From BD2-11 clade cluster bacterium bin43 (GTDB lineage: Bacteria; Gemmatimonadota; Gemmatimonadetes; Longimicrobiales; Gaopeijiaceae), in the NCBI GenBank assembly GCA_002238605.1, contig MPMR01000001.1, forward strand, positions 248,001 through 312,000: DNA of 64,000 nucleotides, given 5' to 3'. Of the stretch, positions 1 through 64,000 are shown piece by piece (position 1 is the stretch's first letter; every line of letters starts with the position of its first letter). The position numbers were made by a program, and so were the translations under genes. The notes beneath the pieces are model-generated. The model saw only the letters and a program-made list of their open reading frames with translations, was not told the DNA's origin and made no database searches.

Positions 1-1
1 G

Positions 2-1262
2 AGTTCGGGGGGCGTGCCGTCGACGGTGCGCGACGGGTTCCTGGTCCCCAATGCGTTCGACGGGATGGCGGCGTTCCCGATGGCGAACGGCAACGTGCGC
101 CTTATCCGCAATCACGAGATGACCGACCCGCCCGACTCGGCGCGGCCGATCGGCTCCCCCCCCCCTTATGCGGCCGGGGGGGGGGGGGCCACCCCGCCCC
201 CGGGGCGGGGTTCGGGCGGCCGGGAGCGGGGGCACCACTTCGCTCGAGGTGCGGATTTCGGGCGACGGAGACGGACTGAACCTCGAACTGGTGGACGAGT
301 TCCCATCGCTGGCGGGGACGCGCGTGAACTGTGCCGGCGGGCCCACGCCGTGGGGCAGCTGGCTGTCCTGCGAAGAAGTCACGGATGGGCGGCGCGACGG
401 GTTCGGCAAGCCGCATGGCTACGTCTTCGAGGTACCCGTGGATGCAACCGGCCCCGTGGATCCGGTGCCGCTCACGGCCATGGGGCGCTTCGTGCACGAA
501 GCCGTGGCGGTCGATCCGGAGACGGGCATCGTGTACGAGACCGAGGACGCGTGGTACGTCCCGCTGGTCCCCAATCGACCCGGCGCGGGGCTCTATCGCT
601 TCATCCCGCGCGAGCCGGGCGTGCTTGCCGCGGGGGGGCGGCTTCAGATGCTGGCGATCACCGGGGAGCCCGGCTACCTGACCGCACGTGAACAGACTCA
701 GGGCACGGTGCTGCCCGCCCATTGGGTCGATATCGACGACCCCGACCCCGAAGACGCCGGGCGCGATCCGCTCGCGGTCTTCAAGCAGGGACTTGCGAAG
801 GGTGGAGCCCGCTTCGCCCGTCTTGAGGGCGCCTTTTCCGGGGACGGCGGCATCTATGTGGTCTCCACCAACGGCGGCGACGCGACTGCCGGGCAGGTTT
901 TTCACTACAGGCCGGTGTCCGCAGACCGGGGCGAGCTGACGCTCGTGTTCGAGTCGCCATCGCCGGAAGTGCTGGACAGCCCGGACAACATCGTGGTCAG
1001 CCCGCGCGGGGGGCTGGTCATGTGCGAGGACGGGAGCGGCGACCAGTACGTGCGCGCGCTCGACCGGGAGGGCAGGATCGTCAACCTGGCGCGCGCGCCG
1101 CTGGGCCCGGAGGGCGAAGGGGCCGGCGAGTTCGCGGGTTCGTGCTTCACCCCGGAGGGGCGCGTGCTCTTCTTCAACCAGCAGGGAGACCGACGGGCGG
1201 GGGGCACGGTCGCCAGCGCCACCTACGCCATGTGGGGTCCCTGGGGAGACGGGCCCGTATGA
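2..1262 (+). CDS. PhoX-like (DUF839) protein, 5'-partial and frameshifted
   Basis: Beta-propeller protein of the DUF839/PhoX alkaline phosphatase family, normally exported by Tat. The gene enters from outside the window. The first frame gives VRLIRNHEMTD, a family hallmark; the second gives GGTTSLEV followed by NCAGGPTPWGSWLSCEE, also diagnostic, and runs to a TGA at 1260. The two frames differ by one base and must join between about 150 and 235, where a run of 10 C (156-165) and a run of 13 G (176-188) lie next to a GC-only palindrome (192-210). The break may be an assembly or homopolymer error or a real lesion. Its stop overlaps the next gene's ATG (ATGA), so the two are probably co-transcribed. 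The family call is firm; whether it is active as read is not. Confidence 0.8.
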
Positions 1263-2263
1263 GCGGCAAGGCGACGCGCACACCCTCCCTGAGCGGCAAG
1301 CCGGCCGTTGTCCGCCTGCCCCCGGGTCCGGGCCGGATCGCCGCCGCGGCGCTTGGCGCGTTGACCCTGCTGGCCGCGTTGGCTGGAAAGCCCGCCGAGG
1401 GGCGGGCACAGTCCGCCCAACACGGCCCGCTCGTGCTCGAGATGCCCGCCAGCACCCGCGGGCTGGCGCTGGGCGGCGCCTTCTACATGGTGGGCAACGA
1501 CAGCGACGCCCTGTTCCACAACCCGGCCCTGATCGGGGGCAACGGCGTGGTCGGCGCCGCGATGCAGCGTTTCGGGACAGCGAGCCTGCTGAGCACCGTG
1601 TCCGGCGCCGCCGATTGGTCTTCGGCCAGCGTGGCGGTGGGGGTCCGGATGCTCAGCTACGGGGCGGCGGACCGGGGTGCGGCCGTGCTGTCCCATGACG
1701 CGCAGTCGCTCTTCACCTCCGGGAGCACGGCAAGCTCGGAGGCGGCCATTTCGGTCGGTTATGCGCGGGACGTGGGGGGTGTGCGGGCCGGTATCACCGG
1801 CAAGCTGGTAGACCAGCGGCTCGGTGGCCATCACGACGCCACGGGAGCCGTCGACCTGGGAGTGACCGTCGGGGCCGGGCCCGCGCGGCTGGGCCTCGCC
1901 GTGCAGAACCTGGGACCGGGGCTCACACTGGGCGACATCGAGGTCCCGCTGCCCGTTCGCGTCACCGCTGGCGGTTCCACCCCGGCCATCCCGGTGGGAC
2001 CGCTCGATCTGGGCTGGAGCGCCGCCGTCTCCCGCGAGGCGGATGGCGGGGTCCTTCCCGGGGCGGGAATGGAGGTCGCCTACTGGCCCGTTCGCGGACG
2101 GACCTTCACGGCCCGCGTCGGCGTGCGGCGCGCCCCTGAGGGCTTCGGTCACCCGGTCACCTTTGGTGGGGCGTTCAACGGCGACCGGCTCGCCATCGAC
2201 TACGCTTGGCAGCGCTACGACGGCGGCGAGGCAGCGCACCGCTTCGGGTTGAGCTGGCGGTAG
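1259..2263 (+). CDS. PorV/PorQ-like outer-membrane beta-barrel protein
   Basis: A 334-residue exported protein. The ATG overlaps the upstream stop by 4 nt. An N-terminal hydrophobic stretch (about residues 25-45) ends in GRAQSAQ, a likely signal peptidase I site. The mature start has MPASTRGLALGGAF and a short SDALFHNPAL motif, typical of the PorV/PorQ (UPF0164-like) barrel family, in which the last motif is usually NP. The rest is alternating short beta strands with Gly-rich turns ending in an aromatic-basic C-terminus (FGLSWR), as in outer-membrane barrels. PorV proteins shuttle type 9 secretion cargo in Bacteroidota, but no other T9SS gene is present here, so the role is open. Conservation is to the fold and N-terminus only. 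Confidence 0.7.
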   Translation: MSGKATRTPSLSGKPAVVRLPPGPGRIAAAALGALTLLAALAGKPAEGRAQSAQHGPLVLEMPASTRGLALGGAFYMVGNDSDALFHNPALIGGNGVVGAAMQRFGTASLLSTVSGAADWSSASVAVGVRMLSYGAADRGAAVLSHDAQSLFTSGSTASSEAAISVGYARDVGGVRAGITGKLVDQRLGGHHDATGAVDLGVTVGAGPARLGLAVQNLGPGLTLGDIEVPLPVRVTAGGSTPAIPVGPLDLGWSAAVSREADGGVLPGAGMEVAYWPVRGRTFTARVGVRRAPEGFGHPVTFGGAFNGDRLAIDYAWQRYDGGEAAHRFGLSWR

Positions 2264-2348
2264 GCCGAAGGAGCGGGCAGGTCGGACGGGTGGAAGCGCG
2301 GGATTCTACAATGCTGTCCACCGCCTCCGTGGGACGGCGGCCCCGACC

Positions 2349-2366
2349 GCCTCCGCTTACGGAGGC
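2349..2366. terminator. hairpin between convergent genes
   Basis: Perfect 7-bp stem GCCTCCG / CGGAGGC with a CTTA loop, between the stop of the barrel gene and the stop of the convergent lipoprotein gene. There is no clear T-run on either side, so it is a weak terminator candidate. Confidence 0.35.
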
Positions 2367-2378
2367 TCCAGCAGGGCC

Positions 2379-4328
2379 TCAGGGCACCCGCACCGCCGTG
2401 TAGGCCGGGTCCATGCGCGCGAATCCCACGTCGTCCAGCACCACCTCGCCCGCGACCGCCCGGTCGAAGACCAGCCCCACTTCCCTGAGGTCGGCCAGGC
2501 GAAGCCCCGGAGCCGCCTCCACGAAGTCCGCCAGCGGAATCGAGTAGCTCTGCAGCAGCAGCTCGAAGAGATTGGCGAAGCGATCCTCCTCCAGGTCGCG
2601 CCGCCGCAGGACCCGCATCTCGAGAGGCTTGCGCACCGGCCCGTAGCGGCTGAGCGGCAGGGAGGCGACGGTCCCGCTCCCATCTCGCGCGACGATGCTC
2701 GCGTCGATCGGTTCGTCCTCCGTCTCCTCGTCCTCGTCGGCTGTTTCGCGGCCTTCCTCCCTGTCACCGGAGTCGCCCGCATCGTCGGCTGCCTCGTCCC
2801 CCGCGCTGCGCGGCCCCGGCTCGCCCCGGGTGACCGCCAGCGACAACTCGAGCGAGGCGTCGGGCCCGAGCTCCCACTCGGAGGCGAGCGTCCCGGGCAG
2901 CTCGATGATGTAGGCCGCGGGCGGCCCCAGCGTGTCCGCCCCCGCGATGCGGTTGTTCCAGCCCAGCCACACGGCCTGGTTGTCCTGGGATGCCGAGGTT
3001 TCCGGCCGGTTGCTCGACCGCAACCCGATGCGGGCCTCGCGCCAGGTCGACAGGCTGTCGCCGCGCATGCGAACCCCGGGATGGGTTCCCGAGGTTACGT
3101 CGATGTCTTCCTCGAAATCGGCCAGCGTGCGGAAGCTCTCGGTCTGGAAGCGGGTCACGTACATGGTCTTGGGCAGCCACCCGCCGATCACCCGGTGATC
3201 CCGGAACATCGGCAGATAACGGCTGTCGTCCCGCAGCGAGGTCTCCAGGAAGGCCGAGATGTAGATCTCCGCGAAGCGCCGCTGGTCCTCACCGGGCATG
3301 AGCGCGCGCAGGTCCAGGATGCGCCCGCTGCGGGGGCCGTTGTCATGTGCCCCCCACACCGTGTTCCACTGTCCGTGGTTGGCGCGGTAGACCCAGATCG
3401 CGGTCTTGAGGCGCGGCCGGCCGTCGGTGAACTTCACGCGCTTGTACAGGCGCAGGCCGTGAAAGCTGGTCACGTCGCCGTCGTGCGATCCGTGGAAGAC
3501 CATGTAGTTGACGTTTTCCACCGGCACGAAACGGCTGGTGGGCAGGTATTGCCCGTCCACCGGTGCGATGGCGATGATCGCGCGGATGTCGTAGTCGAAG
3601 TCGAACTCGAGGGACGCGTCGTCGGGATAGCGGTCCAGGCGGTTGAAGGCCGCGGCGTGGCCCACCGCCTCGCCGCCCCGCGAATGCCCGATGAGGGCGA
3701 TGCGCTCCATGTCGACGCGCCCGTGGAAGAGGTTGTCCTCGTCTTCGTTGAATCCCTTCCAGACTCCGACGTGCTGCAGCAGGAACCAGCCCCGGGCGTC
3801 GTTCTCGCCCCGGATGCCGCCGTTGATGAAGTTCATGTCCACCGACGCCAGGATGTATCCGCGGCTTGCCAGCAGCTCTCCCAGGTAGTCGTAGCCGGGG
3901 TCCGAGAAGTCCCGCATGTTGTGGTTGCCGTGCACCACCAGCACCAGCGGGAAGGGCCCGTCGCCGACCGGATACCAGACGCGCGCGTTGAGCGGGAAGC
4001 GATCCGGCTCGAAGCCCCAGTAGCTGTTGCGGCTCTCCGCGGACGAACCGAGGTCGACCAGCTTCGAGGCATCCACCGGCTCGGTCAGGTAGGTGACCGA
4101 GTCCCGGTACTCGGCCCGGTTCCTGTCGGTGCCGTTGCCGTAGTAGAGGGTGCGCACCTCATGAGGGCCGCGCCGACCGGGATCGGGCGCCTCCAGAAGC
4201 TGGCGCGAAAGAACCTCGTCCGCGTCGCTGGGGGCGAGCTCCAGCGGCCCGCGGCAGCTCGCGGTGAGAAAAAGTGCCAGGATCCCGACCCATCTCGGGG
4301 ACGTGCGAACGTAGCCGGATGGTTGCAA
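2379..4328 (-). CDS. secreted alpha/beta-hydrolase-fold lipoprotein
   Basis: A 649-residue predicted lipoprotein with an alpha/beta-hydrolase core. The chosen start is TTG at 4328: it has a strong AGGAGGGG Shine-Dalgarno just upstream and gives a short signal ending in the lipobox LTASC. The frame stays open further upstream, but nothing there looks like a start region. The core shows LVLVVHGNHNM (oxyanion region) and the nucleophile elbow GHSRGGE, as in cutinase/PAF-acetylhydrolase-like enzymes; a catalytic His is likely in the FHGSHDGD or NHGQW segments. The C-terminal part is beta-rich with an acidic low-complexity insert (Glu/Asp/Ala) near 2700-2800. It is convergent with the barrel gene. 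The substrate cannot be deduced. Confidence 0.72.
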   Translation of the reverse strand: MQPSGYVRTSPRWVGILALFLTASCRGPLELAPSDADEVLSRQLLEAPDPGRRGPHEVRTLYYGNGTDRNRAEYRDSVTYLTEPVDASKLVDLGSSAESRNSYWGFEPDRFPLNARVWYPVGDGPFPLVLVVHGNHNMRDFSDPGYDYLGELLASRGYILASVDMNFINGGIRGENDARGWFLLQHVGVWKGFNEDEDNLFHGRVDMERIALIGHSRGGEAVGHAAAFNRLDRYPDDASLEFDFDYDIRAIIAIAPVDGQYLPTSRFVPVENVNYMVFHGSHDGDVTSFHGLRLYKRVKFTDGRPRLKTAIWVYRANHGQWNTVWGAHDNGPRSGRILDLRALMPGEDQRRFAEIYISAFLETSLRDDSRYLPMFRDHRVIGGWLPKTMYVTRFQTESFRTLADFEEDIDVTSGTHPGVRMRGDSLSTWREARIGLRSSNRPETSASQDNQAVWLGWNNRIAGADTLGPPAAYIIELPGTLASEWELGPDASLELSLAVTRGEPGPRSAGDEAADDAGDSGDREEGRETADEDEETEDEPIDASIVARDGSGTVASLPLSRYGPVRKPLEMRVLRRRDLEEDRFANLFELLLQSYSIPLADFVEAAPGLRLADLREVGLVFDRAVAGEVVLDDVGFARMDPAYTAVRVP

Positions 4329-4405
4329 GACCCCCCTCCTGCACGCAGAATGCGCTAACGGTAGCGCGATGCTCAACGGTAGCCCGGACGAAGGCCGGGA
4401 GCAGC

Positions 4406-4435
4406 ATTCTAGGTGTCCCCGGCCACCTCGATCAA
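4406..4435 (-). promoter_or_regulatory. sigma70-like promoter for the lipoprotein hydrolase
   Basis: On the minus strand, TTGATC (4435-4430), an 18-bp spacer and TAGAAT (4411-4406). It would start transcription about 70 nt upstream of the TTG start at 4328. Found by eye only. Confidence 0.4.
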
Positions 4436-4516
4436 GCGGCCCGCCGAAGCGGAGCGCATTCAGGAACCTTTCGCCGGATGAAGCGATAGGAGCCTTCCGC
4501 GCTTGCGCCGCCGAAA

Positions 4517-5434
4517 GTGTATCGGCAGCTCTCAAACCTGGGGTGTCACGTGAGTCGGGAGCGACGCTTGCAGCAGATGGGGGGTGGGTGGAGACGGGGG
4601 ATCGGCGGCGGCGCGCTCGCCGTGGCGGGCATTTCGGCTGCCGCGTTCCTCGCCGGCGGACCTTCCGTGCGATCCGCCGGAGGCGAGATCCCGATCCCGG
4701 CCGGCCATCCGTCCGACGCGACCGCCGGAGAGGCCGAGGTCACCGGGGCCGCACAGCAGGCACGCCCCCTGCCCATGCACGAGTTCTACTTCACCCGCGT
4801 GGCGTACAGCGGAGGGGGCTTCCGGCGCTGGCGACAGTCCTGGGCGACAGATTATCCCAAGTCGGACCGCCAGTTCCTGATCGTCGCGGAGCGCCTCACC
4901 GGGCTGGACATGTTCATGGAGGAACATCCCCGGGTCCTGACCGACGAGCACCTCAACCGCTTCCCCTTCCTCTACGCCCTGGAGGTCGGCGGCATGTCGA
5001 TGACTCCGGAGGAAGCCACCGCGCTGAGGGAATTCCTCCTGCGGGGCGGCTTCCTGGTGGTGGACGACTTCTGGGGCACGCGCGAGTGGGAGATCTTCGA
5101 GTACGAGATGCAGAAGGTCCTCCCCGAATACCCGATCGTCGACGTTCCGCTCGAGCACGAGATCTTCCACACCTTCTACGACATCGACGAGATCGTCCAG
5201 GTACCGAACGTCAACAACGGCAGGAGGGGGGGAGCCACCTGGGAGCGGGACGGCTATGAGCCCTTCGTGAAGGGCATCTTCGACGAAGAGGGGCGGCTGA
5301 TGGTGATCATCAACTGGAACACCGATCTGGGCGATGCCTGGGAGTGGGCGGAAGACCCCTACTATCCGCTCAGGTATTCCACCTACGCCATCCAGATGGG
5401 CGTCAACTTCATCGTCTACGCCATGAGCCACTGA
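4517..5434 (+). CDS. DUF4159 domain protein (first copy)
   Basis: A 305-residue protein with one N-terminal hydrophobic segment (GGGALAVAGISAAAFLAGG) and a DUF4159 domain over roughly residues 85-305. Landmarks are FTRVAYSGGGF, a central RGGFLVVDDFWG segment (the flavodoxin- or glutamine-amidotransferase-like strand typical of the family) and a C-terminus ending in NFIVYAMSH. It shares layout and many residues with the second DUF4159 gene at 11415, so the two are paralogues. The GTG at 4517 is the longest start; GTG 4550 and ATG 4577 are alternatives and none has a strong Shine-Dalgarno. It opens a nine-gene same-strand cluster. DUF4159 genes commonly accompany MoxR/DUF58/VWA genes; the biochemical role is unknown. 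Confidence 0.8.
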   Translation: MYRQLSNLGCHVSRERRLQQMGGGWRRGIGGGALAVAGISAAAFLAGGPSVRSAGGEIPIPAGHPSDATAGEAEVTGAAQQARPLPMHEFYFTRVAYSGGGFRRWRQSWATDYPKSDRQFLIVAERLTGLDMFMEEHPRVLTDEHLNRFPFLYALEVGGMSMTPEEATALREFLLRGGFLVVDDFWGTREWEIFEYEMQKVLPEYPIVDVPLEHEIFHTFYDIDEIVQVPNVNNGRRGGATWERDGYEPFVKGIFDEEGRLMVIINWNTDLGDAWEWAEDPYYPLRYSTYAIQMGVNFIVYAMSH

Positions 5435-5447
5435 CCGGGCCCCGGAC

Positions 5448-7733
5448 GTGCTTACCAGCCTCTTCGAGTTCCTCTTCAAGTATCGCCCGGTCGTCTTCCA
5501 GGAGGGCGACTTCTCGCTGGGCGTGGCGGGCGCGGTCGCGACCGGAGCCGTCGTGGCGAGCCTGGTCGCCGTCCTTGCGCTCCTGACCTACCTGGGTGTG
5601 CGCGGCAAGACCCGGCCGCTGGACCGGCTGGTCCTGGGCGGGCTCCGGTTCGCGGGGCTGGCGGTGCTCGTCTTCTGCCTCCTGCGCCCGGCCCTGGTGG
5701 TCTCGACGGTGGTGCCGCAGCAGAACTTCGTGGGCGTGCTCCTGGACGACTCCCGCAGCATGGAGATCCAGGACTACGACGACCGCTCCCGCGGCGCCTT
5801 CCTTCAGGAGACCTTCGGTACGCCGGATTCCCCGGTTCTTTCCGCCTTGTCCGACCGCTTCGCGGTGCGCTACTTCCGCTTCTCCTCGCGCACGGAACGC
5901 ATCGAGGACTTCTCCGAGATGAGCTTCATGGGGAGCCGAACGCGCCTCGGCCCGGCGCTCGAGCGGGCGCGCTCCGAACTGGCCTCGGTGCCGCTCTCGG
6001 GCCTGGTCCTGGTCACGGACGGAGCCGACAACTCGGGCGAGGAACTGACCGAGGCCCTGATGCCGCTGCAGGCGCAGGGGATTCCGGTGTACACGGTGGG
6101 CGTGGGCGAAGAGAACTTCCAGCGGGACATCCAGGTCAGCCGCGCCGACCCGCCGAGGACGGTGCTCGCGGGATCCTCGCTGGTGGTCGACGTGGTCGTC
6201 ACGCATACGGGCTACGAGGGCGAGACCGTCTCCCTGTTCGTCGAGGACGAGGGACAGATCGTCAGCACCGAGGAAGTCGAGCTGCCGGACGACGGGCAGC
6301 CGGTCACGGTTCCGGTTCGGTTCACAGCATCCACGCCGGGCGCACGCGCGTACACCTTCCGCGTTCCCGTGGCGGTGGACGAGCAGGTCACGCAGAACAA
6401 CAGCCAGACCGCGCTGGTGAGCGTCGAGGACCGGAGCGAGAAGATCCTCTACTTCGAGGGGGAACCGCGCTACGAAGTGGGGTTCCTGGGGCGGGCCGTG
6501 GCGGACGACGACAACCTGCAGCTGGTCGTGCTGCAGCGCACCGCCGAGAACAAGTTCCTGCGCCTGAACGTCGACGACGGGGAAGAGCTGCAGGGGGGGT
6601 TCCCGGATACCCGGGCGGAGCTGTACGCCTACCGCAGCCTGGTCCTGGGGACGGTGGAGGCAAGCTTCTTCACCGGCGATCAGCTGCAGATGATCGCCGA
6701 CTTCGTGGACAAGCGCGGCGGCAGCCTGCTCGCACTCGGCGGGCGAAACTCCTTCGCCCGCGGCGGTTACGCGGGCACACCGGTGGCGGACGTGCTGCCG
6801 GTGGTGTTCTCCGACGCGGACGCGCGTCCCGACGGCTATTTCGCCCGCATCCGCGTCGAGCCCACCCAGGCCGGGCTCGGCGTTCCCGCGCTTCAGCTGG
6901 CCGGCACCGAGGAGGAATCCGGTGCCCGCTGGTCGGAGTTGCCCCTCCTCCTGACCTACAATCCGCTGCACCGGGTGAAGCCGGGAGCCACGACGCTGCT
7001 CCAGGGAATCGCGGAGGATCTGCCGGAGGAGCATGTCGCGCTCGCCTTCCAGCGCTACGGCGCGGGCAAGAGCCTGAGCTTGGCCGTGCAGGACACCTGG
7101 ATCTGGCAGATGCAGCTCCCGCTCGAGGACGACACCCACGAGACCTTCTGGCGGCAGATGCTGCGCTGGCTGGTGGACGGAGTGCCCGACCAGGTGACGG
7201 CGCAGGTGCCCCGGGACCGGGCGGAGCCGGGCGAGAGCGTGGTCCTCACGGCGACCGTGAACGACTCCAGCTATCTCGGAATGAGCAACAGCGTCGTGGA
7301 GGCGACGGTGACCACCCCGCTGGGCGAGGAGGTGGAGCTGGGGATGGACTGGGCCGTGGACAGCAACGCCGGGGAGTACGAGACCGACTTCACCCCTTCG
7401 GAGGAGGGACTGCACACGCTGACCGTGCGCGCCTACGCCGGAGACGACCTGATCGGCGTGGACGAGGCGTACTTTCAGGTGGCGCCCCAGCGGAGCGAAT
7501 ACTTCGACGCGGGGGCGCGCACGCCGCTGCTCGAGCGCATCGCCGACGAGACCGGCGGAATCTCCTACACGCCGGAAACGGTCGGCGCGCTCCCCGAGGA
7601 CATTCGCGTGACCGGCGCAGGCGTCACCCTGGTGGAAGAGATGGACCTGTGGGACATGCCGATCCTGCTGCTCCTTCTGCTCGTGCTGATCCTGGGCGAG
7701 TGGGGCTATCGCCGATTGCGGGGGCTGGTGTGA
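5448..7733 (+). CDS. VWA-domain membrane protein with glutamine-amidotransferase-like core
   Basis: A 761-residue membrane protein. Two hydrophobic helices lie at about 28-50 and 62-80, then a von Willebrand A domain with a MIDAS-like DDSRSM (100-105), and SGLVLVTDGADNSGE further on. The middle has SRADPPRTVLAGSS and a class-I glutamine-amidotransferase-like domain (YRSLVLGTVEASFF, then the RGGSLLALGG turn). The last 25 residues are a transmembrane helix. This is the Bat/CoxE-type surface VWA architecture widespread in Gemmatimonadota and Planctomycetota. It begins 13 nt after the DUF4159 stop and overlaps the next gene by 4 nt (GTGA), so it is part of the operon. Binding partners are unknown; MoxR ATPases typically act on VWA proteins. 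Confidence 0.8.
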   Translation: MLTSLFEFLFKYRPVVFQEGDFSLGVAGAVATGAVVASLVAVLALLTYLGVRGKTRPLDRLVLGGLRFAGLAVLVFCLLRPALVVSTVVPQQNFVGVLLDDSRSMEIQDYDDRSRGAFLQETFGTPDSPVLSALSDRFAVRYFRFSSRTERIEDFSEMSFMGSRTRLGPALERARSELASVPLSGLVLVTDGADNSGEELTEALMPLQAQGIPVYTVGVGEENFQRDIQVSRADPPRTVLAGSSLVVDVVVTHTGYEGETVSLFVEDEGQIVSTEEVELPDDGQPVTVPVRFTASTPGARAYTFRVPVAVDEQVTQNNSQTALVSVEDRSEKILYFEGEPRYEVGFLGRAVADDDNLQLVVLQRTAENKFLRLNVDDGEELQGGFPDTRAELYAYRSLVLGTVEASFFTGDQLQMIADFVDKRGGSLLALGGRNSFARGGYAGTPVADVLPVVFSDADARPDGYFARIRVEPTQAGLGVPALQLAGTEEESGARWSELPLLLTYNPLHRVKPGATTLLQGIAEDLPEEHVALAFQRYGAGKSLSLAVQDTWIWQMQLPLEDDTHETFWRQMLRWLVDGVPDQVTAQVPRDRAEPGESVVLTATVNDSSYLGMSNSVVEATVTTPLGEEVELGMDWAVDSNAGEYETDFTPSEEGLHTLTVRAYAGDDLIGVDEAYFQVAPQRSEYFDAGARTPLLERIADETGGISYTPETVGALPEDIRVTGAGVTLVEEMDLWDMPILLLLLLVLILGEWGYRRLRGLV

Positions 7734-8761
7734 AGGACGTGCGCCGGCGGGCGGGACGGGCGTGGGTCGCCGCCGCCATGGGGCTGCTGGCGGCGAGTTC
7801 GGCCGTGGAGACGAGCGCCCAGCAGACGCATCTCGTGGTCGTCGGCGGGGCGAGCGGCACGGCGGAGTTCCGTGAGCGATTCCACGAGTGGGGGCTCACG
7901 GTGGTGCGGGCGGCGGTCGACAGGCACGGCCTCGATCCCGCGGACGTGGTCTGGCTGGCCGAGCGGCCCGAGATGGATCCGCTGATCGACGGGCCGTCCC
8001 GGCGAGAGAACATCGAGGCCGTTCTCGGGGAGTTGAGCGAGCGGGCAGGCCCGGACGACGCCGTCATGATCGTGCTGATCGGACACGGCACCTCCAGCGG
8101 GAACGAGTCGCGCTTCAACGTGCCCGGGAGGGACTTGAGCGCCACCGACTTCGCCTTCCTGGTGGAGCGGTTCGGGACCCGCACCGTGGTGTTCGTCAAC
8201 ACGGCCAGCGCGTCGGGCGCCTTCATAGCGGAGATATCCGGTCCGAACCGGACGGTGATCACGGCGACCCGCTCTCCCCGGGAAGGCAACGCCACCCGCT
8301 TCGGCGGGTTCTTCGCCGATGCCTTCGCGGGCGAGGTGGCCGATACCGACAAGGACGAGCGGGTGTCGGTGCTGGAGGCCTTCGCCTACGCCCGCAGGGA
8401 GGTCGAGCGCAGCTTCGAGGAAGAGGGCCTGCTCGCCACCGAGCACGCCTTGCTCGACGACAACGGGGACGGTGAAGGCAGCGACTTCGAGGGAGAAGAC
8501 GATCTGGACGGCGCGCTGGCGCGCACCGTCTTCCTCTCCCGGGGAGGAGGGCGGGTGACGGACGCGGAGATCGCGGCTGATCCGGAGCTTGCGGCGCTCT
8601 ACCGGCAGCGTCAGGAGCTCGAGGAGCAGATCGCCGCGCTCACCGCGCTGAAGGACACCATGGATGCGGAGCAGTACGAGGCGGAGCTGGAGGGACTGCT
8701 GGTGGAGTTGACGCTGACCACGCGGGCGATCCGGGAGAGGGAAGGGGGAGGCGGACCGTGA
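7730..8761 (+). CDS. caspase/legumain-fold protein lacking the catalytic Cys
   Basis: A 343-residue exported protein. The GTG at 7730 overlaps the previous stop by 4 nt and begins a signal peptide cleaved after TSAQ. The body resembles a C13/C14-like caspase fold: LVVVGGASG strand, VLIGHGT (His at 119), then VFVNTASASGAF where active members have a D/E-A-C-x-S-G motif. Here the position of the cysteine nucleophile is Ser160, so classical cysteine protease activity is not expected. A DNGDG loop (acidic, Ca-binding-like) follows an EHALLDD motif; a C-terminal helix (about 285-340) is probably coiled coil. The position between a VWA protein and a TPR-peptidase suggests a scaffold or pseudo-enzyme role, which is inference. 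Confidence 0.68.
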   Translation: MKDVRRRAGRAWVAAAMGLLAASSAVETSAQQTHLVVVGGASGTAEFRERFHEWGLTVVRAAVDRHGLDPADVVWLAERPEMDPLIDGPSRRENIEAVLGELSERAGPDDAVMIVLIGHGTSSGNESRFNVPGRDLSATDFAFLVERFGTRTVVFVNTASASGAFIAEISGPNRTVITATRSPREGNATRFGGFFADAFAGEVADTDKDERVSVLEAFAYARREVERSFEEEGLLATEHALLDDNGDGEGSDFEGEDDLDGALARTVFLSRGGGRVTDAEIAADPELAALYRQRQELEEQIAALTALKDTMDAEQYEAELEGLLVELTLTTRAIREREGGGGP

Positions 8762-11421
8762 GGGCTGACTTCCGCCCGCGGGCGTCGGCGCGCGCTGCGT
8801 TCCTGCTTGCGCTCGCGATCGCTCCTTACGTGGCGGCGCCGCTGGCCGCGCAGGACGAGGCGAGCGCGCTTGCGGCGCTGGCGAGCGGAGAGTACGACGA
8901 CGCCATCGGCCAGTTGCGGCGTCTCGCACGTGGCCGCGACGCCAACGTGGCAGTGCATCGCGCGCTCGCCCGCAGCCTCGCCGAGGTGGGACGCTACGAG
9001 GAAGCGGAGGAAGCTGCCCGCGACGGCCGCGAACGTCACGGAGCCGCGCTCGAAAACGCGCTCGGCGAAGTGCTGGTGGCCAGGGGGCGCTACCGGGAGG
9101 CGGAGGCGAGCTTCCGCGCGGCGATGGCGGGGAACGCCGACGACGAGGTCACCGCCCGCGTAAACCTTGCGGAGTTGCAACTGCGTACCGGGCAGCGCGA
9201 CGAAGCCATGCGCGCCTTCGACGGCTTCATCGACTTCTACAACCGGACCACCTCGCTGTCGTCGGCCGAGCTCACCGCGGTGGGCATCGCCGTGCGCCAC
9301 CTGGGGGTGGAGGAATCGCCACTGCTGCAGGACGCTCTGCGGGCCTTCGACGAGGCCGTGGCCGCGGACCCGTCCAACCCGGAACCGCACCTGCGCACGG
9401 GACAACTCTTCCTCGACGCCTACCGGAGCCCCGACGCGCGCGAATCGTACCAGCAGGTTCTCGCCCGCAATCCCCGGCATCCGCTGGCGATCCTGGGGAT
9501 GGCGCTGGCGCTCGAATTCGACGGCTCGCCCGAGGCCATGGGCACGGCGCGCGGCGCCCTCGAGATCAACCCCAACCTGGTGCCGGCGCGGACTCTGCTG
9601 GCGCGTCTGCATCTGCGTCTGGAGGACTACGCGGCGGCCGAGGAGGAAGCGCGTGCCGCGCTGGAGGTCAACCCGTCGTCGCTGGAGGCGCTCTCGGTGC
9701 TGGCGGCGACCTGGTTCCTGCGCGACCGCAACGCCGACTTCGCGGCCGTTCGGGAGCAGGTGCGCGAGCTGAACCCGCACTATCCGGGTCTCCTGAATAC
9801 CGTGGCCGACATGGCGGTGCAGACGCGCCGCTACGCGGACGCGGTCGCGCTCGCGGCCGAAGCGGTGGACGTCGATCCCTACTCCTGGAAGGCACGCGGC
9901 ATCCTCGGCATCAACCAGCTGCGGGTGGGCGCGATCGAAGAGGGCCAGGCCGAACTCGAGCGGGCCTTCGCGGGCGATCCCTTCAATCCGTGGTACAAGA
10001 ACACCCTCGACCTGCTGGACACCTTCGAGCGCTACCGCATCACCGAGACCGAGCACTTCCTCATCGCCATCGACGGGCGGGAAGCGGAGCTGCTGGCCCC
10101 GAAGGTGGCCGCGCTGGCCGAGGAAGCCTACCGGGCCCTGGCCGAACGCTACCAGTACGAACCGCCCACGCCGATCCGGCTCGAGCTCTTCCCCAGCCAC
10201 GCGGACTTCTCGGTGCGGACCGTCGGGCTCGCCGGCCTCGGGGCGCTCGGGGTGAGCTTCGGCTCGGTGGTGGCGATGGACTCCCCCTCCGCGCGCGACC
10301 GCGGCGAGTTCAACTGGGCGTCGACCCTTTGGCACGAGATCGCCCACGTTTTCCACCTGGCCCTCTCCAACCACCGGGTGCCGCGCTGGCTCGCCGAGGG
10401 GTTCGCGGTCTACGAGCAGCGCCGCGGGGCGCCCTCCTGGGGACACAACCTGAACCCGGGCTTCCTGATCGCCTACAACCAGGGCCGGGTCCTGCCGGTC
10501 AGCCAACTCAACAACGGCTTCGTGCGCCCGAGCTATGGGGACCAGGTGGTGCACTCCTACTACCAGGCGTCCCTGGTCTGCGAGCTGATTGCGCGCGACC
10601 ACGGGCCCGAGGCGCTGGTGGCGATGCTCCGCGAGTACGCGGCGGGCGCCACCACGGAGGAGGTGTTCGAACGGGTGCTGGGCACGGAGATCGAGCGCTT
10701 CGACCGGATCTTCACGGACTATTTCGAGGATCGCTTCGCCGGGTCACTGGCGTCGGTCGAGCCCCTGCCCGCGCTGGCCGAACGGGGCTCCCGCGCTCCC
10801 GACGAGGTGGCGCGGCTGGCGGCGGCCCATCCCGACAACTTCATGGCACAGATGGCGATGGGCGCGCAGCTCTTCGATGAAGAGAGGCTGGACGAGGCCG
10901 AGGAATACCTGGCGCGCGCCCGAGACCTGTTCCCGGAGTACGCCGGGCCGGGCAGCCCGGGCTGGCTGCTCGCGCGCATCTACGCCCAGCGGGGCGACAG
11001 CGCGCGCGCGCTTCGCGAGATCGAGATCCTGACCCGGATCGACGAGTCCTTCCTGGAGGCGAACCTGGAGGAGGCGCAGCTCAGGGAAGCGGCCGGGGAC
11101 GGCGACGGAGCCATCGAAGCTCTGCAACGGGCCGTGCACATCTACCCCTTCGACGAGGAAACCCACGGCCGGCTGGCCGAACTGGCCGCCGAGCGCGCCC
11201 TCCATCCCCTGGCCGTGCGTGCGCGAGAGGCTCTGGTGGCGCTCGATCCCGTGGACATGGCCGGGGCGCTCTACCAGCTCGCACTGGCGCACCACCGCGC
11301 CGGCGACACCGCCAGCGCCCGCCGGACGGTGCTGCGCGCGCTGGAGCGGGCGCCCAATTTCGAGGCCGCCCAGGACCTGCTGATGACCCTGCGCGGCAGC
11401 CCGGAGCCACAACCATGGTGA
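8758..11421 (+). CDS. secreted TPR protein with gluzincin metallopeptidase domain
   Basis: An 887-residue exported protein starting at GTG 8758 (GTGA overlap with the preceding stop); the signal peptide ends near PLAAQ. Residues about 30-430 are tandem TPR repeats. A peptidase_MA-like (gluzincin) domain follows, with HEIAH at 526-530 and the downstream zinc ligand in RWLAEGF (Glu547); both are intact. Residues about 660-880 are a second TPR block. This TPR-protease-TPR order fits a periplasmic or surface enzyme held in a complex. It sits inside the DUF4159/VWA cluster, so its substrate may be a cluster product; that is inference. Its end overlaps the next start by 7 nt. Confidence 0.8.
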   Translation: MRADFRPRASARAAFLLALAIAPYVAAPLAAQDEASALAALASGEYDDAIGQLRRLARGRDANVAVHRALARSLAEVGRYEEAEEAARDGRERHGAALENALGEVLVARGRYREAEASFRAAMAGNADDEVTARVNLAELQLRTGQRDEAMRAFDGFIDFYNRTTSLSSAELTAVGIAVRHLGVEESPLLQDALRAFDEAVAADPSNPEPHLRTGQLFLDAYRSPDARESYQQVLARNPRHPLAILGMALALEFDGSPEAMGTARGALEINPNLVPARTLLARLHLRLEDYAAAEEEARAALEVNPSSLEALSVLAATWFLRDRNADFAAVREQVRELNPHYPGLLNTVADMAVQTRRYADAVALAAEAVDVDPYSWKARGILGINQLRVGAIEEGQAELERAFAGDPFNPWYKNTLDLLDTFERYRITETEHFLIAIDGREAELLAPKVAALAEEAYRALAERYQYEPPTPIRLELFPSHADFSVRTVGLAGLGALGVSFGSVVAMDSPSARDRGEFNWASTLWHEIAHVFHLALSNHRVPRWLAEGFAVYEQRRGAPSWGHNLNPGFLIAYNQGRVLPVSQLNNGFVRPSYGDQVVHSYYQASLVCELIARDHGPEALVAMLREYAAGATTEEVFERVLGTEIERFDRIFTDYFEDRFAGSLASVEPLPALAERGSRAPDEVARLAAAHPDNFMAQMAMGAQLFDEERLDEAEEYLARARDLFPEYAGPGSPGWLLARIYAQRGDSARALREIEILTRIDESFLEANLEEAQLREAAGDGDGAIEALQRAVHIYPFDEETHGRLAELAAERALHPLAVRAREALVALDPVDMAGALYQLALAHHRAGDTASARRTVLRALERAPNFEAAQDLLMTLRGSPEPQPW

Positions 11422-12245
11422 CGCGGTGGTGGGGCGGGACGGCCGCCGCAGGCGGCGCCGTCGCCGTCTGCGTGTTCGCCGCCATGGGGCTCGGCGCGCC
11501 CGGCTCGACCGCGACGCGCGCAGCGGCGGCGCCCGCCCAGGAAGGCAACATCCCCTACGACGGCCGCTTCACCTTCGTGCGCATCCGCACCGACGTGTCG
11601 GGCGGACTTGGCAGTTCCATCGACTTCTCCGGGCGGGGCCGCCGGGGCCGGGGCCAGCCGCCCTGGGCGCACGACTATCCTCGCGCTGAGCGCAACTTCG
11701 CCAAGATCCTGACCGCGACCACCCTCGTAAACACCTACGAGGGCGGCAGCAACATCCTCACGTTCGACGATCCGGAACTCCACAACTACCCGCTGGCGTA
11801 CGTCTCCGAGCCCGGCTTCTGGTGGATGGACGAGGCCGAGGAAGAAGGGCTCAGGAGCTACCTGCTCAAGGGCGGCTTCGTGATCTTCGACGACTTCGGC
11901 GGCATGCGCGATTGGTCCAACTTCGAAGCCCAGATGCTCAGGGTCCTCCCCGAGGGGATATTCTACGACCTGTCCGACCTCAACCCCCTGCCGTCCGTCT
12001 TCGACTCCTTCTTCGAAATCTCCGAGCCCGAAGCTCTTGCGCCTCCTTACAGAGGCGGCTGGCCGCAGTACCTGGGCATCTTCGAAGACAACGATCCCGC
12101 AAAGCGGCTGATGCTAATCGCCAACTACAACAACGACCTTGGGGACTACTGGGAGTTCTCCGACGCCGGATGGCTCCCGATCGACCTGACCAACGAAGCG
12201 TACAAGTTCGGTGTCAACTACGTCATCTACGCGATGACGCACTGA
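11415..12245 (+). CDS. DUF4159 domain protein (second copy)
   Basis: A 276-residue protein with an N-terminal hydrophobic segment (residues 8-30) and a DUF4159 domain. It shares with the first copy the FTFVRIRTD start, HDYPRAERNF, LLKGGFVIFDDFGGMRDW and the NYVIYAMTH ending. It starts with ATG inside the last codons of the peptidase gene and is followed after 51 nt by the MoxR gene. An Arg/Gly-rich insert (residues 74-83) is absent from copy one. Two paralogues bracketing the VWA, caspase-fold and peptidase genes suggest two related subunits. Function unknown. Confidence 0.8.
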   Translation: MVTRWWGGTAAAGGAVAVCVFAAMGLGAPGSTATRAAAAPAQEGNIPYDGRFTFVRIRTDVSGGLGSSIDFSGRGRRGRGQPPWAHDYPRAERNFAKILTATTLVNTYEGGSNILTFDDPELHNYPLAYVSEPGFWWMDEAEEEGLRSYLLKGGFVIFDDFGGMRDWSNFEAQMLRVLPEGIFYDLSDLNPLPSVFDSFFEISEPEALAPPYRGGWPQYLGIFEDNDPAKRLMLIANYNNDLGDYWEFSDAGWLPIDLTNEAYKFGVNYVIYAMTH

Positions 12246-12296
12246 CCTCCCACCCTCCCCATTCCTCCCCCGTCAAGGGGCTCCGGAGAAACCAGA

Positions 12297-13355
12297 GTGG
12301 CATTCATCGACAAGCCCGCAGCGGGCGCCGCCGCGCCCCCCGCCCTCGAAGAGGCCGACGACGTGGCGCTGGCCGCGCGCATGACCGCCGGCCGCGATCA
12401 GATCCTCAGCGAACTGCGCAAGGTCATCATCGGCCAGGACGAAGTCATCGAGCAGGTCCTGATCACCCTGTTCGTGGGCGGCAACAGCCTGATCGTGGGG
12501 GTGCCCGGGCTCGCGAAAACGCTGCTCGTGCACACCATGGCCCAGGTGCTGGACCTGAACTTCGCGCGCATCCAGTTCACCCCCGACCTGATGCCCTCGG
12601 ACATCACCGGCACCGACATCATCCAGGAGGACCCCAAGACCGGGAAGCGCACCATGGTGTTCGCCCCGGGCCCGGTGTTCACCAACATCCTGCTTGCGGA
12701 CGAGATCAACCGGACTCCTCCCAAGACCCAGTCGGCACTCCTGGAAGCGATGCAGGAGCACCGCGTGACCATCCAGGGGCGCACCTACGACCTGGACCCG
12801 CCCTTCTTCGTATTCGCCACCCAGAACCCCATCGAGCTGGAGGGGACCTACCCGCTCCCGGAGGCCCAGCTCGACCGCTTCATGTTCCACATCATCATGG
12901 AGCACCTGCCCGAGGACGATGAACTGGAGGTCGTGCGCGAGACGACGTCGCTGCAGGACATCGAGTTCTCGCACGCCGTCACCGGCGATGACCTGATCCG
13001 CTTCCAGAAGCTGGTGCGCAAGGTCCCCGTGTCGGACGCCGTGATGCGCTACGCCGTGCAACTGGGGCGCACCAGCCGCCCGAGCCCGAACGGCACCAGC
13101 CCGAAAGTCATCAGCAAGTGGGTCTCCTTCGGGGCAAGCGTGCGGGGCGCCCAGAACCTCATTCTGGCCGGCAAGGCGCGGGCGCTCACCCGGGGACGCT
13201 ACCATGTCAGCTTCGACGACATCCGCGCCCTCGCGAAGCCGGTGCTCAGGCACCGCGTGCTCACCAACTTCCACGCGGAGTCGGAAGGAATCACCACCGA
13301 CGAGATCATCGAGGACCTGATCACCCAGGTCCCGACGCCTTCCTCCGGGATGTAG
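12297..13355 (+). CDS. MoxR-family AAA+ ATPase
   Basis: A 352-residue AAA+ ATPase of the MoxR/RavA class. Walker A is GVPGLAKT (68-75), Walker B LLADEINR (132-139), sensor 1 lies in FFVFATQNP, and EGTYPLPEAQLDRFMF is a family signature. The start is GTG with GGAGAA 8-13 nt upstream. MoxR proteins remodel or load cofactors into VWA-domain partners; the next genes encode exactly such partners (DUF58 and two VWA membrane proteins). It is separated by 1 nt from the DUF58 gene. Cytoplasmic, acting at the inner face of the membrane by inference. Confidence 0.93.
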   Translation: MAFIDKPAAGAAAPPALEEADDVALAARMTAGRDQILSELRKVIIGQDEVIEQVLITLFVGGNSLIVGVPGLAKTLLVHTMAQVLDLNFARIQFTPDLMPSDITGTDIIQEDPKTGKRTMVFAPGPVFTNILLADEINRTPPKTQSALLEAMQEHRVTIQGRTYDLDPPFFVFATQNPIELEGTYPLPEAQLDRFMFHIIMEHLPEDDELEVVRETTSLQDIEFSHAVTGDDLIRFQKLVRKVPVSDAVMRYAVQLGRTSRPSPNGTSPKVISKWVSFGASVRGAQNLILAGKARALTRGRYHVSFDDIRALAKPVLRHRVLTNFHAESEGITTDEIIEDLITQVPTPSSGM

Positions 13356-13356
13356 C

Positions 13357-14277
13357 ATGGCGCGCACCGCCGTCCGTCCATCCGGTCCGGGCACCGGGTT
13401 CATCGACCCCAGGGTCCTGGGACGCATCCACAACCTCGAGTTGCTGGCGCGCACCGTGGTGGACGGCTTCATCAGCGGACTGCACCGGGCGCCCTTCCTC
13501 GGGCTCTCGGTCGACTTCGCCGAGCACCGGCAGTACATGCCGGGAGACGACATACGCAGGATCGACTGGCGCCTGTTCGCGCGCAGCGACCGCTTCTACC
13601 TGAAGCACTACGAGGCGGACTCGAACGCCAACTTCATGGTCGTCCTCGACATCTCCCGCTCCATGACCTTCCAGCAGGACGGCATCTCCAAGCTGGACTA
13701 CGGGCGCTACCTCGCGGCCTGCCTGTCGTACTTCTCGCGGCAGCAGAGGGACCGGGTGGGACTGCTCACCATCGCCGGGGAGATCGTGGACTACATTCCG
13801 CCGGCGGCCGGGCACCTCGACCTCGTGCTGCACGCCATCGACCGCATCGAAGCCGGCGGCGCCGGCACCCTGGCCCAGCCGCTCTTCGAGCTCACCGGCC
13901 GCATCGGGCGGCGGGGCATCATGGTGGTGATCTCGGATTTCTACGAGGAGCCCGACGCGGTGGTCGACGCCGTCAAGGACCTGCGCTACGCCGGCCACGA
14001 CGTCATCGTCTTCCATCTTCTCGATCCCGCCGAACTCGACTTTCCCTTCGAGAAGCCGGCCAGCTTCCAGGACCTCGAGTCCGAGGCGCGCCTTCCCGTG
14101 GTGCCGGGGCGGCTCCGTGAGGGGTATCGCGAGCTCATCCGCGAACACACCGAGACCCTGTCGCGGCGCTTCGTCGAGCACCGCATCGATTACGCGCTCT
14201 TCAACACGGGGACACCCCTCGACTACGCCCTCTTCAGCTACCTGTCCGCACGCCAGAGGTTGACCCGCGTCCGATGA
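13357..14277 (+). CDS. DUF58 domain protein
   Basis: A 306-residue soluble DUF58 protein. The family block RQYMPGDDIRRIDW is at 58-71, followed by a degenerate VWA fold with MIDAS-like DISRSM (98-103). DUF58 proteins are constant neighbours of MoxR and are thought to be its adaptor or substrate. The ATG lies 1 nt after the moxR stop and the TGA overlaps the next ATG (4 nt), indicating translational coupling of the three genes. Confidence 0.92.
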   Translation: MARTAVRPSGPGTGFIDPRVLGRIHNLELLARTVVDGFISGLHRAPFLGLSVDFAEHRQYMPGDDIRRIDWRLFARSDRFYLKHYEADSNANFMVVLDISRSMTFQQDGISKLDYGRYLAACLSYFSRQQRDRVGLLTIAGEIVDYIPPAAGHLDLVLHAIDRIEAGGAGTLAQPLFELTGRIGRRGIMVVISDFYEEPDAVVDAVKDLRYAGHDVIVFHLLDPAELDFPFEKPASFQDLESEARLPVVPGRLREGYRELIREHTETLSRRFVEHRIDYALFNTGTPLDYALFSYLSARQRLTRVR

Positions 14278-16385
14278 GTGCCCTCGCCTTCCTCGCGCCC
14301 CTGTTCCTCCTGGGCCTCGGCTTCCTGGTGTGGCCGGTGCTCGTGCACCTGGTCCAGAAGGACCGCAAGGAGGTGGTCGAGTTCCCCTCGCTGATGTTCC
14401 TGCAGCGGGTTCCCTACAAGTCGTCCCGGCGGCAGAAGATTCGTCACTGGCTGTTGCTGCTGATGCGCCTCGCGGCGCTCACGGCGCTCATCGCCGCATT
14501 CGCGCGCCCGTTCCTGGACCGCGAGGACATCGCCCTCACCGGAGCGCAGGTGGCGCGCGAGGTGGTCATCCTCGTGGACCGTTCGTACAGCATGGACTAC
14601 GGCGACCGCTGGGCGGACGCCCTGGCGGGCGCGCGCGCGGCGGTGCGCCAGCTGGGCCCGGAGGACCGCGCCTCGCTGGTGTTCTTCTCGGCCGGCGCCA
14701 CCCTTGCCGTTCGCTCGACCACCGACCGCACGGTGCTCTTCGCCGCGCTGGACACGGCCGCGCCCGGCACCGCCGGCACACGCTTCGGTCCGGCGCTCGA
14801 CCTCGCGCGCACCGTGCTGGAGCAGTCGAACCTACCGGGACGGCACGCGGTGGTGATCTCCGACTTCCAGCGCGCGGGATGGGACGGCGACGAGGGCGCG
14901 CGCCTGCCGCCGGGCACCACGGTGGACCCGGTTGTGGTCAGCGGACCGTACGAGGGCGATCTCGCCGTCGGGCAGCTCCTCTTCCAGCGGAACTTCCGCG
15001 ACGGACTGGAGCGGGTCGAAACCACGGCCCGGCTCGTCAACTCCGGCGACCGGGAGGTCGAAGACGTGGAGGTGACGCTGGAGCTGGACGGCAGACCGGT
15101 CGGGTCGGCGGCGGCGACGCTGGGGCCCAACGGCACCGCGCTGGTGACGCTGCCGCCCTTCACGCTCAGCGAGCCGTTCATGCGCGGCTCGGTGCGCGTC
15201 CCGGGCGATGCCTTGTCCGCCAACGACGTCGCCCACTTCGTGCTGTCGCCGGGCGAGGGGTTCTCGGTGCTGGTCGTCGAGGACGGATCCGACCCCAGGG
15301 ACCCCAGCCTGTATCTCACCCAGGCGCTGGACATCGGCACCGATCCCGCCTTCGACGTCGAGGTCACCACGGTGGGCGCGATGACCGCGGGCGACCTGGC
15401 CGGCCGGTCGGTGGTGATCCTCAACGGGGCGCGGCCGCCGCGGGGCGGGGTGGGGACGCGCCTGCGTGAATTCGTGGAGGACGGCGGCGGCCTGGTGGTC
15501 ATCCTGGGCGAACGCAGCAGCTGGCCCGCCGACGGGCCCGACCTCCTCCCCGGCCCGCTGGGACCGGTGATGGAGCCGGAGTGGCGCGAGGGCCGCGGCG
15601 GAACGCTCGGCCGCATCGACTACACCCACCCCGTCTTCGCCCTCTTCGCCGCCCCCCGCAGCGGCGACCTCACCGACGCCACCTTCTTCCGCTACCGCAA
15701 CGTGCAACTGGCGGGGGCGGAGGGCGTACTGGCCCGCTTCGACAACGGCGCGGTGGCGCTGGCGGAACGGCAGGTGGGCGCGGGACGGGTGCTGCTCTGG
15801 ACGTCGATGCTCGACAACTACTGGAACGACATGGTCTTGCAGCCCATCTTCCTGCCTCTCGCCCACCAGTTGGTCAAGCACGCGGGCAGTTTCCGTCCCC
15901 CCACGCCCTCCTACACCGTCGACGACGTGCTGAACCTGTCGCAGCAGGGCGAAGGACGGGAAGCCGATCGGCTCCTCGCCGGGCTGGCGCAGGGCGACAG
16001 GGACGGACTGGTCGCGCTTTCGCCCTCCAATCGTTCCATTGACGTAGGCGGAGGCGCCCGGCCCGGCTTTCTGCCGCTCGCGGAACAGGGCTTCTACGAG
16101 CTGCGCGGAGCGGGCGGGGGCGGAGGACCGGGCACCCCCGCGGTTGCCGTGAACGTCAACCTGGGGGAAGCGGATCTGGAGCCGATGGATCCCGAGGAGT
16201 TCGTCGGGTCCATCACCAGTCCGGACATCGGCGAGGCAGGCGATGCCGGCGCCGAAATCGGGCCGGAGGACAGGGAACGGCGCCAGGGAATCTGGTGGTA
16301 TCTCCTGGTGGCGGCGTTTCTGCTTCTGGCACTGGAGACGATTGTCTCCAATTATCTGTCACGAAAGGCTGCCAGCCAGCCATAG
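14274..16385 (+). CDS. BatA-like membrane protein with VWA domain
   Basis: A 703-residue membrane protein. The N-terminus (FLAPLFLLGLGFLVWPVLVH) and the second helix (about 58-78) form the BatA N-terminal domain (PF07584-like). A VWA domain follows with DRSYSM at 102-107. The middle is beta-rich and includes a glutamine-amidotransferase-like segment (GRSVVILNGARPP, then VEDGGGLVVILGE). A final transmembrane helix lies near residues 675-695. The topology matches the VWA protein at 5448, so the cluster encodes two such surface sensors. It overlaps DUF58 by 4 nt and is followed after 48 nt by the DUF4175-like gene. Aerotolerance was proposed for Bat proteins in Bacteroides; no such inference is safe here. 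Confidence 0.83.
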   Translation: MSALAFLAPLFLLGLGFLVWPVLVHLVQKDRKEVVEFPSLMFLQRVPYKSSRRQKIRHWLLLLMRLAALTALIAAFARPFLDREDIALTGAQVAREVVILVDRSYSMDYGDRWADALAGARAAVRQLGPEDRASLVFFSAGATLAVRSTTDRTVLFAALDTAAPGTAGTRFGPALDLARTVLEQSNLPGRHAVVISDFQRAGWDGDEGARLPPGTTVDPVVVSGPYEGDLAVGQLLFQRNFRDGLERVETTARLVNSGDREVEDVEVTLELDGRPVGSAAATLGPNGTALVTLPPFTLSEPFMRGSVRVPGDALSANDVAHFVLSPGEGFSVLVVEDGSDPRDPSLYLTQALDIGTDPAFDVEVTTVGAMTAGDLAGRSVVILNGARPPRGGVGTRLREFVEDGGGLVVILGERSSWPADGPDLLPGPLGPVMEPEWREGRGGTLGRIDYTHPVFALFAAPRSGDLTDATFFRYRNVQLAGAEGVLARFDNGAVALAERQVGAGRVLLWTSMLDNYWNDMVLQPIFLPLAHQLVKHAGSFRPPTPSYTVDDVLNLSQQGEGREADRLLAGLAQGDRDGLVALSPSNRSIDVGGGARPGFLPLAEQGFYELRGAGGGGGPGTPAVAVNVNLGEADLEPMDPEEFVGSITSPDIGEAGDAGAEIGPEDRERRQGIWWYLLVAAFLLLALETIVSNYLSRKAASQP

Positions 16386-16433
16386 AGAGGATCGGCGGCG
16401 CGCAGTTGACGTACTGGACAAGGGGGAGCTGAG

Positions 16434-19400
16434 GTGCCTACACGACTCAACCAGCGCGCCAGACTCGAGTTGCTCGATGCCATCCGTCATGTGCGAAACC
16501 GCTGGCGCATGCGAATCGCGCTGCGCGGACTGGCGGCGCTGCTCGGCATCGGCCTGGTGGCCTTCCTGGTATCCTCCTGGGGGATGGAGGGCAGCCGCTT
16601 CAGCCCGGCGGTCGTCAACGGCTTCCGGATCTTCACCTGGCTCTCGCTGCTCGGGGTGGGCTTCTGGTTCCTCCTGCGCCCGCTCTGGCGACGGCCTTCC
16701 GACGCTCAGGTCGCGCTCTACCTCGAGGAGCACGAGCCATCCCTGAAGGCCTCGGTCCTGAGCGCGATCGACGCGGGAGCCGACCCCGAGGCCACGGGTA
16801 CGGCGCACTCCCCTGCGCTCGTGCAGCGGCTCATGGAGTCGGCGGTCCGGAAGGCGCGCGCCGTGGATGGCGGATACCGCATCGAGCGGGCGGCGCTGCT
16901 GCGCTGGACCGCCGCGGTCGCGGGGATCGCGATCGCCATCCTCATCATCTTCCTGACCGGGCCGGCCTTCCTGCGCCACGGCGCCTCGGTGCTGCTCTCG
17001 CCGACGGCGGACGCGGCGGAGGTCAACCCCTACTCGATCGAGGTGACCCCGGGCGACGCCACCATCACGCGCGGGTCGGACCTGCGCATTGCGGCGCGCA
17101 ACCTTGGATTCGACGCCGCCGATGCGGAACTCTTCCTGCGCACCGGCTCCGACGGTGAATTCCGGCCCCTGTCCATGCTCCTGGCAGGCGACACCGGAGA
17201 GGAGGATGCCGGCGAGTTCGAGGTCGTGCTCTTCGGCGTGGAAGAGGTCACCGAGTACTTCGTGCGCTCCTCCGGCATGCAGTCGGACCTCTACCGCATC
17301 GACGTGGAGATCCTGCCCTACGTGGACCGGCTCGAGCTGGTGTACGATTTCCCGGCCTACACCGGGCTGCCGGACCGCACCATCGACGACGGCGGCGACA
17401 TCGCGGTGCTGAGCGGAACCCGCGTCCACCTGCGCGTCTTCCCCACGATTCCCGCCCCGCGCGCCAACCTGTGGCGCGACGACGCGCTGGCGAGCGAACT
17501 GACGTCCGCCGAGGACGGCTCCTTCACCGGATCCTTCGTGGTGGAGCAGAACGGCTTCTATCACCTTGAGATGGAGAGCGCTCGCGCCGGGCTGGTGCCC
17601 GCCTCGCCCCAGTACACCATCGACGTGCTGCACGACCAGCCTCCCTCGCTGTCCTTCAGCCGTCCCGGTCGCGACACGCGCGCCACCGCGCTCGAGGAGG
17701 TCTTCGTCGAGGCCCGCGCCAACGACGACTACGGCATCCGGCAACTCGATCTGGTCTTCTCGGTCAACGGCGGCGAGGAGCAGACCGTCGAGCTGTTCGG
17801 CTCCGGGGCCGCGCCGCTGAGCGAGGTGAGCGCGGGCTACACGTTCTTCCTGGAGGAGTACGAACTCGTCCCGGGCGACATCATCTCCTACTACGCCAAG
17901 ACGCGTGACAACGCGGGTACAGGCAGCCAGGAAGCCATCAGCGACATCTACTTCCTCCAGATCCGCCGCTTCGACACGGAGTTCCGCCAGGCGGAGCAGC
18001 AGCCCGGGGGCGGCGGGGGCGGCGGCGGCGGCCAGATGGGCAACGAACAGGAGCTTTCGGAACAGCAGAGGGAGGTCATCTCGGCGACGTTCAACCTGAA
18101 CCGGGACCGCGACCGCTATTCACCGGAGGGGTTCAGCGAGGGCATGGTCGTGGTGCGGCTCTCGCAGGAGAGACTTCGCGACCAGGTCGCGACCCTGGTG
18201 ACGCGCCTCAACAACCGGGGCGTGGTGCGCGATCCCGAGTTCGAGCAGATCGCCGAGTTGCTGCCGCAGGCGATGGAGGAGATGGAGGCCGCCATGGAGC
18301 GGCTCGACGCCGCCGACCCGGAGGGCGCGCTTTCCGAGGAGCAGCAGGCGCTCCAGTACCTGCTGCGCGCGGAAGCGCTCTACGACGAGGTGCAGGTGAG
18401 CCAGCAGCAGGGCGGGGGCGGCGGCGGGGGGGGCGGCGGGCCCAGCGCGGACGACCTCGCGGATCTCTTCGAACTGGAGCTCGACAAGCTCAAGAACCAG
18501 TACGAGAGCGTACAGCGCGGCGAGCGCCAGCAGGCCGACGAGCAGATCGACGAGACGCTCGAGCGCCTGCGCGAGCTGGCCCGGCGCCAGGAGCAGGAGG
18601 CCGAGCGCCAGCAGCGCCTCGCCAACCGCTCGCAGGGATCCGCCGGGGGCGGCGCCCAGAATCAGCGCTCGCTCGCCGATGAGGTGGAGGAGGAGGCGAG
18701 GCGCCTGGAGGAGCTCTCGCGCATGCAGTCCAACCAGCGCCTGGCGGAGACGGCGCGCCAGCTCCAGGACGCCGCCAACGCGATGCGGGAAGCGGCCGCC
18801 GCAAGAGGGGGCGAGGCAGCCGCCGATGCGCGTTCCGCGCTGGACCGGCTTCGTGCCGCCCGGCGACTGCTGGAGCGCGATCAGTCCGGGCGCATCGAAC
18901 GGGACGCGCAGGACGCCTTGCAGCGGAGCGAGGAGCTCATCGAGGAGCAGCTCGACGTCGCCGAAGAATCGGTGGACATCTCCGGCGCGGAACAGGTCAC
19001 CTCGGAGCGCATGCGCAGGCTCATCGAGCGCAAGAACGAGATGACCCAGGAGGTCGCGGACCTGGAGCGGCAGATCGATCAGATGTCGGCGGACGCCGGC
19101 TCGGAGCAGGGGCAGGCGGCCGAGTCGTTCGACGATGCCCTGCGCAACATCCGCGACAACAAGATCCGGGAACGGATCCAGTACTCGCGCGGGCTTCCGG
19201 GCGCGCGCAGCCCCGACTTCACGCGCGACTTCGAACAGCAGACCACCGAGCACCTGATGGAGCTGAGGGATCAGCTGCAGGAAGCGTCGGAGGCGATCGG
19301 CGAGCCGGTGGACGACCGCACAATGGAGTCACTCGACCGCGCCCGGGACATGGTGCGCAACATGGAGTCGCTCAACGAGCGGCTGCAGGCGCGCGCCGAC

Positions 19401-20096
19401 GAGAACGCCCGGCGGGGACTGGGACAGCGGCCCGGCGAGGAGGCCCGCGGACAGCAGGGGCAGCAGGGTGAAGGTCAGCAGGGGCAGGAGGGCGAGGGCC
19501 AGCAAGGCCAGGGCGGCCAGCAGGGCGAAGGCGGGCAACAGGGCCAGGGCGGACAACAAGGCCAGGGCGGACAACAAGGCCAGGGCGGACAACAAGGCCA
19601 GGGCGGCCAGCAAGGCCAGGGTGGACAGCAGGGTCAGGGCGGCCAGCAGGGCGGGCAGGGCGGCGGGGGCGGTCCCGACGGCGTGAGGGATATGGCCGGC
19701 GCCGGGTTCGGGCCGGGCGGCAGCGGCTGGGCGCGCGGGCTCACCCCCGAGGACATCCGCCAGTTCCGGGGCGAGTATCGTGAACGCGCCCGCGAGATGG
19801 CCGATCTGCGCGAACAGCTCTCCGACGCCGGGGTCGGCGTCGAGGAGCTCGACGATGTCATCCGCTCCATGAGGGCGCTCGACGACCGCCGCGTCTACGA
19901 CGACATGGAGGAAATCCTCCGGCTCCAGACCCAGATTCTAGAGGGGGTGAAGCGCTTCGAGTTCGGACTCCGCCGGGCGGCCGGGGAAGACGACCCCGAG
20001 CGCCTGCTCCTGTCCGGCTCCGACGAGGTGCCGCCGGGGTTCCGTCAGCTGATCGAAGAGTACTACCGTTCGCTGTCCCGCACCCCCGGGGGCTGA
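16434..20096 (+). CDS. DUF4175-like large membrane protein with coiled coil and GQGGQQ repeats
   Basis: A 1220-residue protein. Two transmembrane helices lie in the first 180 residues (near 30-50 and 150-180), followed by a beta-rich extracytoplasmic region (about 190-500), Gly-rich hinges (near 525 and 660), a long Gln/Glu/Arg-rich coiled coil (about 670-1000) and a low-complexity tract of GQGGQQ repeats (about 1000-1085). The C-terminal globular part has [14 protein letters not shown]. The order matches DUF4175-type proteins that end DUF4159/MoxR/BatA clusters. The start is GTG 16434 after GGGGAGCTGAG. It is last in the cluster; a probable envelope-spanning scaffold (inference). Confidence 0.72.
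19542..19649 (+). repeat. six 18-bp tandem repeats encoding GQGGQQ
   Basis: Three identical copies of an 18-bp unit beginning GGCCAGGGCGGACAACAA (19542-19595) followed by three variants. They lie in frame inside the DUF4175-like gene, within a longer Gly/Gln tract (about 19440-19665). Unit length is a multiple of 3, so copy-number change keeps the frame. Confidence 0.9.
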
Positions 20097-20134
20097 AACG
20101 CAGGTCCACGGACCGACCAAACGGAAATGAGAAC

Positions 20135-21118
<984 letters not shown>

Positions 21119-21192
21119 GCACCCCGACGCGACGTCGCCCGGTCGGCCGGGCGCGCTGAGGCGGGCGAAACGCGCCGAGCGACGGAATCCCG

Positions 21193-22263
21193 ATGCATCC
21201 CAAGACCCGCGCCCGGGTGCTCAGCGCGCTCATCTGGGGCGTCTGTCTCGCGCCTCTGCTCTGGCTCGTCGTCCGCTTCCGCGAGGACGGGCTCGGCGCC
21301 AACCCCATCGAGGAGTTCACCCACTGGGGCGGCAGCTCGACGCTGATCCTGCTGCTGCTGACGCTGGCCGTGACCCCGCTGCGCCGCTGGGCGGGCTGGA
21401 ACTTGGTCCGGTACCGGCGCCGGCTCGGGCTGGCCGCATTCTTCTACGGGCTTACCCACTTCATGACCTACCTCGCCCTCGACCAGTTCTTCGCTTTCGA
21501 GTACGTCCTCGAGGACATCGCCGAGCGGCCCTACATCACGGCCGGCTTCGCCGCCTTCGTGCTGCTCATCCCGCTGGCGGTGACCTCGACCCGGGGATGG
21601 ATCCGCCGGCTGGGCAGACGCTGGCAGCGCCTCCACCGCATCGTCTACCTGGCCGCCGGACTCGGCGTGCTCCACTACTTCTGGAAAGTGAAGGCGGACA
21701 CCCTCTGGCCGATTGTGGCGGCGGTTGTGCTGGCGGTCCTGCTGGCGTCGCGTCTCAAGCCGAAGGCGGCGCGGCGCGGGAAGTCCCTGATCATCCTCGT
21801 GGCATCCGCCTGGGGGCTGACGCCCTCTCCGATGGTCGCCCAGTCGGATCCCGGCGCCGAGGCGGACCAGCAAGCCATCCTGCAGGTGGTTGACGACCTG
21901 TTCGACGCCATGCGCGCCAGGGACGGGGAGACGCTGGAGCGCATCTTCCACCCCGACACGCGCCTGATCACGGCGGGAACCAACGCCGACGGCGTCCCCG
22001 AAGTCACCGAGATCCCGATATCCCGGTTCATCTCCTCGGTGCTCGCGTCCTCGAGTTACCTCGACGAGCGCATCTACAACCCGGTGGTTCAGGTCAACAA
22101 CAACCTGGGAACCGTCTGGGTGGAGTACGATTTCTTCGCCGACGGGGAGTTCAGCCACTGCGGGGCGGACGCCTTCATGATGGGCAGAAGCGCCGACGGA
22201 TGGCAGATCGTGCAGATCGCGCACACGATGGTGCGCGAGGGGTGCCCCGAGCGCGGCGGCTAA
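21193..22263 (+). CDS. msrQ: MsrQ heme subunit fused to an NTF2/SnoaL-like domain
   Basis: A 356-residue protein, longer than the usual roughly 200. Residues 1-200 are the ferric-reductase-like multi-helix MsrQ domain (heme ligand His in LAAFFYGLTHFMTYL and RLHRIVYLAAGLGVLHY), which feeds electrons to MsrP. After a basic KAARRGK stretch there is a hydrophobic segment ending TPSPMVAQ, which looks like a retained signal peptide with its cleavage site. Residues about 218-350 form an NTF2-like fold (QAILQVVDDLFDAMRARDGE, DGWQIVQIAHTM). The second part is usually a separate secreted protein, so this is a fusion. The stop overlaps the convergent DUF4340 stop. Confidence 0.88.
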   Translation: MHPKTRARVLSALIWGVCLAPLLWLVVRFREDGLGANPIEEFTHWGGSSTLILLLLTLAVTPLRRWAGWNLVRYRRRLGLAAFFYGLTHFMTYLALDQFFAFEYVLEDIAERPYITAGFAAFVLLIPLAVTSTRGWIRRLGRRWQRLHRIVYLAAGLGVLHYFWKVKADTLWPIVAAVVLAVLLASRLKPKAARRGKSLIILVASAWGLTPSPMVAQSDPGAEADQQAILQVVDDLFDAMRARDGETLERIFHPDTRLITAGTNADGVPEVTEIPISRFISSVLASSSYLDERIYNPVVQVNNNLGTVWVEYDFFADGEFSHCGADAFMMGRSADGWQIVQIAHTMVREGCPERGG

Positions 22264-23186
22264 CTCCCTTCCCTTCCCAGCAACCGGTCCGGCTCGGGCA
22301 CGATGCGGGTGGCCCGGAAGGTCGCCAGGCGGTAGAGCGTCTCGTTACCCGCTGCGCGCACCTGGTATTCGGCGTCCACCGGCGCCAATTCCAGAGCAAG
22401 GAGCGTGTCGCCGCTCTCATTCAGCGCCACGAAGCGACGCACGTCCTCGGTCGGAAACCCGGAATCTTCCTCCTCCACGAAACCGATGGCCCGCAGTTCG
22501 TCCACCTCGTCGAGCATGTTGGCCACCGATGCCGAATCCGGCACCGCGCCCGACCCCGCGACGGTCCACCCCGCGTCGCCGCGCTCGACCACGATGACCT
22601 CGCCCGCCCGCTCCACTTCGATGGCCGCGATCGACTCGACGTCGACCCGCGCGATGAGTTTGTCGCGCCAGTCGGTGAGGGTGCGTGTGAAGGAGCCGCG
22701 CAGGTCGCCCCGCACGGTGTAGACGTCGTCCGATCCGGGCAGTCGCGCGTAGGCGGTCTGGAAGGCCGAACCCACCCGGCCCAGCGCCACGATGCGGCTT
22801 TCACCCCCGACCAGACGGAACTCCAGCATCCACGCTTCGCGGCCGGCCACGCCCAGGCGTTCGTGATTGTCCGGGTTGGCCGCGGCCAGGGCGCCCACCT
22901 CGATCTCCGAGAGCGCGGTGAACATGCGGGCCACGGCAGCGGAGTCGGCTTCGTACCTGTTCACCGTCCACTCGCCGGCGACGCGCGCCACCTCGATCTC
23001 CCGGTCGGGTCCGCTGAAGGCGGCGCTCTCGAGGGTGCGTTCGTCGATGCCCTCCAGTTCCGACGCGAGTTCGCCTGCCCCGGCTGCAAGCTCCGGGCCG
23101 CGGCCGCCCACCAGCCTGATGACCCCGTACAGGACCAGCAGTCCCGCGAGCGCGATGACAAGTCTCTGCAGTACGTTCTTGCTCAT
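22260..23186 (-). CDS. DUF4340 domain protein
   Basis: A 308-residue protein with one N-terminal transmembrane helix (LVIALAGLLVLYGVIRLV) and a large extracytoplasmic DUF4340 domain (EWTVNRYEADSAAVARMFTAL, GSDDVYTVRGDLRG, WRDKLIARVDVESI). The ATG at 23186 overlaps the stop of the permease gene (ATGA). DUF4340 proteins regularly accompany Gld-like ABC transporters. Function unknown, but co-transcription with the transporter is very likely. Confidence 0.85.
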   Translation of the reverse strand: MSKNVLQRLVIALAGLLVLYGVIRLVGGRGPELAAGAGELASELEGIDERTLESAAFSGPDREIEVARVAGEWTVNRYEADSAAVARMFTALSEIEVGALAAANPDNHERLGVAGREAWMLEFRLVGGESRIVALGRVGSAFQTAYARLPGSDDVYTVRGDLRGSFTRTLTDWRDKLIARVDVESIAAIEVERAGEVIVVERGDAGWTVAGSGAVPDSASVANMLDEVDELRAIGFVEEEDSGFPTEDVRRFVALNESGDTLLALELAPVDAEYQVRAAGNETLYRLATFRATRIVPEPDRLLGREGS

Positions 23187-25459
23187 GCGTCCACCTCGTT
23201 CCAGCGGCGTTCGGCGCGGGCCCGTCTGCCCGTGACCCGCAAGGCGCCGCCGAGGCAGAAGAAGAGGGGCATGCCCACCAGGTTCCCCCACTTGAGCGCG
23301 TTCTTGGCGAAGTCCGACTCCAGGGCCAGCGGCGGCGGCGTGCGGTCCTTGGAGCGGATGCTGATGAGCGCCTCGTCCTGCGCCAGCCAGTCGACCGAGT
23401 TGGCGGCAAAGAGCAGGTTCTGGCGGCTCGACCGGACGAACTGCTCGTCCAGGAAGTCCACGTCGGCAACAACGACCATGCGGCCGGCCCGCTCTGGACT
23501 CTCGCCCTCTTCCCCTTCCTCCGCGGGAAGCGCGAAATCCACGGCCGCCGCCACGACTTCGACGCCGAGGCTGGCCTCGTCGGGGTAGCTCTGCATGTCG
23601 GGGGCAATCGGGCTGCCCGGCGCCTGCACCCCTCCCGCGTCGGTGGTCGTCCAGAGCGGTGTCGTCCGCGCGGAATCGGTCAGCACCAGGGAGCTGGCCC
23701 ACCCGACGGAGAGGTTGTTGAGGTCGCGGGTCACCGGATGATCGGCGCCGCGGAAGAGGATGGGCCAGAGCGGGTAGGAGCGCACCACCGCGAAGATCCC
23801 CTGACGCCCCATCTGCACCCGCTCCGCCGAGGCCAGATCGTAGACGATGCCCCCGTCGTATCTCATTCCGCGCTCTTCCAGGAAGGTCTCGAGCCCCGAC
23901 GTCACCGGCGACGCCATCGGCGACTGCGGATCGATCTGCGTCCCTTCCACCAGCAGCATGGCGGCCCCTCCGCCGTCCACGTACTCCCCGAGCCGGTCCA
24001 GAGCGAGCTGCGACATGGGCTCCGTCGGCCCGGCCACCACGAGCACGTCGATGGAATCCGGATTCAGGGGAGGCACCGTGTCGCCGTCGAGCGCGACGCT
24101 CCCGATCGAGTAGCGATCGCTCAGCTCCTGCTGCAGCGCCGGCATCTCGAAGGCCTGCTTTGCGCCGAAACCGGAGGCGAAGCGCAGGCGCGGACGCGCG
24201 TCGGTGGTCATGGAGACGATCGCCGTCGCCATGCGCAGCTCCAGGTCGTCGGTGCGGTCGATGATGGGGATGATCTCGCGCTGGTCCGCGTACTGCATGG
24301 CCAGCCCGAAGTATCCGCGGCGAACCTCGAACTCGTCGTCGCGCAGGACGTTGAAGTCGAGTTCCGGGATTCCCATGCCGCTGGCTTCGGAACGCGCTTC
24401 GTCATCGTCGCCGGGGTCGATTCTCTCCACCACCAGCTGCCCGCCGCCCGCGCGCCGGAAATCGGCGAGCAGATCCTCCACGTCGCGCCGCGTGAGCTGC
24501 ACCTCCGGGGGGAGTTCGTCGGACACGAACAGCTTGAAGGTGACGAGGTCGTTGAGGTTCCCGAGCACTTCCCGGGTTCCGTCCGCCAGGGTATAGAGGT
24601 TGCCCCGGGTCAGGTCCAGACGCCCGCGGATGTAGCCGCCGAGCAGGTTCAGCACCACCACCAGAGCCGCGATCGTGATGGTGCCCACGCGCAGGCGCCG
24701 ATAGTCGCCGCGGCCATGACTCAGCCGCTCCCGGCTCACCATGGCGATGGACAGCACCAGGAAGAGGGTGGCGGTGGAGAGGAAGTACAGGACGTCGCGC
24801 AGGTCGATCACGCCGCGGGCGACATTCTCGAAGTGCCCCATCACGGAGAGTCGGGCCGCGGCGCCGCCGATCATCGGCGTCAACCCGATCTGCACGAAGG
24901 GAAGACCGATCAGTACCAGCACCAGGCTGACGGCGATGGCCAGCATGAACGACGTGATCTGGTTGCGGGTCATGCTCGACGCCCACAGGCCGATGGCCAC
25001 GAACTGGGCGGCAAGCAGCGACGCGCCCACGTACTGCGCGGCCACGATTCCCGGATCGGCCTCGGAGGCCAGGAGCACGCCGATCGACATCGGCAGCGTT
25101 CCGGCGAGCGCGACCAGGGCGAAGACCCAGTTCCCCAGGAACTTGCCGAGCACGGTCTCGATCTCGTTGAAGGGATGCGCCAGCAGCCACTCCAGCGTTC
25201 CGCTGCGGCGCTCCTCCGCGAGCGAGCGCATGGTCGCGGCCGGGATCAGGATGGCGAAGAGCCAGGGCAGGAGATCGAAGAAGGGACGCAGGGTGGCGAT
25301 GTTGGAGGCATACAGAGAACGGAACTCGATGAAGATCCCCAGCGCCAGGAAGGCCACGATCAGGATGTACGCCGTGGCCTGATCGAAAAAGCCCGCGAGT
25401 TCGCGGCGCGCGATGGTAGGCACGCCCCTGAGGCCGGCGAGAATGCTGGAGATGTTCAC
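23183..25459 (-). CDS. ABC-2 permease fused to GldG-like domain
   Basis: A 758-residue protein. Residues about 1-250 are an ABC-2-type permease with six helices (VPTIARRELAGFFDQATAYILI, AEERRSGTLEWLLAHPFNEIE), like GldF. Residues about 260-740 start with another helix, then a GldG/DUF4350 extracytoplasmic domain (SIDVLVVAGPTEPMSQLALDRL and VVVADVDFLDEQFV) and a final helix. GldF and GldG are separate proteins in Bacteroidota gliding systems; here they are one chain. The start is GTG 25459, overlapping the ATPase stop (GTGA). With the ATPase upstream and DUF4340 downstream this forms one transporter operon; the substrate is unknown. Confidence 0.87.
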   Translation of the reverse strand: MNISSILAGLRGVPTIARRELAGFFDQATAYILIVAFLALGIFIEFRSLYASNIATLRPFFDLLPWLFAILIPAATMRSLAEERRSGTLEWLLAHPFNEIETVLGKFLGNWVFALVALAGTLPMSIGVLLASEADPGIVAAQYVGASLLAAQFVAIGLWASSMTRNQITSFMLAIAVSLVLVLIGLPFVQIGLTPMIGGAAARLSVMGHFENVARGVIDLRDVLYFLSTATLFLVLSIAMVSRERLSHGRGDYRRLRVGTITIAALVVVLNLLGGYIRGRLDLTRGNLYTLADGTREVLGNLNDLVTFKLFVSDELPPEVQLTRRDVEDLLADFRRAGGGQLVVERIDPGDDDEARSEASGMGIPELDFNVLRDDEFEVRRGYFGLAMQYADQREIIPIIDRTDDLELRMATAIVSMTTDARPRLRFASGFGAKQAFEMPALQQELSDRYSIGSVALDGDTVPPLNPDSIDVLVVAGPTEPMSQLALDRLGEYVDGGGAAMLLVEGTQIDPQSPMASPVTSGLETFLEERGMRYDGGIVYDLASAERVQMGRQGIFAVVRSYPLWPILFRGADHPVTRDLNNLSVGWASSLVLTDSARTTPLWTTTDAGGVQAPGSPIAPDMQSYPDEASLGVEVVAAAVDFALPAEEGEEGESPERAGRMVVVADVDFLDEQFVRSSRQNLLFAANSVDWLAQDEALISIRSKDRTPPPLALESDFAKNALKWGNLVGMPLFFCLGGALRVTGRRARAERRWNEVDA

Positions 25460-26475
25460 TCTTCCACCTCCTCCGCCATCGGTGTGGAGACGTCATCAGC
25501 GGCTGCTCGAGCGGTTTCCCGGGCCTCCGAAGCGGCCGCTTCCCCGTCGGCATCATCGTTCGCGGTGAGCGACCGGAACACCCGCTCGAGATTGGCCTGC
25601 TCCCGGTGCAGCTCCCAGAGGGCCCACCCCCGGCGGGTTGCGAGCTGGAAGATGGTCGGGCGAAGCTCGGCGCCGGACGCGACCTCAAGGCGCACGCGCG
25701 TGCGTCCGTCCCGCGTGTCCGCCGTGGCGGAGGAAACCCCCTCCAGGGCGGCGAGCGCCTCGGACACGCCCTCGCCCTCGGCTTCGACCAGATAGTACGC
25801 GCCCCCGGTGCGGTCGGCGGCCAGCTCCGCCACGGTGCCGTCGGCGACCAGCCGCCCGCCCGAGATAATCAGCAGCCGCTGGCAGGTGGCCTCGACCTCC
25901 TGCATGACGTGGGTGCTGAGGAGGACTGTGCGCTCGGCTCCCAGCGCATTGATCAGCTTGCGGATCTCGACCCGCTGGTTGGGATCGAGGCCCTCGGTGG
26001 GCTCGTCGAGCACCAGGATCTCCGGGCGGTGCAGGATCGCCGCCGCCAGCCCGATACGCTGCCGGTATCCCTTGGAGCACTCGCCGATCGGACGGAAGAA
26101 GACCGCCTCGAGCGCGGTCTCCTCCACCGCGTCGCGGACGGCCCGCCGGGCATCCGCGCCGCGGATCCTGCGGATCTCGGCCACGTAGTCGAGGTACTCC
26201 GCGACCAGCATGTCCTCATACAGCGGATTCGCCTCCGGCAGATAGCCCACGCGCCGCTTGGCTCCCCTGAGGTCGGTCTCGATGGGCACGCCATCGAACT
26301 GCACGACCCCCGAATCGGGCTGGAGCGTCCCGGTCAGCATGCGCATGGTGGTGGTCTTGCCGGCCGCGTTCGGTCCCAGAAAACCCACCACTTCCCCCCG
26401 GTCCACCTCGAAAGACACGTCGTTGACGGCTACGAGGGGGCCGAAGCGCTTGGTCACCCCTTGTACGGCGATCAT
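25456..26475 (-). CDS. ABC transporter ATPase (GldA/CcmA-like)
   Basis: A 339-residue ABC ATPase. Walker A is GPNAAGKTT (34-42), the signature region CSKGYRQRIGLAAAIL (degenerate LSxGQ), Walker B ILVLDEPTEGLDP, and the switch His in LLSTHVMQEVE. The C-terminal extension (about 220-339) carries a regulatory-type subdomain and an Ala/Glu-rich tail. The ATG has a strong GGAAGGAGGACGGA Shine-Dalgarno. It is the first gene of the three-gene minus-strand transporter operon and is preceded by a leader with an intrinsic terminator (26524-26556). Confidence 0.93.
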   Translation of the reverse strand: MIAVQGVTKRFGPLVAVNDVSFEVDRGEVVGFLGPNAAGKTTTMRMLTGTLQPDSGVVQFDGVPIETDLRGAKRRVGYLPEANPLYEDMLVAEYLDYVAEIRRIRGADARRAVRDAVEETALEAVFFRPIGECSKGYRQRIGLAAAILHRPEILVLDEPTEGLDPNQRVEIRKLINALGAERTVLLSTHVMQEVEATCQRLLIISGGRLVADGTVAELAADRTGGAYYLVEAEGEGVSEALAALEGVSSATADTRDGRTRVRLEVASGAELRPTIFQLATRRGWALWELHREQANLERVFRSLTANDDADGEAAASEARETARAAADDVSTPMAEEVEE

Positions 26476-26523
26476 TCCGTCCTCCTTCCGCGTTGTCTCT
26501 CCCGCGCCCCGCCGGCCTACACG

Positions 26524-26556
26524 AAAAAAGCCGCGCGAATCTCGTCATCGCGCGGC
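26524..26556 (-). terminator. intrinsic terminator in the ABC-operon leader (possible attenuator)
   Basis: On the minus strand, a perfect 9-bp stem GCCGCGCGA / TCGCGCGGC (26556-26548 and 26538-26530) with a 9-nt loop, followed by six T (26529-26524). It lies about 50 nt upstream of the ATPase ATG and downstream of a promoter-like pair at 26657-26629, so it would act inside the leader. The sequence TCGCGCGCGG (26587-26578) could pair with its 5' arm as an antiterminator. Confidence 0.7.
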
Positions 26557-26628
26557 GCCGGGGCAGCCCGTGCCGACCCGCGCGCGAGCAACTCACTGGT
26601 TGCCCCCGTTTTCGCGCGGGGGCGAACG

Positions 26629-26657
26629 ATTCTACAATGTGATGCCGGCGATGTCCA
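26629..26657 (-). promoter_or_regulatory. sigma70-like promoter for the ABC operon
   Basis: Minus strand TGGACA (26657-26652), 17-bp spacer, TAGAAT (26634-26629); each box is one mismatch from consensus. The expected start near 26622 gives a leader of about 147 nt. It overlaps a plus-strand TACAAT (26633-26638), so the region may be divergent. Confidence 0.5.
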
Positions 26658-26698
26658 GAAGGTTTTCTCCTCCATGCCCACGGGAGCACACGCCATGA
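26642..26698 (+). CDS. possible 18-residue leader peptide coupled to the MBL gene
   Basis: A short open frame starting ATG 3 nt after a TACAAT box and ending in a TGA that overlaps the downstream ATG at 26695 (ATGA). The peptide reads MPAMSRRFSPPCPREHTP. Coupling geometry is the only support; it may be chance. Confidence 0.25.
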   Translation: MPAMSRRFSPPCPREHTP

Positions 26699-28266
26699 CC
26701 GACAGGCCGACCGACCAGCACCGACCCCACCGGACGCACCGGCCTGACAACTGCGCATGCCCCGGCCGCGGACCGGAGCGTGCGCTCGGGCTCCCGTTCC
26801 TCGCCGTTGCATTCGCCGGTCTCGCGTGCGCCGGTTCGGGGGATGAAGCCGGGGGAGGCAGCGCAGGCGGGACCGGAGCCGCCGCGGCCATCCCGGCCAG
26901 CGAGCTGGTCCGCACCGCCAACCCGTTCGCGCGCGGCTATACCGAGGAGGACTTCCCGCGGCTGCGCGAGCTGGCCGACGGCGTGTACTCCTACGAGGCG
27001 CTGCGCTCGGCCGGGGACCAGCGCTTCACCACCGTCAGCATGTTCGTGGTCACCGACGAGGGCGTGCTGGTGGCCGACGGCCAGGGCAACGTGGCGGAGA
27101 CGCAGCGCCTGATCGACCACATCGCCTCGGTCACCGACCAGCCCATCACTCACGTGGTGATCTGCTCCGACCACGGCGACCACACCGCCGGCAACTCCGC
27201 CTTCCCCGCGGACGCGGAGTTCATCGCCCATCCCACCTCGGCGCGGGCGCTGGAGGCCACGGCCGCCAATCCCGACCGGCCCGCCGGCGCACCCGCGGTG
27301 GTGCTGCCCACCCGCCTGGTCGACGAGCGCGAGGTGCTCGAGCTGGGCGGCCGGACCATCGAGATCCTCTTCCTCGGACGCGCGCACACCGGCGGCGACC
27401 TCGTCGTCCATCTTCCCGAAGAGGACATCCTCTTCATGAGCGAGGCCTATCTGCACCGCGTCTTCCCCGCCATGCGCACCGCCTATCCCAGCGAATGGGT
27501 GGCGATGATCGAGCAGGCTCAGGCGATGGAGGTGGAGACCTACGTCCCGGGGCATGGCTTCGTCGATTCCCCGGAGGTCCTGCGGGAGGAGCTGGAGGTG
27601 TTCCGTCAGGCCGTGGTGCAGGTGATCGACGAAAGCCGTCGTCTGCACGGACAGGGGCTCAGCCTGGAGGAGGCGCAGGCCAGCGCCGACTTTGGAGCGC
27701 TGGGCGACTGGTGGCTGTCGGAGAGCCAGGCTTCCCGCGCCATCCAGCAGGTGTACGCGGAGCTCGACGGCATGCTTCCGCCGATGGAAGGCGAGGGGGA
27801 TGAAGCGGAGGATGGCCGCGAGGGCGGGGAAGAGCACGAGGGTGAGGGTGAAGGCGAACACGGCGAGGGCGAAGAGGGCGGCGAGCACGGTGAGGGCGGC
27901 GAGCACGGCGAAGAGGGCGACCACGACGAAGAAGGCGAGGAATCGGGCGAATACGTCGCCGCCGGGGAAACCTGGGACGAGACCCGGAGGGGCGCCCGCC
28001 TGATCCTCTCATTCGATCGAGCCCGGGGCGCTTTCGTCGGCGCCGTCGAGAACACGACGCAGCAGCCGATGTGCGCCGTGCGGGTCGAAGTTCATCTGTC
28101 CACCGGCACCGAACTGGGGCCGACCGCACGCACGGACCTTGCGGCTGGCACATCCATGGAAGTGGTGCTGTCGGCGGAGGGCGAACCCTTCGACGCCTGG
28201 ACGGCCCATCCGGAGGTTTCGGCGTGCGCCGGCTCGTCGATCCAGCTTACCGCTCCGCTCAGATAG
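26695..28266 (+). CDS. metallo-beta-lactamase-fold lipoprotein with altered metal ligands
   Basis: A 523-residue exported protein. ATG 26695 has GGGAG 8 nt upstream (an in-frame ATG at 26674 is the alternative). The signal ends in FAGLACAG, a non-canonical lipobox. The MBL domain is residues about 55-330. The usual HxHxDH motif reads SDHGDH, so the first His is Ser; GRAHTGGD and PGHG are kept, while the bridging Asp region reads FMSEAYL (Glu). Residues about 365-420 form a Gly/Glu/His-rich linker, then a beta-sandwich-like domain. It resembles the SoxH-type hydrolase at 57562. Hydrolase activity is uncertain because of the substitutions. Confidence 0.8.
   Translation: MTDRPTDQHRPHRTHRPDNCACPGRGPERALGLPFLAVAFAGLACAGSGDEAGGGSAGGTGAAAAIPASELVRTANPFARGYTEEDFPRLRELADGVYSYEALRSAGDQRFTTVSMFVVTDEGVLVADGQGNVAETQRLIDHIASVTDQPITHVVICSDHGDHTAGNSAFPADAEFIAHPTSARALEATAANPDRPAGAPAVVLPTRLVDEREVLELGGRTIEILFLGRAHTGGDLVVHLPEEDILFMSEAYLHRVFPAMRTAYPSEWVAMIEQAQAMEVETYVPGHGFVDSPEVLREELEVFRQAVVQVIDESRRLHGQGLSLEEAQASADFGALGDWWLSESQASRAIQQVYAELDGMLPPMEGEGDEAEDGREGGEEHEGEGEGEHGEGEEGGEHGEGGEHGEEGDHDEEGEESGEYVAAGETWDETRRGARLILSFDRARGAFVGAVENTTQQPMCAVRVEVHLSTGTELGPTARTDLAAGTSMEVVLSAEGEPFDAWTAHPEVSACAGSSIQLTAPLR
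27790..27950 (+). repeat. low-complexity tract encoding Gly/Glu/His-rich linker
   Basis: Degenerate GAG/GGC/CAC-rich codon repeats in frame inside the MBL lipoprotein gene. They encode repeated GEHGE-type units between the MBL domain and the C-terminal domain; the His spacing could bind metal ions. Confidence 0.75.
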
Positions 28267-28552
28267 TCTTCAAGTATGAAGATAAACGGTTGCGCGCGAG
28301 CTGCGGCGGGCGACGAGAACTTGAACGCCGTCACAAGCGGCGCGCTGCGTACCGATCGAGGCCGATACGGGCGGCCGCGATCGCACGCGTGGGCGTCCTG
28401 CTGAGGCGCGCGTGGCCCCGGCCCCGGTGGTCGGCCCGCGCTTTTTCGGCGTCCTCACCGACGGCTGGGCGACGATCTTGCGTCCTGCAAAGCGAATGGG
28501 CAGGATGTGGGATGTTCAGCATCCCGCGGCACCGCCGAGATCCCCGCTACCA

Positions 28553-29191
28553 ATGCAGATGATCGTATTGCAGCGGCACGCCAACCCTGATTTCGATAGC
28601 TCGATGCGAGTCTGTACGTCGGACATGGGTGCCGTGTTGGCCGCCTATGATGAGGCGGGCATCAAACGGACGCGAGACGGCAGGCGGAAGGGCAGCAGAG
28701 TCATGACACACTACATCGACCCGGAGGGCGGAGACGGGAGCAGCGTTCAGGTGGTGACGAGCAATCTGCGGCGTTCCGTCGAGTCCGCAAGGCTGTTCTT
28801 CCCGCATCGCCAAACGGCGGCTACCGACACGCTCTATCGCGAAGCGGGGCTGCCCACCAAGCTGCCGCTTTGCGGCTTGGCGATGCGCTTTTCGACCGCG
28901 GTCATGATTGCGCGCATCCTTTGGATGCTCGGGATCCATCAACAGGCCGAGAGCTACGAAATGGCTGCAGCGCGCGCGCGTCGCGCCGCGGAGGCGCTCA
29001 CAAGTCGCGCAATGGAACATGGCTGCGTAATCCTCGTTGGCCACGGATTTTTCAGCCGCTTGATCGGTCGTGAACTGAACCGGACCGGTTGGACAGCAGT
29101 CCGTCGGGAAGGCGGAGGATTCGGCGCATGCACGACGTTTGTGTGCCGGGATCGCAGAGGGCGAATCTCGGACAACCGTCAGCAGTGCTGA
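28553..29191 (+). CDS. histidine phosphatase (phosphoglycerate mutase-like) family protein
   Basis: A 212-residue protein of the histidine phosphatase superfamily. The phosphoacceptor motif is VLQRHAN (RHG variant), an SNLRRSVESARLFF segment supplies the second Arg, and the C-terminal His is in LVGHGFFSR. ATG 28553 is chosen as the nearest start before the RHA motif; ATG 28496 and 28505 are also in frame. No strong Shine-Dalgarno is visible. Base use is less GC-biased than the neighbours and it lies between the MBL gene and a toxin-antitoxin pair, so horizontal arrival is plausible. Substrate unknown. Confidence 0.75.
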   Translation: MQMIVLQRHANPDFDSSMRVCTSDMGAVLAAYDEAGIKRTRDGRRKGSRVMTHYIDPEGGDGSSVQVVTSNLRRSVESARLFFPHRQTAATDTLYREAGLPTKLPLCGLAMRFSTAVMIARILWMLGIHQQAESYEMAAARARRAAEALTSRAMEHGCVILVGHGFFSRLIGRELNRTGWTAVRREGGGFGACTTFVCRDRRGRISDNRQQC

Positions 29192-29638
29192 CAGCCGGTC
29201 TCGATCCGCGCAACGGCCCGGTCGGGATCTGGAGCGCGCCCTCTCTTGAGGATCGAAGGGGCGGAGTCCCTCGCCAGCCCCCGATGTATGACATCAGGTA
29301 TGCGTAACGCGGGTCATGAGCCAGGCTTGGCCGGTCCAACGGATCGGGGCGCGGCGGCTCGCTATTCGGCGGTTGGGGCAAGGCTCTGGGCGACGCTCAC
29401 CGCCAGATACCGCCCGGTCGTTCATGAGCCCATGGCGCTGAGGACAGAGGGTGACGGCTTGCGTAACACTCGCAACGCCCTGCTGGTTGGACCTGCCCCG
29501 CTTTCGCGGACGGTTGGTGCTTGGGGTTGATGGTGTCTGATGTCGTTTGCCTCTCCCGTGCGGAGAGGGGCGGCGGAATCCTTGACAGGTTGTGGGCGTT
29601 TGCCTCTTTTATATGTGCAATATTGCACTGGAGAGCGA
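29192..29638. other. intergenic stretch without a recognised gene
   Basis: Between the histidine phosphatase and the first toxin-antitoxin pair. No convincing coding frame is seen. It holds a 7-bp hairpin CCTCTCC / GGAGAGG (29550-29568) and, at its end, the pair's promoter and operator (29582-29628). Confidence 0.5.
29582..29628 (+). promoter_or_regulatory. promoter and palindromic operator of RES/Xre module 1
   Basis: TTGACA (29582-29587) is followed by an AT-rich TTTATAT region (29608-29614, longer than usual spacing) and a perfect 14-nt palindrome GTGCAATATTGCAC (29615-29628), 10 nt before the antitoxin ATG. It fits an autoregulatory site bound by the antitoxin. Confidence 0.55.
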
Positions 29639-30070
29639 ATGACCACACAGGCCCTGGCTGAACATCTTGGGGGGCGGCAAGCTCTCGGCCGTGACATCCG
29701 GTCCGACCTCGACCTGGACGATGCGGTCCGGGCCGGGCTTCCCGTCAAAGCCGTTGAGACCGTGGTGAAGAACGGTGCTCTGCGCGCAACCGAACTTCAT
29801 GCACTGGTCATCCCACGGCGTACGCTTGCCCACAGGAAGCGCCAGGGGAAGCGGCTGAGCAGCGAGCAGTCGGACCGCCTCACCCGGGTGGTCCGCGTCG
29901 TGGCCTCGGCGGAAGAAGCCATCGGCGACGGTGCAAAGGCAAGACGCTGGCTACGCAAGCCCAACCGTGCCCTCCAAGGACGGCGGCCACTGGATCTCCT
30001 TGCCAGCGATGTAGGCGCCCGCCTTGTGGAACAGGTGCTGGGGCGCATCGAGCATGGGCTGGGCGCGTAG
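29639..30070 (+). CDS. antitoxin of the Xre/MbcA/ParS family (DUF2384)
   Basis: A 143-residue predicted antitoxin. The N-terminal part has a degenerate Xre-like helical domain (LDDAVRAGLPVKAVETVV); the C-terminal part is the MbcA/ParS (DUF2384) toxin-binding domain with RLTRVVRVVASAEEAIGDGAKARRWL split over two helices and NRALQGRRPLDLLASDVGARLVEQVLGRIEHG. The ATG follows GGAGAG. It precedes a RES-domain toxin gene by 36 nt, the standard pair. The palindrome upstream is its probable operator. Confidence 0.85.
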   Translation: MTTQALAEHLGGRQALGRDIRSDLDLDDAVRAGLPVKAVETVVKNGALRATELHALVIPRRTLAHRKRQGKRLSSEQSDRLTRVVRVVASAEEAIGDGAKARRWLRKPNRALQGRRPLDLLASDVGARLVEQVLGRIEHGLGA

Positions 30071-30106
30071 CGCCAAGGCCACGCTCCCGGACACGCGGAA
30101 TCGCGC

Positions 30107-30562
30107 TTGGAACTCTGGCGGATCTCCCGCGAAGCCTACGCGGCCCTGGATGGCGATGGGGCCCGCCTCTACGGGGCACGGTGGACTCCTCGCGGAACGC
30201 CCGCCGTCTACGCGGCTTCCCACCTCTCACTGGCAGCCCTGGAATACCTGTTGCACATCGACACGGAAGACGCACCAGACGATCTGGTGGCTCTCCGCAT
30301 AAGCGTTCCGGACGATGTGACCGAACTGGCCTACGCGCCTGCCTCTCTGCCCGCCGATTGGCAGCAGACTCCGTCACCGCCCCAATGCCAGGCGATCGGT
30401 AGCGAGTGGGCCAGGAGGCGGGAGGAGCTGCTACTACGGATTCCATCCGTGCTCGTTCCCGAAGAGAGCAACGTGCTCGTGAATCCGATGCATCCGGACG
30501 CCGTCGGGGTCCGGGTTATCGGGTCTCGTCCCTTCTCCTACGATGTCCGTTTGTTGACCTGA
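30107..30562 (+). CDS. RES-domain toxin (module 1)
   Basis: A 151-residue RES-family toxin; family members such as MbcT degrade NAD+. The start ELWRISREAYAALDG, then GARLYGARWTPRGTPAVYAA and SLAALEYLLH are family landmarks (conserved Arg, Tyr and Glu). The frame is the same as the antitoxin's and separated only by a TAG; in the 36 nt between, the only start-like codon is TTG 30107, with weak Shine-Dalgarno. Expression is therefore probably low or coupled. The paired DUF2384 antitoxin lies directly upstream. Confidence 0.87.
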   Translation: MELWRISREAYAALDGDGARLYGARWTPRGTPAVYAASHLSLAALEYLLHIDTEDAPDDLVALRISVPDDVTELAYAPASLPADWQQTPSPPQCQAIGSEWARRREELLLRIPSVLVPEESNVLVNPMHPDAVGVRVIGSRPFSYDVRLLT

Positions 30563-30645
30563 TCTCTCTATTGACCGACCAGGACCAACGCAAGCCTCAC
30601 GACCTGCGCCGCGACGAACGCGGCAGCCGCACCGGGAGCATTACC

Positions 30646-30975
30646 ATGAAAGAGGCACTCGACGCTCTGCACGACCGCTTGGCCCCCGCGGAGGAAATCT
30701 TCTTCACCTGGCTGACGCGGGTGTTCATCGCCGCGACTCTGGTCGGGTCAGCGTGGATCGACGACGCGCCCCCTCTCGAGCTCGCGGCCATGCTCATCGC
30801 GATCTACGTCGCGGTCAGGGTGGTCACGCAGTTCGGCCGGCTGGCCGCCGCTGCCCCTTTCCGGCACCGAGCCTTGCGGGTGATATTCGCCATCGGCGCG
30901 CTCATGGTGCTCGGATTGTCGTTCCTGGTCATCGTCACGCTCGTGGAGCGGCTGGCCCTCTTGGCGGTCGGCTGA
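30646..30975 (+). CDS. small three-helix membrane protein
   Basis: A 109-residue membrane protein with three predicted helices (FTWLTRVFIAATLVGSAW, ELAAMLIAIYVAVRVVTQF and RVIFAIGALMVLGLSFLVIV). ATG 30646 has GGGAG 7 nt upstream. The family is not recognised. It lies between the toxin gene and the propeller lipoprotein and may be an independent gene. Confidence 0.6.
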   Translation: MKEALDALHDRLAPAEEIFFTWLTRVFIAATLVGSAWIDDAPPLELAAMLIAIYVAVRVVTQFGRLAAAAPFRHRALRVIFAIGALMVLGLSFLVIVTLVERLALLAVG

Positions 30976-31034
30976 GCCGCTCGGGACTGCCCGAGATCCC
31001 GGGTGGAAGGTCGTCCTCGCTGAACGCGCCAGAG

Positions 31035-32306
31035 ATGGAATCCCCGACAATGCCCATGATCGCCGCTCGCCAGCGCAGGACTAAGACGTTTCAGCTGAAA
31101 CGTCCATCCTTTCTCGTCCTCACGCTGGTCGCCGCCCTCCACTCCTGCGGGCCGGAATCGCCAGCGGGCGAGCCGACGCGTGAGACCCTTCCGAACGGGG
31201 CGGTCCTCGTCCGCTATCCGAGCCTTCCCGCCATCGATTCCGTCGGGCCCGAGGTGACCGAGGCGCAAGTGGACTTGCAGTTCGGAAGCCTTGAAGGGGA
31301 CAACCCCGACTTCGCCTTCGCCGACATCCGCGGCATTCAGGCTTCCAGCGACGGCAACGTCCATGTGTTGGACTACCAGGCGGCGGAGGTCCGCGTCTTC
31401 GACTCCACGGGCCGGCATCTGCGGACGATCGTGCGGCGGGGCGAGGGACCCGGCGAAATCGGAGAGGCCAACGGCATCTTCCTTTCGGGGGACACGCTCC
31501 TGTGGATCCATGACCACGGACAGGGGACGATCATCGGGGTGGACCTCCACGGGGAGGAGATACGCAGGTTCAGCAAGCCGGTCACGAGCTACGACTACTT
31601 CTGGAGCGGAGTGTTCGACGATCTGGGCCGCTACTGGAGGGAGACCTGGCACCTGGATGCCGAACCGCGCGACTCACCCCCAACGGGCGTGAGTTCAGTG
31701 ACCGGCCGGAGCTACTACAAGTCCTACGACCTCTCCAGTGGGGCCATCGACTCGGTCTACGTCGGTGAAGTCGGCAGGCGATTCTACGCATACACAACCG
31801 GCACGCGCGGGGGGGCCCGCGACATCCCCTTCGAGGCGTTCATGATCACTGTGGTAAACCCGTCCGGGGGATTCTGGGGCGCGCACAGCGCATCGTACCG
31901 CATTGCACGGATGGACGAAGGCGGGGACACGCTGGTGGTCATCGAGGCTGGGCTGGCCGGGCAGAGGGTCACGGACGAGGACCGTTCGGCGTACATCGAG
32001 GGCATGGTCGAAGTCAGGGCCGACCTGCGCCGAGTGGCGGAAGCGGTCGCCGCCCTGATGCCGGACAGAAAGCCCATGCTTCAGGGTCTCTTCGTGGACG
32101 ACCAGGGCCGGCTCTGGGTCCAGAGAACCACGCCGGAGGACGCGGCCGACTTCTACGACCTGTTCTCGCAGGACGGCGGCTACCTGGGGTCCGTTCGCCT
32201 TGCGTTCGAGGCAGCAGGCCCGATCTGGGTCAGGCACGGCAGCATCTACAGTTGGGTTGTCGACGAATTCGAGGTCCCCTACGTCGTCAGGGCCTCGATA
32301 TCGTGA
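31035..32306 (+). CDS. 6-bladed beta-propeller lipoprotein
   Basis: A 423-residue lipoprotein; the signal FLVLTLVAALHSC carries a plausible lipobox. The mature protein has blade motifs such as NVHVLDYQAAEVRVFDSTG and RTIVRRGEGPGEI, typical of the 6-bladed beta-propeller family common in Gemmatimonadota and Bacteroidota. ATG 31035 is chosen; 31050 and 31056 are in-frame alternatives. The TGA overlaps the GTG of the next glycosidase gene (GTGA), which puts it in the sugar operon, perhaps as a surface carbohydrate-binding protein (inference). Confidence 0.72.
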   Translation: MESPTMPMIAARQRRTKTFQLKRPSFLVLTLVAALHSCGPESPAGEPTRETLPNGAVLVRYPSLPAIDSVGPEVTEAQVDLQFGSLEGDNPDFAFADIRGIQASSDGNVHVLDYQAAEVRVFDSTGRHLRTIVRRGEGPGEIGEANGIFLSGDTLLWIHDHGQGTIIGVDLHGEEIRRFSKPVTSYDYFWSGVFDDLGRYWRETWHLDAEPRDSPPTGVSSVTGRSYYKSYDLSSGAIDSVYVGEVGRRFYAYTTGTRGGARDIPFEAFMITVVNPSGGFWGAHSASYRIARMDEGGDTLVVIEAGLAGQRVTDEDRSAYIEGMVEVRADLRRVAEAVAALMPDRKPMLQGLFVDDQGRLWVQRTTPEDAADFYDLFSQDGGYLGSVRLAFEAAGPIWVRHGSIYSWVVDEFEVPYVVRASIS

Positions 32307-34690
32307 GGGTCCGTCCTTCGGTTTCGCCCAACGCGCGCATCGCGGCGCTTGCCCGCGATGACAAGTGGTTTCTGGGGGGGCTGGACGGGGTGGTGTGGGC
32401 GCCGCCGTTTCCGCAGTGGCTTCACCGGCCGGGGTTCTGGGATCCCGTGCACGTGCTGCAGCACGAGGTCGGCCCGGGGTTTTCGGTGGCGCTCGTGCGT
32501 CCCGATGGGCGGGAATACCCCCTCGATGGAGCGACCCGGGGCGCGGGCGGTCGCGAGCTGGTCCCACGCAGGTGGCGGCCCGGGCGGCTGGCCACTACGT
32601 GGTCGGATGAGCGAGGCGTCATCGTCGAGGAGCGCCGCCAGGTGCTGCCGGGCGGAATCCTGGAATCATCCTGGCAGGTTCCCCGGGAGTTCGAGGGCCA
32701 CCTGGTCGGCTTCACCGCGCAGCCGGCCGACGCGACCGAGGCGGTTGAACCCACGGAAGCCGGCTTGATCTGGACACGGGCCGTCTCGGACCGGCGCGGG
32801 CAGGAACTGGTCCTGCGCATGGAGCTCGCGGGTTCGGTCTCGCCCGCGTGGCGGAGCATCGTGCCGTCCGAGGGAAGCGACGCACCCGAATGGGGGCATT
32901 CTCCCTTTGCGGAGCACCGGATCGAGGCGGGGACTGCGGCACCCGCTGAGGCGGGCGTCCACTCCGCGCCCGGAGGGGCTTCCGACCCCGTGTCCGGCGC
33001 GGTTCCGGACCCGCACGCCGCAGCGGACGCGCACCGCTCCGGATGGATCTGGATCGCCGTCGCTTTTCCGCTGGTGGGACTCGACGAAGGTCGCCCGCCG
33101 GCCATCCGGATGACTCTACGGCCGCACGGCGACCACCCGCGGCGCACGGCTTCAGCGTTCTCGACGAACCAGGCCAGGAACTCCTCGACCCGGAACGCAA
33201 CGCCCTCCGAGACGCCGGCCGGCGAGATCTCCGAGACTCCCGCCGGCGAGACCTCGCCATGCTCCCCCTGGGAGTCCTTCTTCGGCGGTTTTCCCCGCTT
33301 CCAGTGCGGCGATCCATTTCTCGACCGCTATTTCGACTACCGCATCCATGGCCTGGGCCTGAACCGCATCGAGGGTCGATGGGGTCCGATCCGGCACCCC
33401 GCCATCGCCGAGGGCCCGGAGTACTTCCACGTGCCGATCGCCTACAGCGCCCAGTGCCACATGATGGAGATGCGCTGGCGCAGGGGCGGGCGCGAGGCGT
33501 GGGGTTCGCTGCTGAACTTCGTCGACAACCAGAAGCCCGACGGCTCCTTTCACGGGCGCCTCTATCCGGAGCGCCTCGAGGGAACCGACTTCTACCACGC
33601 CAACTGGGGCGACGCGATGCTCGCGGTCGACGACATGCACCCCGATGCGGCGGCGCTGGCCCGCTGCTACGAGGGACTGTCGCGCTACGCCCGCTGGCTG
33701 ACCGGCGCGCGCGATCCGGAGGGATCCGGGATGTTCACCGTCACGAACCACTTCGAGACGGGACAGGAGTACATGTCGCGCTACATGGCCGTGGACGAGG
33801 AGGCCGACGTGGCGGGGTGGCGCCCGCGGCTCCGCCTCAAGGGGATCGACGTCACGGTGTACGCGCACCAGCTGTTCCGCGCCCTCGGTGCGGTGGCGCG
33901 CCGATTGGAGCGGCCCGGCGACGAAGCCGACTGGAACGAGCTCGCGGCCCGCTGCTGGAGAGCGGTCGACGAGCGCATGTGGTCGGCGGAGGCCCGGCTG
34001 TTCACAGACGTGGACGGGCGCACCGGCGAGCGTACCGGGGTGAAGGCGGCGGTGGGGTTCTACCCGCTGCTCACCGGACGGGTGGGCGGCGCGCGCCTCG
34101 ACGCCCTGCTCGACCATCTCGAAGATCCCCGGACCTTCGGCACACCCTTCCCCCTGCCTTCGTCCAGCGTGGACGACCCGCGATTCTCCGCGGAGGGCGT
34201 CTGGCGGGGGAAGCGCCGCAACTGCCCCTGGAACGGACGGGTGTGGCCGATGACGACGAGCCACGTGATCGAAGGGTTGCTGCGCTGCTGGCGCGGCGGC
34301 GGCGGGCGGGCCGGCAGGCTCGCGGCCGACATGCTCAACCGCTTCGCACGCATGATGTTCACTGACGGCGATCCCTCGCGGCCCAACTGCTTCGAGCACT
34401 ACAACCCGTACACCGGCCGCGCCTGCCACTTCCGGGGCATCGACGACTATCAGCACTCCTGGATCCTCGACCTGCTGGCGCGCGGATTCGCCGGACTCCA
34501 CGTGGACGCGTCGGGCGTCGAGGTGCGGCCGCTGCCGGGTGGTCCCGCCCGCGTGTCGCTGGGGCCGGTCATCGCCCGGGGGCGGACGCTGCACGTCGAA
34601 GTGGAACCCGCCCGCGTGAGCATCTCCGTGGATGGCGAGCGGTTCGACGGACCGCGCGGCGAGCCCCTGCGGATTCCGTGGATCCCGTGA
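32303..34690 (+). CDS. six-hairpin glycosidase-like enzyme (first copy)
   Basis: A 795-residue protein beginning at GTG 32303 (overlap with the propeller stop). The N-terminal part (1-300) is beta-rich with two low-complexity inserts, one Ala/Pro/Gly-rich and one with a repeated ETPAGE motif (about residues 303-317). The rest is an (alpha/alpha)6 barrel as in GH15/GH37/GH63/GH133-like glycosidases: FHGRLYPERLEGTDFYHANW, GSGMFTVTNHFETGQEYMSR and WNGRVWPMTTSHVIEGLL. The substrate is not deducible; it probably acts on the oligosaccharide imported by the ABC transporter encoded next. No signal peptide, so cytoplasmic. Confidence 0.75.
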   Translation: MRVRPSVSPNARIAALARDDKWFLGGLDGVVWAPPFPQWLHRPGFWDPVHVLQHEVGPGFSVALVRPDGREYPLDGATRGAGGRELVPRRWRPGRLATTWSDERGVIVEERRQVLPGGILESSWQVPREFEGHLVGFTAQPADATEAVEPTEAGLIWTRAVSDRRGQELVLRMELAGSVSPAWRSIVPSEGSDAPEWGHSPFAEHRIEAGTAAPAEAGVHSAPGGASDPVSGAVPDPHAAADAHRSGWIWIAVAFPLVGLDEGRPPAIRMTLRPHGDHPRRTASAFSTNQARNSSTRNATPSETPAGEISETPAGETSPCSPWESFFGGFPRFQCGDPFLDRYFDYRIHGLGLNRIEGRWGPIRHPAIAEGPEYFHVPIAYSAQCHMMEMRWRRGGREAWGSLLNFVDNQKPDGSFHGRLYPERLEGTDFYHANWGDAMLAVDDMHPDAAALARCYEGLSRYARWLTGARDPEGSGMFTVTNHFETGQEYMSRYMAVDEEADVAGWRPRLRLKGIDVTVYAHQLFRALGAVARRLERPGDEADWNELAARCWRAVDERMWSAEARLFTDVDGRTGERTGVKAAVGFYPLLTGRVGGARLDALLDHLEDPRTFGTPFPLPSSSVDDPRFSAEGVWRGKRRNCPWNGRVWPMTTSHVIEGLLRCWRGGGGRAGRLAADMLNRFARMMFTDGDPSRPNCFEHYNPYTGRACHFRGIDDYQHSWILDLLARGFAGLHVDASGVEVRPLPGGPARVSLGPVIARGRTLHVEVEPARVSISVDGERFDGPRGEPLRIPWIP

Positions 34691-35871
34691 GTCGCGCCGG
34701 GCAGGGCGTCGTGCTGCGCGGCGTGGAGAAGCGGTACGGCGATGTCGTGGCGCTGCGGTCGCTGGACCTCGAGGTGCAGCCCGGAGAACTGATGGTCCTG
34801 GTGGGCCCATCGGGGTGCGGCAAGAGCACCCTCCTGCGTCTCATCGCCGGGCTCGAAGCAACTACGTCGGGAGAGGTGTGGATCGGTGGACGGCGCGTGG
34901 ACGACGTCGAGCCGGGTGCCCGGGACGTGGCCATGGTCTTCCAGAGCTACGCGCTCTACCCGCACATGACCGTGGCCCGGAATCTGGGCTTCGGCCTGCG
35001 CGTGCGCGGGACGCCGCGCGCGGAGCTCGATCGGCGCGTCGCTGAGACGGCAGGCGCGCTCGGACTCGCCGAATTGCTGGAGCGGAAGCCCGGCCAGCTG
35101 TCAGGGGGCCAGCGCCAGCGGGTGGCCCTGGGACGCGCCATGGTGCGGGATCCCGGCGTCTTCCTGTTCGATGAACCGCTCTCGAACCTGGATGCGGAGC
35201 TGCGCTTGCGGACGCGCGACGAAATCGCCGCACTGCACCGGCGCCTGGGCACGACGATGATCTTCGTGACCCACGACCAGGTCGAAGCGCTGTCGCTCGG
35301 CCAGCGGGTCGCGGTCATGGATCGTGGGCGGCTCCAGCAGGTGGGCACGCCGGACGAGGTCTACCGCCGGCCCGGCAACCTGTTCGTCGCCGGCTTCGTG
35401 GGGTCGCCGCCCATCAACCGCATTCCCCTGTCGCGTGACGGAGAGGGGTGCCTCGCGGGCGGTCCGTTCGTGCTCGCGGTGGCCTCGCGCCTCGACCGCG
35501 CAACGCTGGCGGTGCGGCCGGAAGACCTCGCGGTGGCCGGGCCCGGCGGGGCCGATGGCGACGTGCCAGGCGGGGCGGATGGCGGCGCGCACGCCGGGGC
35601 GGTCCATTGGAGCCAGGCCGACGGCTCGACCCACGCCGGCGACTTCCGGGCCTCCGTGCTCCGCGTGGAGATGCTGGGAAGCGAACAGCTCGTGCATCTC
35701 GACGGCCCGGGTGACGAGGCGTGGGTGGCGCGCGCATCCCCCGCCCTTCGGGTCGACCCCGGCGACCGGGTGCGCGTCTCCGTCGCCTGGGAGCGCAGCC
35801 ACCTGTTCGGTCTGGATGGCCGCCGCGAGCAGGGCGCGCCGCGACCGGCGGGGCGGCAGGTCTCGCGATGA
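34687..35871 (+). CDS. sugar ABC transporter ATPase, MalK/UgpC type
   Basis: A 394-residue ATPase. GTG 34687 gives the GTGA overlap used across this region; GTG 34678 is an alternative. Walker A GPSGCGKST (40-48), signature LSGGQRQRVALGRA, Walker B FLFDEPLSNLD, and H-loop FVTHDQVEALS. The C-terminal TOBE-type domain (about 240-394) is present but interrupted by a Gly/Asp/Ala-rich insert (about residues 293-318). The class energises MalFG-like permeases for oligosaccharides and glycerol-phosphates. The following SBP and permeases fit. Confidence 0.93.
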   Translation: MSRAGQGVVLRGVEKRYGDVVALRSLDLEVQPGELMVLVGPSGCGKSTLLRLIAGLEATTSGEVWIGGRRVDDVEPGARDVAMVFQSYALYPHMTVARNLGFGLRVRGTPRAELDRRVAETAGALGLAELLERKPGQLSGGQRQRVALGRAMVRDPGVFLFDEPLSNLDAELRLRTRDEIAALHRRLGTTMIFVTHDQVEALSLGQRVAVMDRGRLQQVGTPDEVYRRPGNLFVAGFVGSPPINRIPLSRDGEGCLAGGPFVLAVASRLDRATLAVRPEDLAVAGPGGADGDVPGGADGGAHAGAVHWSQADGSTHAGDFRASVLRVEMLGSEQLVHLDGPGDEAWVARASPALRVDPGDRVRVSVAWERSHLFGLDGRREQGAPRPAGRQVSR

Positions 35872-37232
35872 CGGGTCGCACCACGGTCGTGTTCGCCATC
35901 CTCGTCCTCGCGGCTGCCGCCTGCGCCCCCGGAGAGTCAGGCACAACGTTGCGGGTGGCCCTGTGGGCCGGAGGCCACGAACTCGAGATCGAGCGGCAGG
36001 TGGCGGACCGCTACGAGGCCCTGCACCCCGGCGTGCGGATCGTGCTCGAATCGGCCCCCAACGGATACGAGGAGCGGCTGCTGACCTCGATCGCGGCGGG
36101 GCGCCCGCCCGACGTCTACCTCATGGACTCGCCCGACATCCCCACCTTCGTGGAGCGCGGGCTGGCGCTGGACCTCGCACCCTGGCAGGATGCCCTGGGG
36201 TTTCGGCCGGACAGCGTGTTCGGGCAGGTGGTGGACGCGTTTCGGCGGGGTGAATCCATGTTCGCGCTGCCGAAGGACTTCACGCCGATGGTCCTGTACG
36301 CGAATCGCGACGTGCTCGCCGCCGCGGGCGTTGAAGACCTTCTGCCGGCAGTGCCCTCGTCCACTCGGTCGCCAACTGCCCCGTCGTCGGCTTCGGTGTC
36401 GTCGGCCACAGTGTCGTCCCTTCCCGTACCGCTGGCCGGCTGGACCTGGACCGACTTCCGGCGGACCGCCGAGGCGGTCGTCGCCGACACCGACGGCGAT
36501 GGCCGGCAGGACGTGTTCGGGTTCGACTTCCCGCGCAACCTCTACCAGTGGGTACCGTTCGTGTGGTCGGCGGGAGGCGACATTCTGGCGCCCGGCGGCA
36601 GCGGGGCGGCGGGGTATCTGGACGGGCCGGAAGCGCTGGAGGCCTACCGCTTCCTGACCGCTCTGGCGGAGGACGGACTCACCCCGGGCGCGCAGTTCGT
36701 CCAGCAGGGAGACCCCGCGCGGGAGGCGCGCTTCGCATCGGGCGGACAGGCGTTTCTTCTCTCGGGCCACTGGACGCTCCCCGTATTCCGCGACCTGGTG
36801 GAGGCGGGCGACCTGGACCTGGCCATCGTCCCCCTCCCGCACCATCCATCGGAGGCGGCCACGACCAGCGTGCTCTACGCGTCGGGATGGGCCGTGGCGC
36901 CCAACGCGCCGAACCTGCGCCGGGCCATCCACCTGGCAGGCTTCCTCGCCTCGGCCGAAGCGCAGCGCATCCGGGCGCGGTCGGGGCTCGCGATTCCGTC
37001 ACGGAAGGATGTGGCGACGGAGATGGCCGCGGCGGACGGCACGGGGGTCGAGGCCGCATTCATCGCGCTGGTGGAGGGCGCGCGCATGACATGGGGGGCG
37101 CGGGTGCGCGACTTCTCCCGCATCGAGGCGCTGGCGGTGGAGATCATGGACCGCCGACTGGTTCGGGGAGAGGCGCTTACCTCGAGCGCCTCGGACGTGG
37201 CCCGCCGCATCGACGCGGAGTTTGGATGGTGA
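35868..37232 (+). CDS. sugar ABC transporter substrate-binding lipoprotein
   Basis: A 454-residue type-1 extracellular solute-binding protein. The signal FAILVLAAAACAP carries the lipobox AAAC. The body has LRVALWAGGHELEIERQVAD, SIAAGRPPDVYLMDSPD, and GGQAFLLSGHWTLPVF, as in the MalE/UgpB family. A Ser/Pro/Thr-rich insert of about 25 residues near 160-190 (36340-36430) is not usual for the family. ATG 35868 overlaps the ATPase stop by 4 nt. It should deliver sugar to the MalF/MalG-like permeases. Confidence 0.92.
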   Translation: MTGRTTVVFAILVLAAAACAPGESGTTLRVALWAGGHELEIERQVADRYEALHPGVRIVLESAPNGYEERLLTSIAAGRPPDVYLMDSPDIPTFVERGLALDLAPWQDALGFRPDSVFGQVVDAFRRGESMFALPKDFTPMVLYANRDVLAAAGVEDLLPAVPSSTRSPTAPSSASVSSATVSSLPVPLAGWTWTDFRRTAEAVVADTDGDGRQDVFGFDFPRNLYQWVPFVWSAGGDILAPGGSGAAGYLDGPEALEAYRFLTALAEDGLTPGAQFVQQGDPAREARFASGGQAFLLSGHWTLPVFRDLVEAGDLDLAIVPLPHHPSEAATTSVLYASGWAVAPNAPNLRRAIHLAGFLASAEAQRIRARSGLAIPSRKDVATEMAAADGTGVEAAFIALVEGARMTWGARVRDFSRIEALAVEIMDRRLVRGEALTSSASDVARRIDAEFGW

Positions 37233-37296
37233 GCGGCGCGTGTCACCTCGCTTCGCGCATGTTCTCGGCCGTGATGCTGCTCTACGCGGAGTTCGG

Positions 37297-39130
37297 ATGA
37301 TGAACGGCACCCGCGTCGTGCGGGATCGCCAGGACGGCGGGCGGGTGCGCCGGCCAACCCTTGCCGCCCTCGCCGCTGTCACTTTCGCCGCCGGCGTCGG
37401 GTTGGTGTTGGCTGTCGCGGCGGGCCGGGTGGAGGGCGCGCGCGAGGCCGTGGCGGAAGCCGAGGCGCGCATGGCGGCCGCGCTGTGGGAGGAGGAGGGG
37501 GGCGGCGCCGATGCCGTGGCCGGGCTGCTCGGCGACCGGGCCTCGATTCTCGGCACGAACGCCGGAGGCGCCGGGCCGGGCGCATACGCCTACCAGGCCG
37601 GCGCGCTTGAGCCCGCCGCCTGGATCGCGGTCGCGCCCCGTGGCGCGGGCAGCGCCTCGACCGCCTTCCCCGCCACCGCCACCGCCATCGCGCTGGCGGG
37701 CCTGGCGCTCATCGCCGGCTGGGCCGGCGTCCGGCGCCACGCACCCGCGCACTCACGCTACCCGGCAGGCATCGCGCTCCTCTCCGTCGGCTGCATCGCG
37801 GTGACGGTGTTCGCCGCCGAACGGTGGGCGGATCGCGAACTCGGCGCGCTGAGCACCGCCAGGGTGGGCCAGGGCGCTCGCGCGGTCGAGCTCGTCCTGG
37901 CGACCGGCGCGGATCCCGCCCGTGCCGCCCGGGTCGCCCATCTCCCGTGGGTCGAGGACGGTGCGCTGGAGTCTCCTGACGATCAATGGACCATGCCGGC
38001 CGAAGTCGCGACAGCCATCGTCGCCTCGCTCGAACGGGGCGCGGGAGGCCTCGCGGCGTTGTCCCCCGATCTGCCTTCCGCGACGCCCGCCTTCACGCCC
38101 TACACGGTGGAGGCGGAGGGCGCCACCTGGCACGCCGCCCGGACCGCCGACATCCACCTCGCCTTCCTCGGATACGAGCGCACCGCCTCGCCCGCCCTCA
38201 CGCTGGCCGGCGGCGGCACGCTTGCCGCCCTGCTGGTGACGCTGGTCCTCCACCTCGTGCAGCTCTCGGCGCGCCCCCGCGCCCTGCGCCGAACCCTGGC
38301 GGCGTGGGGCCTCCTCGCGCCCGCCGCGGCCCTCATCCTCGCGTTCACGCTCGGGCCCCTCCTCTTCTCCCTGTGGATCTCGCTGCACGAATGGCGTCTC
38401 ATCGACCCGGCACCCCTCTTCCTCGGCTTCGACAACTATGCGGGGCTGCTCGTCGACGGCGAGTGGTGGTCGGCGATCGGGAACACGGCGCTGTTCACGC
38501 TGCATGTGCCCGCCGCGATGGCCGTCGCCCTCGCCCTGGCGCTCCTCACCCGGGGATCGCGCCGTGCGTTGCGCTGGGCCCGGCTCGCCCTCTTCCTGCC
38601 CGCCATCACCAGCGTGGCGGCGATCGCGGTCGTCTGGAAGTGGCTGCTGAGCGACCAGTACGGGCTGCTGAACCGGGTGCTGGAGCGCGCAGGGCTCGAG
38701 TCGGTCCCGTGGCTCAACTCGCCCGACACGGCGCTCGCGAGCCTCATGGTCATCGGCATCTGGATGGTCGTGGGCTACCAGATGGTGGGCTTCCAGGCGG
38801 GGCGACTGGTACGGCGCGGCCCGGGTCGACGGCGCGGGGCCGTGGCAGCGCTTCCGCCATATCACGCTGCCCGGCCTGCGCCACACCCTGTTCTTCGTGC
38901 TCGTTACGTCGATCATCGGATCCTTCCAGGTCTTCGGCCTCGTCTACGTGATGACCGAGGGCGGCCCGCTGGGGGCCACCGATGTCGCCGTCTACCACAT
39001 CTACCGGGAGGCGTGGGAGTTCCTGCAGTTCGGCAACGCGGCCGCGATGAGCTGGCTGCTGTTCGCCGTCGTGTTCGCCGCCACCTGGCTGCATTTCCGC
39101 TTCCTCGATACGCGCCGCGCCCATGGCTGA
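37297..39130 (+). pseudogene. MalF-like permease with long N-terminal domain, frameshifted
   Basis: A MalF-type binding-protein-dependent permease. Two ATGs (37297, 37300) begin the frame. The first about 330 residues form an extra domain with three hydrophobic segments (TLAALAAVTFAAGVGLVLAV, ATAIALAGLALIAGWAGV, IALLSVGCIAVTVFAAE) and extracytoplasmic loops; the canonical permease starts at LAAWGLLAPAAALILAFTL. The frame breaks at 38800-38810: FQAG in one frame is followed by DWYGAARVDGAGPWQRF in another, with the expected roughly six residues (LQxIPx) of the EAA loop missing, consistent with about 17 lost bases. The restored second frame runs to TGA at 39128-39130. It may be a real lesion or an assembly deletion. 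Confidence 0.75.
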
Positions 39131-39944
39131 CGGCACCGGCGCACCCCGGATCGCGCGCGGGCTGCTGCTCGCCGCGGCGTGCCTCGTCATGGCGTCGCCC
39201 TTCCTGTGGATGGGGCTGACGAGCCTCATGGGGCAGCTCGAGGTGTTCTCCGGCGGAGGCATCCTGCCGCGGGCGCCCCGGTGGGCCAACTACCCGGAGG
39301 CGCTGACGGTGCAGCCCTTCGGCCGGTACTTCCTGAACTCGCTGGTGTTCGCGACCGCGGTGGCGGCGGGCCAGGTCGCGACCTCGGCCACCGCGGGGTA
39401 CGCCTTCGCGCGCATCGACTTTCCAGGCCGGGATCGGCTCTTCATGCTCTTCCTGTCGACGATGATGGTTCCGGCGGTCGTCGTGCTCATCCCCCGCTTC
39501 CTCGTCATCGACGCCCTCGACTGGATCGACACCTACCAGGGGCTCATCTCCACCGAGCTCGTCTCGGTGTGGGGCATCTTCCTCATGCGACAGTATTTTC
39601 GGACCGTGCCCCGCGAACTGGAGGACGCCGCGCGCGTGGACGGCGCCGGGCATCTGCGCATCTTCTGGAGCGTCGCCCTGCCGCTCGCGAAGCCCGCCGT
39701 GGCCACGCTCGCGCTGTTCGCGTTCGTCGATGCCTGGAAGAACCTGCTGTGGCCGCTCCTCGTCACCCGGTCCATGGAAATGCGGGTGGTCGAGGTGGGG
39801 ATCGCCGCCTTCCATTCGACCTACGAGATCAACTGGCCCTACCAGATGGCGGCCGGGGTCGCCGCGGTTCTGCCCATCGCGCTCCTGTTCCTGTTCACGC
39901 AGCGGTACTTCGTGCGGGGGATCCAGTTGGAGGGGATCCGGTAG
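39123..39944 (+). CDS. sugar ABC transporter permease, MalG type
   Basis: A 273-residue permease with six helices. The EAA loop is intact (ELEDAARVDGAG then VALPLAKP). The N-terminus ARGLLLAAACLVMASPFLWM and the C-terminus VLPIALLFLFTQRYFVRGI are standard. It starts 8 nt inside the end of the MalF-like gene, indicating coupled translation, and is followed by the second glycosidase. Without a working MalF partner it would be inactive, so its integrity argues for a recent or artefactual break upstream. Confidence 0.93.
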   Translation: MADGTGAPRIARGLLLAAACLVMASPFLWMGLTSLMGQLEVFSGGGILPRAPRWANYPEALTVQPFGRYFLNSLVFATAVAAGQVATSATAGYAFARIDFPGRDRLFMLFLSTMMVPAVVVLIPRFLVIDALDWIDTYQGLISTELVSVWGIFLMRQYFRTVPRELEDAARVDGAGHLRIFWSVALPLAKPAVATLALFAFVDAWKNLLWPLLVTRSMEMRVVEVGIAAFHSTYEINWPYQMAAGVAAVLPIALLFLFTQRYFVRGIQLEGIR

Positions 39945-39950
39945 CGTGGC

Positions 39951-40008
39951 GCGCGTCGGGGCCTGAGATGATGCGCGTCGGGGCCTGAGATGATGCGCGT
40001 CGGGGCCT
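39951..40008 (+). repeat. 22-bp tandem repeat over the start of the second glycosidase
   Basis: Two full copies of a 22-bp unit (39951-39972, 39973-39994) plus a partial third (39995-40008). The unit contains GATGATGCGCGTCGGGGCCT. Each earlier copy offers an ATG or GTG followed by a short frame MMRVGA or VARVGA and an immediate TGA; only the last copy opens the long frame at 39990. Confidence 0.9.
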
Positions 40009-42089
40009 TCGAGGCGCGTCGATGGGCCGGCCTCGTGTTTGCAGCCGGACCCGGCGAGGGCATCGGCCTCCGCCTCGTGTTCACCACGCCGGACGGGCGA
40101 CGCCGCGAGTTGGAGGACTGGTACTGGATGGTCTCCCGCGTCGGCCCCCACGCGCCGGACGGCAGCTACGCCCGCATGGAGTTCGACCTCGCCGCCGAGC
40201 CGTCGCCGGCGTCCCGCCCCTCAGAGACCACGCTCGTTCTGGAGTGGTCGCGCCGTGAGGACGCCGTAGCGTTGCGGGCGGTGGCGCGCGCGCCGGGACG
40301 GATGGAGCTGGTGGGCGACAATCCGTGGGGATGGAAGGCAAGGTGGGAGGAAGCGTCCGGCGGCTGGCGCGCGGCCCCTGGAGGCGTGGAGATCGCCGCT
40401 GCGTTCGGGCCCCGGGCCGGAGATACGGTCGCCGCCGTGGTTGCCTGGAAGCCGGAGGAGGCGCCGTCTCGATCCGCCGCGGGGACCGCGGGCCGTGATC
40501 GCCTTCGTCGTGGTCCAGCCAATGCCAACCGGCCCGCCTCGGCCGCCCTGGCCCGCGCGCAGCGCCTGCTTCCCGGGCTGGACCGCTGGATCGACGACGC
40601 ACGGGCCGACTGGGACCGCCGCCGCCCACGTTCGTCGGGGGCCGCGGAGGGATTGGTCGAAGCGGTCGCGGACAGCCTGATGTGGACCGTCCTCCTGCAG
40701 CCGGATACGGGACGCCTGTACACGCCGGCCGGCCGCCGCTGGATCTTCCCGAAGCCGGGGAAGGGCGCACCGGGGGAAAGCCGATCGGGGGAGGGCTCAA
40801 CGGGCGACAGCGCGCCGGCCCCCGACGACTGGACGATCTTCGGGTGGGATTCCTTCTTCAACGCCCTCGCGCTCGCCACCGCTTCGGGCCGGCTGGCCTG
40901 GGACGCGCTCCTCGCCGGGCTCGCGTCGCGCTACCCGAACGGAAACGTGCCCAACTGGAGGAGCCGGCTGGCCGGAACGCCCGACCGCTCCCAGCCGCCT
41001 GTCGGATCGTTCGCGGCCTTGAAGCTGCATCTCGCGCACCCGGATGAGGACGCGCTGGCCGCCGCCTGGCCGGGGCTGCGCGCGTGGAGCGACTGGTGGG
41101 TGGCCGACAAGCGTGGACGCCCGCGCCGGGAAGGGCTCACGCCGGGACTGCTCGCGTGGGGCTCGGATTCGGCGCTGGTTCCGGGGCCCGAACAGCTGCC
41201 CGAGTGGGAAGTGGGCGCCAGCGGCCACCAGCGGGCGGCGTGGGAGTCCGGCCAGGACGACCTGCCGCTGTGGGAGGACGCGGAATGGGATCCCCGGCGG
41301 GAAGTCCTCGCCATGTCCGCCGTCGATCTGTGCAGCTACCGCGCCCTCGACCTCGAGTGCCTGTCCCGGATCTCCCGCATCCTGGGCGACCCGTCGGGCG
41401 CGCGACGGCTGGAGGCCGAGCGCCGCCGCCTCGTCGCGACGATGAACGAGGTGCTGTGGTGCGACGCCGCCGGGCTCTACCTGGACGAGCTGCCCGCAGG
41501 CCGGTCAACGCGCGTGGCGGCGTCGAACTTCCTTCCGCTGATTGCCGGCGTGCCGTCGGCCCGTCAGGCGCGGCGCATGGTCGGCGTGCTGCGCGATCCC
41601 GCGCGCTTCTGGGGAGAGTGGGTGCTCCCGACGATCCCGCGGGACGACTCCGCGTTCGACGACCAGCAGTATTGGCGCGGCTCCATCTGGCCGCCCATGA
41701 ACTACCTCGTGCTGCAGGGCCTGCGCCGCTACGGCTTCGACGAGGTGGCCAGCGAACTCGCGTGGAGGGGGGCGCTCATGTTCCTGGCCGACCGGCGCCG
41801 CACGGGTTTCTGCCGCGAGAACTTCGACGCGCGCAGCGGCCGGGGACGGGGCCATCGCTTCCAGAGCTGGGGGCCACTGTTCGCACTGGGCGCCATCGAG
41901 GAGTTCGTCGACGCCTGTCCCTGGCGCGGACTGCGCACGGGCTCCCGGCTGCCCGCGTTCGTCGCCCGCAACGGGGGACGCTTCGCCACAACAGACCCCG
42001 GGGGCGGAGACACCCAGGCTCCCACGTGGGCCCGCATCGATGGGCTCCGCTTGGCGGGTCGGGCGCGCTCGGTTCAGCTATCGCGATAG
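39990..42089 (+). CDS. six-hairpin glycosidase-like enzyme (second copy)
   Basis: A 699-residue protein of the (alpha/alpha)6 glycosidase clan (GH37/GH63-like, MGH1-like). Motifs are WTIFGWDSFFNALALA, PPVGSFAALKLH, EGLTPGLLAWGSDS and QQYWRGSIWPPMNYLVL, the last being the usual catalytic-base region. A low-complexity insert (PGKGAPGESRSGEGSTG) precedes the WTIFGWD motif. No signal peptide, so cytoplasmic. ATG 39990 is the third in a series of duplicated start regions and lies 45 nt after the malG-type stop. It closes the transport operon. Confidence 0.75.
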   Translation: MMRVGAFEARRWAGLVFAAGPGEGIGLRLVFTTPDGRRRELEDWYWMVSRVGPHAPDGSYARMEFDLAAEPSPASRPSETTLVLEWSRREDAVALRAVARAPGRMELVGDNPWGWKARWEEASGGWRAAPGGVEIAAAFGPRAGDTVAAVVAWKPEEAPSRSAAGTAGRDRLRRGPANANRPASAALARAQRLLPGLDRWIDDARADWDRRRPRSSGAAEGLVEAVADSLMWTVLLQPDTGRLYTPAGRRWIFPKPGKGAPGESRSGEGSTGDSAPAPDDWTIFGWDSFFNALALATASGRLAWDALLAGLASRYPNGNVPNWRSRLAGTPDRSQPPVGSFAALKLHLAHPDEDALAAAWPGLRAWSDWWVADKRGRPRREGLTPGLLAWGSDSALVPGPEQLPEWEVGASGHQRAAWESGQDDLPLWEDAEWDPRREVLAMSAVDLCSYRALDLECLSRISRILGDPSGARRLEAERRRLVATMNEVLWCDAAGLYLDELPAGRSTRVAASNFLPLIAGVPSARQARRMVGVLRDPARFWGEWVLPTIPRDDSAFDDQQYWRGSIWPPMNYLVLQGLRRYGFDEVASELAWRGALMFLADRRRTGFCRENFDARSGRGRGHRFQSWGPLFALGAIEEFVDACPWRGLRTGSRLPAFVARNGGRFATTDPGGGDTQAPTWARIDGLRLAGRARSVQLSR

Positions 42090-42091
42090 GT

Positions 42092-42112
42092 GCGCACCGT
42101 TATCCGGTGCGT
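42092..42112 (+). terminator. hairpin after the sugar operon
   Basis: Stem GCGCACC / GGTGCGT (one G-T pair) with a 7-nt loop starts 3 nt after the operon's last stop. No long T-run follows, so it is a weak terminator candidate. Confidence 0.35.
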
Positions 42113-42158
42113 AGCAGTGCTTTTCATGAACATAATCCCCCGAACGCACCGCTTTTCG

Positions 42159-42187
42159 TTGCGCACCCTGTGAGCCATGGTTACAAT
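42159..42187 (+). promoter_or_regulatory. promoter of RES/Xre module 2 (leaderless)
   Basis: TTGCGC (42159-42164), 17-bp spacer, TACAAT (42182-42187), then ATG at 42193 only 5 nt further. Transcription would begin at or next to the start codon. Confidence 0.5.
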
Positions 42188-42192
42188 CTCGC

Positions 42193-42567
42193 ATGAGCCA
42201 GCCAGCCACCGCCACCATGCCGACCCCCGACCGACGCACCGCCAGAGCCCTGAGTCATCTGAAGACGATCCGGGCCGGTGTGCGCTCCGACCGATCGATC
42301 GCGGCTGTCCTCGGGGTCTCGCATTCCCAGGTGTCACGCTGGAAACGGGGCCAGCGTCCCGACCGGGACAACGCCGACCGCCTCGCCGCGCTGGCCCTGG
42401 TGGTCGAGATGCTGCTCCGGTGGCTGGACGCGGACATCATCGAGGAGTGGCTCACCGGGGCGAACGCCCACCTCGACGGGGCTACCCCGTCGTACTTCAT
42501 CCAGCGAAGCCGACTCGCCGAGGTCGTCGGAGCGGTGGAAGCGATGAAGACCGGTGTCTTCGCCTGA
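42193..42567 (+). CDS. Xre-type antitoxin (module 2)
   Basis: A 124-residue HTH antitoxin. The DNA-binding helix-turn-helix is DRSIAAVLGVSHSQVSRWKRG (about 34-54); the C-terminal part (LDADIIEEWLTGANAHLDG...) is the MbcA/ParS-like toxin-binding region. It starts 5 nt after a TACAAT box. The RES toxin gene begins inside its last codons (14-nt overlap). Confidence 0.82.
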   Translation: MSQPATATMPTPDRRTARALSHLKTIRAGVRSDRSIAAVLGVSHSQVSRWKRGQRPDRDNADRLAALALVVEMLLRWLDADIIEEWLTGANAHLDGATPSYFIQRSRLAEVVGAVEAMKTGVFA

Positions 42568-43129
42568 GCGGTCGTTCTGGCGCGTCTTTCCCTGGGATCC
42601 GGACGTAAACGAGGGAAACCTGTTCTCGCCGTCCCATATCCCGCCGACCGCGGGTCGGGGGCGCTTCGATCTACCAGTGGCCTGTTCTCCCGTGCTCTAC
42701 GTGGCGGAATCACCGGAACACGCGATTGCGGAGGCCATTCAGCCATGGCGTAACCGGCCCCTGCGCCAACCTCACCTGGTTCGGGCCGGACGTCCCCTGG
42801 CGCTGGTCGGGGTGCAATTGGCGGCCGAGACGGCGTCGGAACTGGCCGACCTCTGTCAGCCGGACGTGCTCGGCCGACTTGGGTTGAGCGCGGACCGGGT
42901 GGCCTCACGTCATCGGCGGCGGACCCAGGCGATCGCGGCGTCGGTGTGGGACAGTGGCCACGCCGGCCTGCGATGGTGGTCCAGCTTCTGGGGGGACTGG
43001 CACGGGATCGTTCTCTTCACGGCCCGAATGAAGGGGAGCGTGCACTTCGGGAGCCCAGAGGTGCTGTCGGCGGAGAACCCGGCGCTTAAGGAAGCGGCCG
43101 GCGCGCTCGGTATGCCGGTGGCGATCTGA
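42554..43129 (+). CDS. RES-domain toxin (module 2)
   Basis: A 191-residue RES-family protein. SFWRVFPWDPDVNEGNLFSP, then PVLYVAESPEHAIAEAIQPW supply the conserved Arg, Tyr and Glu positions; WWSSFWGDWHGIVLF is typical of the C-terminal half. GTG 42554 overlaps the antitoxin gene by 14 nt, so translation is coupled. It is a different subgroup from the toxin at 30107 (longer, little shared sequence). Confidence 0.83.
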   Translation: MSSPERSFWRVFPWDPDVNEGNLFSPSHIPPTAGRGRFDLPVACSPVLYVAESPEHAIAEAIQPWRNRPLRQPHLVRAGRPLALVGVQLAAETASELADLCQPDVLGRLGLSADRVASRHRRRTQAIAASVWDSGHAGLRWWSSFWGDWHGIVLFTARMKGSVHFGSPEVLSAENPALKEAAGALGMPVAI

Positions 43130-43166
43130 GGGGATCCGCGTCACCAGGGTCGACCATGGTCACCGC

Positions 43167-43838
43167 TCAGCCCGCGCGCCAGCCGACCTCTGCTGCCCAC
43201 GCATCCCGGGCGCTGGCGTAGGCTGCGTAATCGGCCGGAGGCCGCTCTTCCTCGGCGGCCGCCCGGCCGCGGGCGTCGTCGAGTTGTTCTTCCAGCGACG
43301 GCAGGCCGACGGCACGTCGGCGTCCGGCAAGCTTCTGCGGATCTTCCACGTCACCCGGGCTCAGATTCCCGTCGGCGTCCCAGTCAAGCTGGGTGCCGTA
43401 GCGCTGGGGGCGCCCCTCGAAGAATCGGATCCGGTCCTCCAGCATGGCGGCGTGCGCAGGATCCGCCTTCCCTTCCCGCGCCGCCGTCGTGAGAAGCGGC
43501 AGGGCTCGACGGAGCAGGTCGGGCTCCGAAATCGCGTGTTGGAGGATCAGCCAGGCCGCCTCTGCTCCGTCACCACCGACCAGGTCGGTACCCGGCCATC
43601 CGACCGACTCGATGATGCGCCGAAGACGCTGGGCATTGCATTGGTGCACCCGAGCCATCCGAGGCTCATAGCCGGCGTTGAAGAGCGCGCCGGAAGCTGC
43701 GAGTTCGGCCCGCGTGGAGAGATCCAGCCGGGCCATGGTCAGGAGCGCGCGCCGCAGGGGCTCCGGCCGGCTCGACGCATTGGCCAGGATCTCGCACAGG
43801 GGATCCCCGGGCTTGCGACCGCCTGCGCTATCGGTCAT
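43167..43838 (-). CDS. DUF6624 domain protein
   Basis: A 223-residue protein of unknown function. ATG 43838 is preferred to the longer frame. DUF6624 landmarks are IIESVGWPGTDLVGGDGAEA then AAWLILQHA, MLEDRIRFFEGRPQRYGTQ and the ending RRAVGLPSLEEQL. No signal peptide in this start. Divergent from the toxin pair and 80 nt before the methyltransferase gene on the same strand. Confidence 0.75.
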   Translation of the reverse strand: MTDSAGGRKPGDPLCEILANASSRPEPLRRALLTMARLDLSTRAELAASGALFNAGYEPRMARVHQCNAQRLRRIIESVGWPGTDLVGGDGAEAAWLILQHAISEPDLLRRALPLLTTAAREGKADPAHAAMLEDRIRFFEGRPQRYGTQLDWDADGNLSPGDVEDPQKLAGRRRAVGLPSLEEQLDDARGRAAAEEERPPADYAAYASARDAWAAEVGWRAG

Positions 43839-43917
43839 CCGTCCCACCGCGTAGCGTCGCGGCCCGCCGCGCGGCCGGATGCGAGCTCTGTCGGGAAAAC
43901 ATCGATCGCACCGACCC

Positions 43918-44601
43918 TTACGACTTGCGTCCCACAAGAACAGCGATCGGCCCCTCGCTCCAGGCGATCCCGGCCGTGAAGCCCGCAGCCGCCATCGCAG
44001 CCAGCTCCAGCTCGATCGGCTGGTAGGTGTCTTCCTCCGCCCACTCCTCGAAATGCCGGTAGGCGCGTTCCTCGGGGATGCCCCGGGAGACCATGTGCGC
44101 GGCCCAGCATGCGTACCCGGCCTCCCGCCCCTCAGGGTCCGACGGCATCACGGCATCCGCGTTAACGAAGACGCCCCCGGGACGCAGAGATGCGTGGATG
44201 CGCCGGTAGAGGGCGCCCTTGTCCTCCATTTCAGGAATGTGATGGAGGGCGAGCGAGGCCGCGACCGCGTCGCACGCCGGCAATGGATCCAGAAACGACC
44301 GCTCGCGGAAGCGCGCGCGGCTGCCGAAGCTCTCCAGCCGGGCCCGCGCCTGGTCGAGCATCTCCGCGTCCACGTCGACAAGTTCGATGGTGCCGATGGC
44401 CTCGTGCCGGAGAATCGCCGCGGAAAGAGCGCCCGTGCCGGCCCCGAGATCGAGGACCAGGCCGGGGCGCACGGACGCGACCGCGCGCGCGGCGGCATCC
44501 AGCATCGCCTCGTACCCCGGAATGAAGCGGCGAATGATGTCGTCATACGCATCGACTTCGACGCGCAGGTGACGACGAACGGAGTGCGACATACGTGCCA
44601 T
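43918..44601 (-). CDS. class I SAM-dependent methyltransferase
   Basis: A 227-residue methyltransferase. Motif I is VLDLGAGTGALS, the acidic SAM-ribose residue is in IELVDVDAEML, and the post-II region is AASLALHHIPE, as in the UbiE/COQ5-like group. ATG 44601 is clear. Substrate not deducible. Confidence 0.85.
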   Translation of the reverse strand: MARMSHSVRRHLRVEVDAYDDIIRRFIPGYEAMLDAAARAVASVRPGLVLDLGAGTGALSAAILRHEAIGTIELVDVDAEMLDQARARLESFGSRARFRERSFLDPLPACDAVAASLALHHIPEMEDKGALYRRIHASLRPGGVFVNADAVMPSDPEGREAGYACWAAHMVSRGIPEERAYRHFEEWAEEDTYQPIELELAAMAAAGFTAGIAWSEGPIAVLVGRKS

Positions 44602-44788
44602 TGTTTTCTTGCGCCACCGACTTCGTCAATGCAAACGTACCACGTTCCGCATCGGTTGCCTCCGGAGACGTCCTTCCGGACAGCCCGTCCGGTCGACCGC
44701 CGTGCGATGGAACCGCTGCCAGGCCGGCGGAGGCGATGTCGGCGGGAGTCGGCAGGAGGCCGCAGCAGATTCTTCAAGTTGAGGCGAC

Positions 44789-45268
44789 ATGGCCGTCGTG
44801 AGCGCCGTTCCGTTCACCCTGAAACGCAGCTCCGACCTCTACACATCCGGCGGAGGATACGAATCCACCACCGAGACGGCGCAAGGGCTCGTGCGGCTGG
44901 AGGAGGACCGCCTGGTGATTCAGTGGCGTGTCGCCGTGCTGACGGAATCGATGGAAGGCAGCGGTTACGAGACGCGCGAAGCGATCGAGCCCGTGAAGGA
45001 GATCGTGATCCCGCTTTCCAAGGTGGCGGGCGCGTCCGTGCCGGAGCGGAAATGGTGGAGGCTGCGCGGTCCGAAGCTCACCATCACCGCTTCGGACCTC
45101 CTTGCCTTCGAGAAGATCGCCGGACCCCAGGGTCTCAAGCTCAAGCATCCCTCGAAGCTCGTACTGAGGATCAAGCGGGCCGACCGGCTGATCGCGCAGG
45201 AGTTTGCCGCCGAGTTGGCGCTTACGCTGACCCGGTTGTCGTTGCCATTGAGACACCCGCAAGGCTAG
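44789..45268 (+). CDS. conserved-looking hypothetical protein, PH-like fold possible
   Basis: A 159-residue protein without a recognised domain. It is beta-rich with a terminal helix (RLIAQEFAAELALTLTRL), compatible with a pleckstrin-homology-like fold. It starts after a 187-nt divergent gap from the methyltransferase gene and precedes the second methyltransferase by 68 nt. No signal peptide. Confidence 0.55.
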   Translation: MAVVSAVPFTLKRSSDLYTSGGGYESTTETAQGLVRLEEDRLVIQWRVAVLTESMEGSGYETREAIEPVKEIVIPLSKVAGASVPERKWWRLRGPKLTITASDLLAFEKIAGPQGLKLKHPSKLVLRIKRADRLIAQEFAAELALTLTRLSLPLRHPQG

Positions 45269-45336
45269 AGTTTGCCGCGCCGAACGATACCCTGGCGCTA
45301 CAAACCCGAAGCGAAGAAGACGGGAGGGATGAGACC

Positions 45337-46173
45337 ATGACCGTGGACATCAACGAAGTCGGCACGACCGCGTTCGTGATCGCCTGCTTCCGGGCGATGG
45401 AGAAGGAGAGGGCGCGGCCGCTTTTCGAGGATCCGTACGCCGAGTGGTTCGTCACGGACCAGGCGATGGGGATGGCTCGCCAGTTGGCCGGGGCGGTGCC
45501 CGAGTCGACCCACATGCTCCGCTTCCGCACGCGCTTCTTCAACCGCTTCGTGGAGCGGGGGATCGCCGAGGGCGCGCGCCAGGTCGTTTCGCTGGGGTCC
45601 GGGCTGGACATGCGCGCCCAGATCTTCGCGGCGCCGAGGGTGACCCACTACGAGGTGGACCAGGAGGCGGTGGTCCGCTACAAGGACGAGGTCCTGCGCG
45701 GACACGGCATTACGCCCTGTCCCGCGCTCCCCTTCAACTACCTGGAAGTCGACCTCCCGGAGAAGCTGGCGGAAGCCGGATTCGATCTGGACGCCCCGAC
45801 GGTGATCGTGTGGGAGGGCAACACCATGTATCTGCCCACGGAGACCATCTTCCCCTTCCTGAACAGCCTGTGCGCCCGGATGTCGTCCTTCCGCATCGCC
45901 TTCGACTACTTCGCCGCCGACCTGCAGGAGCGGGTTTTCGAGAGGGAAGAGGATCTCAAACGCATCGAGGCGGTGGAGCGCGCCATGGGGGCGTCGTTTC
46001 CGACCGGGTTCGAAGACCTGGCGGTGTTCGAGGCGGAGACGCCGCTGAAGGTGCTGGAGTCCGGACCCATCGGAGAGCTGGGCGAAGCGTACGGCACCGA
46101 CGACATCGCGGAGAACATGGCGGCGGACGAGGGGCTGAGCGTCTATCAATACGGCGTGCTGGGGACGCGGTAA
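45337..46173 (+). CDS. class I SAM methyltransferase of the PPM1/leucine carboxyl methyltransferase family
   Basis: A 278-residue protein. Landmarks are ARPLFEDPYAEWFV, VVSLGSGLDMRAQI (SAM motif), YEVDQEAVVRYKDEVL, and TVIVWEGNTMYLPTETI. ATG 45337 follows GGAGGG by 8 nt. The group is widespread in Actinobacteria and other environmental bacteria and often linked to small-molecule O-methylation; no substrate is implied here. It ends 2 nt before the YfiT-like gene. Confidence 0.87.
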   Translation: MTVDINEVGTTAFVIACFRAMEKERARPLFEDPYAEWFVTDQAMGMARQLAGAVPESTHMLRFRTRFFNRFVERGIAEGARQVVSLGSGLDMRAQIFAAPRVTHYEVDQEAVVRYKDEVLRGHGITPCPALPFNYLEVDLPEKLAEAGFDLDAPTVIVWEGNTMYLPTETIFPFLNSLCARMSSFRIAFDYFAADLQERVFEREEDLKRIEAVERAMGASFPTGFEDLAVFEAETPLKVLESGPIGELGEAYGTDDIAENMAADEGLSVYQYGVLGTR

Positions 46174-46175
46174 CG

Positions 46176-46727
46176 ATGCCAACCACATCCCCCCACCCCG
46201 ACCTTCGCTATCCCATCGGCCGGTACGCTCCTCCGGCCGAAATCACGGAGCACCAGGTAGAGACCTGGATCGACGAGATCGCGGCACTGCCCGCGGATCT
46301 GCGGGCGACGGTCGCGCCCCTGACGGACCAGCAGCTGGACACGCCGTACCGTCCGGACGGCTGGACCGTGCGCCAGGTCGTCCACCACCTTTTCGACAGC
46401 CACCTGAACAGCTACGTGCGCTTCAAGTGGACCCTGACCGAGGACCGGCCGACCATCAAGGCCTACGACGAGAAGGCCTGGGCGGAACTGCCGGACGCCA
46501 GCGGCCCGGTCGGCCCCTCGCTCGACGCCCTGGAGGCCCTTCACGCCCGCTGGGAGGAGCTGCTGCGCCGGCTGACCTGGCCGCAGTTCCAGCTCGAGTT
46601 CGTGCACCCGAAGGCCGGCCCGATCCCGCTGGCCCGGAACGTCGGCCTCTACGCGTGGCACGGCCGGCACCACCTGGCGCACATCGAACGGCTGTCGGAA
46701 AGAGAAGGATGGATGCAGACCGAATAG
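46176..46727 (+). CDS. YfiT/DinB-family metal-dependent protein
   Basis: A 183-residue DinB/YfiT fold protein; the family includes bacillithiol-S-transferases. Metal-binding His are in VVHHLFDSHLNSYVR and WHGRHHLAHI. PDGWTVRQVV matches the family N-terminal block. It starts 2 nt after the methyltransferase stop, so co-transcription is likely. A thiol-transferase role is only a family-based possibility. Confidence 0.8.
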   Translation: MPTTSPHPDLRYPIGRYAPPAEITEHQVETWIDEIAALPADLRATVAPLTDQQLDTPYRPDGWTVRQVVHHLFDSHLNSYVRFKWTLTEDRPTIKAYDEKAWAELPDASGPVGPSLDALEALHARWEELLRRLTWPQFQLEFVHPKAGPIPLARNVGLYAWHGRHHLAHIERLSEREGWMQTE

Positions 46728-46776
46728 CACGGATGCATCCCTGCTCGAATGCCGGAAGGAGTGCGTCCGCAGGCTG

Positions 46777-49365
46777 TCAGACCGTATGGCGGGCCCTGAT
46801 CGCCCTTGCCCGGCACCGAGCCTTCGCCTCCTCGATCACATCGTGCCAGGTCTCGAGGGCCGGATCGCTGGCCAGTGAATCCAGAGCCCGGCCGGCGCCG
46901 GGATCAGCGCGTTCGGCGAGGATCACCAGCCAGCGCTTGATGATGCCGTCCGTCCGGAGGCTGAACGTCGAAGAGCGGAGCCTGGACCTGTGGCCGCTGA
47001 GGCCGCCCCACCAAGGGTCGTACCAGGACCCCAGCGCCCTGACCAGTGCCGCGATATCCGCCGTATCCCATTCGACCCAGGGCTCCGGGATGGCGGGCGC
47101 CTTGAGCCACCCGGGCACGAGAAACCTGAGAATGTGGCGCGCCCTCGACTCCTGTCCCTTCTCGACAAAGCTCACGGCCGCCGACGTGAACTGTCGGGCC
47201 GAGGCAATCAATCCGGCGCCCAGCCAAACCGCGCGCTGAGCCACGTCCATGCCCCGGGCGGCCACCCTGCGACGAAGCCGGTCCGCGAACTCCTCTCGCG
47301 GCACATGCACCAGCGCGGCCCACAGCAGCGCGTGCAGAGCCGACACCTGGGTTCGCGAACACCGCGTGGGGAAGACGCCGAGCAGCGGAGGCACGCCCCG
47401 CCGGGCCACCTCTGTATAGACGGAGTCGCCGGCCAGCGCGAAGAGATGGTTGTTATGGTCCTTGCGGCGGCGGATGAGCGACCTGTGCACGGTCGCCAGC
47501 GCCTCCGCGCAGGGCTCTGGATGCGCCCGGACGGCCCGCCGATACCACGGCGGCTCCTCCACGTAGGGCGTCATGTAGTAGCAGCCAACGGCTCGGGCGA
47601 CCGCGTCCGCATCGAGGCCGTCCAGCGCATCCCCGCCGAGCCGCCCGATTTCGCCCATCGCGGCCAGGATCTGGTACGCGAAGCGCGGCACCGCGTCGGT
47701 GAAGGGCGGCGCCTTCGCATGCTCTTCCTCGAGCCGGACGATCTCGTCCAGGGAAGGGAGATCGTCCCTCCGCACGAGGCGGGGAAGACCGGCGAGCACC
47801 GACGTCAGGAGACCATCGTCATCGCCCAGCCGAATGCGCAGACGCTCGATCGGGTCGCCCTGGTAGTGCTCCGGCATCGCGCCCATGTACGCGCGCCCCA
47901 TCATATGCCAGAGCCATGGCGACCCCCGGCCCCGGACCATCGCGTCCTCGTGCTCGCGGACGCCCGCCATGAGCCTGATTCGTTCGTCGCGCAGGATGGG
48001 GTCCTCGGCTTCTTCCAGCCCGGGCACAATCGGGTCTCCATACCCCGGGAACGATCCCGAGGGTGCTCCGTATCCCGGAGATGGCTCGCGGACCGAACGG
48101 CTCTCTCCCGTTCCATCGGTCGCTGAGGGCACCGGGTTGTCGGCCCAGTAGCGCGCCGGGTGGGAGAGAAACTTTTGCAGCGGCACCCCACGCTCCCCCA
48201 CCACGAGCATGCGGGCGCCAGGGAACCGCTTCTCGAACTGCGCCAGCCCGCGGAGACGCCCCAGTCGCGGTCCGCTCTTGACTTCGATGCCGAGGAGGTT
48301 GGGGCCTCGGGAGAGCACGAAGTCGACTTCATGCGCCCCCTCGCGCCAGCTGGACAACTCGACGGCGTGCCCGGCCGTGTTGTGGAGGTGCGCGCCCACT
48401 CCGCTCTCGACAAGCCGCCCCCAGAAGGTGCGGTCGGCGCGTGCCTCCTCGAAGGTGTAGGTGAGCGGCGCCGTCATCAGCGCAGTATTGAGAACGTTCA
48501 GCTTCGGGCTCGAAGCCCTGCCCAGGTATGGCTTGGTGGAGTACCTGGGCAGACCGGTGACCAGGCCGCCGTCCGACAGCAGATCGAGGTAGGTCGCCAG
48601 CGTGGTCGTGTTCCCGGCCTCCTGCAGCTGGCCCAGCATCTTGTTGTACGAAAGCATCTGGCCGGAATACCGGGCGGCCAGTTCCATCAGGCGGCGCATG
48701 AGCGGCGGCTTGTCCACCCGGGTCAGGGCGACGATGTCCCGTTCGATGCTCGGCGTGATGATCGTCTCGAGAACTGCCTCTCGCCAGACTTCCAGGTTGC
48801 CGGCCACGGATGCCGTGCCGGGGTAGCCGCCGAAGAACAGGTACTCGTCGACACTGAAACCAAACGCCGCCGACATCTCGGAAAAAGACCAGTGGCGGGA
48901 ACGGACAGGCATGAAGCGGCCCGCGAGACTCTCGTGCAGGCCGGTCAGCATGGACCAGGGTGCGGATCCCGACACGATCACGCGAAGAGGGCATCCGGTA
49001 CGCCGATCCCGGTCCCACTGCGTCTTTACAATCGTCGACCAGCCCTTGACGTACTGGATTTCGTCAAGGGCAAGGACAAGGCCCCGCGCGCTTTGGTCGG
49101 CGTCTCGGCGAGCCTCCTTCCAGGTGTCCAGGAGCCATGCGGTCCGCAACGAGTCGCCCTCTTCGTTCGTCTGGTATGCATGTTCCGCGAGGCTCTCATC
49201 GACCGGGTAGTAGCGGCTCGGGATATCCACGCGCCGGAGCGCCTGCCGGATCATCGTGGTCTTGCCCGTTTGACGTGGTCCCGTAAGCGCAACGATCCGT
49301 GGAGGATAGGGTCCGGTCAGGAAGTGGACGAGTTGGTCCAGCTGGGGACGTTGGAAAAAGTGCAT
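46777..49365 (-). CDS. AAA ATPase-DUF4143 protein fused to a large helical C-terminal domain
   Basis: An 862-residue protein, more than twice the usual 380-450 for DUF4143 ATPases. Residues 1-210 are the ATPase: Walker A GPRQTGKT (29-36), Walker B ALDEIQ (99-104), sensor VSGSAPW. Residues about 215-400 are DUF4143 with PD-(D/E)xK-type motifs HEVDFV (345-350) and IEVKSG (360-365). A linker (about 405-450) with repeated PGYG leads to an all-helical part (450-862). That part (for example HLFALAGDSVYTEVAR, LLWAALVHV, MDVAQRAVWLGAGL) recalls the C-terminal repeat region of large bacterial NACHT/STAND-type NTPases; this is from memory, not a search. It has its own leaderless promoter. Confidence 0.75.
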   Translation of the reverse strand: MHFFQRPQLDQLVHFLTGPYPPRIVALTGPRQTGKTTMIRQALRRVDIPSRYYPVDESLAEHAYQTNEEGDSLRTAWLLDTWKEARRDADQSARGLVLALDEIQYVKGWSTIVKTQWDRDRRTGCPLRVIVSGSAPWSMLTGLHESLAGRFMPVRSRHWSFSEMSAAFGFSVDEYLFFGGYPGTASVAGNLEVWREAVLETIITPSIERDIVALTRVDKPPLMRRLMELAARYSGQMLSYNKMLGQLQEAGNTTTLATYLDLLSDGGLVTGLPRYSTKPYLGRASSPKLNVLNTALMTAPLTYTFEEARADRTFWGRLVESGVGAHLHNTAGHAVELSSWREGAHEVDFVLSRGPNLLGIEVKSGPRLGRLRGLAQFEKRFPGARMLVVGERGVPLQKFLSHPARYWADNPVPSATDGTGESRSVREPSPGYGAPSGSFPGYGDPIVPGLEEAEDPILRDERIRLMAGVREHEDAMVRGRGSPWLWHMMGRAYMGAMPEHYQGDPIERLRIRLGDDDGLLTSVLAGLPRLVRRDDLPSLDEIVRLEEEHAKAPPFTDAVPRFAYQILAAMGEIGRLGGDALDGLDADAVARAVGCYYMTPYVEEPPWYRRAVRAHPEPCAEALATVHRSLIRRRKDHNNHLFALAGDSVYTEVARRGVPPLLGVFPTRCSRTQVSALHALLWAALVHVPREEFADRLRRRVAARGMDVAQRAVWLGAGLIASARQFTSAAVSFVEKGQESRARHILRFLVPGWLKAPAIPEPWVEWDTADIAALVRALGSWYDPWWGGLSGHRSRLRSSTFSLRTDGIIKRWLVILAERADPGAGRALDSLASDPALETWHDVIEEAKARCRARAIRARHTV

Positions 49366-49370
49366 GGTGT

Positions 49371-49408
49371 AGTGTAAGCACTCGCGTAACTATTCTCAAT
49401 GGCTTACA
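49371..49408 (-). promoter_or_regulatory. leaderless promoter with inverted repeat for the DUF4143 chimera
   Basis: Minus strand TTGAGA (49399-49394), 17-bp spacer, TACACT (49376-49371), then ATG at 49365 after 5 nt. Inverted repeat TGTAAGC (49373-49379) / GCTTACA (49402-49408) covers the core promoter, a likely repressor site. Confidence 0.55.
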
Positions 49409-49487
49409 TCCCTGGCGGCGGAATGTAACCTTTGCCATCCACGCCGCCGTTTACCATGGCTATTCGCGCTGTGGCCATCGTGATGAC

Positions 49488-49530
49488 TTGATTAGTCTTT
49501 ATCCCAGGGCTAGAATAGTCATTATGACTA
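49488..49530 (+). promoter_or_regulatory. promoter and operator of the Phd/VapC pair
   Basis: TTGATT (49488-49493), 17-bp spacer, TAGAAT (49511-49516). The inverted repeat TAGTCAT-T-ATGACTA (49516-49530) spans the start codon at 49524, so the transcript would be leaderless and its promoter autorepressed. A GACT/AGTC half-site pair surrounds the -35. Confidence 0.6.
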
Positions 49531-49802
49531 CGGTGTCGATATCGGAGCTGAAGGCGAACCTGTCGCGCTACGTTCGCAAGGTCCGGCGGGGCGGGGAGGT
49601 GCAGGTGCTCGACCGGGGCAGGCCGGTGGCCAGGCTCGTCCCGGCAACCGCGGATGGGGAAGAAGCGCGCGAGCGTCTGATCACGCAGGGAGTGGTGCGT
49701 CCCGGGCGGGGCGGAGCTGCCGCCATTCTCGACGAGCCGCCGCTGACCTTGCCCGTAAGCATTTCGGACGCGCTCGCCGAGGACCGGGACGACCGGTTGT
49801 GA
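49524..49802 (+). CDS. Phd/YefM-type antitoxin
   Basis: A 92-residue antitoxin. The N-terminus TTVSISELKANLSRYVRKVR and VQVLDRGRPVARLVP are the typical Phd/YefM DNA-binding fold. The acidic C-terminus (SDALAEDRDDRL) is the usual flexible toxin-binding tail. It overlaps the PIN toxin's GTG by 4 nt. Confidence 0.88.
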   Translation: MTTVSISELKANLSRYVRKVRRGGEVQVLDRGRPVARLVPATADGEEARERLITQGVVRPGRGGAAAILDEPPLTLPVSISDALAEDRDDRL

Positions 49803-50221
49803 GGTACTGGGACGCTTCCGCGCTGGTCCCGCTGGTGGTCACCGAGCGCGACAGCAACTGGGCGCGGAAGAGACTGGCCGAGGATGACCGGATCGTCACC
49901 TGGGCCTGGACGCGCACGGAAATCGTGAGCGCCATCGAGCGGCGGGCCCGCGAGGGGTCGTTGTCGCGCCTACAACGACGAAGGGTGCGTGACCGCCTGG
50001 ACAAATTCGCCGGTCACTGGGACGAGGTGACGGATGTGCTCGCGGTCCGGTCGCGAGCGCATGCGCTATTGGCCCGTCACCCCCTGCGCCCCGCCGATGC
50101 CGGTCAACTCGGGGCCGCCCTGCTCGTGCAGGAGCAACTGGCCCAGCCGCTGACCTTCGTTTGCCTGGACCAGCGGTTGTCGCTGGCGGCTGAGCGGGAG
50201 AGCTTGCGGGTTCTTCCGTAG
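49799..50221 (+). CDS. VapC-family PIN-domain toxin
   Basis: A 140-residue PIN nuclease. The first acidic residue is in RYWDASALVPLVV, later ones in TEIVSAIER, PADAGQLGAALL and FVCLDQRL. The start is GTG 49799 within the antitoxin stop (GTGA). Family members cleave RNA, often tRNA. It forms a standard type II pair with the gene before it. Confidence 0.88.
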   Translation: MRYWDASALVPLVVTERDSNWARKRLAEDDRIVTWAWTRTEIVSAIERRAREGSLSRLQRRRVRDRLDKFAGHWDEVTDVLAVRSRAHALLARHPLRPADAGQLGAALLVQEQLAQPLTFVCLDQRLSLAAERESLRVLP

Positions 50222-50223
50222 GC

Positions 50224-50279
50224 AACTGCAGAAAGGACCGGGAGCCGGCGCCCCCGGTCCTTCACCAACGGTGCAGTTG
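50224..50279. terminator. nested bidirectional terminator-like hairpin
   Basis: Outer stem AACTGCA / TGCAGTT (extends to 8 bp with the next pair, 50223-50230 and 50272-50279) around an inner perfect 10-bp stem AAGGACCGGG / CCCGGTCCTT (50233-50242 and 50253-50262). It separates the converging VapC and sortilin-like genes, so it could end both. Confidence 0.6.
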
Positions 50280-50318
50280 AAGCGGCCCTGCCGAGCCGCG
50301 TTCAGACTGTTCCGGCGA

Positions 50319-53300
50319 TCACTCCCCGTCCGTAATCAACAGCAGCCCCCGCGTACGCAGCATCTCGTTCAGCGCTGCCACGTCCTCCGCGATCAGCGTC
50401 TCCACGGCGGTGAGGTGCAGCTGCAGCTGCTCGTGCAGGATGCCCTTCACCTCCGTCTCCTGGTCGGTGGGCGGGAAGTCGGCGATCGAGAGCGCGTTGG
50501 TCAGGTAGCCCAGCTTCGACAGCAGGCGGGCCTCGAAGCGGACCGCGTCCTGTCCCTGGCCGGTCTGGCGCAGGTCCACCAGGGTGCCCTGCAACTCCGC
50601 CAGCTTGTCCTCCAGGTCCGCGATGGCGTCGGAGAGGGTCTCGTCCTCGGCAAACCGCGCCATCGTCTCGAGCTGGACCCTCAGCGCCTCCACCCGGTGC
50701 ACGGCCTCGCCCGCGGTCACCACGTCCGCGCGCACATCCTTCAGGAAGGCGATCTGCTCCGCGATGTCCGCCTCGCTCCCGGCTGAATGCGGATCCTTGA
50801 TGACGGTAAGCGGCTGCTCGTGCGTCGTCCCGTCCACGTTCAGGCGCACGGTGTACTGGCCGGGGGCCATCAGGATGGAAATCCGGGCCGCGCCGGGAGC
50901 CGGACGTCCCTCCTCGCCCACCGCGATGTGCTCGGCGTACATCGGTCTGGTGTACAGCATGATGGGATCGTTGGGCTCGTCCCGGAGATCCCAGTAGATG
51001 CGGTTCACGCCCGCATTGTTGCTCCCGTCCAGGGTGCGCACCACGGCGCCCATGCCGTCCACGATCTCGACGGTGGGCGCCTCTTCGGCCGGAGCCGCCA
51101 GCCAGTAGTTGAGGTAGGCCCCGTACTCCGGATCCACCCCGACGGTGGGATCGTCGTAGGGCACCGAAGGCGGCGTGATGGGCCTGAATCGATATGCGTC
51201 GCGGGGCGCGAACAGGTGAGAACCGGACGCCATGACCTCCGGGGTCAGCTGCTGCAGGGGCGCGAGATCGTCGAAGATCCAGAAACCGCGCCCGTACGTG
51301 CCCACCACCAGGTCGTTGAAGTGCTCCTGGATGACGATGCCCGATACCGGGGCTGCGGGCAGGTTGTTCTGGAGCGGCTGCCAGTTGTCGCCGTCGTCGA
51401 AGGACACGTAGATGGCGTTTTCGGTGCCGACGTAAAGGAGGCCCTGCCGCTTCGGGTCCTCGATGATGATCTTCGTGTAGCTCAGCATGCTCGGCGGTAT
51501 CCCGTCGGTGATCTTCTCGAACGACTCGCCGTAGTCGCGCGTCCGGTAGACGTAGGGATCGCGCACGTTCATCTGGTGCCCGTCGATGGCCACGTATGCG
51601 GTGCCCGCGTCGTAGCGGGAGGCGGCGATGCTGCGCACGGCCAGCCACTCGGGCAGATCGGGCATGTTTTCGGTCACGTTGGTCCAGGTGGCGCCGTTGT
51701 CGCGGGTGACGTGCAGCAGGCCGTCGTTGGTGCCCGCCCAGATCAGCCCCTGCTCGATGGGCGACTCGGCGATGCCGAACACCACGCCCGCGTACTCGAC
51801 GCCGATGTTGTCGCCGGTGAGCCCGCCGGAGAAGCCCATGCGGCTCCGGTCGTTGAGGGACAGATCGGGGCTGATGACCTCCCAGCTCTGGCCCCTGTTC
51901 TGCGTGCGGTGCACGTGCTGGCTGCCGACGTAGACCGTGTTGTTGTCGTGCGGGGAGATGAGAATCGGGGCATCCCAGACGAAGCGGTAGCGGACGCCCT
52001 CCGCCGCGCCGCGGCTCTGTTCCGGCCACACCTCGACGCCCCGCCACTGGCGCCGATCCTCCTCGTAGCGCACCACGATGCCGCCGACCATGCCCGACCC
52101 CGAGGCCGAGGACCAGACGATGTTGGGGTCGACCGGATCGGGGGTGGCGAACCCGCTCTCGCCGCCGCCCACGTGGTGCCACATGCCGCGCGGAATCCCG
52201 GTGATGCGCCGCTGGCCCTGGATGCGGCTGTTGCTGGGACCCCGGTACGTGGGCTCGTCCTGCTTGTTGCCGAGGACGTTGTAGGGGATCTCGTGGTCCA
52301 CGGTCACGTGGTACATCTGCGCGTTGGTGAGGCGCTGGCGGAACCAGGTCTTGCCGCGGTTAATGGAGATGGAGAGCCCCTGGTCGTGCGCGACGATCAT
52401 GCGGTCGCCGTTGCCGGGGTCGATCCACATGTCGTGGTGGTCCCCGCCCGGCGCGTCCTCGCGCGGGATCACGTTGATGGCGCGGCCGCCGTCGGTCGAG
52501 ACCGAGAAGGAGGCGGTCAGGAAGTACGCCTCGTCCTCGTCGTCGGGCGAGACCACGACCCGCGAGTAGTAGTGCGGGCGGCCCATGGCGTTGCGGTTGC
52601 GGGTGATGCGGGTCCAGGTGCGGCCGCCGTCGGTCGAGCCCCAGACCTGGCCGTCCTCGGTCTCGCGACCATCCCACGGAATCCCGTCGCCGGTCTCGAG
52701 CATCGCATAGACGCGCTGCGTATTCGAGGGCGCGATCGCCACCGCGACCTTGCCGACCGGAAGGTTGGGCAGCCCGATGCCGTTATCCGGACCATTGAGC
52801 TTCTCCCAGCTGTCGCCGCCGTCACGCGAGACGTGCAGGCCGCCGCCCGGTCCGCCGCTGGTGCGGCCGTACGTGTGGATCTCCAGCTGCCACGTCCCCG
52901 CGAACAGATTGCGCGGGTTGACGGGATCGAGAGCGATGTCGGAGCACCCCGTGTTCTCGTCCACGAAGAGCACATGCTCCCAGCTCTCGCCTCCGTCCAT
53001 GGTGCGGAATACGCCGCGTTCGGGCTGCGGCCCGTAGGAGTGCCCGAGCGCGCAGACGTAGACGATGTCGGGATCGGTCGGGTGGATGGCGAGCCGGGGA
53101 ATGCGCCCGGTCTGCTCGAGCCCCATGAGCGTCCATGTCGCCCCCGCGTCCGTGGACTTGTAGATCCCCTGCCCGACGGAGATGTGGCTGCGGATCTTTC
53201 CCTCGCCGGTGCCGGCCCAGACGATGTTGGGATCGGTCAGGGACACCCCCAGCGAGCCGATCGACTGCACCGGCTGGTCGTCGAAGATGGCGTCCCAGTT

Positions 53301-53540
53301 CACCCCGCCGTCGGTGGTCTTGTAGATGCCCCCGGAGGCGGCGCCGACGTAGTAGGTGTAGGGGTCGCTCGGCAGCCCGGCGGCCGCGGAGAAGCGATTG
53401 CCCTCGGGGCCGATGTAGCGCCACTCGAGGTCGGCGTAGGCTTCGGGAGCAGGCGCCTGCTGGGCGGCGGCGGGCGCGGAAGCCGCAACCAGGGCCAGGA
53501 GAAGGAAAAGGGCGAACGTGCGGGAAGCGAAGGCGTTCAT
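50319..53540 (-). CDS. sortilin/YCF48-like beta-propeller exported protein
   Basis: A 1073-residue exported protein. The signal peptide ends ASAPAAAQQ. The mature part carries repeated BNR/sortilin-type blades such as GGIYKTTDGGVNWDAIF, QGIYKSTDAGATWTLMG and GVFRTMDGGESWEHVLF; a helical C-terminal domain (about 910-1073) is separate. These VPS10/sortilin-like glycosyl-hydrolase-annotated proteins are abundant and secreted in Gemmatimonadota and Acidobacteriota. No catalytic residues are evident. Start ATG 53540. Confidence 0.82.
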   Translation of the reverse strand: MNAFASRTFALFLLLALVAASAPAAAQQAPAPEAYADLEWRYIGPEGNRFSAAAGLPSDPYTYYVGAASGGIYKTTDGGVNWDAIFDDQPVQSIGSLGVSLTDPNIVWAGTGEGKIRSHISVGQGIYKSTDAGATWTLMGLEQTGRIPRLAIHPTDPDIVYVCALGHSYGPQPERGVFRTMDGGESWEHVLFVDENTGCSDIALDPVNPRNLFAGTWQLEIHTYGRTSGGPGGGLHVSRDGGDSWEKLNGPDNGIGLPNLPVGKVAVAIAPSNTQRVYAMLETGDGIPWDGRETEDGQVWGSTDGGRTWTRITRNRNAMGRPHYYSRVVVSPDDEDEAYFLTASFSVSTDGGRAINVIPREDAPGGDHHDMWIDPGNGDRMIVAHDQGLSISINRGKTWFRQRLTNAQMYHVTVDHEIPYNVLGNKQDEPTYRGPSNSRIQGQRRITGIPRGMWHHVGGGESGFATPDPVDPNIVWSSASGSGMVGGIVVRYEEDRRQWRGVEVWPEQSRGAAEGVRYRFVWDAPILISPHDNNTVYVGSQHVHRTQNRGQSWEVISPDLSLNDRSRMGFSGGLTGDNIGVEYAGVVFGIAESPIEQGLIWAGTNDGLLHVTRDNGATWTNVTENMPDLPEWLAVRSIAASRYDAGTAYVAIDGHQMNVRDPYVYRTRDYGESFEKITDGIPPSMLSYTKIIIEDPKRQGLLYVGTENAIYVSFDDGDNWQPLQNNLPAAPVSGIVIQEHFNDLVVGTYGRGFWIFDDLAPLQQLTPEVMASGSHLFAPRDAYRFRPITPPSVPYDDPTVGVDPEYGAYLNYWLAAPAEEAPTVEIVDGMGAVVRTLDGSNNAGVNRIYWDLRDEPNDPIMLYTRPMYAEHIAVGEEGRPAPGAARISILMAPGQYTVRLNVDGTTHEQPLTVIKDPHSAGSEADIAEQIAFLKDVRADVVTAGEAVHRVEALRVQLETMARFAEDETLSDAIADLEDKLAELQGTLVDLRQTGQGQDAVRFEARLLSKLGYLTNALSIADFPPTDQETEVKGILHEQLQLHLTAVETLIAEDVAALNEMLRTRGLLLITDGE

Positions 53541-53628
53541 GGCAGGTCTCGTGGGAGGTGGTGGAGGATGAGGACTGTGTTCTGGAAAAAGCCCCTCGGA
53601 AACCTCGGTCTCCGGGCGCGTTATTGAC

Positions 53629-55137
53629 TTAGTGGGCCAGCTCGCCCGCGGGCGTCAGGCGGGACACGACGGCGGCCCGGGTGGCATCGACGATCAGATC
53701 GATTTCGGCAGAGGTGACCGCGAAGTGGGGCGTGTAGCGCACGGAGTTGGCGCCGCCGTGGATTACGCCCACGCCGTTCCTGCGCATCACCTCCTCCACG
53801 CTCCCGCGGCCATGGCTCTTTATGCCGGGCTCGAAGGCGCAGCTGACGAGGAGGCCCGTGCCCTGCACGGCGGTAATCGGTCCATCGAGATCGGTGGCTG
53901 CGCGCTCGAGCTTCGCCACGAACTCGGCGCCGCGCGCGCGGATGTTGTCGCGCAGTTCCGGGGTGAGCGTTGACAGCACGGCCACGGCCACCTCAAGGGC
54001 GCGCGGGTTGGTGGTCATGGTATTGCCGTACACGCCCCGCCGGTACATCCCCGCGGCCCGCGGCGTCATCCCTACCACCGAAAGCGGGTACTGGCCCGCG
54101 TTGAGCGCCTTGGACCAGGTCTCCACGTCGGGGGGCTCGGCATCCTCGAATGCGGGATAGTCGATGATGGAGAGGCATCCGTGCGCCCGCAGCCCGGCCT
54201 GGATCGAATCGACCACCAGGAGTCCGCCGTGCGCACGGGACAGCGCGCGCGCCGCGTCGTAGAATTCGCGGGTCACGGCCTTGCCGGGATTCCCCTCGCC
54301 CATCACCGGCTCCATGTAGAAGGCCTCGATGAACCAGCCCTGCTCCTCGGCGAGAGCGTAGAGATGACGCAACTGGCCGATGTCGTTCGCGGGCACCTTC
54401 AGGGCGTCGTGATCGCGGAAGCTGGCGAGATGCTCCTGGTAGTAGCAGTGGGTTGAGTCGGAGACCTGGGCGGGCCGGCTGGTGCGGCCGTGGAAACCGC
54501 CCTCCAGCGCGAGCGTCCGGATGGCGGCTCCGTCGCGGGGCCCACCCGGGTCGGTAACCTGTTTCGCGTGGATGTCCGCGAGACGGGACGCGAAGGTCAT
54601 CGCCTCGGAGCCGCTGTTGAGGCACACGAAGCGCTCGAAGGGGCATGCCCGGCCCGTACGATGTCCGATCTCGGCCTCCAGCGCCCGGACCAGTCGAGCC
54701 TGGCTCGGGCTGGCCGTCATGACGTTGGCCATGACCCGGGGTTCGCTCATGGCGTCGAGGATCGCCTGTGGCGCGTGCCCGAGCCCGAGCATGCCGTAGC
54801 CGCCGGAATCGTGGATCACGGCGCCCGCGGAGGTCACGATCCAGGGTCCGCGCGCGGCGAGGGCCACGTAGGGGTTGACCAGGTCGTCGGGATAGAAGTT
54901 GAGGTAGCCTCGCTGCATCCGTCTGACCTGGTCGGCCTCGTCGAGGCCGGCGAGGCGGGGCAGATCGCGCCGCAATCGCCGATGGCGCTCCGCCGCCTCG
55001 GCCGCGGCCTGGCGAAGCAGGGCATCCCCCGCGGCGAAGCGCTCGATCACGGCGTCCGGCAGGCCGGGCGAGGAGCTCGTCCCGCTTTGGTCCCGGATTT
55101 CGCGAAGGATCGCCAGGGTATCGCGGGGGGTCGGCAT
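53629..55137 (-). CDS. class III PLP-dependent aminotransferase
   Basis: A 502-residue aminotransferase. ATG 55137 has GGAGCG just upstream (a TTG one codon earlier is possible). NSGSEAM (174-180), EGGFHGRT (212-219), DSIQAG (310-315) and the PLP lysine in ETWSKALNAGQY (Lys343) are intact. An N-terminal extension of roughly 80 residues is longer than in most class III enzymes. The amine donor cannot be told. It shares the strand with the sortilin-like gene 88 nt downstream. Confidence 0.85.
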   Translation of the reverse strand: MPTPRDTLAILREIRDQSGTSSSPGLPDAVIERFAAGDALLRQAAAEAAERHRRLRRDLPRLAGLDEADQVRRMQRGYLNFYPDDLVNPYVALAARGPWIVTSAGAVIHDSGGYGMLGLGHAPQAILDAMSEPRVMANVMTASPSQARLVRALEAEIGHRTGRACPFERFVCLNSGSEAMTFASRLADIHAKQVTDPGGPRDGAAIRTLALEGGFHGRTSRPAQVSDSTHCYYQEHLASFRDHDALKVPANDIGQLRHLYALAEEQGWFIEAFYMEPVMGEGNPGKAVTREFYDAARALSRAHGGLLVVDSIQAGLRAHGCLSIIDYPAFEDAEPPDVETWSKALNAGQYPLSVVGMTPRAAGMYRRGVYGNTMTTNPRALEVAVAVLSTLTPELRDNIRARGAEFVAKLERAATDLDGPITAVQGTGLLVSCAFEPGIKSHGRGSVEEVMRRNGVGVIHGGANSVRYTPHFAVTSAEIDLIVDATRAAVVSRLTPAGELAH

Positions 55138-55421
55138 CAAGCTCGCTCCGGGGTGAGGGTTGCGCTCGCGGGCGGAAGGTCAAGCTAGAAAGCCGGGGGG
55201 TGATTGAAAACTCACGCGTTACCCCGTCGTCACCAGGGTCAACGTGAAGTTACTGGAACATGTTGGACGGGAGAGCCGCCGGGGCAAGTCTCTCCGGCTT
55301 TTCCGAAGCGGCATCCCTGAAGGTCGCCCGGCGGGTCGGCTCGCGTACCTTGTTCGGGTGTACGAGCAGCAATGGCGATTCTCCGGCCCCGGACCGGACC
55401 CATCAACCTGGAGTTGGACTC

Positions 55422-57530
55422 ATGACGCGTTGTGCCCTCGCCCTCCTGACTGTTGTCGTACTGGCCGCCGGTTGCGGAGGGTACGCGGAACCCGCACCAC
55501 CCGCGCCCGCGGGCCCCGGACAGGCGGATGCCGCCGAGGCGGCGGAGACTGCGATCCCGGACCGCGAGGCCGCCGCCCCCGATGACCAGGCCGCGACCCC
55601 TGACCCGAGCCCGTCCGAACTGGCGGCCCGGGTGGCGACCATCGAGATCGTCCCCGCGTCCATCGAGGTACAGCGGGGCGATTCCGTGACCTTCCGCGGC
55701 ATCCTGCGCGACGCGGAGGGCAACCAGGTGGAAGGGGCGCTCTGGGGCGTGGGCACGGTCGGCCCCTTCGAGTTGCGGTCGATCAAGGACGAGGTTCCCG
55801 ACACCTACGTCCTGCGGGGGACGCAGTACGGAGAGGCGGTGATCGGCGTGTTCCTCGGCCTGGCCGGGCCGTCCGAGGACCAACCCAACTGGACGCCGGC
55901 CGCCGAGCTTCCGGTGAAGGTGAACGACTACCCGGTGGCGCGTATTGACATCGATCCGCCCGCCTACGCGGGCTACGCGGGGACCTCCTTCGCGCTGACG
56001 GGGCGGGCGATCACCACGGCGGGGGAGGAGCACGCCGAGGCGGTGGTGGAGTGGTCGGCGACGGACGAGGCGGTGGCCACCGTTACGGCCGACGGCCGGC
56101 TGGAGCTGCACGCGCCCGGGACCGCACGCGTCGTCGGGGAGGCGGGCGGGGTGCGGGGCGAACTCGCCCAGGACGTGGTCCCCAACCCGGTGGAGGGTCT
56201 CACAGTGGCGTCGCCCGAGTCGCGTGTGCGCACCGGCGACGTGGTCCGCCTCGCGGTGGCCGCCATGGACGCCTCCGGGGAGCGCATAAGTGATGTCGCG
56301 CTGGCCTACCAGGTCCAGAGAGAGGACGGCGCCGAGGCCGCCGCCACGGCCTACATGGACGGGGCCTTCGTCGCCGAGGAACCGGGGCAGTACCGCGTCC
56401 GCGTGGACGCGGGCACCGCGGCCGAAACCGTCGACCTGGAGGTCTTCCCGAGGGAGGCCACCCGGGAGGTCACGCTGGTGGGGCAGGGCCCGCTCGGCAC
56501 CTCGAGTTCGGACCTGTGGGTCTTCGAGGGGCTCGACGGGCGCGATTATGCCTATACGGGCACGATGTCCGCGGCCACCATGTACGCCTGGGACGTAACC
56601 GACCCCGCCGCGCCCGCCATCGTCGATTCCCTCCGGGTGGACGGCCGCCGCGTCAACGACGTCAAGATCAACGACGACCGCACCATCGCCATCGTCACCA
56701 GCGAAAACGCCTCCAACCGCCGCAACGGCATCACCCTCATCGACATCACCAACCCGGCCGACCCGGAGACCATCACCCACTACACCGAGGGGCTCACCGG
56801 TGGCATCCACAACGTCTGGTTCGTGGGCGACCTGGTCTACGCCATCAACGACGGGACCCTCGACGTCCACATCATCGACATCTCGGACCCCGCCAACCCC
56901 TTCGAGGCCGGGCGCTGGGGACTCGACAAGCCGAACAAGTACCTGCACGACGTGAGCGTCGTCGACGGCATCGCCTATCTCTCCTACTGGAACGACGGCC
57001 TGGTCATGCTCGACGTGGGCGACGGCCGCTGGGGCGGGACCCCGACCGCGCCCCAGCCGATCTCCTCGTACAGCTACCTCTACGACATCAACGGCGCGCT
57101 CTTCGGTAACACGCACCACGCCATCCGCTACGGCGACTACGTCTTCCTCGGAGACGAGATCTTCGGTTGCCCGGGGTGCGACGGCCCGCGCGGCTACATC
57201 CACGTCGTGGACGTGAGCGACATCGAGAATCCGCGCGAGGTCGCCGAGTACAGGCTGCCCGAGGCCGGCAGCCACAATCTCTGGGTCGAGGATGATCTGC
57301 TCTACATCGCCTACTACCAGGGCGGGCTGCGGATCGTCGACGTGTCCGGGGAACTGCGCGGGGACCTGCTCGCCCAGGGTCGCGAAGTGGCGTCCTTCAT
57401 GACCACGCCGGAGGGCGAGAGCTCGACCATGGCGTGGGGTCCGCAACCGTACAAGGGCAACATCTTCGTCTCCGACATGCGCACCGGGCTCTGGGTGATG
57501 AACCTGGCGCCGGCGCGGGTGATCCCATAG
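55422..57530 (+). CDS. LVIVD-repeat lipoprotein with Ig-like N-terminal domains
   Basis: A 702-residue lipoprotein; the signal VVLAAGCGG has the lipobox AAGC. An Ala/Pro/Asp-rich linker is followed by bacterial Ig-like domains (VATIEIVPASIEVQRGDSV, EWSATDEAVATVTADG). The C-terminal half is a propeller of LVIVD repeats (YAWDVTDPAAP, TLIDITNPADPE, VHIIDISDPANP, VVDVSDIENPR). A single Cys pair GCPGCDG is noted. ATG 55422 has GGAG 8 nt before it. It is 31 nt upstream of the MBL gene, so co-transcribed. Confidence 0.85.
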   Translation: MTRCALALLTVVVLAAGCGGYAEPAPPAPAGPGQADAAEAAETAIPDREAAAPDDQAATPDPSPSELAARVATIEIVPASIEVQRGDSVTFRGILRDAEGNQVEGALWGVGTVGPFELRSIKDEVPDTYVLRGTQYGEAVIGVFLGLAGPSEDQPNWTPAAELPVKVNDYPVARIDIDPPAYAGYAGTSFALTGRAITTAGEEHAEAVVEWSATDEAVATVTADGRLELHAPGTARVVGEAGGVRGELAQDVVPNPVEGLTVASPESRVRTGDVVRLAVAAMDASGERISDVALAYQVQREDGAEAAATAYMDGAFVAEEPGQYRVRVDAGTAAETVDLEVFPREATREVTLVGQGPLGTSSSDLWVFEGLDGRDYAYTGTMSAATMYAWDVTDPAAPAIVDSLRVDGRRVNDVKINDDRTIAIVTSENASNRRNGITLIDITNPADPETITHYTEGLTGGIHNVWFVGDLVYAINDGTLDVHIIDISDPANPFEAGRWGLDKPNKYLHDVSVVDGIAYLSYWNDGLVMLDVGDGRWGGTPTAPQPISSYSYLYDINGALFGNTHHAIRYGDYVFLGDEIFGCPGCDGPRGYIHVVDVSDIENPREVAEYRLPEAGSHNLWVEDDLLYIAYYQGGLRIVDVSGELRGDLLAQGREVASFMTTPEGESSTMAWGPQPYKGNIFVSDMRTGLWVMNLAPARVIP

Positions 57531-57561
57531 TCGCTCATTCCCGAACCACAGGAAGGACCCA

Positions 57562-58638
57562 ATGCGCCATCTCCCCGCCCTTCTCCTCTGCCTCGTCGTC
57601 TGGACCTGCGCCGAAGCCCCCGAGGCCGCCCAGGAGCCGGAAGTCGCAGCTGAAACGCCCTTGCCGCCGGGTTCCGTTTACGAAGGTCAGGCCTTCGAGT
57701 TCGAGGAAGTGGTGCCGGGGATCTTCCACGCCCGCGGAACCGGTGCGCTCAACGTAGGCTCCCACGGCGCGATGGTCGTCAACGATGACCACGTGCTTCT
57801 CGTCGAGTCGCATATCTCTCCCGCGGCGGCGCGGGCGGCCTACGACGAAGTGATGGAACTCACCGGCAAGCCCCTGCGCTACGTGGTCAACACCCACTTC
57901 CACTTCGATCACGCGCACGGGAACAGCGCCTACCCGGACGACGTCCATGTCATCGGCCACGAGTTCACGCGCGAGATGATCGAGAACGGGGGCTCGATGG
58001 GCCGTTCCTGGGAAAACTTCGTGGGCGGGGTACCGGACCAGATCGCCGAGCTTGCGGACCAGGTCATGCGCACCGACATCGAGGAAGAGCGTCTCGAACT
58101 CGAAGACCAGCTCGCCTTTCTGGAGAACTACTACGCGAGCCAGGACGGACTCGACCCTGAGAGCCCCAACACGACCCTCTCGGAGCGGATGACGCTGTTC
58201 GCGGGCGACCGCGAGATCCGCATCCTCTTCTTCGGGCGCGGTCACACCGGAGGCGACGTGGTGGTCCACCTCCCCGCCGAGCGCGTGCTCATCACCGGGG
58301 ATCTGCTGCTCCCCCGGCTTCCCTTCATGGGCGACGGCTATCCCGGGGAGTGGGCCGAGACCCTCGAGCACCTGAAGGGGCTGGAATTCGACTGGGTGCT
58401 GCCCGGCCACGGAGATCCCTTCCAGGACCGCGCGATCATCGATCATCTGCAGGCCTACCTGCGCGACTTCGAGGAGCGGGCGACCGCGCTGCACGCACAG
58501 GGGCTCTCCTACCAGGAGGCCGCGGCACAGATCGACATGACCGACCACGCCGGAAACTACCCGCAGATCACCGGGCCGGGCGTCGCGGAGATCGCCATGC
58601 AGCGGATGTTCGAGCTGCTGGACGGGACCGCGGGGTAG
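57562..58638 (+). CDS. metallo-beta-lactamase-fold hydrolase, SoxH/quinoprotein-relay type
   Basis: A 358-residue exported protein; the signal LPALLLCLVVWTCAE ends in a Cys, possibly a lipoprotein. Full metal motif THFHFDHAHGN, then GRGHTGGDVVVHLP, ITGDLLLPRLPF and PGHGDP. It is the intact-site relative of the MBL lipoprotein at 26695. Substrate unknown. Confidence 0.88.
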   Translation: MRHLPALLLCLVVWTCAEAPEAAQEPEVAAETPLPPGSVYEGQAFEFEEVVPGIFHARGTGALNVGSHGAMVVNDDHVLLVESHISPAAARAAYDEVMELTGKPLRYVVNTHFHFDHAHGNSAYPDDVHVIGHEFTREMIENGGSMGRSWENFVGGVPDQIAELADQVMRTDIEEERLELEDQLAFLENYYASQDGLDPESPNTTLSERMTLFAGDREIRILFFGRGHTGGDVVVHLPAERVLITGDLLLPRLPFMGDGYPGEWAETLEHLKGLEFDWVLPGHGDPFQDRAIIDHLQAYLRDFEERATALHAQGLSYQEAAAQIDMTDHAGNYPQITGPGVAEIAMQRMFELLDGTAG

Positions 58639-58689
58639 CCAGCCGGAGAGACCCATCGCCGCCGTGTTGGACGGGAGGTGGGTGCCCGT

Positions 58690-59919
58690 ATGACGCCGAG
58701 CCGCCGTGGACCTCCCCGCTTCTCGCGGAACGCCGTGGTCCGGCTGTGGCTGCACCGCCAGGGACTCGCCCGGGCGCGGGGGACGGTCCCGCTCGACCGG
58801 CGCGCATTCGTCAACCACCTGGAGCGCACCGGAGCGCTGCAGCTCGACAGCGTGAACGTCGTGGACCGCGCCCATTACCTCACGCTCTGGAGCCGCTTCG
58901 GTCCCTACGACCGGGCGCAGGTGGATCGCTGGGTGTACCGCGAGCGGCTGGCGTACGAGTATTGGGGACACGAGGCTTCGATCCTCCCCATCTCCCACCT
59001 CCCGCTGGGCCGGCGGCGGATGCGCCGCTTCCCTCCCCTGAGCTGGTCCGGCCGCAAGTGGTGGTCCCGATACGCGACCTCGACCGCATCCAAGCGTCGT
59101 GTGCTGCGGCGGATGCGCGCCGGAGGGCCGCTGGAAAGCGCCGACTTTGCGCCCCGCCCCGAGGAAGTGGGTGAGAAGACGGATTCTCCAGGGTGGCGGC
59201 TGCGCGAGGACAAGCGATCGCTGAAGCTTCTGTGGCACGACGGTCGCCTCGCTGTGAGCGGCCGGCGCCATTTCCGCTGCATCTACGACCTGGCCGAGCG
59301 CGTCTACCCCGAGGGGCCCGCTGCGTCGCTCACGGCGTACCACGACAGCTGGCTCCTCATCGGGCTTTCCGGATGCGGCATCGCTCCGGAACGCCACCTC
59401 GTCAACTACTTCACCGCGCCGAAACTGAACGCGGCGGAGCGGCGCCGGGTCATCGCCCGCAATCTTCGCAGCAAGCGGATCGTCGAGGTGGAGGTGGAGG
59501 GCCTCCCCGGTCCGTGCTACGCGCTGCCCGAGCACCTCGATGCGGTCGACGCCCTCCCCGAGCCCACCGGAACGACGCTCATCTGCCCCTTCGACTCCCT
59601 GCTCTGGCAGCGGAAGCGCGCCGCCGAACTCCTCGACTTCGGATACACCATCGAGATCTACGTCCCCGCCGCGAAGCGGAAGTACGGCTACTACGTCCTC
59701 CCGATCCTCCACGACGGCCGCCTCGTAGGCCGCCTCGACCCCAAACTCCACCGCGACCGCGGCGTCCTTGAGGTCCGCTCACTGCACTTCGAACCGGATT
59801 TCAGGCAATCGGCTCGCTTCGAGGCAGCGCTTCACGAATCGCTCGGGGACCTCGCCGACTTCCTGGGCGCTTCCGGCATCCAGGCCAGCGCGGTGAGCCA
59901 CGATGCGGTCCGGTTGTGA
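58690..59919 (+). CDS. AlkX/YcaQ-type interstrand crosslink DNA glycosylase
   Basis: A 409-residue winged-helix protein of the HTH_42 family (AlkZ/AlkX). The catalytic-type motif QLDSVNVV contains QxD, as in Escherichia coli YcaQ (AlkX), rather than QxQ of AlkZ; it follows ERTGAL. AHYLTLWSRFGPYD and ICPFDSLLWQRKR are further family blocks. Enzymes of this group excise nitrogen-mustard-type crosslinks. ATG 58690 has GGGAGGTG 9 nt before it; GTG 58678 is an alternative. Confidence 0.87.
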   Translation: MTPSRRGPPRFSRNAVVRLWLHRQGLARARGTVPLDRRAFVNHLERTGALQLDSVNVVDRAHYLTLWSRFGPYDRAQVDRWVYRERLAYEYWGHEASILPISHLPLGRRRMRRFPPLSWSGRKWWSRYATSTASKRRVLRRMRAGGPLESADFAPRPEEVGEKTDSPGWRLREDKRSLKLLWHDGRLAVSGRRHFRCIYDLAERVYPEGPAASLTAYHDSWLLIGLSGCGIAPERHLVNYFTAPKLNAAERRRVIARNLRSKRIVEVEVEGLPGPCYALPEHLDAVDALPEPTGTTLICPFDSLLWQRKRAAELLDFGYTIEIYVPAAKRKYGYYVLPILHDGRLVGRLDPKLHRDRGVLEVRSLHFEPDFRQSARFEAALHESLGDLADFLGASGIQASAVSHDAVRL

Positions 59920-59961
59920 CTCGCTCAGTGATCTCGCGGCCCGCCTCGATCCCCGTCCAGC

Positions 59962-61116
59962 CTACAGCGGGGTGATCTCAGTCAGGATGTCGCGCCCGCC
60001 GACCGCGCGAAATCCCTCCGCCAGGGGGAACGTGTGCCTTCCCACGTGCACCACGTCGATACGGCTCAATCCGAGAACCTTCCGAGCCGTCCGCATGGAC
60101 GACGTGACCTTCGGTGCGTCTGTTCGCTTGAACTCGTATCCGCGCCGCTGGCGGCCGCGAACAACCAGGAGATCGAGTTCCGGTCCACCGTGGACCGACC
60201 AGAAGTAGCACTCGTCCGGCCGCGCTCCGATGCGGCGCATCACCTGCTCCAGGGCAAAGCCCTCCCAACTGGCTCCGACTTTCGGATGCCTCGCCAGATC
60301 GCGGGCGTTCGCAATGTCGAGCAGCACGTGGAGCAAGCCGCTGTCGGCGATGTAGGTTTTCGGCGACTTGACGATTCGCTTGGCGACGTTTTCCCGCCAG
60401 GGGCGTAGCACCCGCATGAGGTAGGCGCCCGTCATCCGGTCCAGGTAGCGACGCACCGTCGTGTGCGCCAGCCCGAAGGCGCGGGCGAGCTCCGACCCGT
60501 TCCAGGTCTGGCCGTGGTAGTGGGCCAGCATCGTCCAGAAGTCCTGCAGCAGGACCGGCGGCAACGAGATGCCGAGCCCCGGCAGGTCGCGTCCGGCGAG
60601 CGATCGAATGAAATCCCTGCGCCATTGCTCGCTCCGTGCGTCGTCCTCCGCGAGCCACGCCCTTGGGAAGCTGCCCCGCAGCCAGAGCTCCCGCCAATTC
60701 TCGCCACCGACTTCGGACAGGTCGAAGCCCGGCAGTTCGTGGTATGCGATGCGCCCGGCGAGCGACTCCGATCCCTGACGCAGCAACTCCGGAGACGCGC
60801 TCCCCAGCACGAGGAAGCGGGCGGGAAGGGGCCTGCGGTCCGCGAGTACACGAAGGATCGGGAACAAGCCGGGACGTGTCTGAATCTCGTCGATGATGAC
60901 CAGACCGCGGAGCGGCTCCAGAGCCAACATGGGCTCGCTCAACCTGGCCAGATCCCGCGGATCCTCCAGATCGAAGCGGGTAACACGCTCCTGCGTGGCT
61001 GCGAGTTCCAGCGCGAGCGTCGTCTTCCCCACCTGCCGCGCACCCAGGAGTGCGACAACGGGATTGTCGCTCAGATTGCTCGCCAGAGCGGCCAGATGGG
61101 CGGGCCTGGGTATCAT
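59962..61116 (-). CDS. AAA ATPase with DUF4143 domain (standard length)
   Basis: A 384-residue ATPase-DUF4143 protein. Walker A GARQVGKTT, Walker B GLVIIDEIQT, sensor VLGSASPELL. The C-terminal nuclease-like motif is PELDLLVV followed by GYEFKRT. It is the ordinary architecture, in contrast to the 862-residue copy at 46777. It has its own leaderless promoter with a 10-bp inverted repeat; no partner gene is adjacent. Function of the family is not settled; some copies accompany mobile regions. Confidence 0.88.
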   Translation of the reverse strand: MIPRPAHLAALASNLSDNPVVALLGARQVGKTTLALELAATQERVTRFDLEDPRDLARLSEPMLALEPLRGLVIIDEIQTRPGLFPILRVLADRRPLPARFLVLGSASPELLRQGSESLAGRIAYHELPGFDLSEVGGENWRELWLRGSFPRAWLAEDDARSEQWRRDFIRSLAGRDLPGLGISLPPVLLQDFWTMLAHYHGQTWNGSELARAFGLAHTTVRRYLDRMTGAYLMRVLRPWRENVAKRIVKSPKTYIADSGLLHVLLDIANARDLARHPKVGASWEGFALEQVMRRIGARPDECYFWSVHGGPELDLLVVRGRQRRGYEFKRTDAPKVTSSMRTARKVLGLSRIDVVHVGRHTFPLAEGFRAVGGRDILTEITPL

Positions 61117-61122
61117 GATATC

Positions 61123-61154
61123 TGAAATATGAACACGGCATGCTCATATTTCAA
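61123..61154 (-). promoter_or_regulatory. promoter and inverted-repeat operator of the DUF4143 gene
   Basis: Minus strand TTGAAA (61154-61149), 17-bp spacer, CATATT (61131-61126), ATG 61116 nine nt later. A perfect 10-bp inverted repeat TGAAATATGA / TCATATTTCA (61123-61132, 61144-61153) covers the core promoter, with an 11-nt centre. Confidence 0.6.
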
Positions 61155-61161
61155 GAAATGA

Positions 61162-64000
<2,839 letters not shown>

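Follow-up and report, generated by a model that had tools for sequence, protein, structure and literature searches.

A predicted family of transcription attenuators ahead of an ABC transporter operon in Gemmatimonadota

Background

The cis-regulatory families collected in Rfam include riboswitches, T-boxes and known leaders, and T-boxes are recognized by their Stem I and by an antiterminator bulge with a UGGNACCGCG-like sequence. Other attenuators have three states and are controlled by a protein; PyrR provides one example, and the rplJL (L10) leader of Bacillus subtilis is reportedly another. The closest described kind to the leader reported here is formed by the 'ABC-leaders' of Naville and Gautheret (2010), predicted terminator/antiterminator leaders before ABC-transporter operons, for which the signal is given as unknown; most of them match no known cis-regulator, their conserved motifs suggest one substrate each, and the five examples shown come from Pasteurellaceae, lactobacilli, other Firmicutes and bacilli, while the name 'Gemmatimonas' does not occur in the main text of that paper (PMC2965389). 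In B. subtilis, the bmrB/bmrCD system is described as a leader-peptide, terminator-based attenuation of an ABC transporter operon that operates through alternative stem-loops (PMC4191407).

Here we analyze a leader located in a 64,000-nt stretch of the genome of BD2-11 clade cluster bacterium bin43, a member of Gemmatimonadota (contig MPMR01000001.1, positions 248,001 to 312,000), referred to below as the window. As far as the published description of the 'ABC-leaders' goes, it shares with them a predicted terminator and antiterminator ahead of an ABC operon, but it is found in several genera of Gemmatimonadota and precedes what we take to be a Gld-type ABC operon, whose genes are given GldA/Gld names on this assumption. 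In common with rplJL and PyrR it has predicted anti-antiterminator, antiterminator and terminator structures that exclude one another, whereas neither a ribosomal nor a pyrimidine gene is part of its operon. With bmrB/bmrCD as described it shares the probable attenuation of an ABC operon by a terminator and alternative stem-loops, but it has no conserved leader peptide.

Results

The locus and its promoter

Inspection of the window finds all elements of the leader in place on the minus strand (Table 1). The sequence TGGACA is separated by 17 nt from TAGAAT and is followed by a leader of 153 nt and then by the ATG at 26475, with transcription predicted to start near 26622. This near-consensus promoter, noticed already in the sequence-only reading, is the sole promoter-like match between positions 25500 and 31000, where 0.4 are expected from shuffles, and it has exactly one copy in the whole 4.47-Mb genome. 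At the other end of the leader, the final 20 nt upstream of the ATG exhibit a mean identity of 0.96 within the window's genus. For the DUF4340 gene, the third of the operon, the true start lies probably further downstream than the start of the listed ORF.

In the -10 region (26629-26638) the minus strand contains TAGAAT and the plus strand TACAAT; this region could therefore serve a divergent start of the gene at 26674 (+), which encodes a protein of the metallo-beta-lactamase fold. That protein contains an acidic, His-rich stretch of low complexity with GEHGE/GEGG-type repeats (27790-27950, plus strand). Because this neighbour is divergent, the terminator in the leader has no adjoining upstream minus-strand gene to end.

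Table 1. Leader elements and genes of the operon, numbered from the first letter of the window
Feature	Position	Strand	Basis
-35 element TGGACA	26652..26657	minus	scan; kept in orthologous upstream regions
-10 element TAGAAT	26629..26634	minus	scan; ortholog conservation
5' hairpin CCCCCG-CGCGAAAA-CGGGGG (strands 1 + 2)	26603..26622	minus	invariant in 8 distinct genus leaders; folds
Strand 1 CCCCGCGCGA, alternative partner of the antiterminator strand (sequestering pairing 1:3)	26612..26621	minus	consensus fold, 8 genus leaders
Small hairpin GTGAG-TTG-CTCGC, overlapping the antiterminator strand	26584..26596	minus	folds
Antiterminator strand 3 TCGCGCGCGG	26578..26587	minus	complementarity to terminator 5' arm
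Terminator 5' arm (strand 4) GCCGCGCGA	26548..26556	minus	sequence; window and genome pattern scans
Terminator 3' arm (strand 5) TCGCGCGGC	26530..26538	minus	sequence; window and genome pattern scans
Terminator T-run, 6 T	26524..26529	minus	sequence; window scan
Ribosome-binding site AGGAGG	26481..26486	minus	sequence; genus identity upstream of ATG
Gene 1, ABC ATPase (GldA-like)	25456..26475	minus	ORF; Pfam ABC_tran E 4.3e-27
Gene 2, ABC-2 permease with fused GldG-like part	23183..25459	minus	Pfam ABC2_membrane_2/3, DUF7088, ABC_transp_aux
Gene 3, DUF4340 protein	22260..23702	minus	Pfam DUF4340 E 4.2e-21, residues 250-411 of open frame

The terminator

The terminator (26556-26524) comprises a perfect 9-bp stem, a 9-nt loop and TTTTTT, just as had been noticed from the sequence. 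On both strands of the window it is the single perfect stem of at least 8 bp with a T-tract, such stems being absent from 40 dinucleotide shuffles of the whole window, and its pattern occurs once in the 4.47-Mb genome. A stock terminator scan overlooks it, because the loop has 9 nt and the scan allows 8. Between the T-run and the ATG of the ATPase there are 48 nt, close to the approximately 50 nt estimated before. Thus, a promoter is followed on the same strand by an intrinsic terminator before the first start codon, as expected of an attenuator, and this arrangement recurs in orthologs.

Pairings in the window and its genus

Among 8 distinct leaders from the window's genus, mean pairwise identity is 0.79-0.99 across positions 26655-26516; it is 0-0.59 further upstream of 26655 and 0.50 in the spacer between the terminator and the ribosome-binding site, the length of which differs by tens of bases within the genus. 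In three leaders (L051, L053 and L050) the same spacer carries about 70-85 extra nucleotides that are mutually alike. Two small hairpins had been proposed upstream of the terminator. The first, CCCCCG/CGGGGG, is real and invariant in the genus, but the second, GCAAC/GTTGC, is limited to the window's species: in the alignment of 8, its GCAAC side is missing from the 7 other leaders, which have GGGGGAGACC or a shorter form where the window has GGGGGCAACC. Most leaders of the genus can form a G(C/T)GAG-UUG-CUCGC hairpin instead.

The competing segment TCGCGCGCGG (26587-26578) can indeed form 7 bp with the 5' arm of the terminator, as the sequence-only reading had suggested. In the window's leader, the predicted nascent fold pairs 11 nt of this arm and the terminator loop with upstream sequence. 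In the consensus fold of the 8 genus leaders, calculated for the stretch made before the terminator, the 5' end CCCCGCGCGA pairs with the antiterminator strand, and the alternatives thereby make up a chain that runs from the 5' hairpin through the sequestering pairing and the antiterminator to the terminator. Such a chain is the classical pattern of an attenuator. The minimum-energy fold of the same stretch in the window's own leader retains the 5' hairpin, and hence the sequestering pairing is there an alternative and not the predicted ground state. The whole leader of the window is unremarkable in stability for its composition (z -0.44 against shuffles). Since the switch is conserved in sequence within this genus, its pairings there have no covariation of their own, and strand 1 in particular shows none because the segment is invariant.

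Orthologous leaders across the phylum

Searched with the ATPase, 59 relatives (a number that includes the own genome) gave 23 matches at E<=1e-80, and a collection of genome contigs gave 80 loci. The upstream regions of orthologs with at least 60% ATPase identity make up a set of 61 distinct leaders; same-genome duplicates were merged by identical last 150 nt, the same species may recur within the set, and leaders below this identity (from Chloroflexota and others) are omitted from the ortholog counts. Five contigs in the collection are labelled Gammaproteobacteria (L049, L050, L051, L053, L096), and as their ATPases group with Gemmatimonadota in the tree, these labels are probably wrong.

Among 60 upstream regions of orthologs, 31 contain the promoter exactly as TGGACA-N17-TAGAAT and 50 fit TGGACA-N16..19-TANNNT; L014, with its 25 nt of upstream sequence, is outside this count. 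An automatic finder reported a hairpin with a T-tract in 41 of the 61 leaders, its picks being weak or misplaced in L021, L075, L017 and L085. The remaining 20 comprise nine short leaders, one without upstream sequence, two (L047 and L048) in which the terminator stem is present and the T-run interrupted, and eight with none. Lack of conservation in related genomes had been named beforehand as an outcome that would speak against the leader; on these counts it is found across the phylum. In the nascent folds predicted for most leaders, the 5' arm of the terminator is paired with upstream sequence; the terminator itself is part of most full-length folds, and the energy differences are small. Folding is clearest in L173 and L072.

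By eye, the alignment was sorted into types A1 (the window's genus, 8 leaders), A2 (6), A3 (10 long leaders and three found later), B (9) and C (5). Among type B are L017 and L085, in which the finder had picked another hairpin; these two together with L079 and L091 carry a variable extra segment of about 45-110 nt, inserted after the sequestering hairpin and before the terminator ends.

Nine of the 61 leaders, that of L069 among them, are short, and all nine retain the promoter. In a tree of the 61 ATPases and three outgroups they occupy three separate positions within the B and C leaders, with four changes of the short-leader label, at least three of them forced by well-supported branches. 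Four have a length of 24-26 nt, and others keep a remnant that resembles the terminator 3' arm. The leader thus seems to have been deleted repeatedly, in at least three clades, with promoter and ribosome-binding site kept.

Antiterminator and sequestering pairings compared

In types A2 and A3, GCUCGAC is complementary to GUCGAGC in the 5' arm of the terminator, and in type B, GCUGAC pairs with GUCAGC; types A and B differ by a lost C in one strand and a lost G in its partner. With anchors picked by eye from alignments and complementarity, 28 related leaders form 122 of 133 possible antiterminator pairs in type A and 51 of 54 in type B; of 6 pairs, 5.63 and 5.67 are formed by the types' own strands, and 3.92 and 4.05 when the strands are swapped between types. 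Within type B, L079 exhibits a change from U-A to C-G. A conserved antiterminator pairing that excludes the terminator is thus found by the anchored count, but not by energies alone. The duplex energy of the upstream strand with the terminator 5' arm is better than in dinucleotide shuffles (p<0.05) in just 4 of 39 leaders, and with the whole upstream region allowed, own combinations are not generally better than swaps among leaders; the leaders are GC-rich and pairing by chance is easy. This test being near chance, raw complementarity was dropped as evidence and the anchored count used. In an alignment test, the type A antiterminator alone showed no more covariation than shuffles, as its two strands are nearly invariant.

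The alternative for the antiterminator strand in types A2, A3 and B is a local sequestering hairpin of 34-42 nt, which consists of 2 bp, a 1x1 mismatch, 3 bp, a 2x2 loop and a stem. The lower-stem pairs are present in 22, 25, 23, 25 and 25 of 27 leaders; between types, one of these pairs changes from C-G to U-A, and the upper stem varies freely in sequence while its pairing stays (GGCCGG/CCGGCC, GGUC/GGCC, GGAAC/GUUCC). Mean z over the 27 hairpins, in segments whose ends were chosen to pair, is -1.23, with 14 of 27 below -1. For the type A hairpin and terminator, counts of two-sided changes exceed those of shuffles just modestly.

Operon specificity

Two covariance models were built, R1 from 15 leaders of types A2 and A3 (L064 omitted) and R2 from 6 type B leaders (L017, L085 and L073 omitted). 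The search over leaders of homologous operons, which had been proposed as a check, yielded strong matches of both at this operon only. At 50 bits or more, R1 has one match each in 14 of 16 type A genomes, all at the operon (two assigned to it by coordinates), and the rest score at most 27 bits; the presence of these matches is circular, as the same leaders trained the model, but their uniqueness is not. In the 59 relatives R1 has two matches of at least 50 bits, both at the operon. Among 395 genomes of the phylum it has 15 matches at E<=1e-5, of which 12 reach 50 bits, all at the operon and including three absent from the training set (L173, L175, L179), while the remaining three score 34.8-38.9 bits and lie away from it; whenever more than 40 genomes were searched, the filters were stricter and lose weak matches. 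R2 has 12 matches at E<=1e-4 in the 395 genomes, 10 of them before the ATPase ortholog and the two weakest elsewhere. Two of the 10, L189 and L191, share their ATPase match values with the type C loci L086 and L082, and R2 therefore seems to extend to type C, from which no leader was used in its training. The window's own leader scores just 13.7 bits with R1, and what links its genus with the others is therefore promoter, position and layout rather than this model. Among the Chloroflexota orthologs in L099-L124, R1 found no match at E<=1.

One sequence met in the search, L182 (positions 143-229), belongs to another genome of Gemmatimonadota, scores 34.8 bits with R1 and has no Rfam match. It has a strong terminator, with seven T, that ends some 20 nt upstream of the start codon (ATG) of an ORF which resembles, by its sequence, a glutaminyl-tRNA synthetase, and it may be a separate attenuator.

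Discussion

We propose, with a probability of roughly 0.78, that this leader acts in cis to attenuate transcription of the ABC operon, by way of sequestering, antiterminator and terminator pairings that exclude one another. Attenuation appears well supported by the comparison of sequences, namely by the conserved promoter, terminator and competing strand, by changes that keep the pairings, by operon specificity and by repeated leader loss. RNA polymerase would initiate near 26622, and the nascent leader would hold competing pairings. In the first, a sequestering structure would hold the antiterminator strand; in the window's genus this would be mainly the extreme 5' end CCCCGCGCGA paired with TCGCGCGCGGG, and in other clades the local hairpin with its 2 bp, 1x1 mismatch, 3 bp, 2x2 loop and stem. 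In the second, the antiterminator strand would pair with the terminator 5' arm, leading to read-through, and in the third the terminator would form ahead of the ATG and transcription would stop. Stabilizing the sequestering structure should then lower expression of the operon, and freeing the antiterminator strand should raise it. We infer that termination takes place and that its balance is regulated. The sensor would most likely be an RNA-binding protein or a pausing polymerase on the hairpin rather than a metabolite aptamer. We consider it improbable that the 34-42-nt sequestering hairpin acts by itself as the minimal sensor of a signal dedicated to the Gld-type transporter, with sensor and switch in one hairpin.

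Attenuation or an unidentified riboswitch had been offered together by the sequence-only reading, and it is the former that the comparison supports. In a riboswitch, an aptamer would drive the same terminator switch by binding a small molecule such as the substrate of the transporter; such a role would suit an operon-specific leader ahead of a transporter, as well as the symmetric internal loops that recur in the hairpin of types A and B, and it was left open for other ABC-leaders in the text of Naville and Gautheret (PMC2965389). However, no Rfam match reaches its gathering score, few invariant unpaired bases are found beyond the switching strands, and there is no long invariant core resembling an aptamer. 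Moreover, the shortest terminator-bearing leaders, of 118-123 nt, have about 28 nt and one 34-42-nt hairpin before the terminator; as these short members give an aptamer little room, a riboswitch is possible but not indicated, and we regard it as unlikely.

Still less probable is that a ribosome on a short leader ORF decides which hairpin forms. There is a precedent among ABC transporters in bmrCD, as described (PMC4191407), and four of the 8 genus leaders carry a 14-codon ORF with a TTG start (MLARGxARAARAAR) that ends in the terminator loop and has an SD-like stretch upstream, yet this ORF is absent, shifted or extended in the other four, and that of the window runs past the terminator. A conserved short ORF over the switching strands, as expected of a leader-peptide attenuator, was not found: no ORF is common to the types, and 17 of 39 leaders lack any ORF of at least 4 codons that ends before the terminator. 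An element without a switch, be it a fixed partial terminator or the end of a small-RNA gene, would account for antiterminator energy tests near chance in most single leaders and for the presence of the terminator in most full-length minimum-energy folds. It would not readily account for compensating changes on both antiterminator strands between types or for the leader and terminator remaining tied to this operon; besides, four orthologs have the same promoter ahead of a leader of 24-26 nt that lacks a terminator, which shows that the promoter serves the operon, and we consider an unregulated element improbable.

Against Rfam release 15, the window has no match at the gathering score, and at a relaxed E-value the scanned leaders have matches far below gathering scores, or none. 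A T-box was considered and rejected, as no Rfam T-box match was obtained in the window or the scanned leaders. In the open-licence literature (titles and abstract starts), the leader is not described in work on Gemmatimonadota RNA regulation or on gldA/gldG attenuation, and nothing relevant was found for DUF4340 with ABC_transp_aux. Very probably, this is a real operon-specific leader family, absent from Rfam 15 as scanned, undescribed, and of a known attenuator kind.

Conclusions

If the proposed attenuation is true, the leaders constitute a phylum-level family of transcription attenuators in a group of bacteria where RNA regulation is almost unstudied. The trigger of the switch, once found, would point to the role of the transporter. 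As the leader has apparently been lost several times while the promoter stayed, nature offers comparisons of the operon in switched and unswitched form. Should the hairpin itself prove to be the sensor, it would represent a new class of very small regulatory RNA.

Follow-up and report, generated by a model that had tools for sequence, protein, structure and literature searches.

A DUF4143 ATPase joined to an EruA-type helical domain in Gemmatimonadota: a putative compact relative of a two-gene NACHT defence operon

In the window, by which we mean the whole stretch of 64,000 nucleotides analysed here, a single gene joins an ATPase-nuclease-like protein of the PDC-S01 type to the helical domain of the NACHT antiphage protein EruA. 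By sequence comparison, the product is a PDC-S01 protein with an EruA helical domain and would be classed neither as EruA nor as a NACHT protein; it combines two kinds already known in a new arrangement. The reading that we somewhat favour is that of a compact protein related to an NLR-like defence operon of two genes but without the NACHT domain; it would have a helical sensor, an ATPase-nuclease effector and a repressor acting at its promoter.

Architecture of the fusion gene

The open reading frame, checked in the window, starts with ATG and has no internal stop. Its parts, in window coordinates, are as follows.

46777..49365, minus strand: whole fusion gene, 862 aa, stop codon included in the coordinates
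48874..49299, minus strand: AAA_14 ATPase domain, aa 23-164 (Pfam PF13173, 66 bits), containing Walker A GPRQTGKT (aa 29-36) and Walker B LALDE (aa 98-102)
48271..48744, minus strand: DUF4143 domain, aa 208-365 (Pfam PF13635, 82 bits)
48001..48135, minus strand: Pro/Gly-rich linker, aa 411-455, with pLDDT below 50 at 413-452 and variable among orthologues
46780..48000, minus strand: all-helical domain, aa 456-862, defined from the NF058535 match, AlphaFold2 and an alignment with 40 EruA-like proteins

The initial annotation had described a complete ATPase-nuclease-like half with intact motifs, and this description agrees with the AAA_14 and DUF4143 matches and with the invariance of the key residues. 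The DUF4143 domain carries the PD-(D/E)XK-like nuclease signature D348...E361-x-K363, and the key residues of Walker A, Walker B and D...ExK are identical in 34/34 aligned rows (9/9 fusions and 25/25 stand-alone relatives). We regard nuclease activity of the DUF4143 domain as putative on the strength of this signature. The N half matches the PADLOC model of PDC-S01 (PDLC04791) over positions 2-393 of 395, with 463 bits and an E-value of 2e-139. The linker sequence EPSPGYGAPSGSFPGYGDP is present in the fusion as previously described.

Residues 463-856 match positions 746-1122 of the 1318 positions of NCBIfam NF058535 (NACHT antiphage protein EruA) with 87 bits (E=8e-25), far under the 1000-bit cut-off of that model. 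The NACHT (STAND) NTPase domain is absent from the fusion: the Pfam cut-offs were passed by AAA_14 and DUF4143 only, NACHT queries gave no BLAST match to the fusions, and positions ~1-745 of the EruA model are uncovered. The C-terminal PD-(D/E)XK-like domain of EruA (1122-1318) is absent as well, and all orthologous fusions end before it. The C half had been said to resemble the C-terminal repeats of large bacterial NACHT/STAND NTPases. The likeness holds for the match to EruA 746-1122 and is accompanied by full-length NACHT genes in the same genomes, but the fusion itself has no NACHT domain and so is no NACHT/STAND NTPase.

AlphaFold2 modelled residues 456-861 as all-helical and mostly with high confidence, with a disordered linker and low confidence for the stretch between the ATPase and the nuclease-like domain. 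The best solved-structure match of the whole fusion model was PDB 2qen (E 2e-4, TM 0.52 over the target), the Walker-type ATPase PABY2304 of Pyrococcus abyssi, which differs from the fusion in having no helical extension and is 14% identical to it. The helical and nuclease-like part of EruA was modelled at a mean pLDDT of 88; a fold search of the PDB with this part returned no significant match, with weak hits to alpha-solenoid proteins and to CRISPR-associated nucleases. A sequence search of the PDB gave no convincing relative, and the helical fold is without a close solved match there.

Recurrence of the fusion and its derivation from gene pairs

A search of the order with the C half alone recovered the same fusion in other species of the same genus (78-87% identity of the C half) and in a sister genus (48-51%). 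Intact copies form one frame of 861-890 aa and, judged by the isolate names, their Gemmatimonadota carriers appear to be sponge-associated. Within the genus, simple Nei-Gojobori estimates of dN/dS were 0.14-0.26 for the N half and 0.22-0.29 for the C half, which corresponds to purifying selection on both. The linker evolves more loosely than the two halves, its own dN/dS estimate being noisy. These values rule out a pseudogene for most copies, although those of G030 and G031 are broken.

These data also decide whether an error of sequencing or assembly near 48050 had merged two adjacent genes, an outcome that the initial annotation had named as refuting. The parts of the fusion do exist as separate genes in relatives. 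However, independent assemblies of other species share the fusion in one frame, down to the identity seen in the sister genus, and the join is flanked on either side by losses of EruA sequence, which a frame error cannot produce. Since the fusion recurs across genomes of two genera, in one and the same chromosomal position and under purifying selection, a join error is refuted by the orthologous fusions and we give it a negligible probability.

Longer EruA-like proteins (~1400 aa) are also encoded in these bacteria. They cover the EruA model end to end and score about 700-927 bits (701-914 for the three tested), and none of 395 genomes of the phylum reaches the curated 1000-bit cut-off. Their NACHT part is followed by the helical domain also present in the fusion and by a C-terminal domain in which D...(V/I)E-x-K is conserved. 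A DUF4143 gene lies directly upstream on the same strand in 47/47 EruA-like loci for which upstream sequence was available. In the order, the distance between its stop codon and the aligned NACHT start ranges from -18 to +90 nt over the 44 loci measured, and the DUF4143 gene is also upstream of the EruA-like gene in another family of the class (3/3). The DUF4143 proteins of the pairs are ~50-60% identical to the N half of the fusion. The genome of the window contains two full operons of this kind (L034, G000:C57:29000-41000; L035, G000:C39:50000-62000), which hold its sole other close DUF4143 relatives.

The fusions form a single clade both in the DUF4143 tree and in the helical-domain tree (support 100/99 and 100/100). 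Both fusion clades fall inside one superclade of pairs, and the major clades of the pair trees correspond. The two halves thus derive from a single lineage of pairs and, with DUF4143 constantly paired to EruA-like genes in these bacteria, the fusion is a collapsed two-gene operon. Most simply, a single event joined gene A, the DUF4143 gene, to the helical part of gene B, the EruA-like gene, with loss of the NACHT and the terminal nuclease-like domains. The architecture first proposed for this gene, DUF4143 joined to a NACHT-type C-terminus, is retained with three amendments, the absence of a NACHT domain, the absence of the terminal nuclease-like domain of EruA and the origin from a two-gene operon. 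That the genes are neighbours in relatives and fused here suggests that the two proteins cooperate.

It is precisely the NACHT and nuclease-like parts that were lost, and the genome of the window has two full pairs. Both observations would suit a regulator or decoy of EruA-type systems, which keeps the domain binding the cue and the partner ATPase, lacks the switch and the effector, and dampens or tunes full-length EruA in a dominant-negative or immunity-like way. Yet fusions persist in G004, G005, G007 and G012, where the helical-domain search found the fusion sequence alone (G005 and G012 were fusion-only in the EruA model search too), and the active-site residues of DUF4143, unneeded in a decoy, are fully conserved. 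We consider such a role improbable.

A DUF4143 partner is not a property of all EruA proteins. Unlike the full-length relatives described here, the three inspected homologues on proteobacterial plasmids (Bradyrhizobium, Pantoea and Vibrio) are without it, as are three distant homologues of the same class. Distant EruA/HyoA-like NACHT proteins of 1432-1571 aa from another family of the class (L176-L178) have no DUF4143 neighbour. Nor is the DUF4143 subfamily tied only to EruA, lone copies being found in G015, G063, Thermus, Collinsella and Bacteroides.

Chromosomal site, promoter and operator-like elements

In both genera the neighbours of the fusion are a sortilin-like gene on one side and methyltransferase/DinB genes on the other. 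G003 and several genomes of the second genus have nothing at this site, and in G001 it is occupied by a different AAA_14/DUF4143-like ATPase of 386 aa (L108 2627-3787). Among genomes lacking the fusion, the site is empty or contains a different DUF4143-like ATPase, leucine-rich-repeat proteins or other genes. Given one syntenic site, empty sites and broken copies, the fusion was inherited vertically and lost repeatedly.

The single syntenic site and the vertical inheritance with losses count against the defence reading, the fusion being less mobile than most defence genes. Vertical inheritance at one site across two genera, together with purifying selection, could also be expected of a domesticated protein that was taken from a defence operon into cellular use, perhaps as an autoregulated ATPase of DNA maintenance or stress control, and is no longer anti-phage. 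Such a protein fits poorly with the patchy distribution and repeated loss, as seen in the empty sites and in the two broken copies, and with the fusion not being essential; we find it unlikely.

The gene had been placed among toxin-antitoxin loci, and two such pairs are indeed present in the window. A VapBC-like pair at 49523-50221, between the fusion and the sortilin-like gene, consists of a PIN domain protein and an upstream ORF of 92 aa that has no Pfam match and is Phd-like by eye. A RES-Xre pair (HTH and RES domain) with overlapping frames lies at 42193-43129 and is found in the same place in G004 (L036). However, the two nearest relatives have no VapBC pair at the site, and their fusion gene is just 174-243 bp away from the sortilin-like gene. 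Because this pair is missing there and the contents of the site vary among genomes, no conserved island exists at the site, and the linkage to a defence island that was to be checked is rejected.

Upstream of the start codon we found two elements.

49371..49399, minus strand: sigma-70-like promoter, second hexamer ~6 nt before the ATG, near-leaderless
49373..49408, no strand assigned: inverted repeat TGTAAGC...GCTTACA, overlapping the promoter, candidate operator

The promoter scan found 3 sites in the 1-kb region compared to 0.2 expected. An inverted repeat TGTAA...TTACA overlaps the promoter in 9/9 orthologues, compared to 0.02 expected from mononucleotide shuffles, and in several orthologues changes in its arms preserve pairing. 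This repeat over the promoter supports the earlier impression of an autoregulated promoter.

At the corresponding place, 28/43 pair operons carry TTGAG(N)...(N)CTCA (0.07 expected). The element TTGAGTA-N4-TACTCAA is a subfamily-specific, operator-like element of pair promoters and is unlike the fusion's own repeat in sequence. Allowing at most one mismatch, TTGAGTA-N4-TACTCA occurs at a single site in the genome of the window, at a DUF4143/EruA pair promoter, and nearly all sites in seven further genomes are pair promoters; two more sites in G021, and a single one in G022, did not lead to a DUF4143 gene. Perfect copies were seen at G021:C62:14112 and G021:C136:17695, neither of them a DUF4143 promoter; one is just beyond an EruA-like gene and the other near a peptidase-like ORF.

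Lone DUF4143 genes of the subfamily likewise have upstream elements of the TTGAGT/ACTCAA type, in a small sample that covers Thermus, Bacteroides, viral contigs and an unlinked Gemmatimonadota copy. At the lone genes they take the form of half-sites or repeats, with three copies at exact 22-nt steps in Bacteroides (L107) and in a viral contig (L185). Examples of DUF4143 upstream regions with TTGAGTA/TACTCAA elements, paired or lone, are L035, L046, L082, L106, L107 and L185. In Collinsella and G063 the element appears as repeats of TACTCA/TGAGTA and was missed by the stricter counting pattern. Upstream of 12 control DUF4143 genes from other subfamilies there was no element of this type. The operator-like element thus appears to travel across phyla with DUF4143 and not with EruA, which points to putative autoregulation by the DUF4143 protein.

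Proposed mechanism and relation to known systems

The scheme that we propose builds on the architecture, origin, active-site conservation, selection, linkage and operator-like element established above. The two-gene system would comprise gene A, for an AAA_14/DUF4143 ATPase of the PDC-S01 type that includes a PD-(D/E)XK-like domain, followed by gene B, for an EruA-like protein with NACHT, helical and nuclease-like parts. The helical part would be the invader sensor, or the adaptor of one, and would bind a cue derived from the phage or from infection. With the cue bound, it would act on the DUF4143 ATPase, whose nucleotide-driven assembly would activate the putative nuclease-like domain, and the cutting of DNA would then stop phage spread or kill the cell. 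In two-gene systems protein A would also dock on the helical part of protein B, because the two are joined in the fusion. Expression would be kept low by repression at the inverted repeat, and the DUF4143 protein is the likeliest candidate repressor. Two observations speak against DNA binding by DUF4143, the low model confidence of the region between ATPase and nuclease-like domain and the different operator sequences of fusion and pairs. Both the sensor function of the helical domain and an anti-phage role of the fusion are presumed, the former by analogy.

The analogy is to bNACHT proteins, in which sensing falls to the C-terminus and switching to the NACHT module, and some of which act via PD-(D/E)XK DNases (PMC12169576). 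The fusion resembles bNACHT/STAND proteins such as bNACHT25 (PMC12169576) in a helical C-terminal part expected to sense and in a nuclease-type effector. It differs in that its switch is not NACHT and its ATPase-nuclease is AAA_14/DUF4143 and N-terminal. With EruA it shares the helical region and lacks both the NACHT and the C-terminal nuclease-like domain. A search of the literature library for EruA as a NACHT protein found nothing; the 'EruA' of E. coli (PMC12839154) is an unrelated regulator of the SlyA family.

PDC-S01, described as an ATPase fused to PD-(D/E)XK, is reported to rank fourth in frequency among prokaryotic defence systems, with experimental validation still pending for most candidates of this sort (PMC12988326). 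It is a single-gene candidate of ~400 aa, and we came across no phage assay of either PDC-S01 or the gene pair. The N half of the fusion matches the whole model with all catalytic residues intact; the fusion adds a helical, sensor-like domain of ~400 aa, and close relatives of its N half share an operon with a NACHT protein. For PDC-S01, the fusion and the 47 pairs offer a concrete partner, a domain that may act as sensor, catalytic residues and a candidate operator. A broader and more tentative idea, which we hold to be possible at best, is that PDC-S01 is the ATPase/nuclease partner of NLR-like sensors. In these bacteria it would form a two-protein complex with the EruA-type NACHT protein via the helical domain, the fusion would dispense with the NACHT switch, and DUF4143 would repress itself through TTGAGTA repeats in several phyla. 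The arrangement suggests that an NLR-type sensor may transfer from a NACHT switch to a different ATPase/nuclease. As a lead only, we mention that an AAA_14/DUF4143 gene of Thermus thermophilus is 6.6-fold up when plasmid and Argonaute are both present (PMC4406477).
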